A stretch of DNA of 64,000 nt, taken from Druceiella hillmani. Taxonomy: Eukaryota > Arthropoda > Insecta > Lepidoptera > Hepialidae. This document shows positions 1 through 64,000 of the stretch, one piece after another; within the stretch, counting starts at the first letter, position 1; every line of letters starts with the position of its first letter. Made by a program: the position numbers and the translations under genes. The notes under the pieces were generated by a model that saw only the letters and a list, made by a program, of their open reading frames with translations, ran no database searches and was not told the DNA's origin. The stretch spans positions 3,286,501 to 3,350,500 of the forward strand of contig JAYKKI010000088.1 of NCBI GenBank assembly GCA_039881145.1, read 5' to 3'.

Positions 1-1130
1 TATATTATTGAACAGCCGGTTTCGTATCTGCAATTATAATGCCTTCATAGATCAATTATTTTCATTAATAATACATTAATACGAGTATAATGTAATCTAT
101 GTTTACTCGCGAAACCTTTATATTATACAGATCCGAATCGGCCACCAATTGTACTCTCCTATAATATTGAACAGCCGGTTTCGTATCTGCAATTATAATG
201 CATTCATAGATCAATTATTTTCATTAATAATACATTAATACGAGTATAATGTAATCTATGTTTACTCGCGAAACCTTTATATTATACAGATCCGAATCGG
301 CCACCAATTGTACTCTCCTATAATATTGAACAGCCGGTTTCGTATCTGCAATTATAATGCCTTCATAGATCAATTATTTTCATTAATAATACATTAATAC
401 GAGTATAATGTAATCTATGTTTACTCGCGAAACCTTTATATTATACAGATCCGAATCGGCAACCAATTGTACTCTCCTATAATATTGAACAGCCGGTTTC
501 GTATCTGCAATTATAATGCCTTCATAGATCAATTATTTTCATTAATAATACATTAATACGAGTATAATGTAATCTATGTTTACTCGCGAAACCTTTATAT
601 TATACAGATCCGAATCGGCAACCAATTGTACTCTCCTATATTATTGAACAGCCGGTTTCGTATCTGCAATTATAATGCCTTCATAGATCAATTATTTTCA
701 TTAATAATACATTAATACGAGTATAATGTAATCTATGTTTACTCGCGAAACCTTTATATTATACAGATCCGAATCGGCAACCAATTGTACTCTCCTATAT
801 TATTGAACAGCCGGTTTCGTATCTGCAATTATAATGCCTTCATAGATCAATTATTTTCATTAATAATACATTAATACGAGTATAATGTAATCTATGTTTA
901 CTCGCGAAACCCTTATATTATACAGATCCGAATCGGCAACCAATTGTATTCTCCAGTATTATTTAACAGTCTGTTTCGTATCTGCAATTATAAGGCCTTC
1001 ATAGAACAACTTATTTCCATTAATAATACATTGAAATAATGTAATCTATGTTTATTCGCGAAACCTTTATATTATACAGATCCGAATCGGCAACCAATTG
1101 TACTCTTCTGTATAATTTAACAGCCTGTAG
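1..1130. repeat. 159-bp satellite array, about 7 copies
   Basis: Units begin at 1, 160, 319, 478, 637 and 796 with an exact 159-bp period and only scattered substitutions (for example gccacc versus gcaacc near the unit end). A seventh copy (955-1109) is degenerate and about 4 bp short, and a partial eighth fades out by 1130. The array runs off the left edge, so its full size is unknown. Each unit contains a short imperfect dyad around 'acattaatacgagtataatg' and the pair 'ccggtttcgta' / 'gatccgaatcgg'. No ORF or RNA gene is evident inside. Decay towards the right edge is typical of a satellite boundary. Confidence 0.97.
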
Positions 1131-2961
1131 CTACATACTGTGATCCCGATCAGATATGGCAAACGCCATAAAATGGTTGATGTTGGATTTGATGCTATTG
1201 ACAAAATTTTATTACAGAGTAAATGTTACACCTCTGTTTGTACAATTTTTCTTAAGCAAGGAAGTCGGTATTTCAATAATCGGATGTAGAAATTTTATAA
1301 GTTATGAGCTAATAAATAACGTACCGCCAGGGACAGAAGAAACTTCATGACAATGGTATATGATATGACAGTGCTAGATAGTGGTGGGAGGAATTTTCAT
1401 CAATATTTTTTAAAATTAAATACTGTGGTTTTAAGTAAAATTTAAATAATTAAAAAGAACTGTCTTGAGAACCTCGTCAGCGATATTGTAAATGTTTTCA
1501 AACTTTTCTGGCGAAAAACAGTTTTCGAGATTTTTGAAAGATTTTTGGGTATTCCCCTAAAAAAATTCATTAAAAAATATATTAAATATTTAGAAACACG
1601 CATTTCAATGCAATATAATACTTTTTTCTCTCTCATTTCTCAAAAATGTCTCCTGAAAAGTGACTTCATTTTTGTCGTAAATGGGCCAATACTTTTTACA
1701 GTTATGCCAAATTATAACTCTCTGTGTCAAATGTTATCCGAGAAAAATGCCCGTTACAACAGATATCATTGGAAAAATATAAAAAACTTGTTTTTTTTTA
1801 AGAAATGGCTACAGATTTCAGTCAGGCCAGCTATATATTTACGTGGAAGTTGAACCTAAATTGCTAACCCTGACTTAGCATTTGTTCTTGTACAGTGGGA
1901 GTACGCTGTGCAAGTTACGCAATGGTAGTCTGGACTAAAATTCCATGTTATAATTAAAACCCTTAAATTAGGCGTGTTAGTGGAAAATATTCCTCTACTT
2001 TTTTAATGTTCACTGCTCTCTACTCCTGTAAATGGTAATGTCATTATATTTTCTTTAATCTAGAATGTACGTTATCTACATGTAAATATTAATTGAAATT
2101 AATTAGGCCGTTTAAGTGTGAAAAAAAAAACAAAAAAACAAACACAAAATTTCACTTGTATTATATAACTAAGGATTTATTGGAATTAAAAAAAATCCTA
2201 TTCTTTCACAAATAACCGATTTGTGATCGACAACTTGCAAAACAATGTATGTGCTCCACAAGTTATCGGTCAGTGAACTGATCATTAAGACGTTAATTAG
2301 AAGTTTAACTAGATGTATCAAGTGTGAAACTGTTTAAATGTAAACGATTTTAAAAATTTTTTTAATTAAAACAAAAAAACCCACAGGGAAACCTTAAAAT
2401 ACCTAAATAGCGTTATTAACAACAGTACTGAACTCTAGACACATATGTATGCATACTTGTACACGTTTAACCGGTATTTCTAAAGATTAGGTTTACATTA
2501 ACCAGTTTTTTATAGGAGATCCGCGACGGAATCCTGGCAACAATATCTTTCATTACATTTGATAAATTAAATAAAAATCCATTTACATTCATTTTGAATA
2601 ATTATAACTTGTAAGCAAACACGTTTAGATGTTTGGCGAACGAAAAATAACCAAATCGTAATATGGTGGTATGGTTTTCTTCCAAAGCCTTGCTATGCTC
2701 CACCAAAGGCCATCCGTTTAGGTATTGTAATTTAAAATTCGGTCAACGTCAACTATTGTCATGTTTGAAGACGTAACTATCATGGCTTTGGTTGACTAAA
2801 ACGATTACTAACGTCTTTTTTGACTAAGAATCAAATTTCAATAATTTTTTTTAAAAGAAATACGATATAAATAATTTTGTTACTTAGTTTGTCTAATTAA
2901 TTTTTATAAGACAAAAATATTAGACGTTTTTCAGTTATTTGCTTCAGGTTTTTATGTTCAG
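1131..2961. other. No recognised feature (AT-rich)
   Basis: Unique AT-rich sequence. Open frames at 1156-1350 (+), 1545-1853 (+) and 1442-1636 (-) have no domain, start context or composition that suggests a gene. Confidence 0.6.
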
Positions 2962-3327
2962 TTTTTATAGGGTTACGAAACTTGAAAGAAAAAACCGAAC
3001 CCTTATAAGATTACTCACGTATCTGCCTGTCACAGCTGTTTTACTCAGAAATAGCTTGACGTAGAAATTTAAAATTAATAAAGAATATTAACCCACACCT
3101 ATCTAAATTGCTAACATCCATATTTTGCTAGATCTTTTATCATTTTCTAAACATGCGCCATGTCTAAAGGCCTGTGACAGTTACTGTAGGCAATATATTT
3201 GCGTTTTGAAAAATTAAAATTTGTATATAGTTTAACAGAAGCACTAAATATCCTTAAATGTTGATAAGTACCTAATTGTGTACAGAGGCCTCGTAATGTG
3301 AGTTTTCGTGCTTGCAATTTTTTTTAA
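2962..3327 (+). mobile_element. Dispersed lepidopteran-type element, decayed copy 1
   Basis: Starts 'tttttatagggttacgaaac', continues with 'cgaacccttataagattact', 'ctgcctgtcacagctgtttt' and 'actcagaaa', and ends with a decayed form of the family tail ('tgagttttcgtgcttg' then a T tract, 3300-3327). The same series of blocks recurs at 24242, 26372, 36480 (minus), 59036 and 59633. Recognised from memory as a common lepidopteran dispersed repeat; the transposon class is not resolved here. No coding capacity. Confidence 0.6.
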
Positions 3328-3540
3328 TAATTGGAAGATCAGATTAAAATTATTTAATCTCGTGATTTTAATTATATATCCCATTTTTCGACCTAAGATA
3401 ATGGTTGATTTTCAGTATTTTCCTTCATTGTTAATAAAAAAATATTAAACCTTGTAAAGTTAGAGGTTTAATGTTTGTAATTTAATATAATCGAAATCAG
3501 TAAAGATTTACAATGGCATATAATACAGTGCTCTGTCAAT

Positions 3541-4035
3541 ATAAACGTTCAAATGTCATTCCAAATACTTCAAACCTTCATGACTATACTAATCACACCT
3601 TTGTCTCATTTATTTCTTTACATATAACGTTCCTTTCCCTCTATATATTAAAATATTTATTATCACGTTTTTCTGGTCACCATTGACCAATGAAATATAC
3701 TTATATCATATAAACATACAAATGTCTCTCCAAATACTTCAAACTTTTTCCGACTATACTAGTTACACCTTTGTCTCATTTATTTCTTTACATATAACGT
3801 TCCTTTCCCTCCATATATTAAAATATTTATAATCACGTTTTTCTGGTCACCATTGACCAATGAAATATACGTATATCATATAAACGTACAAATGTCTCTC
3901 CAAATACGTCAAACCTTTTACGACGATACTAGTTGCACCTTTGCTTCATTTATTTCTTTACATATAACGTTCCTTTCCCTCTATATATTATAATATTTAT
4001 AATAAATTTTTTCTGGTCACCGTTTTAAATATAAA
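3541..4035. repeat. 170-bp tandem repeat, three copies
   Basis: Copies start at about 3541, 3710 and 3880, marked by 'ataaac', 'aaatgtc', 'tcatttatttctttacat' and 'tttttctggtcacc'. The last copy is the most diverged and stops within the closing 'ttctggtcacc' block. Immediately followed by an unrelated 162-bp array. Confidence 0.93.
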
Positions 4036-4054
4036 CGTATCTTCTTTCAGTTCC

Positions 4055-4088
4055 ATGGAAACTATGACTGTATAGTCATAGTTTCCAT
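4055..4088. repeat. Perfect 15-bp inverted repeat at the array junction
   Basis: Arms 4055-4069 (atggaaactatgact) and 4074-4088 (agtcatagtttccat) are exact reverse complements around a 4-nt loop 'gtat'. The right arm is the start of the first 162-bp unit; the left arm is an inverted copy of that unit start, lying just before the array. Confidence 0.95.
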
Positions 4089-4882
4089 AATACTATAACT
4101 ATTCATTACCATTATTTTAATTAACTGTAAAGGTCGCTCTGAAATCGATTTACGTATTTATGTTTATTAAATTTTGTAAAAAAGTGAATAAATTAAAATA
4201 AATTCTTACATATTTTACAACTGACTTAATGTTATAGTCATAGTTTCCATAATACTGTAATTATTCATTACCATTATTTTAATTAACTGTAAAGGTCGCT
4301 CTGAAATCGATTTACGTATTTGTGTTTATTAAATTGTATAAAAAAGTGAATAAATTAAAATAAATTCTTACACATTTTACAACTGACTTAATGTTATAGT
4401 CATAGTTTCCATAATACTATAACTATTCATTACCATTATTTTAATTAACTGTAAAGGTCGCGCTGAAATCGATTTACGTATTTGTGTTTATTAAATTTTG
4501 TAAAAAAGTGAATAAATTAAAATAAATTCTTGTAGATTTTACAACTGACTTAATGTTATAGTCATAGTTTCCATAATACTATAACTATTCATTACCATTA
4601 TTTTAATTAACTGTAAAGGTCGCGCTGAAATCGATTTACGTATTTGTGTTTATTAAATTTTGTAAAAAAGTGAATAAATTAAAATAAATTCTTGTAGATT
4701 TTACAACTGACTTAATGTTATAGTCATAGTTTCCATAATACTATAACTATTCATTACCATTATTTTAATTAACTGTAAAGGTCGCGCTGAAATCGATTTA
4801 CGTATTTGTGTTTATTAAATTTTGTAAAAAAGTGAATAAATTAAAATAAATTCTTATAGATTTTACAACCGATATAATGTTA
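4073..4882. repeat. 162-bp satellite array, five copies
   Basis: The marker 'tagtcatagtttcc' recurs at 4073, 4235, 4397, 4559 and 4721, an exact 162-bp period. Copies three to five share 'ggtcgcgctg' where copies one and two have 'ggtcgctctg', so the later units form a subgroup, consistent with local amplification. The array ends at about 4882 in 'tattgtcaataat'. Confidence 0.96.
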
Positions 4883-5691
4883 TTGTCAATAATTAGTTAT
4901 TGACTAACGAGTAGAGAAAAAATGGTCGACTAATCGGCAATAGTCGGCAAATATCAAACGATATCCGAAGCAGAGACGCAGTGTGACAACAAAATAATTT
5001 AAATTAAATTTCGTTATACCGACTAATTGATTAAATCTTAATTCGATTTTCTAAATTTCAATCGTGAATGGCCAATTCGTTTCGATTTCCCTTGCAACTG
5101 AAATTGTTGCAAGTATCTGTGCGTCTATTTCCAGAGCGTTTCACATTTCAAAAGATTTTTGACGTGAAACTTCTTTAGGCGTGACACGAGTTGAAGGTCT
5201 TGAACCAAATCTCTCTGGCGCAAAAAGTACGTCCGTTAGTTGCAAACTTTATTTACAATTATTTTTATATTTAAGCAAATAATTTGCGCACAACAAAATA
5301 TGAAAATCAACGTAACTTATAGAAAGTTTAAACGATATTAAGTGTGCTCAGCATTTGAAAGTGTAACCACATGCAAACAACACGTGATACTACTTTGCGG
5401 AGACATTTTTTTAATTAACTATTCATTTTTAAAACGGTGAATAAAACAATTGTTTTTGTGAAACAAGCAACCTTGAAATAAAATATAAAATTAATAAAAA
5501 GAAAATAAACAAAAGAAAACTTTTGCAACGGCATATCCTAAGACATGAATAGTAATGATCAAGTAATAGATCGCAACGATGGAGACAGCAAAACGCAAAT
5601 TTTATGAAGGATACTTATGGAAAAATTCAAGAAAATATATATTTATACTGCAATTTTATAAGTAACAACCAAACAAATTATTAAATTTATT

Positions 5692-5694
<3 letters not shown>
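4883..5694. other. No recognised feature
   Basis: Less AT-rich between about 4900 and 5240 (for example 'gtcgactaatcggcaatagtcgg'), otherwise unique. No ORF, RNA motif or recognised repeat. Confidence 0.5.
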
Positions 5695-5760
<66 letters not shown>

Positions 5761-5771
5761 ATATATATATA
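5695..5771. repeat. (TA)n microsatellite
   Basis: Continuous AT dinucleotide tract with two interruptions of the form 'tgtata'. It produces a spurious Ile/Tyr open frame on the minus strand. Confidence 0.99.
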
Positions 5772-7189
5772 CAAGTTACATTTTTTGGAATATAGGGATA
5801 ATGTAAAATGAAATATAAAACTATATGCGACCAAAGGAATTACTGAGCCAAGTAAAATGGACCCAAACTCGATGAGTTTACTGTCAGTCACTGTGAAGTT
5901 CCTTTGACCAGCTCACTCGTGCACTATCACGTCAGCTCGATGGTTCCATATTATTGTATCGTCATCAGGATTGCACAAGTTTGCAAATTTTTAAATCTAT
6001 ATGACAATTAGAAGTGGATGAAAATGGCCTTGATAAATTTGTTTATGACATAATTAAAGATATGTCAACAAATCTGAGTTAAAAAAGTACGAAAAAAGTT
6101 AACGGTATATTCTCGGTAAATTATAAGGTTAAAATAAAACTTCTGAAACAGTTCAATTTCTCCATCATTTATTGTAGTTAAAACATTAGATGTAATAAAA
6201 TAAGTTGCACGTGAAATGATAATCCGTACATTTTTAAATAATCCTTATTTTAACAATAATTTAATATATAATTTTATTGATTAGGGAGGTATTTTTAAAT
6301 ATTGTGAATTAACAGTTGTATATATTTTATTTACTGCATATTTAGCAATAAATTTTTTAAAAAAATGCAATAAATCGTCGCTGGCGTTTAGAATATTTAC
6401 AAACAAAAAGACAACATCCAAATTATTATTAAAATAAAGAATTGATATTAGCTAAACTACAGATGGCGCCACGATAGCGTTATATACTGATGAAATGTTA
6501 TAGTATTATCCTTTAAGCGTTTCACTTATGGATACATCGGGTTCACTTCAATAAAATGATCTAAATATGAAAATAACCTGAACCTGTCTAAATAAAAATG
6601 TGTCACTTATTTCAAGTTCAAGGTTCAATATTTGTTTCATTACATACTCCTTTATGTTTTCTATTTACGTAACCATACATATCTTTCAACATCCCACCAA
6701 ATTGTAGTGGCCAATACAGCACCGTCTCATCTTACGAAATTCAGCCATTTTCAGTAAATAACTTCAATATTCGAGAACGGAACTCGTACTGTTATGGTTA
6801 TTTATGACAAATTGATACCGTAAGTTACAGTTACCACTATCTTCCATACCGATAAGATAATTACATACTCAAATATTGAATGTTATATTTTAATTGATTT
6901 AATGTCATAATTACCATGATAGAGACTTTACAAATGTATTGAGAAGTACATATTTTTTTCTTTTCTCATTGACAAAATAATTCGAAGAGTTTTCATTTTA
7001 TAAGGAAATACAAATTGAAAGACAGACAGTAATGATGGAGAACCGCCTTAACGATCTTGGCGACAGCCCCATATCTATTTATTTTCAGATTCATATATAT
7101 CTTTAGATTTAATTCGCTTCATATATTTTGCAATATTTTAGTAAATTGTAGATTAAAGGAATTCTAAACATAAACTTATCTTACTTAAC
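5772..7189. other. No recognised feature (AT-rich)
   Basis: Unique AT-rich DNA. Around 6465 lies 'cagatggcgccacgatagcg', similar in style to the 'gatggcg' blocks in the Helitrons here, but without terminal motifs. Confidence 0.5.
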
Positions 7190-8135
7190 CCAATCTAATC
7201 TTACTGAACTTTAAACATACCTTCCCACATATATTATATAGGCATATACATATGTTTCAAAACCTGACCTAACCTCGCCCAATCTGATCTTATGGGATCT
7301 TACAAATATCTTTCTATCATCAGTCACTTCATGTTTATGTAAACTTTCTGATAATCATTCAAAACCTAACCCAACCTTAAGATCAGATATGATCTTATAA
7401 ATATCTTTCTATCATCAATCATTTCGCGTTTTTGTAAATGTTTTGATGAATCCTTACCAAAGCTTTTCGGATTCTTATACATATCTTCCTACCTATCAGC
7501 AGTCACTTTGCGTTTACGAACACTTTTTGACAATCATTCTAATCGTAATCTAGGTTACTAGGTACCCAATCTGATCTTATGGGATCTTAAAAATATCTTT
7601 CTATCATCGACCATTTCACGTTTTTATAAAATTTTTGATATTAATTTAAAGTGTATCCTTACCAAAGCTTTTCTGATGGATTCTTATACATATCTTCCTA
7701 CCTATTAGCAGTTACTTTACCTTTACGAACTCTTTTTGACAATCATTCAAGTCCTAACCTAGGTTAGGTTACTAGGTACCCAATCTGATATATATGGGAT
7801 CTTATAAATATCGTTCTATCATCGACCATTTCGCGTTTTTGTAAAATTTTTGACATTAATTTAAAGCCTATCCTTAGCAAAGCTTTTCCGATGGATTCTT
7901 ATACATATCTTCCTACCTATTAGCAGTCACTTTACTTTTACGAACCCTTTTTGACAATCATTCAAATTCCAACCTAGGTTAGATTACTAAGTCCCCAATC
8001 TGATCATATGGAATCTTATAAATATCTTTTTATCATTGACCATTTCGCGTTTTCATACAATTTTTGATAATAATTTAAAACGTAAACTAAATTTACCCAA
8101 CATATTTTCATGAAATCTTATAATATCTTCTTGGC
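7190..8135. repeat. 214-bp dimeric tandem array
   Basis: 'gttacta(g/a)gt' marks recur at 7554, 7768 and 7982 (214-bp period). Each unit consists of two related halves of about 107 bp. One contains 'tctatcatcgaccatttcgc', the other 'cttcctacctattagcagt' and 'ctttttgacaatcattcaa'; both share a 'cttata(a/c)atatct...' start. Older, more diverged halves lie at 7275-7500. Short 'cctaacctagg' motifs sit at the unit junctions. This is a dimeric higher-order organisation. Confidence 0.88.
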
Positions 8136-8393
8136 ATCAGGCGTTTCGTATTTAAATAAATATTTTAACAACGGTTATATAAAATCGGTTATATAAATAT
8201 TAAGTTATATAAAATCGTACGTGAGAGTAACTTTGCGCTTTTAATATTTTTGGAATATTTTGTGACTGGGGTATGCTTTGGATCGAATAGAGAAACGAAA
8301 TTTTTCATAAAATCTTTCTGTTTGTTAGTGCAGAACACCTACATGTCATAAAACATCTAATGTTCATATTTACCACGCCAGTGAAGCTGCTAG

Positions 8394-8695
8394 TAACAGC
8401 TAGCATAACGTAACATTCAACCAGACCTATGTGCATATTCCCTCCTCAAATCTTAACTTCGTTGATAACAGTAGCTACACGGGGACTGTGGTGCCGTTTT
8501 TATTGTAGTATACTCTTGATAAGTTTATCAGCCGGACTGATATCTCTAAATAACAGCTAGCATCATATAACATTCGAACATCTCTATATGCAAGTTCCCT
8601 TCTCAAATCCTAACTTTGTTGATTAACAGAATATGAGGAGTGTAGTGACATTTTTAATGTAGTACCACAATAGATAATTATACCAGCAATATCTG
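8394..8695. repeat. Two-copy tandem duplication, about 155 bp
   Basis: Copies start at 'taacagctagcat' (8394 and 8552) and share 'tctcaaatc(t/c)taact', 'gttgatta' or 'gttgataa', and 'attgtagta' or 'aatgtagta'. Roughly 75-80% similar by eye, so an old duplication. Confidence 0.75.
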
Positions 8696-9284
8696 AAGAT
8701 TACTTCTTATGTAATGGACATAATGGTTTACGTCAACCTTGAACGAAACCAAGTAATAAAATGTGATTCTATAATATTCTACCTCTCTCGACTCTCGAAA
8801 GTTTTAATATAGCCTTGCTAAAGTATAGTCAATTGAAAGTTCTAATTAAATGCTAGCACGTATAATTTTTCAGTTTTCTGCAAATTTACGACGGAAAAAT
8901 TAGAGGAATGGGGAACACGTAACACATTAATTTCACAGTTAATATTTTACAAATGGAATTTAAATATGAAAAGAAAATGCATATAGTCAATGAGAACTCA
9001 ATTTTATTTTGAAATACCTGTCCAATGATAATCTCACTCTATTGGAAAACGCAGAAAAATTATGTGAAAATTACATGTCGAATTTGCCACAAACAGATGG
9101 GAGGGTATAAATAATTAAATTATGTTCCTTAATAATTTACGAGACTCTAAAAATTGGTACAATCCATGTCAGAATATGCAAAAGTAATCGTTTCAAAAAA
9201 CCAAGTTATTAATCAAACATGCCTGATATTAAAAAAATCCTCATTTGGAATCACCTGGAAAATCACGTCTCTAAATATTTTCAA
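8696..9284. other. No recognised feature
   Basis: Unique AT-rich sequence; nothing supported. Confidence 0.5.
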
Positions 9285-9565
9285 AGATCGAGTAAAAAAT
9301 CCTGCCTCTCCTGAAACCTATTCCTTTGTGTCCTTGTCCTTTTCTGTCTTTCCCATCCCAAATCATGTCAATAGTTTTTTTTACTCATACTTTTTTTTTG
9401 AATTTGTATTTTTTTGAAATTTATTTCGTCTAATGTGCTATAAAGAATTTTCAATGTAAAATCTCCTACAGTCTACCAACTAAATTTCAATACCAATTGT
9501 TATGGTTGACTGGAAGAGATTGCTCATGTAGCAATAAGTCCGCCATATGTACTATACATAAAAGA
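9285..9565 (+). mobile_element. Dispersed retroelement 3'-end-like repeat, copy 1
   Basis: Matches 54042-54304 along its length: 'cctgc(c/a)tctcctgaaacc', 'cctttgtgtccttg', 'ctgtctttccc', 'acagtctaccaactaaattt', 'gttatggttg(a/g)ctggaag' and the end 'agtccgccatatgtact'. The 'ctggaagagattgctcatgtagcaataagtccgcc'-type tail resembles 3' ends of lepidopteran LINEs or their SINE partners (recalled, not searched). The central part differs by small indels between copies. An open frame at 9154-9417 overlaps it and is not a gene. Confidence 0.65.
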
Positions 9566-9934
9566 TTATAAATAATTAAATAATTTTTAATGAAGAAGCA
9601 TATGGGCAAAGCTTTTAAGATTTTTTTCAGACTTTATTTGGCTTCGATTCAAAAATTTCACACGTCATGCAGTTTAAGTAAAAAAATCTGGAACTTCAAA
9701 TTCGTTCCAAAAGACCTTTCCAAAGAGATTTCACTTAATAGGGTGTGAGAAAATTTTCCTTATTTTATTCATATAAACAGTAACTATATATTTATATTTA
9801 GTTATAAATATATTATCCAAAATTTCTATGAGAAAAAACTGCGAGGCTGTAGCAGATAGAATTAACGAGCACATGTATTGATTTGACAAAATCATGAAAA
9901 TCTACAGTTTGATTACGGGTCTCTAAAACCGGTT
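9566..9934. other. No recognised feature
   Basis: AT-rich unique DNA between the LINE-like tail and the tRNA-like segment. Confidence 0.5.
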
Positions 9935-10015
9935 TTTGGAGTTCCGAATGGGATTCGAATCCGTAGCCTCTTGATCATGTTTCAAGTGTTCACACCACAA
10001 ATCTACTGCTGCTAC
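9935..10015 (-). other. tRNA-like / SINE-head-like segment
   Basis: Read on the minus strand, 'gatcaagaggctac' is followed by 'ggattcgaatccc', a strong match to a pol III B box (TPsiC arm), with an A-box-like 'ttgtggtgtgaacactt' about 40 nt upstream. No full cloverleaf with an acceptor stem can be drawn, so a tRNA-derived SINE relic is more likely than a functional tRNA. Confidence 0.4.
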
Positions 10016-11735
10016 AAAGTAGAAAAACAAGTTTAATTTGTTAATACATAATTGCAACATTTTTTATTGATCCAACGTAGCTATAATATAGATCATTTCA
10101 TTTGGAAATTTGTAAACTTCATTTGGAAATTTTCGTACCCTAATATTTTCATATTTTCTACGATATTTTCCCACTGTTCTTCTAAGGGTTCTACGTATAA
10201 TTATATGCCTCCTTTATATGCAAGAGTCCTTTCATGTTACAGTATTACAAGTTCTCAGATATAGTTTTATTAGATATATGTTTTACATAATTATTTTAGT
10301 TTCAATTGACCAAGGTTGCCGCAATCACAATGTAATATTATTAATATTTGTTTTTTTTTTATTAAATTATAATTCTGGCTAAATATTTTCAGAAGTCATC
10401 TGAACAAATTCTATTCTATTGTCCCTGTCTTTCAGTCAATACATGATCAAGTTACTATTTGAAATTGGATTTAATTTCAAATGTTTTTTTCATTATTTTT
10501 TTAGCAATTGTAAATAAATATTTTTAAATATAATTCGTTTTTTCATACTTCATAACTTTCATACAAATATTTTATAATATAATCTGCCACCTATATTTTA
10601 CCATAAATCTATCACCAATGTTGCCATTAAAATGTGAAATAAATAAATGACCTTTTATCCAATATCCTGCTAGGCATTAGATAAGCCATATTTATCTATC
10701 TAAATGTTACCAGTTTCATATAATTAACTTTAATTTAACAATTAAATAAAGCCGTTTAAAATTTAATTACAGATACTCATAAGGGCCGTATTAATATTTA
10801 GTATAATGACTACATTAACGTATCGTGAAAAAAAAAACAAATTTGACCTATTTAAAAAACAATTAAATAAAAAATAACCAAAATATATAGTATCGCACAT
10901 ATGAACAAAATAGCTAGGGGCATGAATTTATTATAGTGTATTGTTTGGTATTCTTTCAAATTTCATAACTTAAAAAGCTGTTTAGCCTTTCCTCGTTACC
11001 TAATTTAAAAAAATGTTTATTTAACATTTTTTTTTGAAAGCCCGTCTTATCAATTAATGACATTTCTTTATGAAATCCATCATATAGGAATGTTATTAAC
11101 GGATGATGGCATTTTTACACATTTTTTTAATACGTGAAATAAATAAAAACATCACGCATCAACTAGTCACATTCAAGATGACGAATTAATTATAAAATTA
11201 ATTTTACTAGTACAATTAATAAAAAAAAGTGGTGCCCTTCTAAAATGTTTGCACAAAAAAATAAATATTTTTCTACTTTTCAATAAATTAGGAATACTGC
11301 TATTTAAATCTATTGCATATTTTCGTTCTTAAAAAGCTAAATAAAAGCTGTGTTTAAAAAAAGAACAGAATAAATTAAAAAATTTAAAATAAAAAAAACT
11401 TGCTGGTCCCGAAGAATAACACCGAAATAATAAAAAAACACAACAAAATTAAAACAATAAAAACGCAACACACAACCAAAAAAAAACGAGAACCATGAAC
11501 AAACTCTAACTCAAATTCACCATAAATATTCATAAAAACCGACAACAATTAAACATAATATTTAAATACCAAAAAAAACACTAACCGGTAATTTTTATGC
11601 AACTTTTATGTTAATCGAACTGTTTTCAATTTTTGAAGCACACACTTTCAATTGACTTATGCTTGTATTAATCCACAAGTTATAAAATTTTATATAATAA
11701 GCGTTAAAGACGCGAAATTTTTGTTAAACTTTTTA
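10016..11735. other. No recognised feature; A-rich tract
   Basis: Extremely AT-rich. 11340-11585 has a strand-biased A-rich composition (many runs of 5-7 A, few T). No coding frame supported. Confidence 0.5.
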
Positions 11736-11880
11736 GTATGTAAAAGCGAGCACGAACACCAGACAAGACCGCTCGCCACGAAACTCGCGACTAGACTGAC
11801 GAGTATAGTTCTGTACGAGTATAAGCTAAATCCGCGCCACCGTATAGCTGTAACAAAATAGTTTTGTCCGTCGAATATGA
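11736..11880 (-). other. Isolated CpG-rich segment, possible old promoter or element end
   Basis: Stands out by CpG content against its surroundings: 'cgctcgccacgaaactcgcg', 'gagtatagttctgtacgag', 'aaatccgcgccaccgtata'. On the minus strand it reads 'gtatagctgtaacaaaat'-like leader sequence reversed, including 'cgtcagtct', an insect initiator-like TCAGT. No linked coding exon is visible, so the role is unknown. Overlapping open frames (11652-11861 plus, 11690-11896 minus) show no motif. Confidence 0.3.
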
Positions 11881-11896
11881 GGAAATTTACATTCAA

Positions 11897-13133
11897 TAAA
11901 GAGAGTTGATAAAAAAAGTGTTAACCGCTTTGAGAAGAAGCATCTGTCTGAAAAAAAAATGTTAGTCATTTGTGGTTTAATTTGTCACGTAATTTTTTAG
12001 AAACCTTTCGCTAGAAACCCCTTTTATAAATGACTACATTGTGGAGACCACGTACGCCGGTGTGTTTATGAGTTAAATTAATTAATTCCAAATAATCAGT
12101 GGCACTAAATATAAACCACAATATATAAGATCTAGGACCGAGGCTACTGACCTAGAAAAACCACTAACTTTTCATACTGTTTTTCATAATATAACAGCCT
12201 AATTATGGTTATATAAATATATTTCATACGTTTAGAGAAAAATTGCGTATATTAATATTTTTAAAATTTTTTGTTTAAAATTATTGTTAGATAGAGATAT
12301 TTACCAAAAAAAAAAACATATACCAAGTACATAATTTCCCTTTACCTTTTTCTGTAAAAAACGAAAAATAAAAAACTTAATACCACATACACTGAATAAG
12401 AAAGTAATAAAAAAGAAGACGACTAAAGAGCCTAATAGCCAAACATACAAACAAACTGCTTGCTTGCTCGTAAAAAAAGTCTCAGGAGACGTCCTAAATA
12501 TCACTAAATTGTAAGACTGAATCTCCATCACGCGACCTTTCCCGCCATGCGTCTTGCTCAAACGTCAAAATAAATCTAATTGCATTGCCATATATACTCA
12601 ATGGCAAAGCTCATGCTCATACTCATAGCAAAGCAGTCAGAGATAAAACTTTAGTAATCGGACGTACGCAAAATAAAAATAAAAATGTTATCTTTCTGAT
12701 AAAAATTAAAAAATCAATCCATTCGTTCTTAATAATAGATAAAGAAAAGCTCACAATTGCAAAATTTGTTTTGTATTTATATCAGATAAATTATTAATAC
12801 AAAATGGGCAAATATTTAAAAAAAATATGAAACGACACACTTTAACTTTTTTTATATGAAGGTAATCGAAAATTTAGCAAGAATTATTTTCCAAAACGAT
12901 TAATAAAATTATTTTCGCGGATTTTTTAACAAAACATTTAAATTAATCGGGATAGAATGTTTTCGTCTCTTACATATCTACGTTATATAATTTCAAAAAC
13001 ATAAATAAATATTTCGAAAACATCGTCTAATTCATTTGTTTAGAGAAAAATTATTTAGAGAAACGAACCCTCGCTACTCTCTTCATACATAGTCAACTGA
13101 CTTCTTTTCGCGCAGGTTGGTGATCATCATATT
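11897..13133. other. No recognised feature
   Basis: AT-rich. Open frames at 12301-12561 (-) and 12585-12797 (+) lack recognisable features and are probably chance. Confidence 0.5.
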
Positions 13134-13430
13134 TTGATGATGATGATGATTGTTATCCTAGAGAGTTATAATAAGGTAGTTTCTACTAGCTTTCCTCATT
13201 GTTTTTTCCGTGAATACTTGTGCGTTTTGAAGTCTCAACCACAACCATTTGGAGATTTAGCCCATAGTGCATACTGTACTGAAGCAGCCAGTCTAGCCTT
13301 AATGTTAGTTTTAATAGATCCTGTGTGTTTCATTTCGCCAGTACACCGCATATACCGGAGACATTCTCTGATTCACCACCTGACGAGACACCCAATAGAA
13401 CACAAGCAACGCATAATAACGGGAAGTTAA
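13134..13430 (+). other. Moderate-GC segment with an unrecognised 98-codon open frame
   Basis: Begins in a short (ATG)n run ('atgatgatgatgatt'), which gives the frame an artificial Met-rich start, then stays open for about 95 codons in a segment of higher GC than its flanks. The predicted peptide has a hydrophobic stretch ('LALMLVLIDPVCFI') but no family I recognise. An overlapping frame (13325-13531) is also open. It could be an exon-like relic or part of a dispersed element whose (ATG)n run is a LINE-type tail. A functional gene is not supported. Confidence 0.25.
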
Positions 13431-16400
13431 CCAAAAATAATGATTACATAAAAAAAACGATTAAAACAAAGTGCAACCTTAGTCATTTTTTGCCCGAGCA
13501 AAGTCGAAACGGTCACAAGATAATAATATAAATTAATTAGCAATTACTAATAAGCAATTACTTATATTGGCTATAGCAGGAAAGTGGCCTAGCTACTAAT
13601 TTCGTTACTAATAATTCAAAATGAATGACAAAATTAGATTGATTTCAATTTTAAGTTATTATCCTGATCTACTAAAAATTTAAATATCTTTATTACACAC
13701 GTATACAATATTGCTTAATCCACTTACTTCATTTGTTTTAGGTGATTAAATTATATTTTTTATATTCCAGTATTATAGAAATAAATAGCAAGTCTGAATA
13801 GCTCATTATAAAAACGGATAATAATTGCAGAATAGATATCGGACTCTCTTAATTGTATAACGTCACTCTTGGTTTCTCCAATTTATCCTTTTGAAGTAAC
13901 CTATTGATCTAAAATAATAACCTGTCCAAATGGTTACAGGGATCCTGTTTTTGTGGTCATCGAAATTAAATTCTTTATTAAAATATCGTATTTTATAAAC
14001 AGGAACTTGTGCCATTTTATTCGGCTATTCCCTTTGGACTTTGTATTCACACTTACGGAATAATATTCACAACATTTCAAAATTCGTAAAAAAACAATTC
14101 CAAGTAACAATAAAAGTGAGATAACAAAATGAAATACTAATTGATTGGCTTCATTTTAAATATGACTCTTAAAAGAGACGGTAAATATTTAATTAACGTT
14201 ATCAAACTTGCACGCAGAAGATGAACCATAACGCAAACTCATCTTGAGAAGGAATATATCTCCTTTGTCTACTTTGAGTCATTTTTAAGTATAAACTTCT
14301 TGTAAATAACAGATTCTGTTGTAAAATTTCCAGTAATGTCATCTTTTGGGAATTGTATTAATAACCTCAAAGTGGTCTTGTTCTACTCTTCGGTTCCTTA
14401 TCGTATAAAATAATCTTGGACGACATTTGTGCCAACCAATGCCGAAGTAGAAACTAAACTAATGGAATTAAATAAACGCAATAGTTTGAATCACATAGGA
14501 AAAGAGATAATGATTAAAACTGATTTTAATTTTTGTTTTTATGTAATCATTAAATTAATACACAGGATGAACCATTACAGTTTTCTTATTTTCTTCACAT
14601 TTTGTAAGATCGATTCTGTTAATAAATCTTACGCTACTTTTCGCATGATTTCCAGGCCTTATTTCATATTTAAATAAGCAAATTTTCCAAATTTTTAATT
14701 TAGAAATTCGATTCTAAATATTTAAAAACTATACGCCTCAAAAAAATTAAAGGCAGCTAATGAGTTGTTGGTTAAAAACTTTCAGGAAATTTTCTTTGGA
14801 TTTTCATTTTTATTTTTACGTCTCTAACAATTTGTTCTCTTAATGTTTATTAGGAGATCATATTACGCACTTGATTAATGGTTCTAATTTCGTTATAGTC
14901 TTTTTTAATTATTTATAAATTCAAAATATATTTACCACATACATTTTTATATTCGCTAAATATAGCAGTACTGTTCCAGCGAAACAGTTCAGTTACATTG
15001 GGTTGACACTTGTAACTTGTCGAAATATATCTTTTATATAAAGAAAAATTGCCGAAAGATTTTTCCGACTTGGAGTAAAGATGTATAAAGTAATGATTAA
15101 ATGCAGCTAGATTATATAAAGATAGGAGGTTTAATTACATGCATTAAAATAAAAAAAAACTTGGTAGAGTCTTTTCCCACTATGAAACAAAACGCATCCA
15201 AAAGTTTTGGTCAATTATCGGATAGTTAAAAATCAAACATTATTTTGCAACAAATATATACGAAGTGTTTTATACAATAACTACTTTTTCGTCTTGAATT
15301 GGAAAATAAAACAACTATTATTTTCAAATTTTACCACCATTCTAAATTCTCAATTACATATAAAGCTGTATATTGATGTGTAAAGTACACGGTAAAATGA
15401 AGACACAGATCTAAATGAAGCAATGAATTCACATAATACCGATAATATTATCCCTTCCTAAATATAATATATGAGCTCTATGTTTATGTATATCTCCGGG
15501 AAATTCATTACTGTCAACCCCACCGTTAAGGAAAACTGTTAAACCTAATAAAACAGCTTACAATTTTACGTTTCTTAATTCATTTTCATGCAAAATTCCA
15601 GAAGATTTTAACAATTTTCTACATTGCGTATCTCCAAGTGAAAGCCATCCATGTCCATCCCACCATTCGGGGAAAATAATCCAAAATATAATAAAAAGTT
15701 TATAATTTCATGACCTTCAAACTTATTTTTGTGAAAAGTGTCCGACATTTTCCATAATTTTTATGTTTGAATGGCTATCATCCATGGAGCCTTCAAATAA
15801 AGTGTCCTAAATTACTGTTTTCCGCTCATATAATTAGGATTAAATTAATCAACCTTCTGCACGTCAATCATTAACTGCCATGATGACTAATTGAACCTAT
15901 AAATGTGAGTAAATAAATATAAATTAATTCAATAACGTGTTGAATTTATAAGCTAACACTTTATTTAATTTACTCAACGTGGTTCAGCGCTATAAGCACT
16001 AAACCGCTAATAAAACACAGAATATGACCACATAAGTACCACTTTTAACACCACTTCGAAGCAAAATAATATTGTATACCCTTCACCAGAAAACCAGGTA
16101 ATTTCAAAGTTAACTTGAAAAGTTTACGATCATGGATTTCACTGGCATGACAGAAATGTGTCCATTACTATAAGTTCAGTTATTGCTCATATATTAACCA
16201 TTGCATCATTTAAATAAAAGCCCATTAGTATTACGAGCACATTGGTTACAAGTGTTAAAAGTAATATAAAAGCTAGATTTCATTATAGCATATTTGTAGT
16301 CTTAGTAATGCCAAAAAGCACTATATTACTAAGAAAAAATTTGCAAATACAGTGTAGTCCTAAAATCTGTACGACTTTCTTAAATGAAACTATGCAAAAT

Positions 16401-16529
16401 ATCTATTTAAGGAAAAAAAATGATTTTAATAAACCCAAAACTTTTATCAAAAATCTATCGATCAACCAACCACCAACCAACTATCTAACTCTCGAAACTT
16501 AATCGACAATACGCTAGTCTTCTCTTTCG
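13431..16529. other. No recognised feature
   Basis: About 3 kb of unique AT-rich DNA. Frames at 14429-14677 and 16242-16502 (+) are open but AT-driven and without motifs. Confidence 0.5.
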
Positions 16530-16680
16530 TACTTTGACGCGTTTTCTCGCTTTAACCCCAGCCGCTCGGTCATTTCCGTCAGCGTTCGGAGCTTTTATTT
16601 CAAAAGCCGACAACACGAATAAATCAAACGTCAGTAAGATGCAGAGTGGGCATGTATGCTTTTGGGTCGGGCCTAAGAAA
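16530..16680. other. Isolated GC-richer segment
   Basis: Contains 'ttgacgcgttttctcgcttt', 'cagccgctcggtcatttccg' and 'gggcatgtatgcttttgggt'. 'gctcgg(t/c)catttcg'-type wording recurs in another CpG-rich patch near 55220. Identity not recognised; an open frame 16534-16746 covers it. Confidence 0.3.
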
Positions 16681-17041
16681 ATATTTAATTATTTGTTAAG
16701 ATTTATAATATTTTTTTTATCTTCATTCGACTATGATAGATTATAAATATAACAATGGCATATATCATTCAATCTAGATGCAGTTAGAGTTATAATTATA
16801 TTTTTATAATTAATTAAATTGAGACGTGATACTTTAATGTACATATTAATGTGACTTATGATTGCGTGAGCAATTCTTTCCAGTTAATTATATTATAAAA
16901 TATCTCAATAATAATAAAATTTAATAATGCTAAACTTCTAAAGAATATACAAAACCAATATTTGAACGGATTAAAAAAATATAAATAAAAAAGTATGCAT
17001 ACAAATATTGAAAGACTGTCATAAAGAAGCATTTACTAAAG

Positions 17042-17144
17042 CTTTCTCTGTTTAAGCAATAAAATTTGGAGTCCATCCGATTCTGAGATGCGAGTTCGTG
17101 GTTTCAGAATCCGATTGACTCCAAAGTTTTGTTGACAGAGAAAG
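17042..17144. repeat. Long hairpin (about 41-bp arms, 17-nt loop)
   Basis: Left arm 17042-17086 and right arm 17104-17144 pair from 'ctttctctgt'/'acagagaaag' at the base to 'attctga'/'tcagaat' at the loop, with a small asymmetric bulge in the left arm (about 4 extra nt) and a few mismatches. 'ttggagtc'/'gactccaa' pairs exactly in the middle. The loop is 'gatgcgagttcgtggtt'. This could be a small fold-back element or a pre-miRNA/hairpin-RNA-like structure; no flanking repeat or direct duplication is evident. Confidence 0.8.
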
Positions 17145-17496
17145 ACTTTTCATAGAAATAAGTTAAGTAGTTGGAAAAGGGAAACTTTTCAAATCTACGC
17201 TTTGATCTATACCAAGAAGAGCCCAGTAGTTAAAAATATTAAATATATACAGAGGGTGTCAATTAAGCCCATTAATTTCATCCATCCCTTAAATTTCGAT
17301 CCAATTTAATTTTTTTAATAACACAGGACGCACCTGTATTCAGAAATATGACCATGTGTTAGAAACAAAAATATACTGTTTACACAGATCTTCGAAGCAA
17401 TCGACTTCTGTAAGACGATCCCCAATAAGATTCTCGGTTCCTGTTCTCCATACAAGCATATGCCTCCACAGTTAAAAAAATATAATAATTGCAAAT
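17145..17496. other. No recognised feature
   Basis: Unique AT-rich spacer between the hairpin and the ribozyme-family element; 'agggtgtcaattaagcccatt' at about 17254 is not linked to any element. Confidence 0.4.
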
Positions 17497-17692
17497 ATTG
17501 AATTTAATTGGCGTTAATTTTGTAAAAATTCATTATTCACAATTAAATGAAACTATTTTATTAATTTTAAACATCTTCATCGTATTACCACCTGAAGATG
17601 TTGTAATACAACGAAACCTAGGTCGTGGTAAAGAAATTAAAGAAAGTAGAAATAATACTACATCACGTAGTTTCATTTAATTGTGAATAATA
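17497..17692 (+). mobile_element. Fold-back element with hammerhead-like motif, copy A
   Basis: Exact 24-bp terminal inverted repeats occur at 17532-17555 ('attattcacaattaaatgaa'...) and 17668-17691. The right arm is complete and carries the ribozyme-like motif at 17587-17629; the left arm is mostly deleted. The outer sequence 'ttggcgttaattttgta' (17507-17524) is the reverse complement of the sequence flanking the right arms of copies C (about 55760) and D (about 63500), so the true element extends beyond the 24-bp repeat. The open frame 17489-17680 is simply this element translated. Likely non-autonomous; relation to Penelope-like elements is inferred only from the ribozyme motif. Confidence 0.75.
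17587..17629 (+). ncRNA. Candidate minimal type I hammerhead ribozyme, copy A
   Basis: Core order matches a hammerhead. Helix I 5' strand ACCAC (17587-17591); CTGAAGA (17592-17598, fits CUGANGA); one extra T; helix II GTTGT/ACAAC around loop 'aat' (17600-17612); GAAA (17613-17616). Helix III is the very short palindromic ACC-TA-GGT (17616-17623). The predicted cleavage site follows C17624 of the GTC triplet, and the helix I 3' strand GTGGT (17625-17629) pairs perfectly. The extra U between A9 and helix II departs from the strict consensus. Minimal type I hammerheads with palindromic helix III act as dimers in Penelope-like elements and retrozymes (family knowledge); activity here is inferred. 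Confidence 0.6.
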
Positions 17693-17872
17693 ATTACAAT
17701 TAATGGATATTCCTCATATTTAATAAAGATAAAAACTACTAATAGACTTGTTTAATTGTTAGTTTCAGGAAACAATGCTGTTTAATTTAGGAATCACATG
17801 GTCCTACTGTATAGTTAATAATTGTCGTTTGTTATAAAAAACATTATATAATATATTTTTAGAACGATGATA

Positions 17873-18159
17873 GAGGATAATTCCTCAACATCCATTTTCT
17901 TGATAGTGTCAAAAAAATGTTTGCACTCACTCGCATTTATGTGAAAATACGCAAGTTAAATTTATTGTGAGGATAATTCCTCAACATCCATTTTCTTGAT
18001 AGTGTCGAAAAAATGTTTGCACTCACTCACATTTTTGTGAAAATACGCAAGTTAAATTTATTGTGAGGATAATTCCTCAACATCCATTTTCTTGATAGTG
18101 CCAAAAAAATGTTTGCACTCACTCACATTTTTGTGAAAATACGCAAGTTAATTTTATTA
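17873..18159. repeat. 96-bp tandem repeat, three copies
   Basis: Units start at 17873, 17969 and 18065 with 'gaggataattcctc' and contain 'acatccattttcttgatagt', 'tttgcactcactc' and 'gaaaatacgcaagttaa'. More than 95% alike, so a recent triplication. Confidence 0.97.
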
Positions 18160-20037
18160 GGCTCTAAGATATTTGAATATCATTAATTTAACTTAATTCA
18201 TTACAACAATGAATTTAACTAAAAAATATTAATATGCAAAATATGAATTTAAAAAACCTGCAGCAAGGCTGATAGGCACAAATCCTCATTAACTAAAAGA
18301 AGCAAGAAATCAGGACTTAATAAAAACCAGCGACATGTATCTTTGTGGGTCTTTTTGAATACCATAGTGTACAAAATTAGCGACAGAATATGCAACGAAA
18401 AAAACATTATTTGATTTGTTTTACATAGTAAACAAAAAACATCTTCATCGCATTACCGAAAAAAGGATTACTGTATGAAATATTACCGAAAAAAGGATTA
18501 TTGTATGAATATACATTATATAAAATATTTTGTTCAACATTCATATTGAAGTAACGTAGTAAATCTGTCCTTAAGTCTGTGAGCTCAAAAAAACCTTACA
18601 TGGGAATGGAAAAATATTTTCTAAAATTCTTACGTATTTTTTTTGTGGTTGCTTATTTAACCTACAGGCTATTATAATTTCTACTAGCAGAGCTTCACTC
18701 TATCTAAAATACTTATCAGTAGAAAAGTTTTATATCGCTTTAGTTACAACTAAAAAATTAAATATATGAAATGTTAATACGTTTGTGTGTGAAAGAACAA
18801 ATTTTGACAAGCTAAATTAATTTAAAAATTACGGACTACTAATTACTTTAATAATTAATGGTTATTAATATTTAATTTCATACACCTTATTCATTAATAA
18901 GGACATGAAAATTTAAATAAGATCAAGAATTGCTGAAGAATGCTTTACGAAACCTGGTGAAACTGGTGACTAAAACTTAATTTGATAAGGATTAAGACAG
19001 TTTTGCAAAATAAGCATTAGAAAATTTAGTTCAAAGATTATGTTTTTTAGACAATAAAATATTTTTATTGAATTGATTTTATATGAAACATATACAGAAG
19101 CTGTCATGTACTTTATTGAAAATCTTTTTCAGAATACTTTGTTTCCTTGTACGTCTAACAATTTAAGCAGCGCACCTCAATATATATTTCTAATGAGTGT
19201 AATTCATCGACATTAATCATCACAGTTCGGATGATTTTCATAAAATATTAATAAATCATACACTTAAAGTTTTTCATCAATTAGTTTATTCATAAACGAC
19301 AACTGGAACAAAATCCATTCAGATTCATTGAAACAAAATACTGAGAAAATAGCACACGTACAGACAGACGAGGAGAGAAGCTCTATTTTATAATATATGC
19401 TGATAAGTAACATCCATATTTAATTACAATACCGCATGAATGAATAAAATTCGTATCGTACAACATTAATAACGTCATTATGTTTTAAACTGATAAAAAA
19501 TTATGATAAAAGATAACAGAGTTTTAAACGGACACAACTGTATTTTTATGTATCTTACAGAAAACAAACAAAAAACGTGTTAAATGAAAGTTAGCGAAAG
19601 CTCTTAGCATGACGTTGTTCACCGCACCGTTAAGTTTGTGATAAATTTATAAGTAGCGGCGTTGTTCTTGCTCATACTATTGGTTAAATAAGAGCCGGGC
19701 TCTACAGGAAGATTAATTTCAATTAAGATACCATTTAAGAAATTTTTGTCATCTGAAATATTATAAACCGCAAACAGTACACACCAGTCATAAAAGCAGC
19801 TTTTACCTTTTATAGCTTTTGCTATAGCACCTGTCATAAACTTTATAGACTTATTGAGCTATTATTATTTATTAGCATGTACTGATATTGAGGCGAATGT
19901 TTTATAATCTGTTACAGCTTAACATTCGTATACCAAGGATATGGTATTAAGACCAAACAAATTACGGTAGTAGAATAATATTATTAATTATTATTAATTT
20001 TCAAAATATTGTTAATTACTTATCTTTACGCTGATGA

Positions 20038-20039
<2 letters not shown>
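18160..20039. other. No recognised feature
   Basis: AT-rich. Near 18440 'acatcttcatcg(c)attacc' repeats a piece found at 17570, and 'ttaccgaaaaaaggatta' is locally duplicated (18456 and 18483). The open frame 19619-19837 (-) has no motif. Confidence 0.5.

Positions 20040-20109
<70 letters not shown>
20040..20109. repeat. (TA)n microsatellite
   Basis: Uninterrupted about 70-bp TA tract. Confidence 0.99.
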
Positions 20110-20110
<1 letters not shown>

Positions 20111-20574
20111 CCCATACAGGTCGGTTATTTGTTCTCCATACTACAAATCACATAGTGAGAGGATTGAGAGGTTACAGTTCTTAAGTATTCTTTGCTACAG
20201 ATTTCCTCTTCCTTGAGAATATAAATCCTATACGAGCAGACTTCAGAGATTTTATTTATCATTAGTAGCTGCACGGAGGAAAAGTGCTGTCTGTTTTATT
20301 AATACAAAATCATACATTCGCGTGTTGGTTTTTTTACTTACTCTCTCTATTCAACTTCCACACACGTTTCAGATCCCGTAAGTCTTGACGGAGAATATTT
20401 GTGCTCCAAGTTATTATAATAATAAAACCTATTTTTATAACTCCATAACTCTAATGTGCCAATTATATAAGGAGACTGTTCTGGACATTTTTATTTGGAC
20501 ATTTTTAGAAAACTAACATTGCTAATTGACCAACATATTACGTAATAAATTCACAATACCACTAACCTTTGATA

Positions 20575-20577
<3 letters not shown>

Positions 20578-20635
<58 letters not shown>
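20578..20635. repeat. (TA)n microsatellite
   Basis: Uninterrupted TA tract, 470 bp from the previous one. Confidence 0.99.
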
Positions 20636-20637
<2 letters not shown>

Positions 20638-20838
20638 TGTTCTATCCATGTTCTATCTAGATCGAGGGGGGTCCCTAAATTGATTAATCAGTTTTTGACT
20701 ACCATATAGCAGGGGACTTTATTTTATTACCTAACATATCCGTTTTATGAGTCTGCCAACCGAATGAACTTTATTTCAAAGTACTTATCATATGCCTAGT
20801 ACTTAGAATTTGTTCACATTTTAAAAAGAAACACGCTT

Positions 20839-21930
20839 AGGCACAATAGTTTGAAGTTTAATGTAGAGCTTACGGAGCTTAAAAATAAAAAAAATGGTAA
20901 ATACTACCTTAATGTTATTTGAAAAAACCCGCTTAATGGTACATTCGATGAGATGTACAAAAAATCGATCTCACTTTACATGTAAGTGGTAGTGGAACAC
21001 AATAATTTGAAGCTTAATATTTCACACATGGAACTTAAAAATGAAAAGAAAACAGATACTACAACCCCAATGTTGTTTTAAAAAAAACCATTTGATGGTG
21101 CATTTGATGAGATATAAGAAAAAAATCGATCTCACTTTATATGTAAGTGGTGGTAGAATACTAGAATTTGGAGCTTAATATTTCACACATGGAACTTAAA
21201 AATGAAAAAAACGGTTACTACAACCCAATGTTGTTTTAAAAAACCTACTTGATGGTGCATTTGATGAGATATACGGAAAAAATTGATCTCACTTTACATG
21301 TAAATGTTGGTGGAACACAATAATTTGAACCTTAATATTTCGCATATGGAACTTAAAAATGAAAAAAAAAACGGTTACTTCAACCCCAATGAAGTTTAAA
21401 AAAAACCTACTTGATTGTACATTTGATGAGATCTACGAAATAAATCAATCTCACTTTATATGGAAGTGGTGGTGGAACACAATAATTTGAAGCTTAATAT
21501 TTGCATATGCAACTTAAAATGAAAAATAAACGGTTACTTCAACCCCAATGAAGTTTTAAAAAAAAATATTTGATGGTGCATTTGATGAGATCTACGAAAA
21601 AAATCGATCTTACTTTATATGTAAGTAGTCGTGGAACACAATAATTTGAAATTTATTATTTCGCAGATGGAACTTAAAAATTAAAAAAAAATGGTTACTA
21701 TAGCCCCAATGTTATTTTCAAAAAACCCACGTATGAAAAAAAATCGATCCCACTTTAAACATAAATATTGGTTCGGCATAACAATTTGAAGCCTAATATT
21801 TTGCACACGGAGCTTAAAAATAAAAAAGTAGTAACTACAACCTCAATATTATTTTAAAAACCTACTTGATAGTACATTTAATGAAATGTACGAAAAAAAT
21901 CGTACCTACTTTACATATAAGGAACGGATC
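20839..21930. repeat. About 160-bp tandem array, roughly seven diverged copies
   Basis: The marker 'aaatcgatctcacttt' recurs near 20963, 21124, 21282, 21443, 21602 and 21742, then degenerates at 21897. Each unit has 'aataatttgaagcttaatat', 'catggaacttaaaaatgaaa', 'caaccccaatg' and 'tttgatgagat'. Periods vary between 140 and 161 bp because of A-run length changes. Divergence is highest at both edges. Confidence 0.93.
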
Positions 21931-23424
21931 ACAGCTCAGTGATTAGATAGTTCTTCGAAACCCCCAAAAACATCTTCGGAATTGGCTGCAACATTATCAG
22001 AAGTTAGGGAGAAATTTTGAAGCACTTATACAGCCCCAAGAAACTAAAGAGTGAAAAACCAGGGAAAGTTCCTAGCTCTCTCAAAGAAATAAGAAAAATG
22101 TTTGAATATGGCATTCTAGTATTAAATTTACACAATTTACGATGAGTCGAAATGGTTGCGGTTGGCAAAATTCAAATTTGTGGAACGCTATTTAATCCTA
22201 GTATTGAAAAGAAAACAATACCTGTGGATGTTCAAGATCTTAAAATTTAATTTATCTATGTATTTGTATATGTCGATAAATTATATTTTTATTTTTGAAG
22301 TATACAAAAAAAACAGAATATTTTTTCAATTACACTTGTAAAAACCTTTCTACCTAATTATCCACATCTAACACCAAATGACACATCAATGTTATTCAAG
22401 CCAACTGCTAAAAATTAGGATTTACTGACTGCTCTAAATTATAACTTAACTATATGATGTCGGTTGTTGTGTCTTTAGCAAAATACGCTCTATAAAACGT
22501 CTTCAAAATTTTCTATGTTTTGAAATCAAACCCTTCATCAAACATTATTTTTGCATCCAATTAACAATGGGAATATTAGGGCCATATTTTTGAACATAGG
22601 TAAATTAAATGGATGAAAGTATCGAATCGACATCTACATTTGTCGAAGCTTTTTTCAATATTTTGGAGAATCTCAAAAATACAATCCATCATGGGACCAA
22701 TTTAAATTATTTGTCTCGTGATATAGTTCTACACTTTGAAAACCTTTCAATCTCCTTTTAGTTAAACATACGATTAATTTCACGAATAGTCCTTCTTCAA
22801 GTGACATAAGTTCGAAATCAACTGAATCTGATACTTGTACTATATAAATAACTTCAAGAAACACCTAGAAAAGTTCTTGTTCTTGTAATTTCTAGCTCCC
22901 ACCGCTTCTCAATTCTATCGTGTTTATTTTCCTTAATAATAAACTACCGATATTTGCAAAAAATCTTTTTTATGTGCATTATTATTTCCTTTTTTTATTT
23001 TGCTAATTTTATAATAGTATTTAGTCAAATAAATAAATAAAGTAAATAAAAAAAAATTATAGAAATATCTGTACATGTTTGAACGCTGATTTGGCACAGG
23101 ATTCAAAGGATTAGTGAACATGAAAATAACACATTTGATGGAAAATTTAACATTGTTGTTTAAATAATTACAGTTTCTAGTTTGTTTAGAAATTTTATTA
23201 GTACACACAAACACACACAACAATCTTACAAATGGTTTATGTTCGACCTTTATTAATTTAAAAGCTACTGGACAGATTTCGATGAAACTTATACCAGTGT
23301 TTTATTTAAAATTTCAGCAATAAAAGATCAGTATAATTGTAATGCGACTCGAAAGAGCTGAATAAATAGAACAAAATTACAAAAATTACTCTTAAGGCTC
23401 TACGTACTATTCTGTGTTCTAGCG
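21931..23424. other. No recognised feature
   Basis: AT-rich. Open frames at 22156-22341 (+), 22673-22864 (-) and 22933-23223 (-) are without motifs. Confidence 0.5.
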
Positions 23425-23520
23425 CAGGGATAGCAAACTACGTGGGAGTGGGGGCCACCAAGATACTGGAAGACTCACCTTCCAATATCTTTGGGGGACA
23501 CGTCTGTAAGGCAGTTTGCT
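23425..23520. mobile_element. Small fold-back, possibly a hAT-type MITE relic
   Basis: Nested inverted repeats: outer 'gcaaact' / 'agtttgc' and inner 'aagatactggaag' / 'cttccaatatctt' (12 of 13 pairs, loop 'actcac'). It begins 'cagggatagcaaact', similar to the CAGNG...CAAACT start of many hAT ends (family knowledge). The right end does not match well and no 8-bp target duplication is visible. Confidence 0.35.
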
Positions 23521-24241
23521 TTTTCACTTTTACGTGCTACACTTTTGTCATTTATAATAAATAGATAATTAAAGTAAGCTATAAACTGGCCACTCTCTCA
23601 TGACTAGTTAATAGTTGTACGTGGAGTCACGCCGTCTGAATGCGAAGCAGTCGGTATGATATTAAAACTGAGACGTTTTATGCATAAGCTTATTATTAAA
23701 ACTTATTATATTATTATATATTCGCATCTACGTTATGTGGGTTACATTAATGCGGATATATTAGAGTGAGGTGGACGAGGCATGTAATTTTTGCTGATAT
23801 AAAGGAGTCTATATTACAGTAATAAAAGTCATACAGCGCAGTGGAAGCTAAAATTCGTTAATGTACCGCGGTATAAGCACTATAATTTAATTGCATTCAT
23901 CGATATGAAATGATACTGTAACCGTTTCTACTCTTGAATTGGTATTTTATATTCGATTTCTCGTCATCTGCCTATATACTACACGACGACACGACCATAG
24001 CTCGTTAAACGCTTTAAATCAGAAACAAGATACACAAAAATTAAAAAAAAACAAACATACGAAAATCTTAATATCTAATAGTCATGGTGAATAAGAACTG
24101 TTAAGGACGAGCAGAACTTTTCATGAGTATGGGTCCATTATATATTGTGAATTTCTCAAAAATAAAAGATTTCTAATTATATATTACAACTGTAACGATA
24201 TCTATAGCTACAACTATAGCTCCGGTAATCTAATAATGGCA
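23521..24241. other. No recognised feature
   Basis: Unique sequence, slightly richer in GC around 23590-23660; nothing supported. Confidence 0.5.
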
Positions 24242-24400
24242 TTTTAGGGTCCATAACTCAAAAAAGAAAAAAGTGGAATCCTCATAAGATCACTCCTGAA
24301 GTCGTTCGCAGTCTGACACAGTCGTTTTTCTCTGAAACAGTTTAACACAATAAAATTACATTTACGCAGTGAAATTTGGCACAGTTATAAAGTATATACA
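24242..24400 (+). mobile_element. Dispersed lepidopteran-type element, fragment 2
   Basis: Starts 'ttttagggtccataactc', then 'ggaatcctcataagatcact', 'gtctgacacagtcgtttt' and 'tctctgaaacag', matching the 5' half of the copy at 59676. The 3' tail is not recognisable. Confidence 0.6.
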
Positions 24401-24546
24401 CTAACATATCTTAATAGTTAACTGTCAAATATATTTCCACAGAAATATTGAAGGAATCAAATTAAGTTCTCTTTTATTTTTCAATTTTATTGTTTTAAGG
24501 AAAGTCACAAAATTTTGACGTCTGTGAAAACATACTAGTCAATGTT

Positions 24547-25245
24547 TTGTAGGCCCTTTAGATTGCGGCTGAATGGGCCTAATCATCAATGAAAAGAAAA
24601 CTATATTCATAATTGTGACAAATCAAGAGACTGACAACGCACTACTGGTGGTGGATGACCACACTTTCGAAAAAGTTACCGAATTTAAATATCTTTAGAA
24701 TGTTGGAATTGACTACCGCCTGATGGTGGCAAATAGAGATACTTTGGCTTAAGAAACTAACTAAGATCTCGGCCCATTAGCAATAGAAGGAAAAATTAAT
24801 ATAACTAAGACAGTAATTCTACCAGTAGCCCTCTATGACAGCGAAAGCTGGCATTAAGTACACATATCCAAAACAGACTACTAATTATTTAAAGAAAAGG
24901 AATTGGCAAAATCTTCAAGAAAATAGGATTCGGCGAATTCTTTACAATCACGAAATTTATAATCGATATAGACAGCGAAACATTATTAAAGTCATCAAAT
25001 CAAACCGAATGAGGTATTTGGGATAGTTATTTATATCAGGAGGTAAGAATCCGACTAAGCTGCTAACTTTTAACAAACCAAGGGGTACCAAGAAACGGAA
25101 AACACCTGCATTCAGATGGCTTGATAATGTGTAGAATGACTTAAAATGTTAAAGGTTAGCAAGTGGAAACATAAAGCATCTGATAGACTCCGATGGAAAA
25201 AGCTCGCTGGGACGGCTCTGGCCTGGTTTTGAAAACCGTTGTATC
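24547..25245 (+). pseudogene. RTE-like LINE reverse transcriptase 3' region, degenerate
   Basis: Across several frames, conceptual translation follows the C-terminal part of RTE-type non-LTR retrotransposon proteins. 24567-24700 reads GLIINEKKT, then VVDDHTFEKVTEFKYL. About 24810 reads KTVILPVALYDSESW, the usual 'LYGSE(T/S)W' site. 24925-25022 reads RRILYNHEIYNR...IIKVIKSNRMRYLG. About 25085-25210 reads RGTKKR...PAFRWLDNV, then KWKHKASDRLRWKKLAG. The order and spacing match the tail after the polymerase palm. Stops (after FKYL and after ESWH) and frameshifts show it is dead. The endonuclease and catalytic polymerase motifs are absent, so it is 5'-truncated, as expected for LINE copies. Clade assignment is by recall. 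Confidence 0.8.
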
Positions 25246-25289
25246 ATTAAACGTCTATGTATGCCTAAGTACGTACGGAACCTTCTTTA

Positions 25290-26371
25290 ACGCGCACTTC
25301 CAAAACGCAGTCCAAGTTATGAGATTGACGTCATAATTTAGAGTTTTCGAGGTGGACACGTCTTTGAGGATATTATCACAATATCTAGAAGTATCTTGCA
25401 GAAAATTCTGAGATAATAATATTTGAAATCCTTGTAACTCAGTATTTCAATAATCAAATTATTGGATTTTCTTTTTTTGTCGTATGAAAAAAATCTAATA
25501 ATTTAATTTTCCACTTTAAATAATAAATATCGCCCTATGGAATTTCTCCGAAAAAGCTTTTGATAGTCAAAAATTCTGCTGCTGCACCATACCGGTGCAT
25601 ATGGAATTGGTTTTGCTATTGCGTCGTGTATATAATATAATCGAAAGTATAGATTTCACCAATAGTATCAAAGATCTGATCAAAGAGTAGAGTGATTAGA
25701 TGATCCCATAGAAATTCGGCCACAAACCTTCTTCCACAAAAGTCGGCAGATGTCATCCGCTGACTCTCCACCTACGAAGATATTCTCATTTTTCATTCCC
25801 ATGTTAAATTAATTTGTTCATTAATATTATTTATTGTTTTATGTACTTTAATGAATCTAATTGATACATTTTCGATGTGGGGTGATATGTCACTAGCAAA
25901 AACTTTTGAGACTCTGCACCTAAAAATAAATGGATATCATCCAACCTTAAATAAATGGATATTAAAACCTAAAAGTAAATTGATATCCCCAAAAATTTAC
26001 CCAATCCCTAAACCTCCTATCCAATTCAATCCTAACCAATCCCTAAAACTAAATGGATATCAAAGTAAAGTTTTCAATAACTACACAACTACACATCCTA
26101 ACATTCTTTAGGCACGTCGTTCGAAGTGAAGAATCCATAGAGTTTTGTAGCTTAAAACCAACAAAATAAACGAGGCCCGCTGGATTTTTCTTTTTGAGAA
26201 TAAAGACTGATAATGATGAAACACGCACGTTACTGTCTGCACAATGAACAAATTAACATAATCTAAAGTTCATAGATGGTTCAACGCTAGAAAATTAGAC
26301 CTATTCCTTCAAAAAATTATAGTACTGCATTTGAATGTTAGATTTACAAGTACTTTGTGTGCGTAGATTGG
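25290..26371. other. No recognised feature; short 'aaatggatat' repeats
   Basis: 25925-26060 carries scattered 'aaatggatat' and 'ccaatcc(c/t)taa' repeats that keep frame 25851-26111 open. No gene supported. Confidence 0.5.
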
Positions 26372-26500
26372 TTTTGAGGGTTCTGTACCATAGAAAGAAA
26401 AAATGAACCTTTTTAAGATAGTTCATGTCCTTTTGTGCGTTTGCTGAATGAGCACAGTTGCTTTTCCCAGAAACTGTTTGAAGTATAAATTTGAAATTTC
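26372..26500 (+). mobile_element. Dispersed lepidopteran-type element, fragment 3
   Basis: 'ttttgagggttctgtacc', a purine-rich stretch, 'gaacctttttaagata' and 'cccagaaactgtttgaa' align with the 5' half of the family. The 'gtctgtctgtcacag' section is heavily substituted. Confidence 0.5.
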
Positions 26501-26520
26501 ACATAATATATACGTACATA

Positions 26521-26617
26521 GCTACATTAGTAGTCAACAACCAAAATTATTTATTTAAAAATTATAAATCTACATTAGCAGTCAACAACCAAAAATATTT
26601 ATTTAAAAATTATAGAG
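26521..26617. repeat. Two-copy tandem repeat, 51 bp
   Basis: 'ctacattag(t/c)agtcaacaac' followed by 'tatttatttaaaaattata' occurs twice in direct succession with two differences. Confidence 0.95.
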
Positions 26618-27009
26618 TGGGGACAAATCAAGAACTCAATTTTTAGCAGCATGTCTCCAGAGATATGCTAAATCTAGAAATATCATGAAAACGACGCAAA
26701 AAAATTTAAATTATCGAAGATGATCAATAAACAAAAACTCTAAGGTTTTAATTTCGTTCATCATACTGCAGAACAAATCAAAACACCCCAGCGTTTTCAC
26801 TAAATACATTAGCATTTATATATAGCATTAGATACTTAAAAAATTTCTTTGGAAAAATTTGTTTCCAAAAAAACATACCAAACCCATCACCGATGCTTTG
26901 TCAATAAAAAATTGACAATATGATATTTTGAATAAATGCAGAGCTATGTGTACATTCTTCACATTTTCAGAAATATTTTCATCATGACTAAAATGAAACG
27001 CGACGGAAC

Positions 27010-27570
27010 CATATGCGAATCATCATCATAATTCCACGAAAGACATCCACTACTAAAAACAGGTTTCCCCCAGAGATTCCCACCACGTTGGATTTCATAT
27101 CGCTTGTATCCAACTGCTGCCAGTGATATTTACGTGATCATCTGTCCACCTAGCAAGGGGTAGTCCCATTTTGCCTCTTCAGGTACATGGTAGCTATTCG
27201 AAAACGGGTGGATATTTCTTCCCAAACGATTGTGGATTCTATGCGCTATTTAACTTGTCCATTGGTACTTCAACCTGCTAATTCTACGAGCTATGTCGCT
27301 AGCCTTAGTTCTCCTACAGATCTCCATATCCACTATATCTGTACATTCACCAGATATACACAAAGTGGAGACACCTGAGCATAGTCCATTCCGTAGCTTG
27401 CTGAGTGATCTGGAAGAGGCCATTTCACCATGTACGTCATCACTAACAATATACACTGTTTGAAGACTTCTGTCTTCAAGCATGGGGGGTCTTTAGGATG
27501 AGAAGATATGATGAAATTTCCCAAACGCTGCCTGCCTAGTTGAATTCTCGGATCGACCTTTTTTCAAAGG
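27010..27570 (-). pseudogene. RTE-like LINE reverse transcriptase 3' region, second lineage
   Basis: Minus-strand translation, in order and across frames. 27560-27420 gives FKQCILLVMTYMVKW (the family's 'CVLPVMTYG.E.W' site, with the residues after Tyr substituted). 27330-27250 gives VDMEICRRTKASDIARRISRLKYQW. 27165-27090 gives the 'RWTDD...AGSSWIQ' block, decayed. The 3' end lies at a short ATGATGAT run near 27020-27035, a usual tail for this LINE type. There are frameshifts between the blocks, so it is non-functional. It is a different subfamily from 24547-25245, since the linker residues do not match. No polymerase YxDD box or endonuclease is present (5' truncation). The overlapping plus-strand frame 27187-27378 is a shadow. 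Confidence 0.8.
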
Positions 27571-29114
27571 ATTTTCCCTATTGGACGGTTTATCCTAGGT
27601 GTACACAGTGATTAGCAACTTCAAGACAAGCATTCGCAACATATACCGGTATGGATGCAATAAAGACGTCAGGCATGATCTTTATCTTATTCATGTGTAA
27701 ATAATATTTATAAAGAAATGGTATCTATAAGTAGAGAAATCGAATAATTTTTCATGGAGTTTTCTTCATGATAAATATGAGTTATTTCATTTGAAAACCA
27801 AGTGAATAACTTTATTTACAAATAACTACAAACAAGATCACAGTTTAGTGTTCGATGGAAAATAGCGTATTTATAATAACAGTGCCGATGTACATACAAC
27901 TTCAATAAGACGTCAGAAAATTAGACAATGATGAAAAAAATAGCTATCTTTTAACCAAAAATTCTGTCTATTAAAAATCTGTGCGAGATTAATAGCCAGT
28001 CCAATGAAGATCGCTTGGACAATACCTTATAAACAGTTCAATCCTGACCAAACAGTAAGTATCCCAATTTTTTACTAACAATAAACTATTTTAACAGTTG
28101 GTCGCACCTCATACAACAACATAATGACAGCATTGAGCAATAGCCTAGCCCACTTCATAGTTCTCTCGTTCGCCTGACCTCGTATCAGCAACTTATCTTT
28201 ATTGCCAAAATTATAATTAACCTTGAAAGGCTAAAGTCTTGAGTCAATAGACTCAATAAAGGTGAAACGATCGTTGAAACACTACGATAGACAGAAATAA
28301 ACCTGCCAGATTCATGTCAAACTTATGCTAGGTATATTTCAGATATACTAATCATATATATGTTAGCTTGCAATATTTTTTTAGTTTATATAGTGTGGCA
28401 ATATTTTATTTACTTTTTAACTTAATGTATACAGACTTAAATACTGTAGTGTAGTGTGATACATGCCACTTCTTCCTCATTAGTTTTGTCACACTTTACG
28501 GTATTACGACCGTATAGCAGTTTCAAATATTACGACCGTATAGCAGGTAAAAATATTTTAAATAACTACAAACCTTTGTATTTTAAAACGTACCAGTTTT
28601 GAAGTGTATCACTTTTTAAAAGTACATGGCCAATTTCTGCCTAGTTGTACCTCGTAATGCCCACGAATATAAAAACATGAAAAAACTAAACATTAATTCA
28701 TGAATTATGGTAGTTTTAAATAAAAAAATGAATTTTTTTGAAAAATGTTTTTCTCTTTTACGTTTTTTTTACCTTGACGTTCCATTCAACGCATCGAAAA
28801 TACTCCGGATAATCTGATATTGTAAATTTTAAAATGGTGTAACTTTTTTGCATTAAAAACAATTATGATAGTGTAAAAGTGTCTGAACCACGCGTTCAAA
28901 TTTAAAATAGATATTATTAAAATTATATGAAGAAATTATAATAATGATGATATCATTAAGTAAAATACGTAATACCAGAAAAATTCATTATAATAGAATT
29001 ACTTATATTGAAATTTCATAGGCTGAGATATAACAGTTTCATTCCAGTTTCTTCGTTACTTAGTGTAATGTGATATGTTTTGTACTTATATTTTCTAACA
29101 TTTGTATTATCCCT

Positions 29115-29118
<4 letters not shown>
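27571..29118. other. No recognised feature
   Basis: AT-rich. 'tattacgaccgtatagcag' is repeated 28502-28520 and 28530-28548. Nothing else supported. Confidence 0.5.
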
Positions 29119-29149
<31 letters not shown>

Positions 29150-29152
29150 GTA

Positions 29153-29202
<50 letters not shown>
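29119..29202. repeat. (TA)n microsatellite abutting a MITE
   Basis: TA tract with three 'tgta' interruptions, ending exactly at the left terminus of the MITE. It generates several spurious Tyr/Ile frames. Confidence 0.98.
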
Positions 29203-29203
<1 letters not shown>

Positions 29204-29606
29204 GGTGTCCGAGAATAGACGTCGAACAAAGAAAGACGCCATTCGTTGGCTATAAAGGAACAAATTGTTGTTGAAGTAAAACGTAAAACACCCCATTTTT
29301 TAATTGAGCGCAAAAAATATTACACATAACTCTTTTTAACACACCCACTACTTGCCCAGAGTACGGTGTTTACCCGCAATGGCGATGTTTTCGCAGCTTT
29401 TGGCGAGCCATTCTCCCGAGGGGCGCTGAATAATGTGGGCAAGTATCTTGTGTACTAAAAAGATGACAAATAATTATAAATATTATTTTTGATTTTCTGA
29501 AAAAAAGGAATTTTTTAAATTTTATTTTAACGACAATAAGTTATTTTTCAGTCAAGGAACAACGTCTTTCTTTGTCCAACACTTATTCCCGAATACCTTG
29601 TGTATA
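29203..29606. mobile_element. About 400-bp MITE with 35-bp imperfect terminal inverted repeats
   Basis: Left end 'ggtgtccgagaatagacg' followed by 'acaaagaaagacg' (29204-29238); right end 'cgtctttctttgt' then 'acttattcccgaatacc' (29573-29598). The inner 13 bp pair perfectly and the outer part with a few mismatches. Inside are a second inverted pair, 'acttgccca' (about 29350) and 'tgggcaagt' (about 29437), and a GC-richer core ('gcaatggcgatgttttcgc'). There is no transposase, so it is non-autonomous. Superfamily not assigned; both ends abut or nearly abut TA tracts. Confidence 0.75.
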
Positions 29607-29622
29607 CACACACATATACACA

Positions 29623-29624
<2 letters not shown>

Positions 29625-29682
<58 letters not shown>
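29625..29682. repeat. (TA)n microsatellite
   Basis: TA tract preceded by 'tatacacacacatatacacacg'-like CA/TA mix, 20 bp right of the MITE end. Confidence 0.98.
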
Positions 29683-31186
29683 CCAATATGGTTAATAGCA
29701 ACGTCAGGACATGTACTTTCTTATTTATAAAAGTAGTTTAAGAAGAATTACTATAACAATATTTTTAATTAACATATAAAAGGAAAAAAAAACTGTAAAG
29801 TAACCATCAAATTGGATGAAACTGTCATCTTTTAAACAATGCTTTACGGACAGGATCCGTTTACGAGTAAAAAAATTAACGGCTGTAGCCTAATGCTAGA
29901 AAAAACACAATGATGTACCAACAATGATTTGTGGATTTGTGAAATGTGTTAATAAAATTTGATCCTTTTCAATTCTTAGTGCAGTCTTTTTATTCTAGGT
30001 ATTTATTAATCAAAAATAAATAACAAGTTTCACAAGCTCGGGGTTACGTCAAAATTAACAAAATGTGTATCTATTTATATACAATACTAAATACTATAAA
30101 TATCTATTTCTTTGAGGAACATTATGTACTTGGTCAAAGAATTAACAAATCGTTAACATTAACTGTAATTACCCCGATTTATCGAACTATGACCTCAATC
30201 GCGACCATAAAAAGTTAATTCTTGCTTCCATGAAATGTAAAATTTCAAATTATTTGTATTCCTATGTCATTGTGTTCCCAGTTCGTAACAGTACATTGCA
30301 CCTCGACACAAATTTATGTACGAGAAGCTATAATTTTGTAGTTTTACTGTGGAAGATAAATGTTTTTCTGAATTATCATATCTTTTACCAGAATTTGTCA
30401 AATTACCTAGATAATCAAAACCAGCTTTATTCCGTTTACTATATTTAGTTCCGAATAATAAACAACGACAGCAAAATATTTTATTTAAAACGCAACTCCT
30501 GATTATCCACCAATACTAATCGCAAAAATTACTGTGGAAATATCGTACACTAGATTTATTATGAACGTATAGTTTCAAAATTGACTTCGATCTACCATTC
30601 TCGATTATACTATTTTGTTTTCCTTTTAAATATAAATTGGGAAATCCTACCTTAATCACGTAATAAACAAAGCAACATTTGATAATCGCCATTGTTTATT
30701 GACTTTCACGACGCAAATTCACATCAAAAAGTGAATTAATAAAATATTAATTTAAATGCACAAAGAAAACGGGTAACACAATAAGTATTTGACTGACACA
30801 ATATAATACGTGTATTTAAAAACTGGAAAGATTTAAAATTATTTATAAAATGATTTTTGAATGAGAATGATAAACTGACAGCAGAGATCGTTATAATAAC
30901 ACAATGATTCTTTGTTTGTATGCGAATGTCATAAATACGGGATTGTTTCAGTGTGAATATAGCTGAAGGTAGTCTAACAAGCTTCAGCTTGCCTTGAGTC
31001 TACGAACTGACGCTCTAAAGTGAGATAAGGTATTTTAATTTTGTGTGGACTATTTCTGATTCAAGTAGCTTTTGTAATTTGATACAATATAGGAATGAAG
31101 TTTGTACATTTTATCTAAAAGTCCATGTATGTGCGCGTGCAAATTGCAAATCGTATATGAATTATAAAAATAACTTAATAATTAAA
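29683..31186. other. No recognised feature
   Basis: Unique AT-rich sequence. The open frame 30230-30448 (+) has no supporting motif. Confidence 0.5.
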
Positions 31187-31751
31187 TCATATATATTAAT
31201 ACGCTAAGGTTAAGATGTTACTCTTCCTTTTTAGAAAAAACCTCACAAGTAATCCACATAAATTATATATCATTTTATAGATAATTGCTTGCTCTACCGG
31301 CGTCCACAACTAAAAAATTTATTATTGCTATTGTTTTTGCAAATTAATTAATTATTAAAATTATATACACAAAACAGCAATGCTGCCATCTAACGGCTCA
31401 ACGTCAATATGATTGACGGTCGATAAAATTTTTGTTTAATTTAAAATCCACTCACGTATAAAGTGGCGCTTTAGCTCAATGCTTTTGATACTTGCGCCTC
31501 TATATGTCAATTTTAGTAAAATATTTGTTTAATCTGTCATCTGAGCTTCATAATGGAATAAAAACGTAATAAGCAGTGTGCAAAATTAGAAATGAATTGA
31601 ATATCTGCAATCAATTTTGATTTATTAAATTGACTCTAAACACTCTGTTGTAACTAAAATGACAGCTGTGAGTTCATTTTCTCATGTGTAAATATTTATA
31701 ATCTACCACGCAAATTGATATAATGCGAAGACTTCGCACGGGTCACGCTAG
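31187..31751 (+). mobile_element. Non-autonomous Helitron, complete, 565 bp
   Basis: The 5' end is 'TCatatatattaatacg' and the 3' end is the hairpin 'tgcgaag-a-cttcgca' followed by 'cgggtcacgCTAG'. The flanking bases are A (31186) and T (31752), exactly the A/T insertion site of Helitrons, with no target duplication. The interior shares 'ccggcgtccacaactaaaaa', 'tgctgccatctaacggctca' and 'agtggcgctttagctcaatg' with the copies at 44355, 50313 and 63835. This copy has about 150-190 bp of extra interior (about 31550-31720). No Rep/helicase coding, so it must be mobilised in trans. Confidence 0.9.
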
Positions 31752-33314
31752 TATGTTTAAATTTTCGTAAATATATAATGTAAATATGCTAAATGTTCAG
31801 GGCGAGCTACGTGTAATTGCTCATAAGGTACTGTGCGCCACTGGTTCTGATACGCAGATCTTGATGTGATTTAAACCATCCTGTACGCTCTTTACAATCC
31901 CTGAAAGTTTCAGTACATCATTACTATAGATCCTCAATTTATGGAATTATGGTAATATTTGTAAAACGTATGCTAACTCTGGTAAGCACGAAGCGCTATG
32001 GACAATATTATATTATAAGAGTGCTAAAATTCAGCATCCAAATTTTTTTGTGAGCAAAGCCGTAGGAAAAACTAACAATGTATTCTTTTTAAATGTACTC
32101 CTTACACCCTTTAATTTGATACCCTACACCTCATACTTCTGTTAAAATTTTGTTTCTTACATTTCACATTATTCAATTTGATGGCAGCCATGTTGCTTTT
32201 TCTATGATCTCATGTAGCCTGTGAAATTCTGTACAGCAAAAAATCTACATCTCTATTAGATCTATCAAAATCTGTTCTGCCTCTCTATTCTTATGAGGGA
32301 ATATATAAACTCGCTTTAAAAACCTACGCACATAATTTCATTCTATCCTCCTTGCACAGCAAGTTTTTATGAATCCTACACATGATACATTTTTTCTACG
32401 CAGTCATGGATCAGTGAAACATTCTTCATCAATTTAAATATTTCAAAATTTCTGTTTTCTATAATATTTCCCGCACACTTTTCTCCATAACGGAGTGAAT
32501 AGTGATGATGGACTGTTACGAATAAGCAAACACACTTTTAATTATTTCTGAATCTAATCCAATAGCATTTCAGTGAACCTTTTTCATATAGCCTAGTGCC
32601 TCTTCTATATTCATAATTTTCTATTAACAGTTGTTGTCCATGTTCACATTTCCTATATTCAAGCCAATTTAATAATACTTCCATCATTTCAAATTAAAAC
32701 CCAATAATTTCGTGATATCTCTCCGTCTGTCCGTATTTCCTTCCATCTGCCACATTCTTGCTGTTTTCGACCAATGTGCACGTAATTTTTAAGTAGATAT
32801 TTTATGTGAACATCTCAATTTACCAAAATACTAAATCGGCCTGATCCATAAACTTGAAGTAGCTCAGCGAGTAGTGGAATGAGCTATGCTTAGATTATTT
32901 CTGTAGAAAAAAGTTCGAAATGAGGAAGTGTGACGGAGAATCTAGATAATCAAAATTAAATGGCTATGAGCAGTTCAAATTTGGCAAAAAACTGATAACT
33001 GATCGAGTAACATGTTCTCGAGTGGACATCACGAACCTCGAAGCACAATACGAGATGCTCCCAAGCCAGATGAACTGACGACTTAAAAAAAGTGGACAAA
33101 AAGTGGCTGTATGCGGAAGGCGGAAGGTGTGTGTGGTGGCGCGCATTGAGAAAAATAAATTGATCCTCCACTACTCGGATGAGTACATAATTAATATTCG
33201 ACATAAGTGGTATCAAAGTTTGCTCATTCATAAACACGTTTTGCTATTCATGTAACAGCAAATACAACTTAAAAATCGGTCAAAAATGAATCCATATATA
33301 TGTGAATCCATGAA
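31752..33314. other. No recognised feature
   Basis: Unique AT-rich sequence. The open frame 32956-33237 (-) covers a slightly GC-richer patch (33000-33180) but shows no known motif. Confidence 0.5.
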
Positions 33315-34865
33315 TGTTTTTATGCATGTGTCCTTTTCACCATATGTCACAATTAAAGAATTTTTTATGCATGTATACTTTTCACCATATGTCACAATTA
33401 AAGAATTTTTTATGCATGTATCCTTCTCACCATATGTCACAATTAAAGAATGTTTTATGCAAGTATCCTTCTCACCATATGTCACAATTAAAGAATTTTT
33501 TATGCATGTATCCTTCTCACCATATGTCACAATTAAAGAATTTTTTATGCAAGTATCCTTCTCACCATATGTCACAATTAAAGAATTTTTTATGCATGTA
33601 TCCTTCTCACCATATGTCACAATTAAAGATTTTTTTATGCATGTATCCTTCTCATCATATGGCACAATTAAAGAAATTTTTTATGCATGTATCCTCACCA
33701 TATGTCACAATTAAAGAATTTTTTATGCATGTATCCTTCTCACCATATGTCACAATTAAAGAATTTTTTATGCATGTATCCTTCTCACCATATGTCACAA
33801 TTAAAGAATTTTTTATGCATGTATCCTTCTCACCATATGTCACAATTAAAGAATTTTTATGCATGTATCCTTCTCACCATATGTCACAATTAAAGAATTT
33901 TTTATGCATGTATCCTTCTCACCATATGACACAAAAAATAATTGTTTATGCATGTATCCTTCTCACCATATGTCACAATTAAAGAATTTTTTATGCATGT
34001 ATTCTTCTCACCATATGTCACAATTAAAGAATTTTTTATGCATGTATCCTTCTCACTATATGTCACAATTAAATAATTTTTCATGCATGTATCCTTCTCA
34101 CCATATGTCACAATTAAAGAATTTTTTATGCATGTATCGTTCTCACCATATGTCACAATTCAATAATTTTTTATGCATGTATCCTTCTCACCATATGTCA
34201 CAATTAAAGAATTTTTTATGCATGTATCCTTCTCACCATATGTCACAATTAAAGAATTTTTTATGCATGTATCCTTCTCACCACATGTCACAATTAAAGA
34301 TTTTTTTATGCAAGTATCCTTCTCACCATATGTCACAATTAAAGAATTTTTTATGCATGTATCCTTCTCACCATATGTCTCAATTAAAGAATTGTTTTTG
34401 CATGTATCCTTCTCATCATATGTCACAATTAAAGAATTTTTTATGCATGTATCCTTCTCACCATATGTCACAATTAAAGAATTTTTTATGCATGTATCCT
34501 TCTCACCATATGTCACAATTAAATAATTTTTATGCATGTATCCTTCTCACCATATGTCACAATTAAAGATTTTTTCATGCATGTATCCTTCTCACCATAT
34601 GTCACAAATAAAGAATTTTTTATGCATGTATCCTTCTCACTATATGTCACAATTAAAGAATTTTTTATGCATGTATCCTTCTCACCATATGTCACAATTA
34701 CAGAATTGTTTATGCATGTATCCTTTTCACCATATGTCACAATTAAAGAATTGTTTATGCATGTATCCTTTTCACCATATGTCACAATTAAAGAATTGTT
34801 TATGCATGCGTCCTTCTCACCATATGACACAATTAAAGAATTTTTTATGCATGTGTCCTTCTCAT
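33315..34865. repeat. 45-bp minisatellite, about 34 copies
   Basis: The unit is about 'atgcatgtatccttctcacc' + 'atatgtcacaattaaagaa' + a T run, with an exact 45-bp spacing for most of its length (33322, 33367, 33412, 33457 and so on). Variants: 'caagtatcc' for 'catgtatcc', 'aaataat' for 'aaagaat', and one-base T-run changes. Since 45 is divisible by three and the unit lacks stops in two plus frames and one minus frame, long frames run through it (33314-33982, 33859-34566 and others), broken only where the T run changes length. These are repeat artefacts and not proteins. Confidence 0.99.
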
Positions 34866-36479
34866 TTAAATTAAAACGTTAATCAAATATCTGACATTGA
34901 TTTCTTGGATGGTTCTCTCAGATTTGTTTAGTTTATACTCTTTCTATTGAATCCCGCCCTTCGGGAATTGTTTTTCCTAATCTCTAGATATTTTATGTCA
35001 ATTTCATTATTTTATATATTCAAAAAATGTTTATAGAAGGTTCCTAGATTTCATTATTTATCTTTTACGTTTAATGGAAGTAGTTAGGTACGTAATATTT
35101 TTTGCTATACAGAAGTAGATAGATACAAGCTGACGATGATTAGGTTGAAAAGATTAAAAAAATTTAAGGCACCTCGTACATATTTAGTGGTGGGGATTTT
35201 TTTTAACACCACGATAACTAGGTCGGTCCTTTAAAATTAAATCGAGATTCCTTTCAAGATTTTTTAAAATTTTAGTGGATTTAAAAATCGGAATAAACAA
35301 TTCGTACTAGAATTTGATTAAAAGTTGCAATGGATATTATTTCAGTTAATTTGCATTAATAAATTCATGAACGCCCTATGCTGTTATTTTTTTAGTAATT
35401 TTTTTTCACTTTTCTTTTATCGCAATCTCTATTTTATCTCTAATAGCTTTTCTGGAAATATTTGTAAATTGTAAGATTTCTTTCATTCAAGTAAGATTTC
35501 TTTCATTTAAATTTAGTTTATGATTCAATTCAATGTATAACAATTAATTTCAGCATCTATCCCCAGGCTACCTATGTTTTTAAAAGTTTCGTAATCAAAT
35601 ACCGATCTTTTTCGACACCTATTTGGTGTTGCATCTTTCAAAACAAATACGATTCAGTGATGAAGAATACCACAACAGACAGAGAGAGAGAGATGACTTC
35701 ATCATCCCCATCTACCCAACTATTGCAAGCTCATAATTTCTAACATTTCTTACGTATTTTTAAGTAGAAGCTTCATATGGAGATTTCAATAAATATATAG
35801 TAAAATAAAAAATTATATTAATGTTAATACACGTAAAATGATAACAATTTTACCACACCGAGTGGTATGTCATAAAATTGAGCTGCTTAGACCAGCTTCG
35901 TCATATTGAGACCTTCTTTATGAAATAACAAATACAAAAGTATTTTGTAGTAGTATATTCCTTTGCCCATAATTTTCAAAATCTCGACAGTTTTTGGGAC
36001 GTACGTTCATTTGTTTCATTCAATGACTTCGGAACTTTACTTGTTCGTGTTCAGATATTTATGGTACGTGACCGTTTGTTAATAACATTTAATTTATAAT
36101 ACATTGAATACTAAAGAGTTAGTTTTGCATTCATTGTCATCTGGAGAGATGCCTGATGATCTGAGAGATTTTAAGACAAGAAAGTTTTTACATAATATTT
36201 TAATAAATATGCATATTTTTTTCGAATGTCAATAGGCATTATACATAAACTTGAGGTTAACTTTTTGTAATGCGATTTTGTTTACGATTTTGACTTTAAC
36301 AGTTTCAGAAAAACAGACAAAAAACAATTTAGAAATACTCATAACTTATTCTTTCTATATATCATAAACGATACATAAAATTAAAAAAAAAACGAGTACT
36401 GACTCATTTGATTACTCGCAAATATCCATACAAATGTTTATGAAGATCATTTCCACATAATTGGATATATACGGGTAAA
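34866..36479. other. No recognised feature
   Basis: AT-rich; 'agtaagatttctttcatt' is duplicated at about 35472 and 35491. Nothing else supported. Confidence 0.5.
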
Positions 36480-36615
36480 TAAGATTCATCATTAAACAAA
36501 ATTTCAAGTCTCCACGTCGAACAATTTCTGAGAAAAACGGCTGTGACATACAAACACCCCGATTGACACACGCGTCATCTTATAAGTTCGTTTTTCCTAA
36601 CAAGATACGGAACCA
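36480..36615 (-). mobile_element. Dispersed lepidopteran-type element, fragment 4
   Basis: Minus strand: 'ggttccgtatcttg', 'aggaaaaacgaac', 'ttataagatgacgcg', 'gtcacagccgtttttctcag' and 'aaattg', in the same order as the copy at 59676. The rest of the element is missing. Confidence 0.65.
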
Positions 36616-36879
36616 TATATAAGATGAAACACTTTTCGCTCCTAGACAACACATATGAATAGTATTAATTAGGTTTTCATTTATGAAGTAAAAACTTCTT
36701 TTAGCTCATCTTGCCTGAAATTGTGATGGTCGGAAAAGATTTGCGACTTCACGCACTCCAAGCGTCATGCGTTTCAAGTATACTGGAGGTAAGCAGAACA
36801 TGGTCGGACAGTTCGATTTCGGGTATACTCGGTTCTAGGCTAAGTACGACCGAACTAGAGGAGCCGAGTAAAAAAGTAT

Positions 36880-36965
36880 AAAATGGAGCGGTAAAGCGCT
36901 GGATTACGTACGGATTAAGGAAGTCTGATTTCCAATCATCGAAATTCGAACTCAGACTTCCTTCG
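36880..36965 (+). other. tRNA-like / SINE-head-like segment
   Basis: 'ggagcggtaaagcgctgga' resembles a D-arm/A-box region and 'aattcgaactc', about 55 nt downstream, resembles a B box. No complete cloverleaf. An open frame on the other strand (36749-36997) has no recognised domain. Confidence 0.35.
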
Positions 36966-37164
36966 CTTTCATTTTTTTCTCTAATTTTTTTAGGCATTAT
37001 TATTATAGTAGTTCCTTATTAAATATTTTCTTTATTGAATTTATTATTAAATTATATTATTAGTTATTTATTTACTTAATTTGAATCTAGAACACTTTTA
37101 ATCATACATTTATTAAATATTTAGTTAATTTTAGGTTAGTATACGTGTGTTGGTGTACATATAT

Positions 37165-37235
37165 ATCTAGATTGGCTTAATGGAGAAAGAATGGATTGTC
37201 GGTGGTCTTTGTTCGAATCCGACTGCTCGGCTTTC
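37165..37235 (+). other. tRNA-like / SINE-head-like segment
   Basis: A-box-like 'tggcttaatggag' (37173-37185) and a good B box 'tgttcgaatcc' (37210-37220), spaced as in a tRNA. The segment is followed by T-rich sequence. The acceptor stem does not close, so a tRNA-derived SINE head or tRNA relic is the best reading. Confidence 0.4.
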
Positions 37236-37239
37236 TTTG

Positions 37240-39009
37240 TTACTCACTCTCTTCCACGTTCGGGGTACACTCAGTATATAACGTCCACGTTTATAATGAA
37301 GATAAGTATTTTCTTTTTATTCAAATATATTTGTTTATTACGTGCTCTGTTTTTTTTATGTAATTGCATAATTTTGATAAACTAATTGAGTGAATTTATA
37401 TGAATTGATATATCATATTTATTAAAATATTACTAATTTAATTAATTTTACTTCCTTTTTAATTTCCGGATTTAAAACACATACACAGTACGATTATATT
37501 GGTTGCCAAAGTTGTCACTTCTATATCATAATGTAGAGTATGGGTACGGCCATAGCCTTAAGCGTACCCACATATTTTTAGCAATTATAACAGAAATTGA
37601 AAACGTTATTTTCCTATTGTATTTGTTAAAATTTTTTCAATTTATTCCGTAACATAATTTTTTATAACCTTATGCCATAAGAGGAAAGTAATATTGCAAC
37701 TGGTATTAAATCACTCACGTGTATATCATAGATAGACATTAAACAAACAATTAGGAACAAATGCACTTTAGAACCGGGAACATTTCGACAATTTTTTTGA
37801 AATTATATAAAAGAAAATATATTAAAAACGACATATTTTTAAAAAAATTCTACAGCTGATGACTATTTATTATAGAAAAAACATTTTGAAAAAAAAATCC
37901 TCACCAGAAATATGTCGAAATTTGTTTACTACATGATTATTTCTCATTATATTCAAAATTAATTTGTGGTTAGAGATTACACACTTGACACACACAAAGA
38001 AATTAAAAAAATTAATAAAATTAAGTTACTTAAAATAAACATTTAAAATTACGTTAAAAAAATGTAATTTTTAACAGTCTTAAACGTCAAATGAGAAAAT
38101 TATCAATCGTACCAACTTAATATGTTTCACTATCTTTCAATCTTTAATTTATGGTTCTTTTTTTAATTTGTGACTATCAACTTTTGTATTTGCCATTACT
38201 ATAAAAACATAATTATGGTAATTAATTTTTAAGATATAAACTTATAATGTACTACGTATAAAAGAAAGAATACATGTAATTAAAATAATTTCCGACCGTA
38301 AATTTGTTTTTAAATCATGGAAGTTATTGTTTAAAAAATAACTTGCATAAAAAATGTATATTTCCAAAAAAATATTTGTTATAAATATTTCGAAAGAATA
38401 AGCAAAAGCCCAGTCCAGCCAAATGGGCTTCTCAAGAACAATATTAAACTTTTTATTAGTAATAAAATTAGTAATAAAACGATAAAACGAAAAAAATAGT
38501 ACAGGAATTTAAAATATATTTAAAATTTAGGCTACTACAAAGTGAAATTAATGCCATTAAATATCCAAAAAGATATAAGTCATAATACAAATAGACCTTA
38601 TTTTTTCCTGAATGTTGGTACCGTTTAATCAAAATGTAGTTTTTTAAATTGACAGGTTAAAAAAAATATTCAATTTTGATAATTAATTTTTGTTACAAAT
38701 ACTTAATAATTCATAACAAATTATGTTTTTAATTGTGTAATAAGTGGTTAGTAATAAAATAATAACTGGAAAAAAAAGTTAAAATCCATTCCATCGCAAA
38801 CAAAATCATCAGGTACAAAATTTTTCAAATTGATTTTTTGTTGCCATTTTTAATGTACATTCATATGTCATTTTTAATGTCTTTCATATGGTATCAAAAA
38901 AATAGCCAAAAAGTTCCTAGTTCTAAACCGCATTTATACCAACAATTGTTTATTTTGTATCAATATCCAGCCATTGTACACGGTTTATTAATTTTTTTTG
39001 CGAATTTCT
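37240..39009. other. No recognised feature
   Basis: Very AT-rich unique sequence. Confidence 0.5.
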
Positions 39010-39261
39010 TTACCTGGCTGGGTCATTGACAGGACGGTCGTGTGCAGAATTGGTCACCCAGTCGGAACAGCGTCCCGCCGCCGTCCCCGACTCATTACCC
39101 GACTGCGGCCGCAGCTCAATTACCCAACCAATCGTTGGTCAAGTCGCCCAATTGTTTTTGTCAATTTCAATAAACTGTGGCGCAGTTGCTAACAAAACAT
39201 CTTGTTTATTACCTTTTGTTTCTAAATATGGAACGGAGGTAAAAAAATTGAAATTCGCCAT
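39010..39261 (-). pseudogene. Coding-like 84-codon frame with one internal TGA, unrecognised
   Basis: On the minus strand an ATG at 39261 sits in an excellent start context ('aaaccatgg') and opens a frame that reads MANFNFFTSVPYLETKGN..., stays open for 40 codons to a TGA, and then continues in the same frame for about 42 more codons of Gly/Ser/Arg/Pro-rich sequence to TAA at 39010. The segment 39020-39140 is far richer in GC than its surroundings. I do not recognise the family. It could be a gene or gag-like fragment carried by an element and broken by one point mutation, or the complement of the overlapping plus frame 39026-39268. No splice, poly(A) or repeat context settles it. Confidence 0.3.
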
Positions 39262-39719
39262 GGTTTAGGTCGCTTTTTCAAACTTAATGGAGCGAACGTT
39301 TGCAGTTTTGTTTTAACAATAAATAACAAAGTAACAATAGCAATTTTAAATGTTTCATTGTTTAAGTCTATTGGTTAATTAATTCTAGTTAAAGTATTAA
39401 ATTCAAAGTTTCAAATAATCTTAAGTTTCCATAGTGAAACGTCTCTGCCAGTCTGTTGCAATTTCTATCTTCCAGTCTGTTTCTATCTTCTTGCTGTTTA
39501 ATTGTTCCTCTATTCCTAAAGATCATTAACCATAGCGTCTTAGAATAAAACATAGCGGCAGTTTTCACGATTTTGTATTAATCTTACGGTCTCATAGATG
39601 GTCATTTGCAGGGTTATCATCATCTGGTGAGCCCAACGATCGATCTTTTGGCAACGAGATCTTGTCCTCTCGGTCCTTCAGGGCAGAGTACCTCGCTCCA
39701 AGCTGTTCGGTTTTTTCTT
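39262..39719. other. No recognised feature
   Basis: Unique sequence; 'cttccagtctgtttctatctt' is a short local repeat near 39470. Confidence 0.5.
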
Positions 39720-39891
39720 ATAATATGACCCACTTACATATTCACATTCGCGAATACTGGTGCCGAATATTCGCATTCACCTTCATATTCATGTGTAACG
39801 ATCTGTATTCGTTACACTATTATGTGTGCATATATATTCCGTTCCAGGGACTAGGCCGATTTGGCAAATAAAATATTAGTTAATTATATAG

Positions 39892-39900
<9 letters not shown>

Positions 39901-39942
<42 letters not shown>
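39901..39942. repeat. (TA)n microsatellite inside Transib copy A
   Basis: TA tract in the position where copy B has its 195-bp TA tract (43563-43757), so it predates the separation of the two copies or the site is a hot spot. Confidence 0.97.
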
Positions 39943-39943
<1 letters not shown>

Positions 39944-40244
39944 GGACCGTATGTTCCCTCATACGCACTGTAGTTCTGTGCATACATCATAAATAAAAAA
40001 TTATTTTAGCAAAAGATTGAAACGTACCTCAGGTTCACGATTCAGCAGTTAGTGCATTATTCAACAAATATTAGTGCAAATGAAGTTTTATCACTTTTTG
40101 TGGAGGCTAAGCTTGCGAAACATCGATTTCTTACAGATTCAGATTTGTTTAATGGTGGACTCGTTGCTCTGATGAGTACAACTAACAACGTACGTCGCCA
40201 GTACCACATCTCGATGATATCAATGTGCTTTTATCTGCAGCTTT

Positions 40245-40247
<3 letters not shown>

Positions 40248-40292
<45 letters not shown>
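40248..40292. repeat. (TA)n microsatellite
   Basis: TA tract ending the similarity of copy A to transposase. Confidence 0.97.
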
Positions 40293-40296
<4 letters not shown>

Positions 40297-40349
40297 TTAT
40301 GTTGAGACGTAAAGCTTGCTCATCCTCTCGAGTAAAAGGTCATCGGAGA

Positions 40350-40450
40350 GATATTTTATTATAAGCCACATTTTCGAAATATTAAAATTCAAAATTCAAC
40401 CTTGAAAATTCTATTTGAACTTAAATCTAATTTTAATTTTAAAATAGAAT
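40350..40450 (-). mobile_element. Duplicated fragment of the Transib C-terminal region
   Basis: 'ataagccacattttcgaaat' and the following sequence through 'ctaattttaattttaaaat' are nearly identical to 42352-42456, inside the minus-strand Transib pseudogene, apart from a deletion of about 20 bp here. It is placed right behind the plus-strand copy A, so A is followed by an inverted piece of the same family. Confidence 0.85.
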
Positions 40451-40841
40451 CATTTGGATTAAATTCCATCAAGGGTTAAGGAAATGCAGACAAATGCGGA
40501 ATCCTTTTTCTTTAGCTTTTGTAACTTCTCACGATTTTCAACATTCATCTACCTATATATTATGTGTGTTTATAAACGTAATATTTTTTGATGAAATAAA
40601 TTTTCAACCGAACCCCATTTATTACTTGAAAAAATAATGATTCTTAATTATTAAAATTTCGCTGTTCTTATAATTATTAATTCATAAAAATATAATTTTA
40701 TTTATTGACATTTAATATTTAAAATGTTATTGTTATTAAAATTATCATTATTCGTTCTCTCTGACTGGCAATGTAGCTTACATTTTACAACAATTTTATA
40801 GATACCTTACATAATAATGTAGTTACTTTGTATTGATGTTC

Positions 40842-40950
40842 ATTTTTAGTATTATTTGAATTATCATACGTTTTTAGTATTAATTGAATTATCATACATT
40901 TTTAGTATTATTTGAATTATCATACATTTTAGTATTAATAGTATTAATTA
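40842..40950. repeat. 29-bp tandem repeat, about 3.5 copies
   Basis: 'tttttagtatta(t/a)ttgaat' + 'tatcatac' repeats three times, then decays into 'agtatta' motifs. Confidence 0.9.
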
Positions 40951-41959
40951 ATATATAGTATTAATTGTATTATTTTATTTAGTCTGGCTTGACTATGTGA
41001 CTTTTAATATATTTTTGGATTTATTACGTACAAACTGACGTGAGTTAGTTTGCTTTATATACTAATTTTGCATAGAGATGTGACTATGACTATAGCTTAA
41101 CTAGAAAAAATTATACTACTATAACGAAAGAAGTTTCAAAAGCAAATTTTAAGCTTTTGTTACTTGTAAAATAATTATATAAATGTTTACTATATGTGTC
41201 ATATACATATTTTTTAAATTTATCTCTTAAAACAATTTATTTGATACCTTCATCATGGATTCGTATTAATAGTTTCATTTTAAATGTTGCTATTGTTATT
41301 CAACATTTTCACCTGAGACGTATATTTTAAATGGTTTTTCTAGTAATTCTTTTCATTGGGTGTCATACTCAAAATAGGTTTCAAGGGAAAAAAATAAGTA
41401 ACATGTAACATTCTATAATCACCATACAAAACGTTTATGGTCCGTGTTACTCAGATTGTTATGGCAAATACAAAGATGCCTCTTTGCGAAAATTGGTTAA
41501 ATGTTTTAGAAAGTATTACGGTGGTAAACAGTCCCAAGGCTGGCGGTCAAAAATTGATAATTCGGAAATAAAGCTTTACATTTTTATTAAGACAATTGTA
41601 AATGATAAAATAATGTATTTTTTAGTTAATTTACTATTTTATACAAATAATTATCAATAACTTGATTACAAACGACAAGAAAAAGAAAATTGAAACAAAT
41701 GTAGAAAATGGTACATTTGAATGTCTTTATTAATTAATACCGCCTATAATACCACCGTTAATTGAAAGATTTGGCCTTAAATATACTGACAGTAATTCTA
41801 ATATTATACAAAAAGGAAATGAATATAAACATGAACAATTAATAAAAAAACGACATTGAAACTGAGGAAAAAGTTTTGATTTTTTCAACCCAAATAACAT
41901 AACTACACTCGTATATTCTTATAAAACCAATTATAAGATTTTTTAAACTACTAGCAAAC
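40951..41959. other. Probable 3' flank of the Transib relic; nothing recognised
   Basis: AT-rich. 'ataataccgcctataatacc' (about 41744) might be part of an element end, but no terminal inverted repeat could be matched. Confidence 0.4.
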
Positions 41960-42641
41960 TTAATACCTGATTATTAAAAAACCCTTTTCTTTTCGGGGAA
42001 ACTTTCGTACGCTGAAAACGAAGGAGTTCGACTGTATTATGAATCTATTCATTAAATCGGTATTAATAAGATCCAGAGCAATTTTTCGAGTATAATCTCG
42101 TCTAAATGCCTTCAAATTGTTATTATTAACTTCAACAGTCTCTTCATATAATTTTCCGTTAGACACTAATGCAAGCTTTACAATTTCTGAGCCACGTATT
42201 AGTCTTTTGAACGGACTTGTGAACGGAAGCTGGGAGATTATACCATGGATATTCTTGTCACAAAAGTTTCGCGGTTTCCAAACTGAAATGACTACACATT
42301 CTTATAATATCTCACTCTTATTTACTGTTTAAGCCTGTGATTTCGGTTGAAACATAAGCCACATTTTCGAAATATTAAAATTCAAAATTCAACCTTAGAT
42401 TTGGAAAATCTGAAGAAAATTCTATTTGAACTTTAATCTAATTTTAATTTTAAAATGAACATTCAAAAAGAGTTTTCTCGCAGCATTTCCGTCGTTCGAC
42501 CATTTAAGCCTAATCGAGACCTAAACTGATTTTGAACGTATAATTTCTTATCAGATAACATTTTTTTATTGTCGTCTGACCTAACCAGTCAATTTTTAAA
42601 ATCTATTCTATAAGGAAGGTGAAGGAAATACTCAACTAAAA

Positions 42642-42729
42642 GAATCCATGAATGTAGAGGTGACAAACCGAATTCAAAACGATTTTCATCGCTTTGAATT
42701 CTGTTGGTCACCTCTAAATTCATGGATTC
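42642..42729. repeat. 42-bp-arm hairpin inside the Transib coding region
   Basis: 42642-42683 and 42688-42729 are inverted repeats with 38 of 42 pairs and a 4-nt loop. The base is 'gaatccatgaat'/'attcatggattc' and the middle 'gaggtgac'/'gtcacctc'. It covers codons for the family block ESMNLEVTNRIQ...HSW, which still aligns with Transib, so it is not a simple insertion. Confidence 0.93.
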
Positions 42730-43389
42730 AGCAACTTTCTACGTCATTAATTTTTTGGGTGTTCCTTCACAAATATAACATCTAGCAGATGATGTTCCAC
42801 ATAAAGCACTGCAAATTTTACCATAGTTAGTTACAAAGAATGCTAGATGTTGAAAACATATTCGTCCAATGTGAATGTTGTCGAGCACAAAGAAGCTATC
42901 TTTTCTTCAAAATAAAATTCATCATTCTTAGATACGATAGAACTTTCCTTCATAAATTGGAAACGAATAAGTCTACAGTATCTTATAGAAGACGTGCGGG
43001 GATTTTTCCATAAAACGTTGACTTTATTACCTGAATTTGTTACTAACTGCAAAGGAACGTAAAAAGTTACAAATAAACTACAGTCATCATCTAAACTAAA
43101 ATCCACGATAGACTGTTTGTACTCGCTATGACCCATACTACCTTCAAGACTCCATCTCCCAATTAAAGTTAAATTAACTGACTCTCCTAGAATACTATTT
43201 AAAACAGTTTTCTCCGACTCTACGATCCGCGAAGCTGTGTGATCTAACAAAATTTGCAACTTGATCTCCGCTTTTGATTCCATCAGTAGCATATTGCTAG
43301 AATAGCATTTTTTCTTAAACAGCAAAAAACTTTGATAAAACTTCACTAGAAGTCTTAATATTAACAAAATTCTTTATTAACAAATATAC

Positions 43390-44050
<661 letters not shown>

Positions 44051-44354
44051 CGCTTGTTTAAATATAGCGCCATTTTTCTATGATTAAAATATACACGCAT
44101 TCATTTACATTAGCAAGCCGTCACGAAAATTATGCTGTTACAGAAATAATTAAATCTGATAGATCTTGAGAAATTTGGAAGACATCTTCATATAAAATAT
44201 ATGATAAGAAAGGTGCACTCTTAAAGTTAGGAAAGGATTTTAAGAAAAAAACATACAACTATAGTTATAACTCATTAAATTTGAAAAAAATGCTAAAAAG
44301 GCGAAAGTTCATTAATCTAAAATATTACGCTAAGTTATGATAAATAAATATATA

Positions 44355-44765
44355 CTAGCGTGACCCGTGCGAAGTCTTCGCATTATTTATTCCATTATGA
44401 AGCTCAGATGACAGATCAAACAAATATTTTACTAAAATTGACATATAGAGGCGCAAGTATCAAAAGCATTGAGCTAAAGCGCCACTTTATTTATACGTGA
44501 GTGGATTTGAAATTAAACAAAAATTTTACCGACCGTCAATCATATTGACGTTGAGCCGTTAGATGGCAGCATTGCTGTTTTATGTATATAATTTTAATAA
44601 TTAATTAATTTGCAAAAACAATAGCAATAATAAATTTTTTAGTTGTGGATGCCGGTAGAGCAAGCAATTATCTATAAAATGATATATAATTTATGTGGAT
44701 TAGTTGTGAGGTTTTTTCTAAAAAGGGAGAGTAACATCTTAACCTTAGCGTATTAATATATATGA
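44355..44765 (-). mobile_element. Non-autonomous Helitron, complete, 411 bp
   Basis: Reverse orientation: CTAG at 44355, hairpin 'tgcgaag-t-cttcgca' just inside, and the 5' terminus TCATATATATTAATACG read on the minus strand from 44765. Flanks on the element strand are A (complement of 44766) and T (complement of 44354), matching Helitron insertion. The interior is the shorter form of 31187-31751. Confidence 0.9.
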
Positions 44766-44974
44766 TGATGATGATTAAGTATATAGTTATATTTAAAGAC
44801 CGAAATGGAGTAAAAAACTTATTTCTTTATTCAAATAATTTGAAAAAAATCACCAAAACGCTAAATGCAGATAACATTTCTGTATCATCAGTGACTCCTT
44901 TAATTGCCACTTTAGAAAAAGGAATTGATGAATTTAATTCTTATGTTGGTTATAAAATTCTCGTTCTGAAATGA
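44762..44974 (+). other. Unrecognised 70-codon open frame beside a Helitron
   Basis: Begins in an ATGATGATGATGATT run at the Helitron edge; from MIKYIVIFKDRNGVKNLF onward the peptide has a soluble-protein-like composition and ends at a TGA. No family recognised, no splice sites or neighbours. It could be an exon remnant; a chance frame is equally possible. Confidence 0.2.
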
Positions 44975-45320
44975 GAACCCAATCGCAAAATTCGCAGGTA
45001 CTTTCTAGCAATATGCATCATGTCTTTACGCCTATGAAAAATATAGCTGGCGTTTTTCTTTATTCATAGCTGATTTTCTCAGAAGTCATGTCAGATGAAA
45101 TCTTAACATTTGGCATAGCATTACATCTTATTAACTCACGGATTTTGCACCAGCTAATTTTTAAAAAATTATTGTAAATATATTTTGAAGAGTAGTAAAC
45201 ATTTTAATTCTTTTAATATTATATATTTCTAAAGGCTTGCATTGAGTGATACAAAAATATTTACTCATGATTTCAAATTGCATATTTAAAAACATATTCT
45301 AAAAATATTATAAAATTAAT
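44975..45320. other. No recognised feature
   Basis: AT-rich unique spacer. Confidence 0.5.
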
Positions 45321-45560
45321 ATGCTCTCCGCCCAACTTTATTTACGAAGCTACTGAGACAAACATCATAAAAAACAGCGTTGGTAAAATTTGACTACAAA
45401 AGTACTCTTGTAAGAAAACTATGTACAGATTATCCTAGATTTCGAAAATAAAATGCTCTCCGCCCAACTTTATTTACGAAGCTACTGAGCCAAAGATCAT
45501 AAAAAAACAGCGTTGGTAAAATTTGACTACAAAAATACTCTTTTAAGAAAACTATATACA
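45321..45560. repeat. 131-bp tandem duplication
   Basis: 'atgctctccgcccaacttta' at 45321 and 45452 begins two copies that share 'acagcgttggtaaaatttga' and 'agaaaactat'. About 94% alike, recent. The frame 45430-45657 (-) lies on it. Confidence 0.96.
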
Positions 45561-45684
45561 TTATATAGATTATAGGATAATTCTTAACTCTTATAATTTT
45601 TAGAATATTTATCATATTTTTACCTCCGTAAAAGATATGGTAGGCACTTATAAACATGTAAGTTTAAATAGTATTTAATAGATA

Positions 45685-45687
<3 letters not shown>

Positions 45688-45777
<90 letters not shown>
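45688..45777. repeat. (TA)n microsatellite
   Basis: TA tract with one 'acacat' interruption. Confidence 0.98.
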
Positions 45778-45778
<1 letters not shown>

Positions 45779-46953
45779 CTCAGTGTCTAAATGCGTACGG
45801 AATTCAAGTAGTACGAGTTACATTCGTGTTGGCAAGATTTTTTTTTATATTCTATTTCTGTAACATCACGCCCATTCTCTTTAGTCTCTTTTAGGACGTT
45901 ATATATAAAAAAAAATTAAAAATTTAATTAAATAAAAATGACTCCACGATTTCCTTACACATTTTCACATTTTCATTCCTTTATAAGCCCAAAATATATA
46001 TAACTCATTGTCCTTATGAAAATCTAATGAAAAAGCACTCTATACTAAAGTAGAAGATCAAACATATCTAGAAAATCTAGGAAATCGAGGATTAGCGATA
46101 ACGTTATGTTATTAGACATACCATTAGAGTTCCAAAGTAGTCCTCAAAAACTGAATTAATTTGCTTCAATTTCCATACGACTATCTCTCTTATATATATA
46201 ATTTTGTGGACTCTATCTTTTTCATCATAATGGCGCTATTTCAGGCCATATTTTTATTCGTCTTCTTTAACTAGTGGTCACCGTGATTCATTAAATTTTT
46301 AAGTTTGAATGTTACTGAGGCTGTTTTGCCAAATATTGTACCTTTATAATCATTCGAAACACCGAAATGAAATTACAAAACAGACAAAACATTAATTTAA
46401 ATAATAAGTTGTACTTACCTACCCACTTTGTTGAAAACACAACATTTTTCTTTTGCAACAGGTGTATATTAAGCAAGCTCTATTTGATTAAAATATGAAA
46501 CACAGATATATATTATATAAAATATAAAATAAACGCTTTTTTCCTTGACATATCTCCACAGACTATTGACAAAGAAACATTTGTATTCACACAAAATTCA
46601 AAGCTCGAAAGTTATTGTGTCAATTTGACATTTTAAAATTCTTTGGCGACATCTCTACTCTGTGCGACTGTTTGACCACATACTATTATGTGCTTGATAT
46701 TGACAGTTCGAACTTAAACAATTAATCTTATAATGTATTTGTAACACATATATCGATTTTAGCTTTCTGCACTCCATCTCCATATAAACTTTAATTACGC
46801 TAAATCTCACACTTCGCCGTGTTAATTTATAGGTATAAAGTATATGTTAAGTATCGTTATTATGGTGGCGTTTCTAGCGACTTGTAGCAATTAAAACGTG
46901 GAATTATAAAAAATAAAATTACCTTTGATTCGCAGAACCTTGTATTTTTTCCA

Positions 46954-46956
<3 letters not shown>
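45778..46956. other. No recognised feature
   Basis: AT-rich unique sequence; nothing supported. Confidence 0.5.

Positions 46957-47017
<61 letters not shown>
46957..47017. repeat. (TA)n microsatellite
   Basis: Uninterrupted TA tract. Confidence 0.98.
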
Positions 47018-47020
<3 letters not shown>

Positions 47021-47647
47021 CAAAACATCGGTAATGAAATATGAGAAACAATGGAACTACTGATGATATCAGTAAAACGGTAATCTGTGATAACATTGAT
47101 TTACGATTAATTTGAATAATGAATTAAGTAATTTACGATTGTTTATGGATATTTATCAACGCATCTAATGTTAAAATTGCAAATAATTTCTACATAAGTC
47201 ACGAATATTTTTTTAGGCCGATATGAATTATCAAATTCAAAAAAATTACGTTCGTTTTATCAGTTTTCTCACTTTGTCTATTGCTACGGATGTTGATTTT
47301 TAGGTCGCTACTTTTCATTTTATTCCCAATAATTAGTCTTTAAATCGATATACCTAACCGGATCACATATCGAAAAATCTTTTTAGGAGATGAAATAGGG
47401 TTATTTTTTCCTTGTTTCATGATTATCTCGATTAAATTTTTGAATAAAATAATTATTACAAAAATTAAAGATCCTAAAATTCTTTCCAAAAAAGGTTCCC
47501 TATTCCTTTCGAAGGGATATCAAAAATTAGTCCAAAGAAAACATTTTGCTTTAGTGTGTATTCACATCGTGAATTAATGTATATTTTAAATATTGTTCTA
47601 TTGATTACAGAGGAACTGAAAGATGAACATCTACAAAAAAAAAAATA

Positions 47648-47649
<2 letters not shown>
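47018..47649. other. No recognised feature
   Basis: AT-rich unique sequence. Confidence 0.5.

Positions 47650-47698
<49 letters not shown>
47650..47698. repeat. (TA)n microsatellite
   Basis: Uninterrupted TA tract, 130 bp upstream of the nested satellite. Confidence 0.98.
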
Positions 47699-47699
<1 letters not shown>

Positions 47700-47827
47700 T
47701 TGCGTTTTTGAGTATATTACATGGGTGCACCCATGTATCGGCTATTAGTGAATTTATATGACAATAGTTTGAGCAATCTTCGATGAGTTAACGTAGTAAT
47801 TCCATCAAACATATTAAACATATTTTA

Positions 47828-49404
47828 GAGTTACAATATTTCATTGAAATTAACAGAAGTAGAAATTAACAGAAGCAGTTCCTTGTTGGACGGAAAGTGT
47901 TTAGCGTCGAATACAGACATTCGAATACAGACGTCGAATACAGACATTCGAATACAGACGTCGAATACAGACATCGAATACAGACGTCGAATACAGACAT
48001 TTTAGAGTTAAAATATTTCATTGAAATTAACAGAAGTAGAAATTAACAGAAGCAGTTCCTTGTTGGACGGAAAGTGTTTAGCGTCGAATACAGACATTCG
48101 AATACAGACGTCGAATACAGACATCGAATACAGACGTCGAATACAGACATCGAATACAGACGTCTAATACAGACATTCAAATACAGACGTCGAATACAGA
48201 CATTCGAATACAGACCTCTAATACAGACATTCGAATACAGACGTCGAATACAGACATTCGAATACAGACCTCTAATACAGACATCGAATACAGACGTCGA
48301 ATACAGACATTTTAGAGTTAAAATATTTCATTGAAATTAACAGCAGTAGAAATTAACAGAAGCAGTTCCTTGTTGGACGGAAAGTGTTTAGCGTCGAATA
48401 CAGACATTCGAATACAGACGTCGAATACAGACATTCGAATACAGACGTCGAATACAGACATCGAATACAGACGTCTAATACAGACATTCGAATACAGACG
48501 TCGAATACAGACATTCGAATACAGACGTCGAATACAGACATTCGAATACAGACGTCGAATACAGACATTTTAGAGTTAAAATATTTCATTGAAATTAACA
48601 GCAGTAGAAATTAACAGAAACAGTTCCTTGTTGGACGGAAAGTGTTTAGCGTCGAATACAGACATTCGAATACAGACGTCGAATACAGACATTCGAATAC
48701 AGACGTCGAATACAGACATCGAATACAGACGTCTAATACAGACATTCGAATACAGACGTCGAATACAGACATTCGAATACAGACCTCTAATACAGACATC
48801 GAATACAGACGTCGAATACAGACATTTTAGAGTTAAAATATTTCATTGAAATTAACAGCAGTAGAAATTAACAGAAACAGTTCCTTGTTGGACGGAAAGT
48901 GTTTAGCGTCGAATACAGACATTCGAATACAGACGTCGAATACAGACATTCGAATACAGACGTCGAATACAGACATCGAATACAGACGTCTAATACAGAC
49001 ATTCGAATACAGACGTCGAATACAGACATTCGAATACAGACCTCTAATACAGACATCGAATACAGACGTCGAATACAGACATTTTAGAGTTAAAATATTT
49101 CATTGAAATTAACAGCAGTAGAAATTAACAGAAACAGTTCCTTGTTGGACGGAAAGTGTTTAGCGTCGAATACAGACGTCGAATACAGACGTCGAATACA
49201 GACATTTTAGAGTTAAAATATTTCATTAAAATTAACAGAAGTAGTTCCGTGTTGGACGGAAAGTGTTTAGCGTCGAATACAGTAGTTCCGTGTTGGACGG
49301 AAAGTGTTTAGCGTTGAATACAGTAGTTCCGTGTTGGACGGAAAGTGTTTAGCGTCGAATACAGTAGTTCCGTGTTGGACGGAAAGTGTTTTAGCGTCGA
49401 ATAC
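47828..49404. repeat. Three-level nested satellite
   Basis: Level 1: 12-14-bp units 'gaatacagac(g/a)tc' and 'gaatacagacattc', strung in varying order. Level 2: blocks of these separated by a constant module ('ttttagagttaaaatatttc' + 'attgaaattaacag' + 'gttccttgttggacgg' + 'aaagtgtttagcgtc'). The 'gagtta' mark falls at 47828, 48005, 48315, 48573, 48830, 49087 and 49210, giving blocks of 177, 310, 258, 257, 257 and 123 bp. Level 3: at the right end a 41-bp piece of the module ('gtagttccgtgttggacgga'...) is itself tandemly repeated four times (49241, 49282, 49323, 49364). Open frames through it (48074-49106, both strands) are artefacts. Confidence 0.98.
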
Positions 49405-49482
49405 AGACATTCCAATACGTGAGTGAAGAGACAAATGATGAACAATAGAATATAAGTGTAATGCTGCTATACTTAATTTCGT

Positions 49483-49746
49483 ATGAGTGCCGCAGAAGCT
49501 ATGTTCGAAAGAGTAGTGTTTCCGTTTTCATTTCGAAAAGGAAAATTGAAGTTACCGGTCACAGTAGGGTTAATTCCATCGTGTATTAGATTACAATTAA
49601 GCGAACCATGGTTTAATGTCGTACAATGGAGTTTTCCTTGTGGCGAGAAGACTAATGAAAAAAGTGGAAGGAAAATATATGTATCCATGCGCCATAAATT
49701 TTCATTAGTTTCAACAGACACGTTTAAAAATTTTGTGTTTAATTAA
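49483..49746 (+). other. Unrecognised 87-codon open frame
   Basis: Frame MSAAEAMFERVVFPFSFRKG... through LSEPWFNVVQWSFPCGEKT to TAA, less AT-rich than its flanks and open on the opposite strand as well (49473-49721). It sits between the nested satellite and a fold-back element. No domain recognised; it may be a fragment of an element ORF. No evidence of expression. Confidence 0.25.
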
Positions 49747-49806
49747 ATGTAATTAACAATTGTGTTAAAACAATACGTTTAAAATAATTTTAATTTTTTC
49801 TTAATT

Positions 49807-50045
49807 ATTATTAACAAGTCTATGAAACTACGTGATGTGGTATTATTTCTACTTTATTTAAATTCTCTACTACGACCTAGGTTTCATTGTATGACAACAT
49901 CTTGGGGTGGGCTATTTGAAGAGATCTCTTCAAATTGACCACCTGAAGATGTTGTCATACAACGAAACCTAGGTCGTTGTTAAGAATTTAATTAAAGTTG
50001 AAATAATAATACTACATCACGTAATTTCATTTACTTGTTAATAAC
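49807..50045. mobile_element. Fold-back element with hammerhead-like motif, copy B (both arms)
   Basis: Two long inverted arms (about 105 bp each) meet at a perfect 22-bp palindrome (49914-49935, half-site atttgaagaga). Termini are 'ttattaacaagt'/'acttgttaataa'. Both arms contain 'tacgacctaggtttc' or its complement. The right arm carries a good ribozyme-like motif (49938-49980); in the left arm (minus strand) the CTGAAGA box is CCCAAGA and helix I is lost. It is the most complete copy of the family here and shows the head-to-head architecture. Confidence 0.85.
49938..49980 (+). ncRNA. Candidate hammerhead-like motif, copy B
   Basis: ACCAC (49938-49942), CTGAAGA (49943-49949), one extra T, helix II GTTGT-cat-ACAAC (49951-49963), GAAA (49964-49967), helix III ACC-TA-GGT, cleavage triplet GTC ending at 49975, helix I return GTTGT (49976-49980) with one C-T mismatch. 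All core residues needed by the consensus are present; the weakened helix I may reduce activity. Confidence 0.55.
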
Positions 50046-50312
50046 AACTTCACAAATATTCAATAATTTTAATTAATAATTACATTTAAAAACTGTAAAT
50101 AAAATGTCAGTTTATGGTAATTTCTTTATTTTGCATTTTTTAAATAAGTTACTTGATAATTAAGCTTACAAAAAACGAGTGAACTTTGCGTCGGAACACG
50201 CTTGAAGTAAGATTCCGTAGTGATATCTTAAATTTCTGTGATACAAATTAAGCAAAATACTAAAAGCAAAAACTCAAATCAAATGCTAGTGTCAAAATGT
50301 AGAAGAAACAAT
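50046..50312. other. No recognised feature
   Basis: AT-rich spacer between the fold-back and the Helitron. Confidence 0.5.
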
Positions 50313-50691
50313 TCATATATATTAATACGCTAAGGTTACGATGTTACTCTCCCTTTTTAGAAAAAACCTCACAACTAATCCACATAAATTATATATAATT
50401 TTATAGATAATTGCTTGCTCTACCGGCATCCACAACTAAAAAATTTATTATTGCTATTGTTTTTGAAAATTAATTAATTATTAAAATTATATACACAAAA
50501 CACCAATGCTGCCATCTAACGGCTCAACGTCAATATGATTGACGGTCGGTAAAATTTTTGTTTAATTTCAAATCCACTCACGTATAAATAAAGTGGCGCT
50601 TTAGCTCAATGCTTTTGATACTTGCGCCTCTATATGTCAATTTTAGTAAAATAGAATAAATAATGCGAAGACTTCGCACGGGTCACGCTAG
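50313..50691 (+). mobile_element. Non-autonomous Helitron, 379 bp
   Basis: Starts TCATATATATTAATACG, ends with hairpin 'tgcgaag-a-cttcgca' and 'cgggtcacgCTAG' followed by T. The 5' flanking base is T rather than the expected A, a small departure from the A/T rule that could be a later mutation. Lacks the 'ctcagatgacagatcaaac' segment present in the 44355 and 63835 copies. Confidence 0.88.
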
Positions 50692-50889
50692 TTTTGTATT
50701 ATAAGCACACCACATATATATTTCCAGGACATATGCCGTATTTTTTACATAAATCACTTTTAAAGTTTGAATTTTCGAATTCGCGCTAAAACGCAATTTC
50801 TTTAATGGCGGCTAGCATGACAGCACACGCAATGTAAACATAAACAGTTCTGCCTGCTGAAGGGCATTTTTATTTATTTTCATAATAAA

Positions 50890-51070
50890 ATGGTGTGTAA
50901 CTGGTGTGTAGTGACACAATATACAAATACATCTATAAAAAGTCCGCACAAAATGTTCGTCTCAGTGCCAACGAATTAAAAGACGAAAAAAGTGGTTGCA
51001 ATTAGCCCGAAGAGATCCAAATAGCATTATAGCTCACTCAAATGTTTTTATGTGTGAAGATCATTTCGAT
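50890..51070 (+). pseudogene. THAP-domain exon, degenerate
   Basis: THAP domains are C2CH zinc DNA-binding domains found in P-element transposases and many insect proteins. From ATG 50890 the frame reads MVCNWCVVTQYTNTSIKSPH then KMFVSVPTN and stops. After a one-base shift it continues KKWLQLARRDPNSII...FMCEDHFDV and ends exactly at a canonical splice donor (gtaagt, 51071-51076). The conserved Trp, the C-x2-H pair (CEDH) and the Pro of SVP are visible. The second zinc Cys of the C-x4-C pair appears replaced by Tyr (CVVTQY). With the frameshift and lost ligand it is probably a relic. Downstream exons were not found within 2 kb. It could be a decayed gene copy or the 5' end of a THAP-carrying transposon. 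Confidence 0.72.
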
Positions 51071-51076
51071 GTAAGT

Positions 51077-52848
51077 AATATTTGTGTTTTAAATATTATA
51101 ATCGATATCAATACTCATAAACTAAAAGAATAAGAACATTAAATTTTGGTATGAACGCATTTTACTCGTCTGTGACGTCATCTGACTTTTAACCAATAAC
51201 AGGACATTTGCGACGCTGATTGAATTTCAACAAATATTGTGATTTCTTTACGTTTTTTTTTACAAAATATAAACTTATTCTTTCAAAAATGAAAAGTAAT
51301 ACGCTTATTTACGTTATAATCTAATAGGTTGACAACGAATTGTGGTATATTTTCCATTTTGTCAAATAGCCTATTGTGAGGCGAGCGAGTACGATATAAG
51401 TGTGAATGGGATAGCAAATACTTAAGGCCAATCGGATCAACATATTAAACATCGGAATCATCCTTAAAAAACAAAATTCAATCTCGCCTTGTCACACTTG
51501 CTGACACAGTGCAAGTATAACAGAAACAACTAAATATAGCTCTCTTGCCACTGTAATCTCATTTTTACCATCTAGATAATTCGCAAGAAATTTGAAATAA
51601 ATATAAAAAAGTATTTTCATGTACTTATGCATGAAATGTTGCTACAACAATTTTTTTGATGATTGCATCTAATTAATACACTTTGTCTTAACGTGAAAAG
51701 TATTTTGCTACATATTTTCGTAAAGCAAGGCAGCGACAACAGATAGCCACACCCTTACGAGTGACAATTTTTACTAATGAAAGTTTAGCAAATTTAGGAT
51801 AGTTATCCTATTTTTGAAATATAATTTCTAGAACTCTAAAGTTTTAATACATTGAAGTGAGATATGGCATTACTCGAATGTATTATACTAACAGTTGATG
51901 ATACCTGATATTGACCGAATTCATTACAAATCATGGTTAGTTTCTAATAAAAAGCAAATAGTTTGTGATAAGTAAATTATCCGTTCTATGATTTTTTCTG
52001 TTTCCATGATTTTGTTTTCCCACAGAAAATAAACCCTCTTATTATCAAAAACAAATTTGCAGTTCCTAATCACTATGGTTCCTTTAATTCAGTCACAATT
52101 TCCCTGATCATCATTTACTTCTCGACCAATGAGTGCCTGTGAATCAGCTTTGCTGTTGCCAAAACAATATTTCATGGATTGCTTTGCTATTTTTTACGGT
52201 TCAGTTAGTGGAAGCAGAAAAATGCTTTTCTTATCCAACTTTCTTGCTTTTATTATCATTGGTTAGTGTCATTTAAACATAGCATGATCATAGCATGATA
52301 GCCATTCTGGAAGAAGAGGTGTATGTTAGTGAAATGTCATCAAAATTAGTTAAATAGCTTTAGAGATTAGCCTCTGTATATCGTGGTAAATACGTTAGAA
52401 GAAGTGAAACTTCTTTGTATTTTAATTGTAAGTAACCGAAATAGTCATGGATAGTTGTGCAATTAATTTAGAGTTCCTTAGTCAAACCCAGAACCCTTAT
52501 AACTGCGCCAAATGCATGCATATATCTGTCCATCTGTCGCGCCTTCATAATTTCTATAGTTTTAGTCATACGTGCATGAATTAGTCGTAGGTATCTGCCT
52601 CGGATAAAGATCTCAGTAGTCTTTATTAAGAATTCATTATTATGAAAATGGATGAACAATTTTTTTAACGTCATTTAGAGTGTAAGGTACCGTTGGAAAA
52701 GTCTTTGGCTCTGAAGAAAAATAAAACTCTATTTACCACTTTTCATTTTTAGCCAAGTTTATAAGTTTATTTTAAACCCAGATTTTTTAAACAAGGTTTT
52801 CTTTCATTTTTTTTTTATTTTTATTTGTAATATCTGAGTCCATGTTAC
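51077..52848. other. No recognised feature; possible intron-like DNA after the THAP exon
   Basis: 51360-51550 is richer in CpG ('gtgaggcgagcgagtacgat', 'cttgtcacacttgctgacac') and may be an unrecognised repeat. The open frame 52468-52674 (-) reads MTKTIEIMKARQMDRYMHAFG, not assigned. Confidence 0.4.
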
Positions 52849-53253
52849 ATGATGTACTTGAAAAATTTCAACAAAAGCTTGTGGTTACTCTCCATACTGT
52901 TTGTCTCTGTTTCTTCATCTTCCTCCAAGAGTTATCGTATCGACAACAAGAATTATTATACTATTGGACTATGTATAAATGTCTTATGCATTGTCTGTAT
53001 CTTGGGATACCATCAGCATAAGATGACTGATGGTATCATCAGTGTAAATATGTGCAAAAATTCAAATGTTTGTATATCAAATATACGCTCATTGGAAATT
53101 ATTTCTAAAGCAAGCGTATATTTTTCTTATCAAATTCAGATGCATATTCGTTATTTGAGTTATTCGTTTATATCAGATAAGGCACGCCAACCATTGTTGA
53201 TATTATTTATTTCTCGGAACCAGATTTATTATATCCGATGGCTATATGAATAG
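52849..53253 (+). other. 134-codon open frame, unrecognised; contains two hairpins
   Basis: The longest frame outside tandem repeats other than the Transib block. The start is MMYLKNFNKSLWLLSILFVS, hydrophobic and signal-peptide-like, followed by Ser-rich residues and a second hydrophobic stretch. No Cys spacing or domain recognised. It overlaps two perfect 11-bp hairpins at 53006-53037 (loop 10) and 53079-53123 (loop 23), which argues for a structured element rather than a coding exon. The composition is close to chance AT-rich DNA. Probably not a gene. Confidence 0.2.
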
Positions 53254-53554
53254 TATCTCTATATCAATTTAAAATTAAATAAAATAAAAAACTGGAATTA
53301 ATTAGATATTAAACAAATTTGCCTTGGTAGGAGGCAACACAACTTTAACATTAATATTTGTATTAGATCAAAATTAAATGGCCACTTTCAACACGCTAAA
53401 TTAAAACACGGAAAAGGAGGGAGAAGGGAAAATGTATTATATACTTACACTGAAAAAAGTGCCTAGTTAGCATAAAAAATGCCTACATGACGTCACTAAA
53501 AAAATCCCAGTTAGCTGGTGACACACAAACAAAGTGTAATAAACCCAATTTCGA

Positions 53555-53616
53555 AATAGCGGTTTTTCGAAACCGCCGAAGACCTTCGACTTCGGCGGTT
53601 TCGAAAAACCGCTATT
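53555..53616. repeat. Perfect 27-bp palindrome, GC-rich
   Basis: Arms 53555-53581 and 53590-53616 are exact reverse complements (from aatagcggttttt to cgccgaag) around an 8-nt loop 'accttcga'. It is markedly GC-rich within AT-rich DNA. No flanking duplication was identified. Confidence 0.98.
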
Positions 53617-53871
53617 AATTTTTGGCGCTAGTGTTACCAAAAATTATTTGGTGGTTGAATCTGTGTACCATATAACATCGCACATATCTTATATCTAAAT
53701 TGATAAAATTACGATGTGATAGAAACATCTATAGAAATACCTAAGAAGGACTTATAAGAACCTTGTCTCGACTCTATATATTTTCGAATTTCCTATATAA
53801 AGTCAAGACAATGACTGTATCTATACAGATCTGAGACTTACATGTCTATAATTTAAGAGCTAAAAGTAAAA
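53617..53871. other. No recognised feature
   Basis: AT-rich; includes 'ttttggcgctagtgttacca' just after the palindrome. Confidence 0.4.
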
Positions 53872-54041
53872 TGTAAAAGCGGCCAAGTGCGAGTCGGGCT
53901 CGCACACGAAAGGTTCCGTAGCCCCGCAAAATATTAACACCAATTCTTTGGTAAATAAGATATATGCAACACGTGAATCGTATACACACATACCTTTGTG
54001 ACAGGATATTGCTAAAATATTTTTAGTTATATGACATTGTA
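53872..54041 (-). mobile_element. Dispersed lepidopteran-type element, fragment 5 (tail end)
   Basis: 'agcggccaagtgcgagtcgg' + 'gctcgcac' is the reverse complement of the family tail (compare 60190-60215) and is followed by 'aggttccgtagc'. The element stops where the LINE-like repeat (54042-54304) begins; a further 'gtgacagacaaacagaaggacgg' block at about 54577 may be its other half, so the LINE-like piece could be nested in it. The minus frame 53860-54123 is the translated repeat. Confidence 0.65.
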
Positions 54042-54304
54042 TATCGAGTGGAAAAGTCCTGCATCTCCTGAAACCTTTTCCTTTGTGTCCTTGCCCTTTC
54101 CTGTCTTTCCCTTCCCAAATCATATCAATATTTTATTTTCTTTTTTAATTTACTTCTGTATTTTGTTTGCCTAATGTGCTATGAAGAATTTTCAATGAAA
54201 AGACTCTTACAGTCTACCAACTAAATTTCAATACAAATTGTTATGGTTGGCTGGAAGAGATTGCTCATGTAGCAATAAGTCCGCCATATGTACTATACAT
54301 AAAA
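54042..54304 (+). mobile_element. Dispersed retroelement 3'-end-like repeat, copy 2
   Basis: Second copy of 9285-9565, sharing all marker blocks including the terminal 'aataagtccgccatatgtac'. Followed by an A/T-rich 'aataataataat' run that may be its tail. Confidence 0.7.
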
Positions 54305-54576
54305 GTTAATAATAATAATAATATATTGTTATACATTTCTATAATTCTTTTTCTATAATTTATTTTCAACCCTGTGAAAAATATGGTAAGTAATATATAT
54401 CTCTGTACGAAATTAATATTTGTAAATAATTTCATTAGAAATACTATGTACCCTTAAATACTTAGAAGTGACTAAATATTATTGTTCGTGATAGAGGCAA
54501 TAGTAATATGTATTCTGTGAATACATGTGACTAAACGTTGCAAGTGCTACCTATTACGGTTTAAAATATACAGCAT

Positions 54577-54910
54577 TGTGACAGACAAACAGAAGGACGG
54601 TGGAGGTTTAGTAATAGCAAGACTACTCGCGATCTGCCTACAAAGAATACTCGCGCACTTTAACATACCTCGACGTGAAGAAGATGGCCTAAATTCCTAG
54701 AAAAACTATTGGACAAAATAGCGGAAAATAAACCAAAAGCCCGTTTTCCAGACAGATGGGCAGAGCAGGTACGACATCTATCCGGTATATTCTTCAACGA
54801 TATCATACAACATGACCAAGACCGGGACTAATAGAAAGAAATATTAAAATCCTGCGAGTCGGCAATGCCAAGTGGAAACGACCCTCACTACGACTCTTCC
54901 AGTTTTATGC
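54577..54910 (+). pseudogene. Possible LINE protein C-terminal remnant
   Basis: 54736-54860 reads KARFPDRWAEQVRHLSGIFFNDIIQHDQDRD then two stops and KEILKSCESA. This fits the 'RPPxRW.D.....G..W...AQDR..W' block at the C terminus of RTE-type LINE proteins. Only this block is convincing; upstream sequence (54577-54640) instead resembles the 'gacagacggacgg' part of the dispersed element of fragment 5. Broken and short; clade uncertain. Confidence 0.4.
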
Positions 54911-55537
54911 CAAATACCCTTATTCGGTAAGAAATGTTCACTTCAAAAAGAAACAAATATACTTTTTACACAATAGCACAAATAAATTACTAAACAATTT
55001 TTATATCTATATATAAAACGCTGAATGATTCCTAACACATCCGCAAATATCTATTGGATTTTATATAAATCTCACTAAATCAAAATAATATTTTTTTTGT
55101 GTCTAGTCCATGTTATTTTATAACCTCCCTCAAGCTGTTTCTATATTATTACCTAACCACGAGCGCAACTCCATACATTCCGCTACGATGCAACACGAGC
55201 GGTCACTTCGTGCATCTCCGCCGGCGCTCGGCCATTTTCGTTTTCCATTTTATATCAGTCTACTAAGCTGACTTGTCTATTTCGGAATATGCAGATTCAT
55301 CTCGGCTAAATCGAAATAGAGATTGATTTACACGATCCGTCAATTAAGTTTACCCACGCGGATGAATCAGCAGAATCCCATGCAGCATCCGCCGAAACGG
55401 GTTGTCGTTGTAAAAGAGTACAACTTAAAAAGTGGCACAGATTAAAGTTTATATATTTGCGGCACATAGATGTTAAAATTGTAGAAATATTACTGAATGT
55501 TGAATTATTATCAAAAATATTAACAGCATTATTTAAA
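54911..55537. other. No gene recognised; CpG-rich patch at 55180-55430
   Basis: The patch holds 'ctccgccggcgctcggccat', 'cacgcggatgaatcagcaga' and 'tccgccgaaacgggttgtcg'. 'atctatatataaaacgctga' at 55005 looks like a Helitron 5' terminus (A|TC...), but no 3' hairpin/CTAG partner was found. Confidence 0.35.
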
Positions 55538-55747
55538 ATTCACAATTAAATGAATGAAACTACGTGATGTAGTATTATTTCTACTTTCTTTAAGTTCTTT
55601 ACCATGACCTAGGTTTCGTTGTATTACAACATTTTCAGGTGGGCTATTAGCAAAGATAGTCACAACTTTGCTAATAGTCCTGAAGATGTTGTTTAAAGAA
55701 AGTAGTAATAATACTACATCACGTAGTTTCATTTAATTGTGAATAAT
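55538..55747. mobile_element. Fold-back element with decayed ribozyme motifs, copy C
   Basis: Ends 'attcacaattaaatga'/'tcatttaattgtgaat'. The left arm is complete; the right arm has lost about 30 bp (tgaagatgttg joined directly to tttaaagaaagtag), which removes the GAAAC and GTC part of its motif. The left-arm motif on the minus strand reads CTGAAAA instead of CTGAAGA (the essential G8 position) with a helix I mismatch, so neither is expected to cleave. The centre is a 12-bp hairpin 'ctattagcaaag'/'ctttgctaatag'. The right flank 'acaaaattaacgccaaatgt' is shared with copy D. The frame 55529-55732 is the translated element. Confidence 0.85.
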
Positions 55748-56934
55748 GCATTTCTACAAAATTAACGCCAAATGTATTCAATATTATTTAAAATGTTAAA
55801 AGCCTTAAAAATTGTTTTTGGAATTTTTTTCCCTTTGGCCGCTTTTTCGTTTGTATATTTTCTTAAAAGAGCGTTAAGAAATTTAAAATTTGTTTCTTTA
55901 TTTACTAACTTAAAATTAGCGAACATCAAAGCTTTCAAATACCTAACAATTATTAGAAAATTCACGTTCAACAAAATTCTGTAATCATATTAAGATATCA
56001 TTTTTGAACGGTGAACTTCCATATTCAATTTTTATAGTTTATAGTAAAATTTCTATTTTAAATAGATATTCCAAAAAAAATTATGGCACACCCATAATTT
56101 TTTTTGGAATTATATCCGCGCGTTAGAAGTTATAATTCTTTGACATAATAAAAGAATAACTTTATTTAGCACGCAAATAAATAATGTATATAAAATAATG
56201 GAAAGACTGGAGCGTGATTATACAAACGGTTGGTAAAATATAAATTCCATCAAATAATTAAATTTGAAATAATTTATAATGTAAATAAATAAAAACTGAA
56301 ACTTAGAGAAATACACATAATATATATACTAAAACGCTTATAAGCACTATTTCTGTCACAATATTTATATATAACATATCAATATTTGTTATTATATAGA
56401 CCACTATTAAATTTAAATTATTAAAAAATATTATTTAAAAGCACAAATATAACTTATATTTGTTTGAATATAAAACACGTCTTGTGTATTTACAAATACC
56501 TCAATAAATATGGTGAATATGTTATAAATCACTACGCACATTTTTAGTGAGGAACTTCATCCTGTCGATTTTTGTTGCATTGTGCGCGTGCATTGTAAAA
56601 TTTCAGTCTCATCATTTTTTCATAATGCGCCTAATGAAGTACAACTTCAAAAATGCGTCATTTATTAATAAATAAATGCAAAATTTACGTTCTCAAAATT
56701 TGCACCAAAACAGAAGATCACCTGGTGTGACGTTACACTGTTAACGTGCAAATACAATACAATTTCTAGTATTAAAGAAAAACACAATAATTGTCACTAA
56801 ATTTTTAGTTGAAGAGGTAATTTATAATAAAATCCTACGAAAGGTGTTCTTCATTCAATGCTTTAAAAAAAATTATAAATTGTTTAAAAAAAATTGATCT
56901 GAACTGATTGTTACTCACTAATTTGGATGTTACT
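55748..56934. other. No gene recognised; open on both strands at 55762-55984
   Basis: A 70-codon frame is open on each strand over the same 220 bp; neither has a recognised motif. 'ccaaaaaaaattatggcaca'/'ataattttttttggaatta' (about 56070-56113) is a short inverted repeat. Confidence 0.4.
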
Positions 56935-57200
56935 GATTGTATCTAATTTAATTTAATGTAATTTAGTTTATTTCAATTTAATATGATTTCACTTTATTAG
57001 AATTTATTTCATTTTATTTAATTACATTTCATTTATTTTGGTTTAATTTCATATAATTTACTTAACGCAACTTACATTAACTTAATTTAAATTTATTTTA
57101 GATTATTTTACAGTATCTGATTCATTATATTTCTTTAATTTAAATTTATATTTTATATTTCTTTAATTTAAATTTAATTTATATTTTATCCACGAATTAT
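56935..57200. repeat. Low-complexity (A)ATTTA-type tract
   Basis: Degenerate repeats of 'atttaatttaa', 'atttcattttat' and 'tttctttaatttaaatttat' (the last directly duplicated near 57130-57180). Confidence 0.85.
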
Positions 57201-58290
57201 TGGTTCAATCATATACAATGCCATATAATAACAGTTTCATTATATATAGATTTAATTTTAGTAATATCGTTTATTTGCCAAACATAAATAAATAAGAAAT
57301 ATAATTAAAAAAACATATTTATAATCAGTCTTGTTCGTGTCTCATATCTGTGTGCCTGTCTAATTAGATCAACATTCCTGATGAACTGTTTTTAACCGTG
57401 CTAAATGATCCAAAAATAAGGAAATGGATAGAAGCCACATGGAAGGATGCTTCGTATGCAACCTCTTTCAAACGGTATTGTCTGAAGATCATTTTGATGA
57501 ACTTTTATTCATTATAATGAAACATCACTCTTCTACTTTTATAATTTTACTATGGATATGTATAGATAGAAAATGGAATATCGATAACTATATGTAGGAT
57601 GCAAACTTTCAAGGCTGTATTCCCTCTTACTTCTTAATGTCACCAAACCATTGATCTAAATATCGATAACATACGGTCAAAGGAACAAAAACCAAATCGT
57701 AAATGACAACATTAATTCATGTGAGCCATCTATTGCAATTAAACGAAACTACTTTGTCAGTCACATATCCGACAGTGTGCAACCGTAGACGTAATGATGT
57801 CGTAGCGTTAACTGATTTTATATTATTTTTTAAATATTTAAAAAAAATTGTTTACAATTTGTACACATGTATATTGATATGACAATGCTTAAATAGCTTG
57901 GAATTTATGTAAAGTAATGAAAAGTTATTTTTGTATAACAAAAGGCAATTTATAATAGGTAGATATAATGGCACTATACTACATAGACGTGTCAGAAATA
58001 ATTTAAAATTAAGGTGGCTTAATTATCTCAACTTCATTTTGTGCCAATCAGTTTTAATTCATTCCCTGTACCGAGAGGTTGTCTACTTATAGTTGTCGGC
58101 GTTGGTAAGACGATTATGCAAGAAACGATACATACTTCATTAATAAGGAAAAGGTTAAGATTTAAAAAAATAACATTTATTTCCAAGAAATTATAATGTT
58201 ATGATACTCTCAGTCTACATACAGGTACATATCTACGGTAAATTTTCTGTAATCATTAACTCGTTATTAGTCTCATTAAATTGTAAACAA
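57201..58290. other. No recognised feature
   Basis: Unique AT-rich sequence; nothing supported. Confidence 0.5.
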
Positions 58291-58569
58291 TCTAAATATA
58301 TTATTTCTAAAAGGTTGAGCGGCTCGATCTCTTTAACTACTGCACCAAAAAAAAATTAAAAAATATCCACTTAAAGCTTATGTTTTCTACTTTGGGCGAA
58401 AAATATAAAAAAATTCGGAAAAAATCTTTTTGTTAATAAAAATATTAATTTTTATAACAATTGGCATGAGCGCCATCTGTGGGCAACACATCAAATATCT
58501 TAGCCAAATTGTATACTTGGAACACGCTAGATGGCGATATAGTGCGAAGACTTTGCACGGGTCAGCTAG
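58291..58569 (+). mobile_element. Small Helitron of a second subfamily, 279 bp
   Basis: The 3' end is 'gtgcgaagactttgcac' (stem-loop) + 'gggtcagCTAG' followed by T. The proposed 5' end is TCTAAATATATTATTTC at 58291 preceded by A. The interior has 'gagcgccatctgtgggcaac' and 'cgctagatggcgatatag', unlike the 31187 family. The 3' terminus is well supported; the 5' terminus is inferred from the A|TC rule. Confidence 0.65.
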
Positions 58570-58970
58570 TTTTATATTATTTTAGTTTAAATTATTTGTC
58601 TATTACTTTAGTGCAAAATTGGTAATGTGCAAGATATGTAGAAAGATACCAACTCATTCAGGTTCACATTTAAATTCTTACTGTCCACATAAGAAAACGC
58701 GAATTTTTTGGCAACTCTGTCACAATATAATTCAAAGGTTATACCGAATATTACGCTTTCCTGTTTTATTTATCTTTACAAAAAAAGTTTCTGTTCCAAT
58801 TACTCGTACCTGCTTTAAAAATTAATCAGATATTTAACACAATCAATTTAAATTAGTTTTAGAGAGAGTTAAAAACAAAGTCAAGTTGTTTGCAAATATT
58901 TCAAACAAGCTGTGCCTACGACTCTGTTCGCTTAAAATTCGGAATGAGAAAAATTATTACAGTTTCTCTG

Positions 58971-58980
<10 letters not shown>
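58570..58980. other. No recognised feature
   Basis: The frame 58619-58825 (+) has no recognised motif; ends in (TC)n next to a TA tract. Confidence 0.4.

Positions 58981-59030
<50 letters not shown>
58981..59030. repeat. (TA)n microsatellite
   Basis: Uninterrupted TA tract preceded by 'tctctgtctctctctc'. Confidence 0.98.
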
Positions 59031-59034
<4 letters not shown>

Positions 59035-59352
59035 TCCATCTGTCTCTCAAAGCCCTGTAACTTCGAAACAAAATAAGGTATAATGTGTAATTCCTTGGCA
59101 CAAAACTAACTTGTAGGACAATTATAACAATAATTCTAAATGTCATCGTTTTTTAAGATATTCCCGATAATGTATATATCCACCCTAATTAATCATATTA
59201 GGTTTTATTAAATATTAAAATCCCTATAATTGTTGACTTATCACTAAAGAGTCCATATTACTATTAAATTATGAAAAAATGAAGTGATTTCACTTAAAAT
59301 ATAGTACTGAACCCTCGATCTGCGAGCCAAACTCGCACTTGACCTTTTTTTT
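59031..59352 (+). mobile_element. Dispersed lepidopteran-type element, copy 6 (5'-truncated at a TA tract)
   Basis: 'gtccatctgtctctcaaagc' corresponds to the 'gtccgtctgttggtctgtca' block of copy 7, and the copy ends 'tactgaaccctcgatctgcg' + 'ccaaactcgcacttgacc' + T run. The part upstream of the 'tctgtc' block is missing and replaced by (TC)n(TA)n. Confidence 0.75.
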
Positions 59353-59632
59353 AATTTCATCCATCTTAAATATTTTTTTCTTTGCATGTGTATCAAATAA
59401 AAACTACTAAGAGGATTTTGAGTAAGTTTTGAATATAATGGAGTAAACCGAGATACATAATATATCAAGGAGAATATTGAAAACTTGAGAAACAATGTGT
59501 CATTATTTGTTTCTTGTACTTATGTCACTTAAAAAGTATTAAGAAATTTAAAATAAAATTTGAGAACCGTGTTGATAGGAAAAATTTATGGGTATATATA
59601 ATTTAATATTAGGTCAAGAAGGTGTCAGAAAA

Positions 59633-60218
59633 GTCACCCTTACGTGTTCGCCCGCGTGTCTATCCGTCACAGCCGTTTTTTAGGGTTCCGTACCTGAAAA
59701 GGAAAAAAGGAACCCTTACCGAAGGATCACTTCGTTGTCCGTCTGTTGGTCTGTCAAGACCCCTTTTCTCGAGAACGCGTGAAGGTGTCAAGTTGAAATC
59801 AATACCAAATACTTAGGTCTACGGATCCTTGGAGATGTAAAATCAAGCTTCTATATCAACGCAATCAAGAAGAACCCTAATAATATGGCCATTTATGCCG
59901 CGTATTTGACACCCGCAAATAAATCAAAACCTATAGGGTACTTTTCGTTGACCTAGAATCGTGAAATTTGGAAAGGAGCAGTGTTACAGCACAAGTAAAG
60001 AAAAAAATTATTAATTTGTAGTTATATCAAATAAAAAAAAAATCTTTTAAATATACGAATGTGAAAGATATAATAAGCAATATATTTACTTTTTAAAAAT
60101 TTAAAATTATAAAAATAGTTTAATAGGAATATTATGTACCATTAAATGTTTATAAATGCTTAAACGTGTATGGAATCCTCGATGTGCGAGTTCCACTCGC
60201 ACTTGACTGGTTTTTTAT
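59633..60218 (+). mobile_element. Dispersed lepidopteran-type element, copy 7 (most complete)
   Basis: The main copy begins 'ttttttagggttccgtacct' (59676), followed by 'ggaacccttaccgaaggatc', 'gtctgttggtctgtcaagac', 'gggtacttttcgttgaccta', 'gaatcgtgaaatttgg' and, at the end, 'tggaatcctcgatgtgcgag' + 'ttccactcgcacttgactgg' + T run. The tail contains an 8-bp stem 'gtgcgagt-tcc-actcgcac'. Directly upstream, 59633-59675 ('acccttacgtgttcgcccgc'...'gtcacagccgtttt') is a stub of another copy, so two copies are juxtaposed. The frame 59622-59816 is the translated element. No transposase or RT. Confidence 0.8.
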
Positions 60219-60316
60219 CAAAAACCGTTCAAGGTTCTACGATGACATATGCAGGAAGAATATTCACCATCAAATATTTCAATAGCTAACTCAACAATAT
60301 TTGTAATATAATGAAC

Positions 60317-60319
<3 letters not shown>

Positions 60320-60412
<93 letters not shown>
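60320..60412. repeat. (TA)n microsatellite
   Basis: TA tract with one 'ataaatat' interruption. Confidence 0.98.
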
Positions 60413-61338
60413 TTTTTTTTCATAATTTTATGTAGTATTTTAACACTTGCATACTAGCCATTGGTATTTACGTAAATGATCCAATACGTATATGATCCAT
60501 TAATGTTCTAGCGTTGTAATATATAAATTGGAGTATAAGTCCTAACTCTATCACTGGTAAATAAACTCGGTCGTGTTAACAACATAGTTCGTCAACTAAT
60601 CGATCTTATTTCTGATAACAAATTACTGCATTTACTGTAGATTTTTCTGGCAGAAACTTCTAATGAATAACGCCTTTCATATTTCACCGACAGCCCTGCA
60701 TGTAAAACTGCTGTTTATTTTGAACTAAGTCATTTGTATTTACGTACATAATCCAATATGATCCAATACGTACATGATCTAATATGATCCAATACATATA
60801 TGATCCATTAATCCACCTCTCGTGACTAATTAGTAGTTGCTTCGGTCGATCAAACTTACGTTTTAATGTCAATAACCCCATTCCGGGCAGAAACCATGAA
60901 GTACAACAGCCTTTACTTGATTTTAATTTAAATATATTTCTTTTAATGTAACGCAATTGAAGACTTGGTACTAATTGTCATTAATGGAGCACATTTTCAT
61001 CTTTTTTACCTTATAAATCAAATTCCTGGAACCCTCGACAAACTTTCTGGAAAAGCCCCGACCTTGTTGCAGAAAACTTATTAGTAAAACCAATATGATT
61101 TTCCACGAGATGGCGATATTTGTTTTATAATTTATTGATATTTTAAATTTAATACTGCATTTATATGTTATTTATTCGACTGTAAGGCATTCTGATGAAT
61201 GAAAGCTGGGGAGTTTGAAGAAATGAAAATGTCTAAAATCTAAAATAATCTACCTATAATGTCTAATACAATACAACTTTTCTCACGTGAAGAGCTTGTA
61301 ATAATGTTTCGGAAATAGTATTCAAGTCTTCACATGAG
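60413..61338. other. No gene recognised; scattered 'gatccaatacgta' repeats
   Basis: 'gatccaatacgtatatgatcc' (60478 region) recurs as 'tgatccaatacgtacatgat' and 'tgatccaatacatatatgat' at 60764-60805. The minus frame 60684-60956 reads KGCCTSWFLPGMGLLTLKRKF, not recognised. Confidence 0.45.
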
Positions 61339-61915
61339 AATGCTTGTGTTCAATTAGACATTAAACTGGCCCCAATGCTTATGTTGAATTAGACATTAAA
61401 CTCCCAATGCTTGTGTTGAATTAGATATTAAACTTGCCCCCATTGCTTGTGTTGAATTAGACATTAAACTCCCAATGCTTGTGTTGAATTAGACATTAAA
61501 CTCCCAATGCTTGTGTTGAATTAGATATTAAACTTGCCCCCATTGCTTATGTTGAATTAGACATTAAACCCTCAATGTTTGTGTTGAATTAGACATTAAA
61601 GTTGCCCCCATTGCTTGTGTTGAATTAGACATTAAACTCCCAATGCTTGTGTTGAATTAGATATTAAACTTGCCCCCATTGCTTGTGTTGAATTAGACAT
61701 TAAACTCCCAATGCTTGTGTTGAATTAGACATTAAACTCCCAATGCTTGTGTTGAATTAGATATTAAACTTGCCCCCATTGCTTTTGTTGAATTAGACAT
61801 TAAACCCTCAATGCTTGTGTTGAATTAGACATTAAACTTGCCCCCATTGCTTGTGTTGAATTAGACATTAAACTTCCAATGCTTGTGTTGAATTAGATAT
61901 TAAACTTGCCCCCAT
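61339..61915. repeat. 32/36-bp alternating minisatellite, about 17 units
   Basis: Unit core 'tgcttgtgttgaattagaca' + 'ttaaact', preceded by either 'cccaa' (32-bp unit) or 'tgcccccat' (36-bp unit). The two forms alternate in a quasi-regular pattern such as short-short-long, giving a second-order period near 100 bp. 'gata' versus 'gaca' variants go with the unit type: 'gatattaaacttgcccc'. Confidence 0.95.
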
Positions 61916-62495
61916 CAAAATACAAGGGAACAAGTGAACATAAGAAAACATGAATTTTTCAAACCTTGTTTTCGGTACTTACGAGGAGCGTCTAATTAAA
62001 ATTGTTATAATTATTTAATATTTTTTTTAATTAATCCTCGTTTTTTATTGCAAAAAATTTGGGAGGAAATAAAAATGCAAATTCTCAAATATCAAACATT
62101 GATAAAACATAAAAGAGAAACGTAAAACTATTTTAAAAATCGAAAAGCACGGAAAGCCATCGCGAAATTAACATTTAACAACTTTTTTTTCGTAAAAAGC
62201 GAACTTTATGACTGTTGAATACGTTTTAATGAACATTGTTTGAATTAAAAAAAACAAAACATGCTGCACAGTAGTTTATAATCCAATTCCGAGCCGCATT
62301 ACCGCATATTGCGCCCTTTATCTAAAGCGCTTCGAAGCTTTTTCAACAACCCTGTGATTCATCCCAAATGAATACTGGAATTCCGATTACGAAAATATGT
62401 AGGAAAACAAATACTTGATTATAACGTGTTACAAATTAGTAATTTGTATCTGTATTACGTTCTGAATTATTTGACTTAAAAAAATATTTCTCAAC
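61916..62495. other. No recognised feature
   Basis: AT-rich with a CpG-richer patch at 62285-62345; nothing supported. Confidence 0.5.
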
Positions 62496-62598
62496 GAGAA
62501 ATCATCAACCTAGGTCATTGCTAGAAGAGCTTGAAAGCTAAAAGCTCTTGCAAAAGCTTTTAGCTCTCCTGGAAATGACCTAGTTTTGATAATTTCTC
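62496..62598. repeat. Fold-back / hairpin, about 45-bp imperfect arms
   Basis: Outer 'gagaaatcatca'/'tgataatttctc', next 'ctaggtcatt'/'aatgacctag' (10 of 10), inner 'gctaaaagct' (62537-62546)/'agcttttagc' (62555-62564, 10 of 10). It contains 'acctaggtca', recalling the fold-back family, but the CTGAAGA and GAAAC boxes are absent. Confidence 0.8.
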
Positions 62599-63370
62599 AG
62601 TAAGTAAGCACGCAAAGAAATTGATGATTTTGGTACATAGAACCTTTTGATAGATGTAAAGTGTCTAGGGTATCAAACAAGTAAAAACTGGAAATTAGAA
62701 TATGAAAATAGTTGGTCAGAAATAAATATGAAATTTATATAAACGAACCTTTCAAGTTTCATACAGTTGGTTTCTATGTCTCTACATGTAATAAAACTGA
62801 AAATAGTGAATTCTGTACATGAAATTATTCTAAAAAAGGTATTGATTCAGCGTAAAGAATGTTAATATAAGTCAGGATAACCTATTTTTAAAATTCTGTC
62901 TGTCTGTTAATTTGTTCTTCAATCATGCGAAATCTGCTAGACGAATTTTGACGAAAAGTACTTAATAACATAAATGAACAAGGGTGGAGCAATTGCGGAA
63001 GGACTATATTTGAACACTCATTTTATAAATACATTTTTCTAATGATTTAACTTATGACTTATGAAACTTTTTCAGAACATGAAAATAGATGAACAATGTA
63101 CAAAACGAAGTAAAACACGAAAATCATATAATATAAGAAATTATATTGAATCATAAACAGCACTTTTTACATTCAGTAATGACTTTTATATATTATAGTG
63201 AAGAACACACCTATGTTTTTGGTGATATTAGGCACTATTGATATCTAATCTAGTTCAAGGGATAGATGAATTATGGTTTCATAAATTCAATATTTTTCGA
63301 AAATATTAGTATAATTTATTTAAAGTCATCTAACTGCTAGTCAAATTAAGATTGCAGATTTAAAGAATCT
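62599..63370. other. No recognised feature
   Basis: Unique AT-rich sequence. Confidence 0.5.
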
Positions 63371-63484
63371 TTGCTAACAGCCCACCTGAAGATGTAGTAA
63401 TACAACGAAACCTGGGTCGTGGTAAAGGACTTAAAGAAAGTAGAAATAATACATCACGTAGTTTCATTTAATTGTGAATAATGA
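63371..63484 (+). mobile_element. Fold-back family, copy D (right arm only)
   Basis: Right arm from 'tttgctaacagcccacctga' through 'gtttcatttaattgtgaata', then the conserved flank 'tttctacaaaattaacgcca' (63485-63510). The left arm is missing. Some point changes ('cctgggtc' for 'cctaggtc'). Confidence 0.85.
63382..63422 (+). ncRNA. Candidate hammerhead-like motif, copy D
   Basis: CCAC (63382-63385), CTGAAGA (63386-63392), one extra T, helix II GTAGT/ACAAC (one mismatch), GAAA (63407-63410), helix III ACC-TG-GGT, GTC ending at 63418, helix I return GTGG (63419-63422) fully paired. The core is intact; helix II is weakened. Confidence 0.5.
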
Positions 63485-63834
63485 ATTTCTACAAAATTAA
63501 CGCCAAATATATTCAATAAATGTTTATAAATATAGGAAACTTTTTATCTGGATATTACAGACTAAAAAAACTACTGACTTAATATATATTACGATATTGG
63601 TACTGCCAGTGACATCTATTAGCGTTTTAAATATTCTTTATGCTTGTAGAATATTGAGAAAAAAAATTAAAACAGCAAAAAACACTAAAAAATTCCTAAT
63701 AACTCTTCTTTTTCCGAATTCTACTCGATCCAACAAATGTAAAATCACTTATCGGAAAAATGAAAAATTTATTGCAACATAATATTAAATTTACCCGCTT
63801 TAATTCGCCCGCTATATATACTATTATCTCTCTA
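63485..63834. other. Conserved flank then no recognised feature
   Basis: The first about 30 bp are shared with the flanks of copies A and C; the rest is unique. The frame 63597-63782 (+) has no motif. Confidence 0.4.
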
Positions 63835-64000
63835 CTAGCGTGACCCGTGCGAAGTCTTCGCATTATTATTTATTCCATTATGAAGCTCAGATGACAGATC
63901 AAACAAATATTTTACTAAAATTGACATATAGAGGCGCAAGTATCAAAAGCATTGAGCTAAAGCGCCACTTTATTTATACGTGAGTGGATTTGAAATTAAA
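63835..64000 (-). mobile_element. Non-autonomous Helitron, cut by the window end
   Basis: CTAG at 63835, hairpin 'tgcgaag-t-cttcgca', then 'ctcagatgacagatcaaaca' and 'tagaggcgcaagtatcaaaa', nearly identical to 44355 onward. The 5' end lies beyond 64000. Confidence 0.9.

Follow-up and report, generated by a model that had tools for sequence, protein, structure and literature searches.

Minimal type I hammerheads of Penelope-like elements were reportedly described by Cervera and de la Pena in 2014 and by Lunse, Weinberg and Breaker in 2017, and the viroid hammerhead of de la Pena and Flores (2001) is said to have an A as its extra core nucleotide, between A9 and helix II. That Penelope-like elements carry minimal type I hammerheads is stated in passages of two reviews (PMC7761336, PMC6155905) and in PMC10085705. 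Animal retrozymes, as outlined in PMC7229834, consist of 150-450 bp units in direct tandem, each unit with its own type I hammerhead. According to PMC11167929, one Penelope-like element inserted in vitro without needing its hammerhead to cleave, and none of the reads ended at the cleavage site, a result that may serve as a caution about hammerhead function.

On the forward strand of the window, which is the whole 64,000-nucleotide stretch of Druceiella hillmani DNA that was analysed, positions 17585-17631 have the layout of a type I hammerhead with all elements in order: TTACCAC-CTGAAGA-T-GTTGT-AAT-ACAAC-GAA-ACCTAGGT-C-GTGGTAA (copy A). The 5' strand of helix I (17585-17591) leads into the CTGAAGA box (17592-17598), an extra U between A9 and helix II (17599), a 5-bp helix II with a 3-nt AAU loop (17600-17604 with 17608-17612), GAA (17613-17615), the helix III palindrome ACCTAGGT (17616-17623), C17 (17624) and the 3' strand of helix I (17625-17631). 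The core sequences CUGANGA, GAAA and NUH and the three helices are all present, helix III only as a dimer palindrome. A sequence-only reading had placed the motif here with its elements in order, a 5-bp helix II and cleavage after C17624; our re-reading bears out the place, the order and helix II, and position 17624 is C17 of the hammerhead layout. Helix I, given there as 5 bp, in fact counts 7 bp (17585-17591 with 17625-17631).

A descriptor that allowed zero or one inserted base, run on both strands of the whole window, matched this locus only. Among 2000 dinucleotide-preserving shuffles of the window, any loose match occurred in 22, a match with 5/3/5 pairs (helix II/III/I) in one and a match with 5/3/7 in none, figures that carry no correction for the motif having been picked from many possible ones. 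With a slightly altered descriptor, 100 earlier shuffles had yielded seven loose loci and one strand at 4/3/5 or better.

A covariance-model search had been proposed as a check. A model built for the purpose would have given a circular E-value, its comparators having been picked for letters in common with the candidate, and the Rfam models were used instead. Hammerhead_1 (RF00163) was the top of six Rfam matches in a 131-base search and aligned end to end (model positions 1-45 on 17586-17630), at 19.0 bits (E = 0.021) against a gathering score of 34; the gathering score was reached nowhere in the window, and an Rfam search of 2.2 kb with E up to 10 had no hammerhead among its matches. As a yardstick, a clear hammerhead without the extra base from a bacterial contig (L346) scored 23.4 bits with RF00163, also under the gathering score, and 30.5 bits with RAGATH-1-hammerhead (gathering score 56.3). 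An extra-U sequence from a viral contig (L251) had no RF00163 match and only a misplaced Hammerhead_II match at 17.1 bits. No hammerhead was reported by Rfam for comparators L022, L080 and L160 at E up to 0.1, or for L326, L355, L251, L275, L311 and L261 at E up to 1. Because these hammerhead-like loci also gave none, the wide Rfam negatives at our locus weigh little. Minimal or extra-base hammerheads appear to be easily missed, as the few tried fell below the Rfam threshold or went unmatched.

The extra U had been noticed as common to the copies, and it is present in all five complete arms of the element described below. It had also been regarded as an oddity, which it is not. We searched a sample of viral contigs (88 stretches) and prokaryote genomes (68 stretches) with the pattern CACCTGANGA, gap, CGAAAC, gap, GTCGTG, which leaves the start of helix II free and shares letters with the candidate. 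There were 164 distinct matching sequences, of which we kept the 90 whose helix II and helix III reached 4 bp and 3 bp or more, respectively, and dropped 74; the 90 are distinct sequences and not independent lineages. Helix II started directly in 47 of these hammerhead-like sequences, one base late in 43 and two bases late in none. The extra base was U in 36 of the 43, G in four and A in three, and one of the 43 (L349) is a likely chance match. In earlier scans, whose pattern itself required the extra base, a helix II of 4 bp or more was formed by 6 of the 120 matches listed and by 9 of 116. In these viral and prokaryote contigs (L022, L080, L237-L390), forms with one extra base were as common as plain ones (43 vs 47). 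Whether or not our motif cleaves, hammerhead-like sequences of this kind are common in the sampled phage and prokaryote contigs. The viroid hammerhead of de la Pena and Flores 2001, cited in PMC4918200, is alike in having one extra catalytic-core nucleotide and differs in its carrier.

The motif forms part of one arm of a palindromic element, whose length when complete is 244-254 bp. Copy A has lost most of its left arm and kept its 24-nt perfect inverted repeats (left 17532-17555, right 17668-17691, forward strand). Within the window there are four complete arms outside A, at three loci, as well as truncated arms. Copy B (55530-55785, reverse strand) has one full arm, with the motif at 55606-55638 (-), and a mirror arm with an internal deletion. 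Copy C (63382-63487, forward strand) is a single arm with the motif at 63386-63418 (+), and its mirror arm was not found. Copy D (49802-50047) is a complete palindrome with two motifs head to head, at 49874-49906 (-) and 49943-49975 (+). An extra 30-40 nt on one side, ending near ATTCAAT, is common to A, B and C; the lengths from the repeat start to that end are 191 (A), 244 (B), 152 (C) and 254 (D). A further 21 nt at 18437-18457 match 17569-17589 of copy A at 20 of 21 bases, lack a hammerhead and are perhaps a fragment of another copy.

In a search for relatives of the repeat, no stretch of the viral contigs matched the motif, inverted-repeat or core-plus-palindrome patterns, and no stretch of the prokaryote genomes matched the motif pattern. 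When the window was searched for Penelope remains, one comparator protein reached a best E of 0.30 by tblastn, the translations around the four loci contained no reverse transcriptase when read by eye, Pfam gave nothing above cut-off on four open reading frames, and no tRNA genes were found.

Candidate target-site duplications match at 12 of 13 bases in A, 12 of 12 in B and 13 of 13 in D, where they lie about 16 nt outside the repeat start; copy C has none. Of 3000 random window pairs, 150 (A), 126 (B), 116 (D) and 2861 (C) matched as well, and each candidate is only suggestive. Together with the one-arm copy C, the duplications lean towards retroposition rather than a DNA-transposon MITE, and the family may have spread in that way. 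A MITE, moved by cut and paste with a transposase supplied in trans and with the hammerhead captured or incidental, would account for the long inverted repeats, the small size and the lack of coding capacity, and we hold it to be a real possibility at somewhat less than even odds. It fits less well with candidate duplications of 12-13 bp that vary in length and are found in three of four copies (even though about 4-5% of random pairs match each, and that of D lies outside the repeat start), with the one-sided extension in A, B and C, or with the existence of a one-arm copy.

The window holds other repeats. By eye, another fold-back repeat lies at 17037-17150, with a long inverted repeat around a short loop, and its inner part has only a weak match to a miRNA model. 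An imperfect palindrome at 62510-62585, also seen by eye, is rich in AGCTCTT/AAGAGCT-like pieces and is bounded by CCTAGGTCATT and AATGACCTAG. A 45-bp tandem repeat of about 35 copies occupies 33312-34864, with open reading frames of 128-238 aa running through both strands, and nested tandem repeats with units of 13, 27, 41, 177 and 257 bp occupy 47822-49406, ending about 400 bp from copy D. A 176-aa open frame at 42843-43373 (-) has a protein-like reading and no Pfam match.

We compared the state of the hammerhead across the five complete arms. The core is intact in three (A, C and one D arm); in B, G8 has changed to A, and in the other D arm U4 and G5 have both changed to C. Helix II is fully paired (5 pairs) in every arm except that of C, which has a single A-A mismatch; one of the four fully paired arms contains a G-U. 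By eye, helix I opens with a run of 7 pairs in A, of 4 in C and of 2 in each D arm; B lacks the first pair and forms the following three. At least four opening pairs are found in two of the five arms. The earlier view that the copies largely keep their pairing and core boxes holds only in part, given the changed cores of B and of one D arm and the start of helix I in B and D. Changed cells made up 3 of 60 in the core and 52 of 511 elsewhere in the five arms (Fisher p = 0.25). The core change rate lies in the direction of conservation and the difference is not significant; five arms are too few to show that core boxes are better kept than their neighbours. The five arms amount to one observation because they go back to a single shared ancestor.

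In the predicted folds, the hammerhead competes poorly with its surroundings. Forcing the hammerhead in copy A cost 0.8 kcal/mol in 47 nt, the margin by which a single 47-mer prefers a non-hammerhead fold, 3.7 kcal/mol in 76 nt, and 6.1 kcal/mol in 112, 170 and 451 nt, with 6.1 kcal/mol also the cost in the whole element. The neighbouring sequence out-competes it in context: AACATCTTCA at 17570-17579 (+), a perfect complement of the core region 17593-17602, pairs with the core in the computed fold. Copy D folds as a single long hairpin on both strands, with its arms paired and the whole motif arm taken up in mirror pairing. In copy B the core box pairs with the mirror arm and the remaining motif is partly looped out, and the predicted fold of copy C is not a hammerhead. 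By its geometry, a complete palindrome places the antisense arm first on either strand, which would therefore be at hand to trap the ribozyme, and the fold-back arrangement would hold it within a long hairpin. Most copies in the window are probably inactive in cis, and copy A is the best candidate for residual activity.

The suggestion that the palindromic helix III suits a dimer is supported by folding. Two 47-nt copies of A, folded without constraint, form a double hammerhead with open cores, a joint 8-bp helix III and a joint helix I, at -31.0 kcal/mol vs -10.7 kcal/mol for a single copy; pair probabilities were 0.57-0.68 in helix III and, for those pairs of helix I that were looked at, 0.74-0.97. 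The free double-hammerhead fold was absent for A in 76 or 112 nt, for B, C and both D arms, and for comparator L355. Within the element, completion of the reduced helix III in the dimer, which marks a minimal dimeric hammerhead, was thus found for the 47-nt A only.

Two comparators also have palindromic helix III strands. One (L326) has ACCGGT, one extra A and a 6-bp helix I, with the same free dimer fold as A. The other (L355) has ACTAGT, no extra base and a 3-bp helix I, and its motif (3855-3894, reverse strand) lies upstream of two long open reading frames on the same strand. One of these, of 867 aa, has no Pfam match itself; it has 550 relatives, and among the best 120 of the 550 many carry a precomputed RVT_1. 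RVT_1 was found in two of three relatives scanned and nothing in the third. We read this frame as putatively Penelope-like and suspect that both contigs, filed as bacterial, are of eukaryotic origin. The L355 contig is assigned to a Planctomycetaceae MAG, a bacterial bin that may have taken in eukaryotic DNA.

Taken together, we favour, at a probability of roughly 0.55, a minimal type I hammerhead, small and dimer-acting in kind and now a relic, within a family of mobile elements that are palindromic, rich in AT, non-coding, about 250 bp long when complete and perhaps retroposed. An ancestral copy would have acted as a dimer through a joint helix III and cut its own RNA after C17 (17624 in A), and the cores and helix I would have decayed afterwards. 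The minimal dimeric hammerhead proposed on the sequence-only reading thus holds for its design, its dimer-suited helix III and its Penelope likeness, whereas the competing folds give no support to likely activity in place. A competing reading, though an unlikely one, is that a hammerhead-like string arose by chance in one ancestral repeat and was copied passively without ever cleaving. That would fit five arms that count once, a core not significantly better conserved than its surroundings, loose matches in 22 of 2000 shuffled windows for a motif chosen from many, and an element whose own hairpin buries the motif. It sits less easily with the absence of any equally good match in the 2000 shuffled windows, with an extra U placed where other hammerhead-like sequences carry one, and with a helix III palindrome that yields a dimer fold.

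It is improbable, in our judgement, that some copies, chiefly A, cut their transcripts as dimers today, a reaction that would process or circularise the RNA of the element in the manner of animal retrozymes. Copy A does have an intact core, a 7-bp helix I, a 5-bp helix II and a 47-mer dimer that folds as a double hammerhead, and PMC7229834 describes animal retrozymes as short, low in GC and self-paired and gives their duplications as longer than 4 bp. However, the core of A is paired with 17570-17579 in context, direct tandem units of the element, the arrangement of animal retrozymes in the same account, were not seen in the window, and the Penelope-like element of PMC11167929 inserted in vitro without needing cleavage. 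A more elaborate scheme, which we consider very improbable, is a hairpin retroposon that combines a dimer-acting hammerhead with an antisense lock in the mirror arm; its RNA would stay whole while folded back, and cutting would require either the pairing of two copies or the loss of the lock arm, a loss seen in A and C. Should the motif prove to cleave, a short palindromic element would be added to the carriers known for minimal dimeric hammerheads, and it could be asked how such a ribozyme persists within a fold-back of its own sequence.

The likeness to the minimal hammerheads of Penelope-like elements, claimed from sequence alone, stands: going by the relevant passages of the reviews (PMC7761336, PMC6155905), both are type I with a reduced helix III, a dimer-suited design and no obvious loop-loop contacts. 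Unlike the Penelope-like cases in those passages, the copies here have no Penelope coding sequence found near them, their arms are inverted and not tandem, and the helix III strand is an 8-nt palindrome. The palindromic stem III hammerhead of Aedes aegypti, as presented in part of PMC3088659, is alike in that helix III could pair fully in a dimer; it has a repeat-type arrangement, whereas ours is a fold-back element. A hammerhead in such a palindromic transposon-like element was described by none of the literature matches listed, at the level of detail they give, which is no proof of absence. Animal non-LTR retrozymes, in the portion of PMC7229834 that concerns them, share with our element a short length, low GC, strongly self-paired RNA, a type I hammerhead and longer duplications when present. 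They are direct tandems with full hammerheads, whereas the copies in the window are single, dispersed palindromes with inverted arms and a minimal hammerhead. A demonstrated member of neither group, this most likely relic hammerhead in a short hairpin element resembles Penelope-associated hammerheads in design and animal retrozymes in size and composition.
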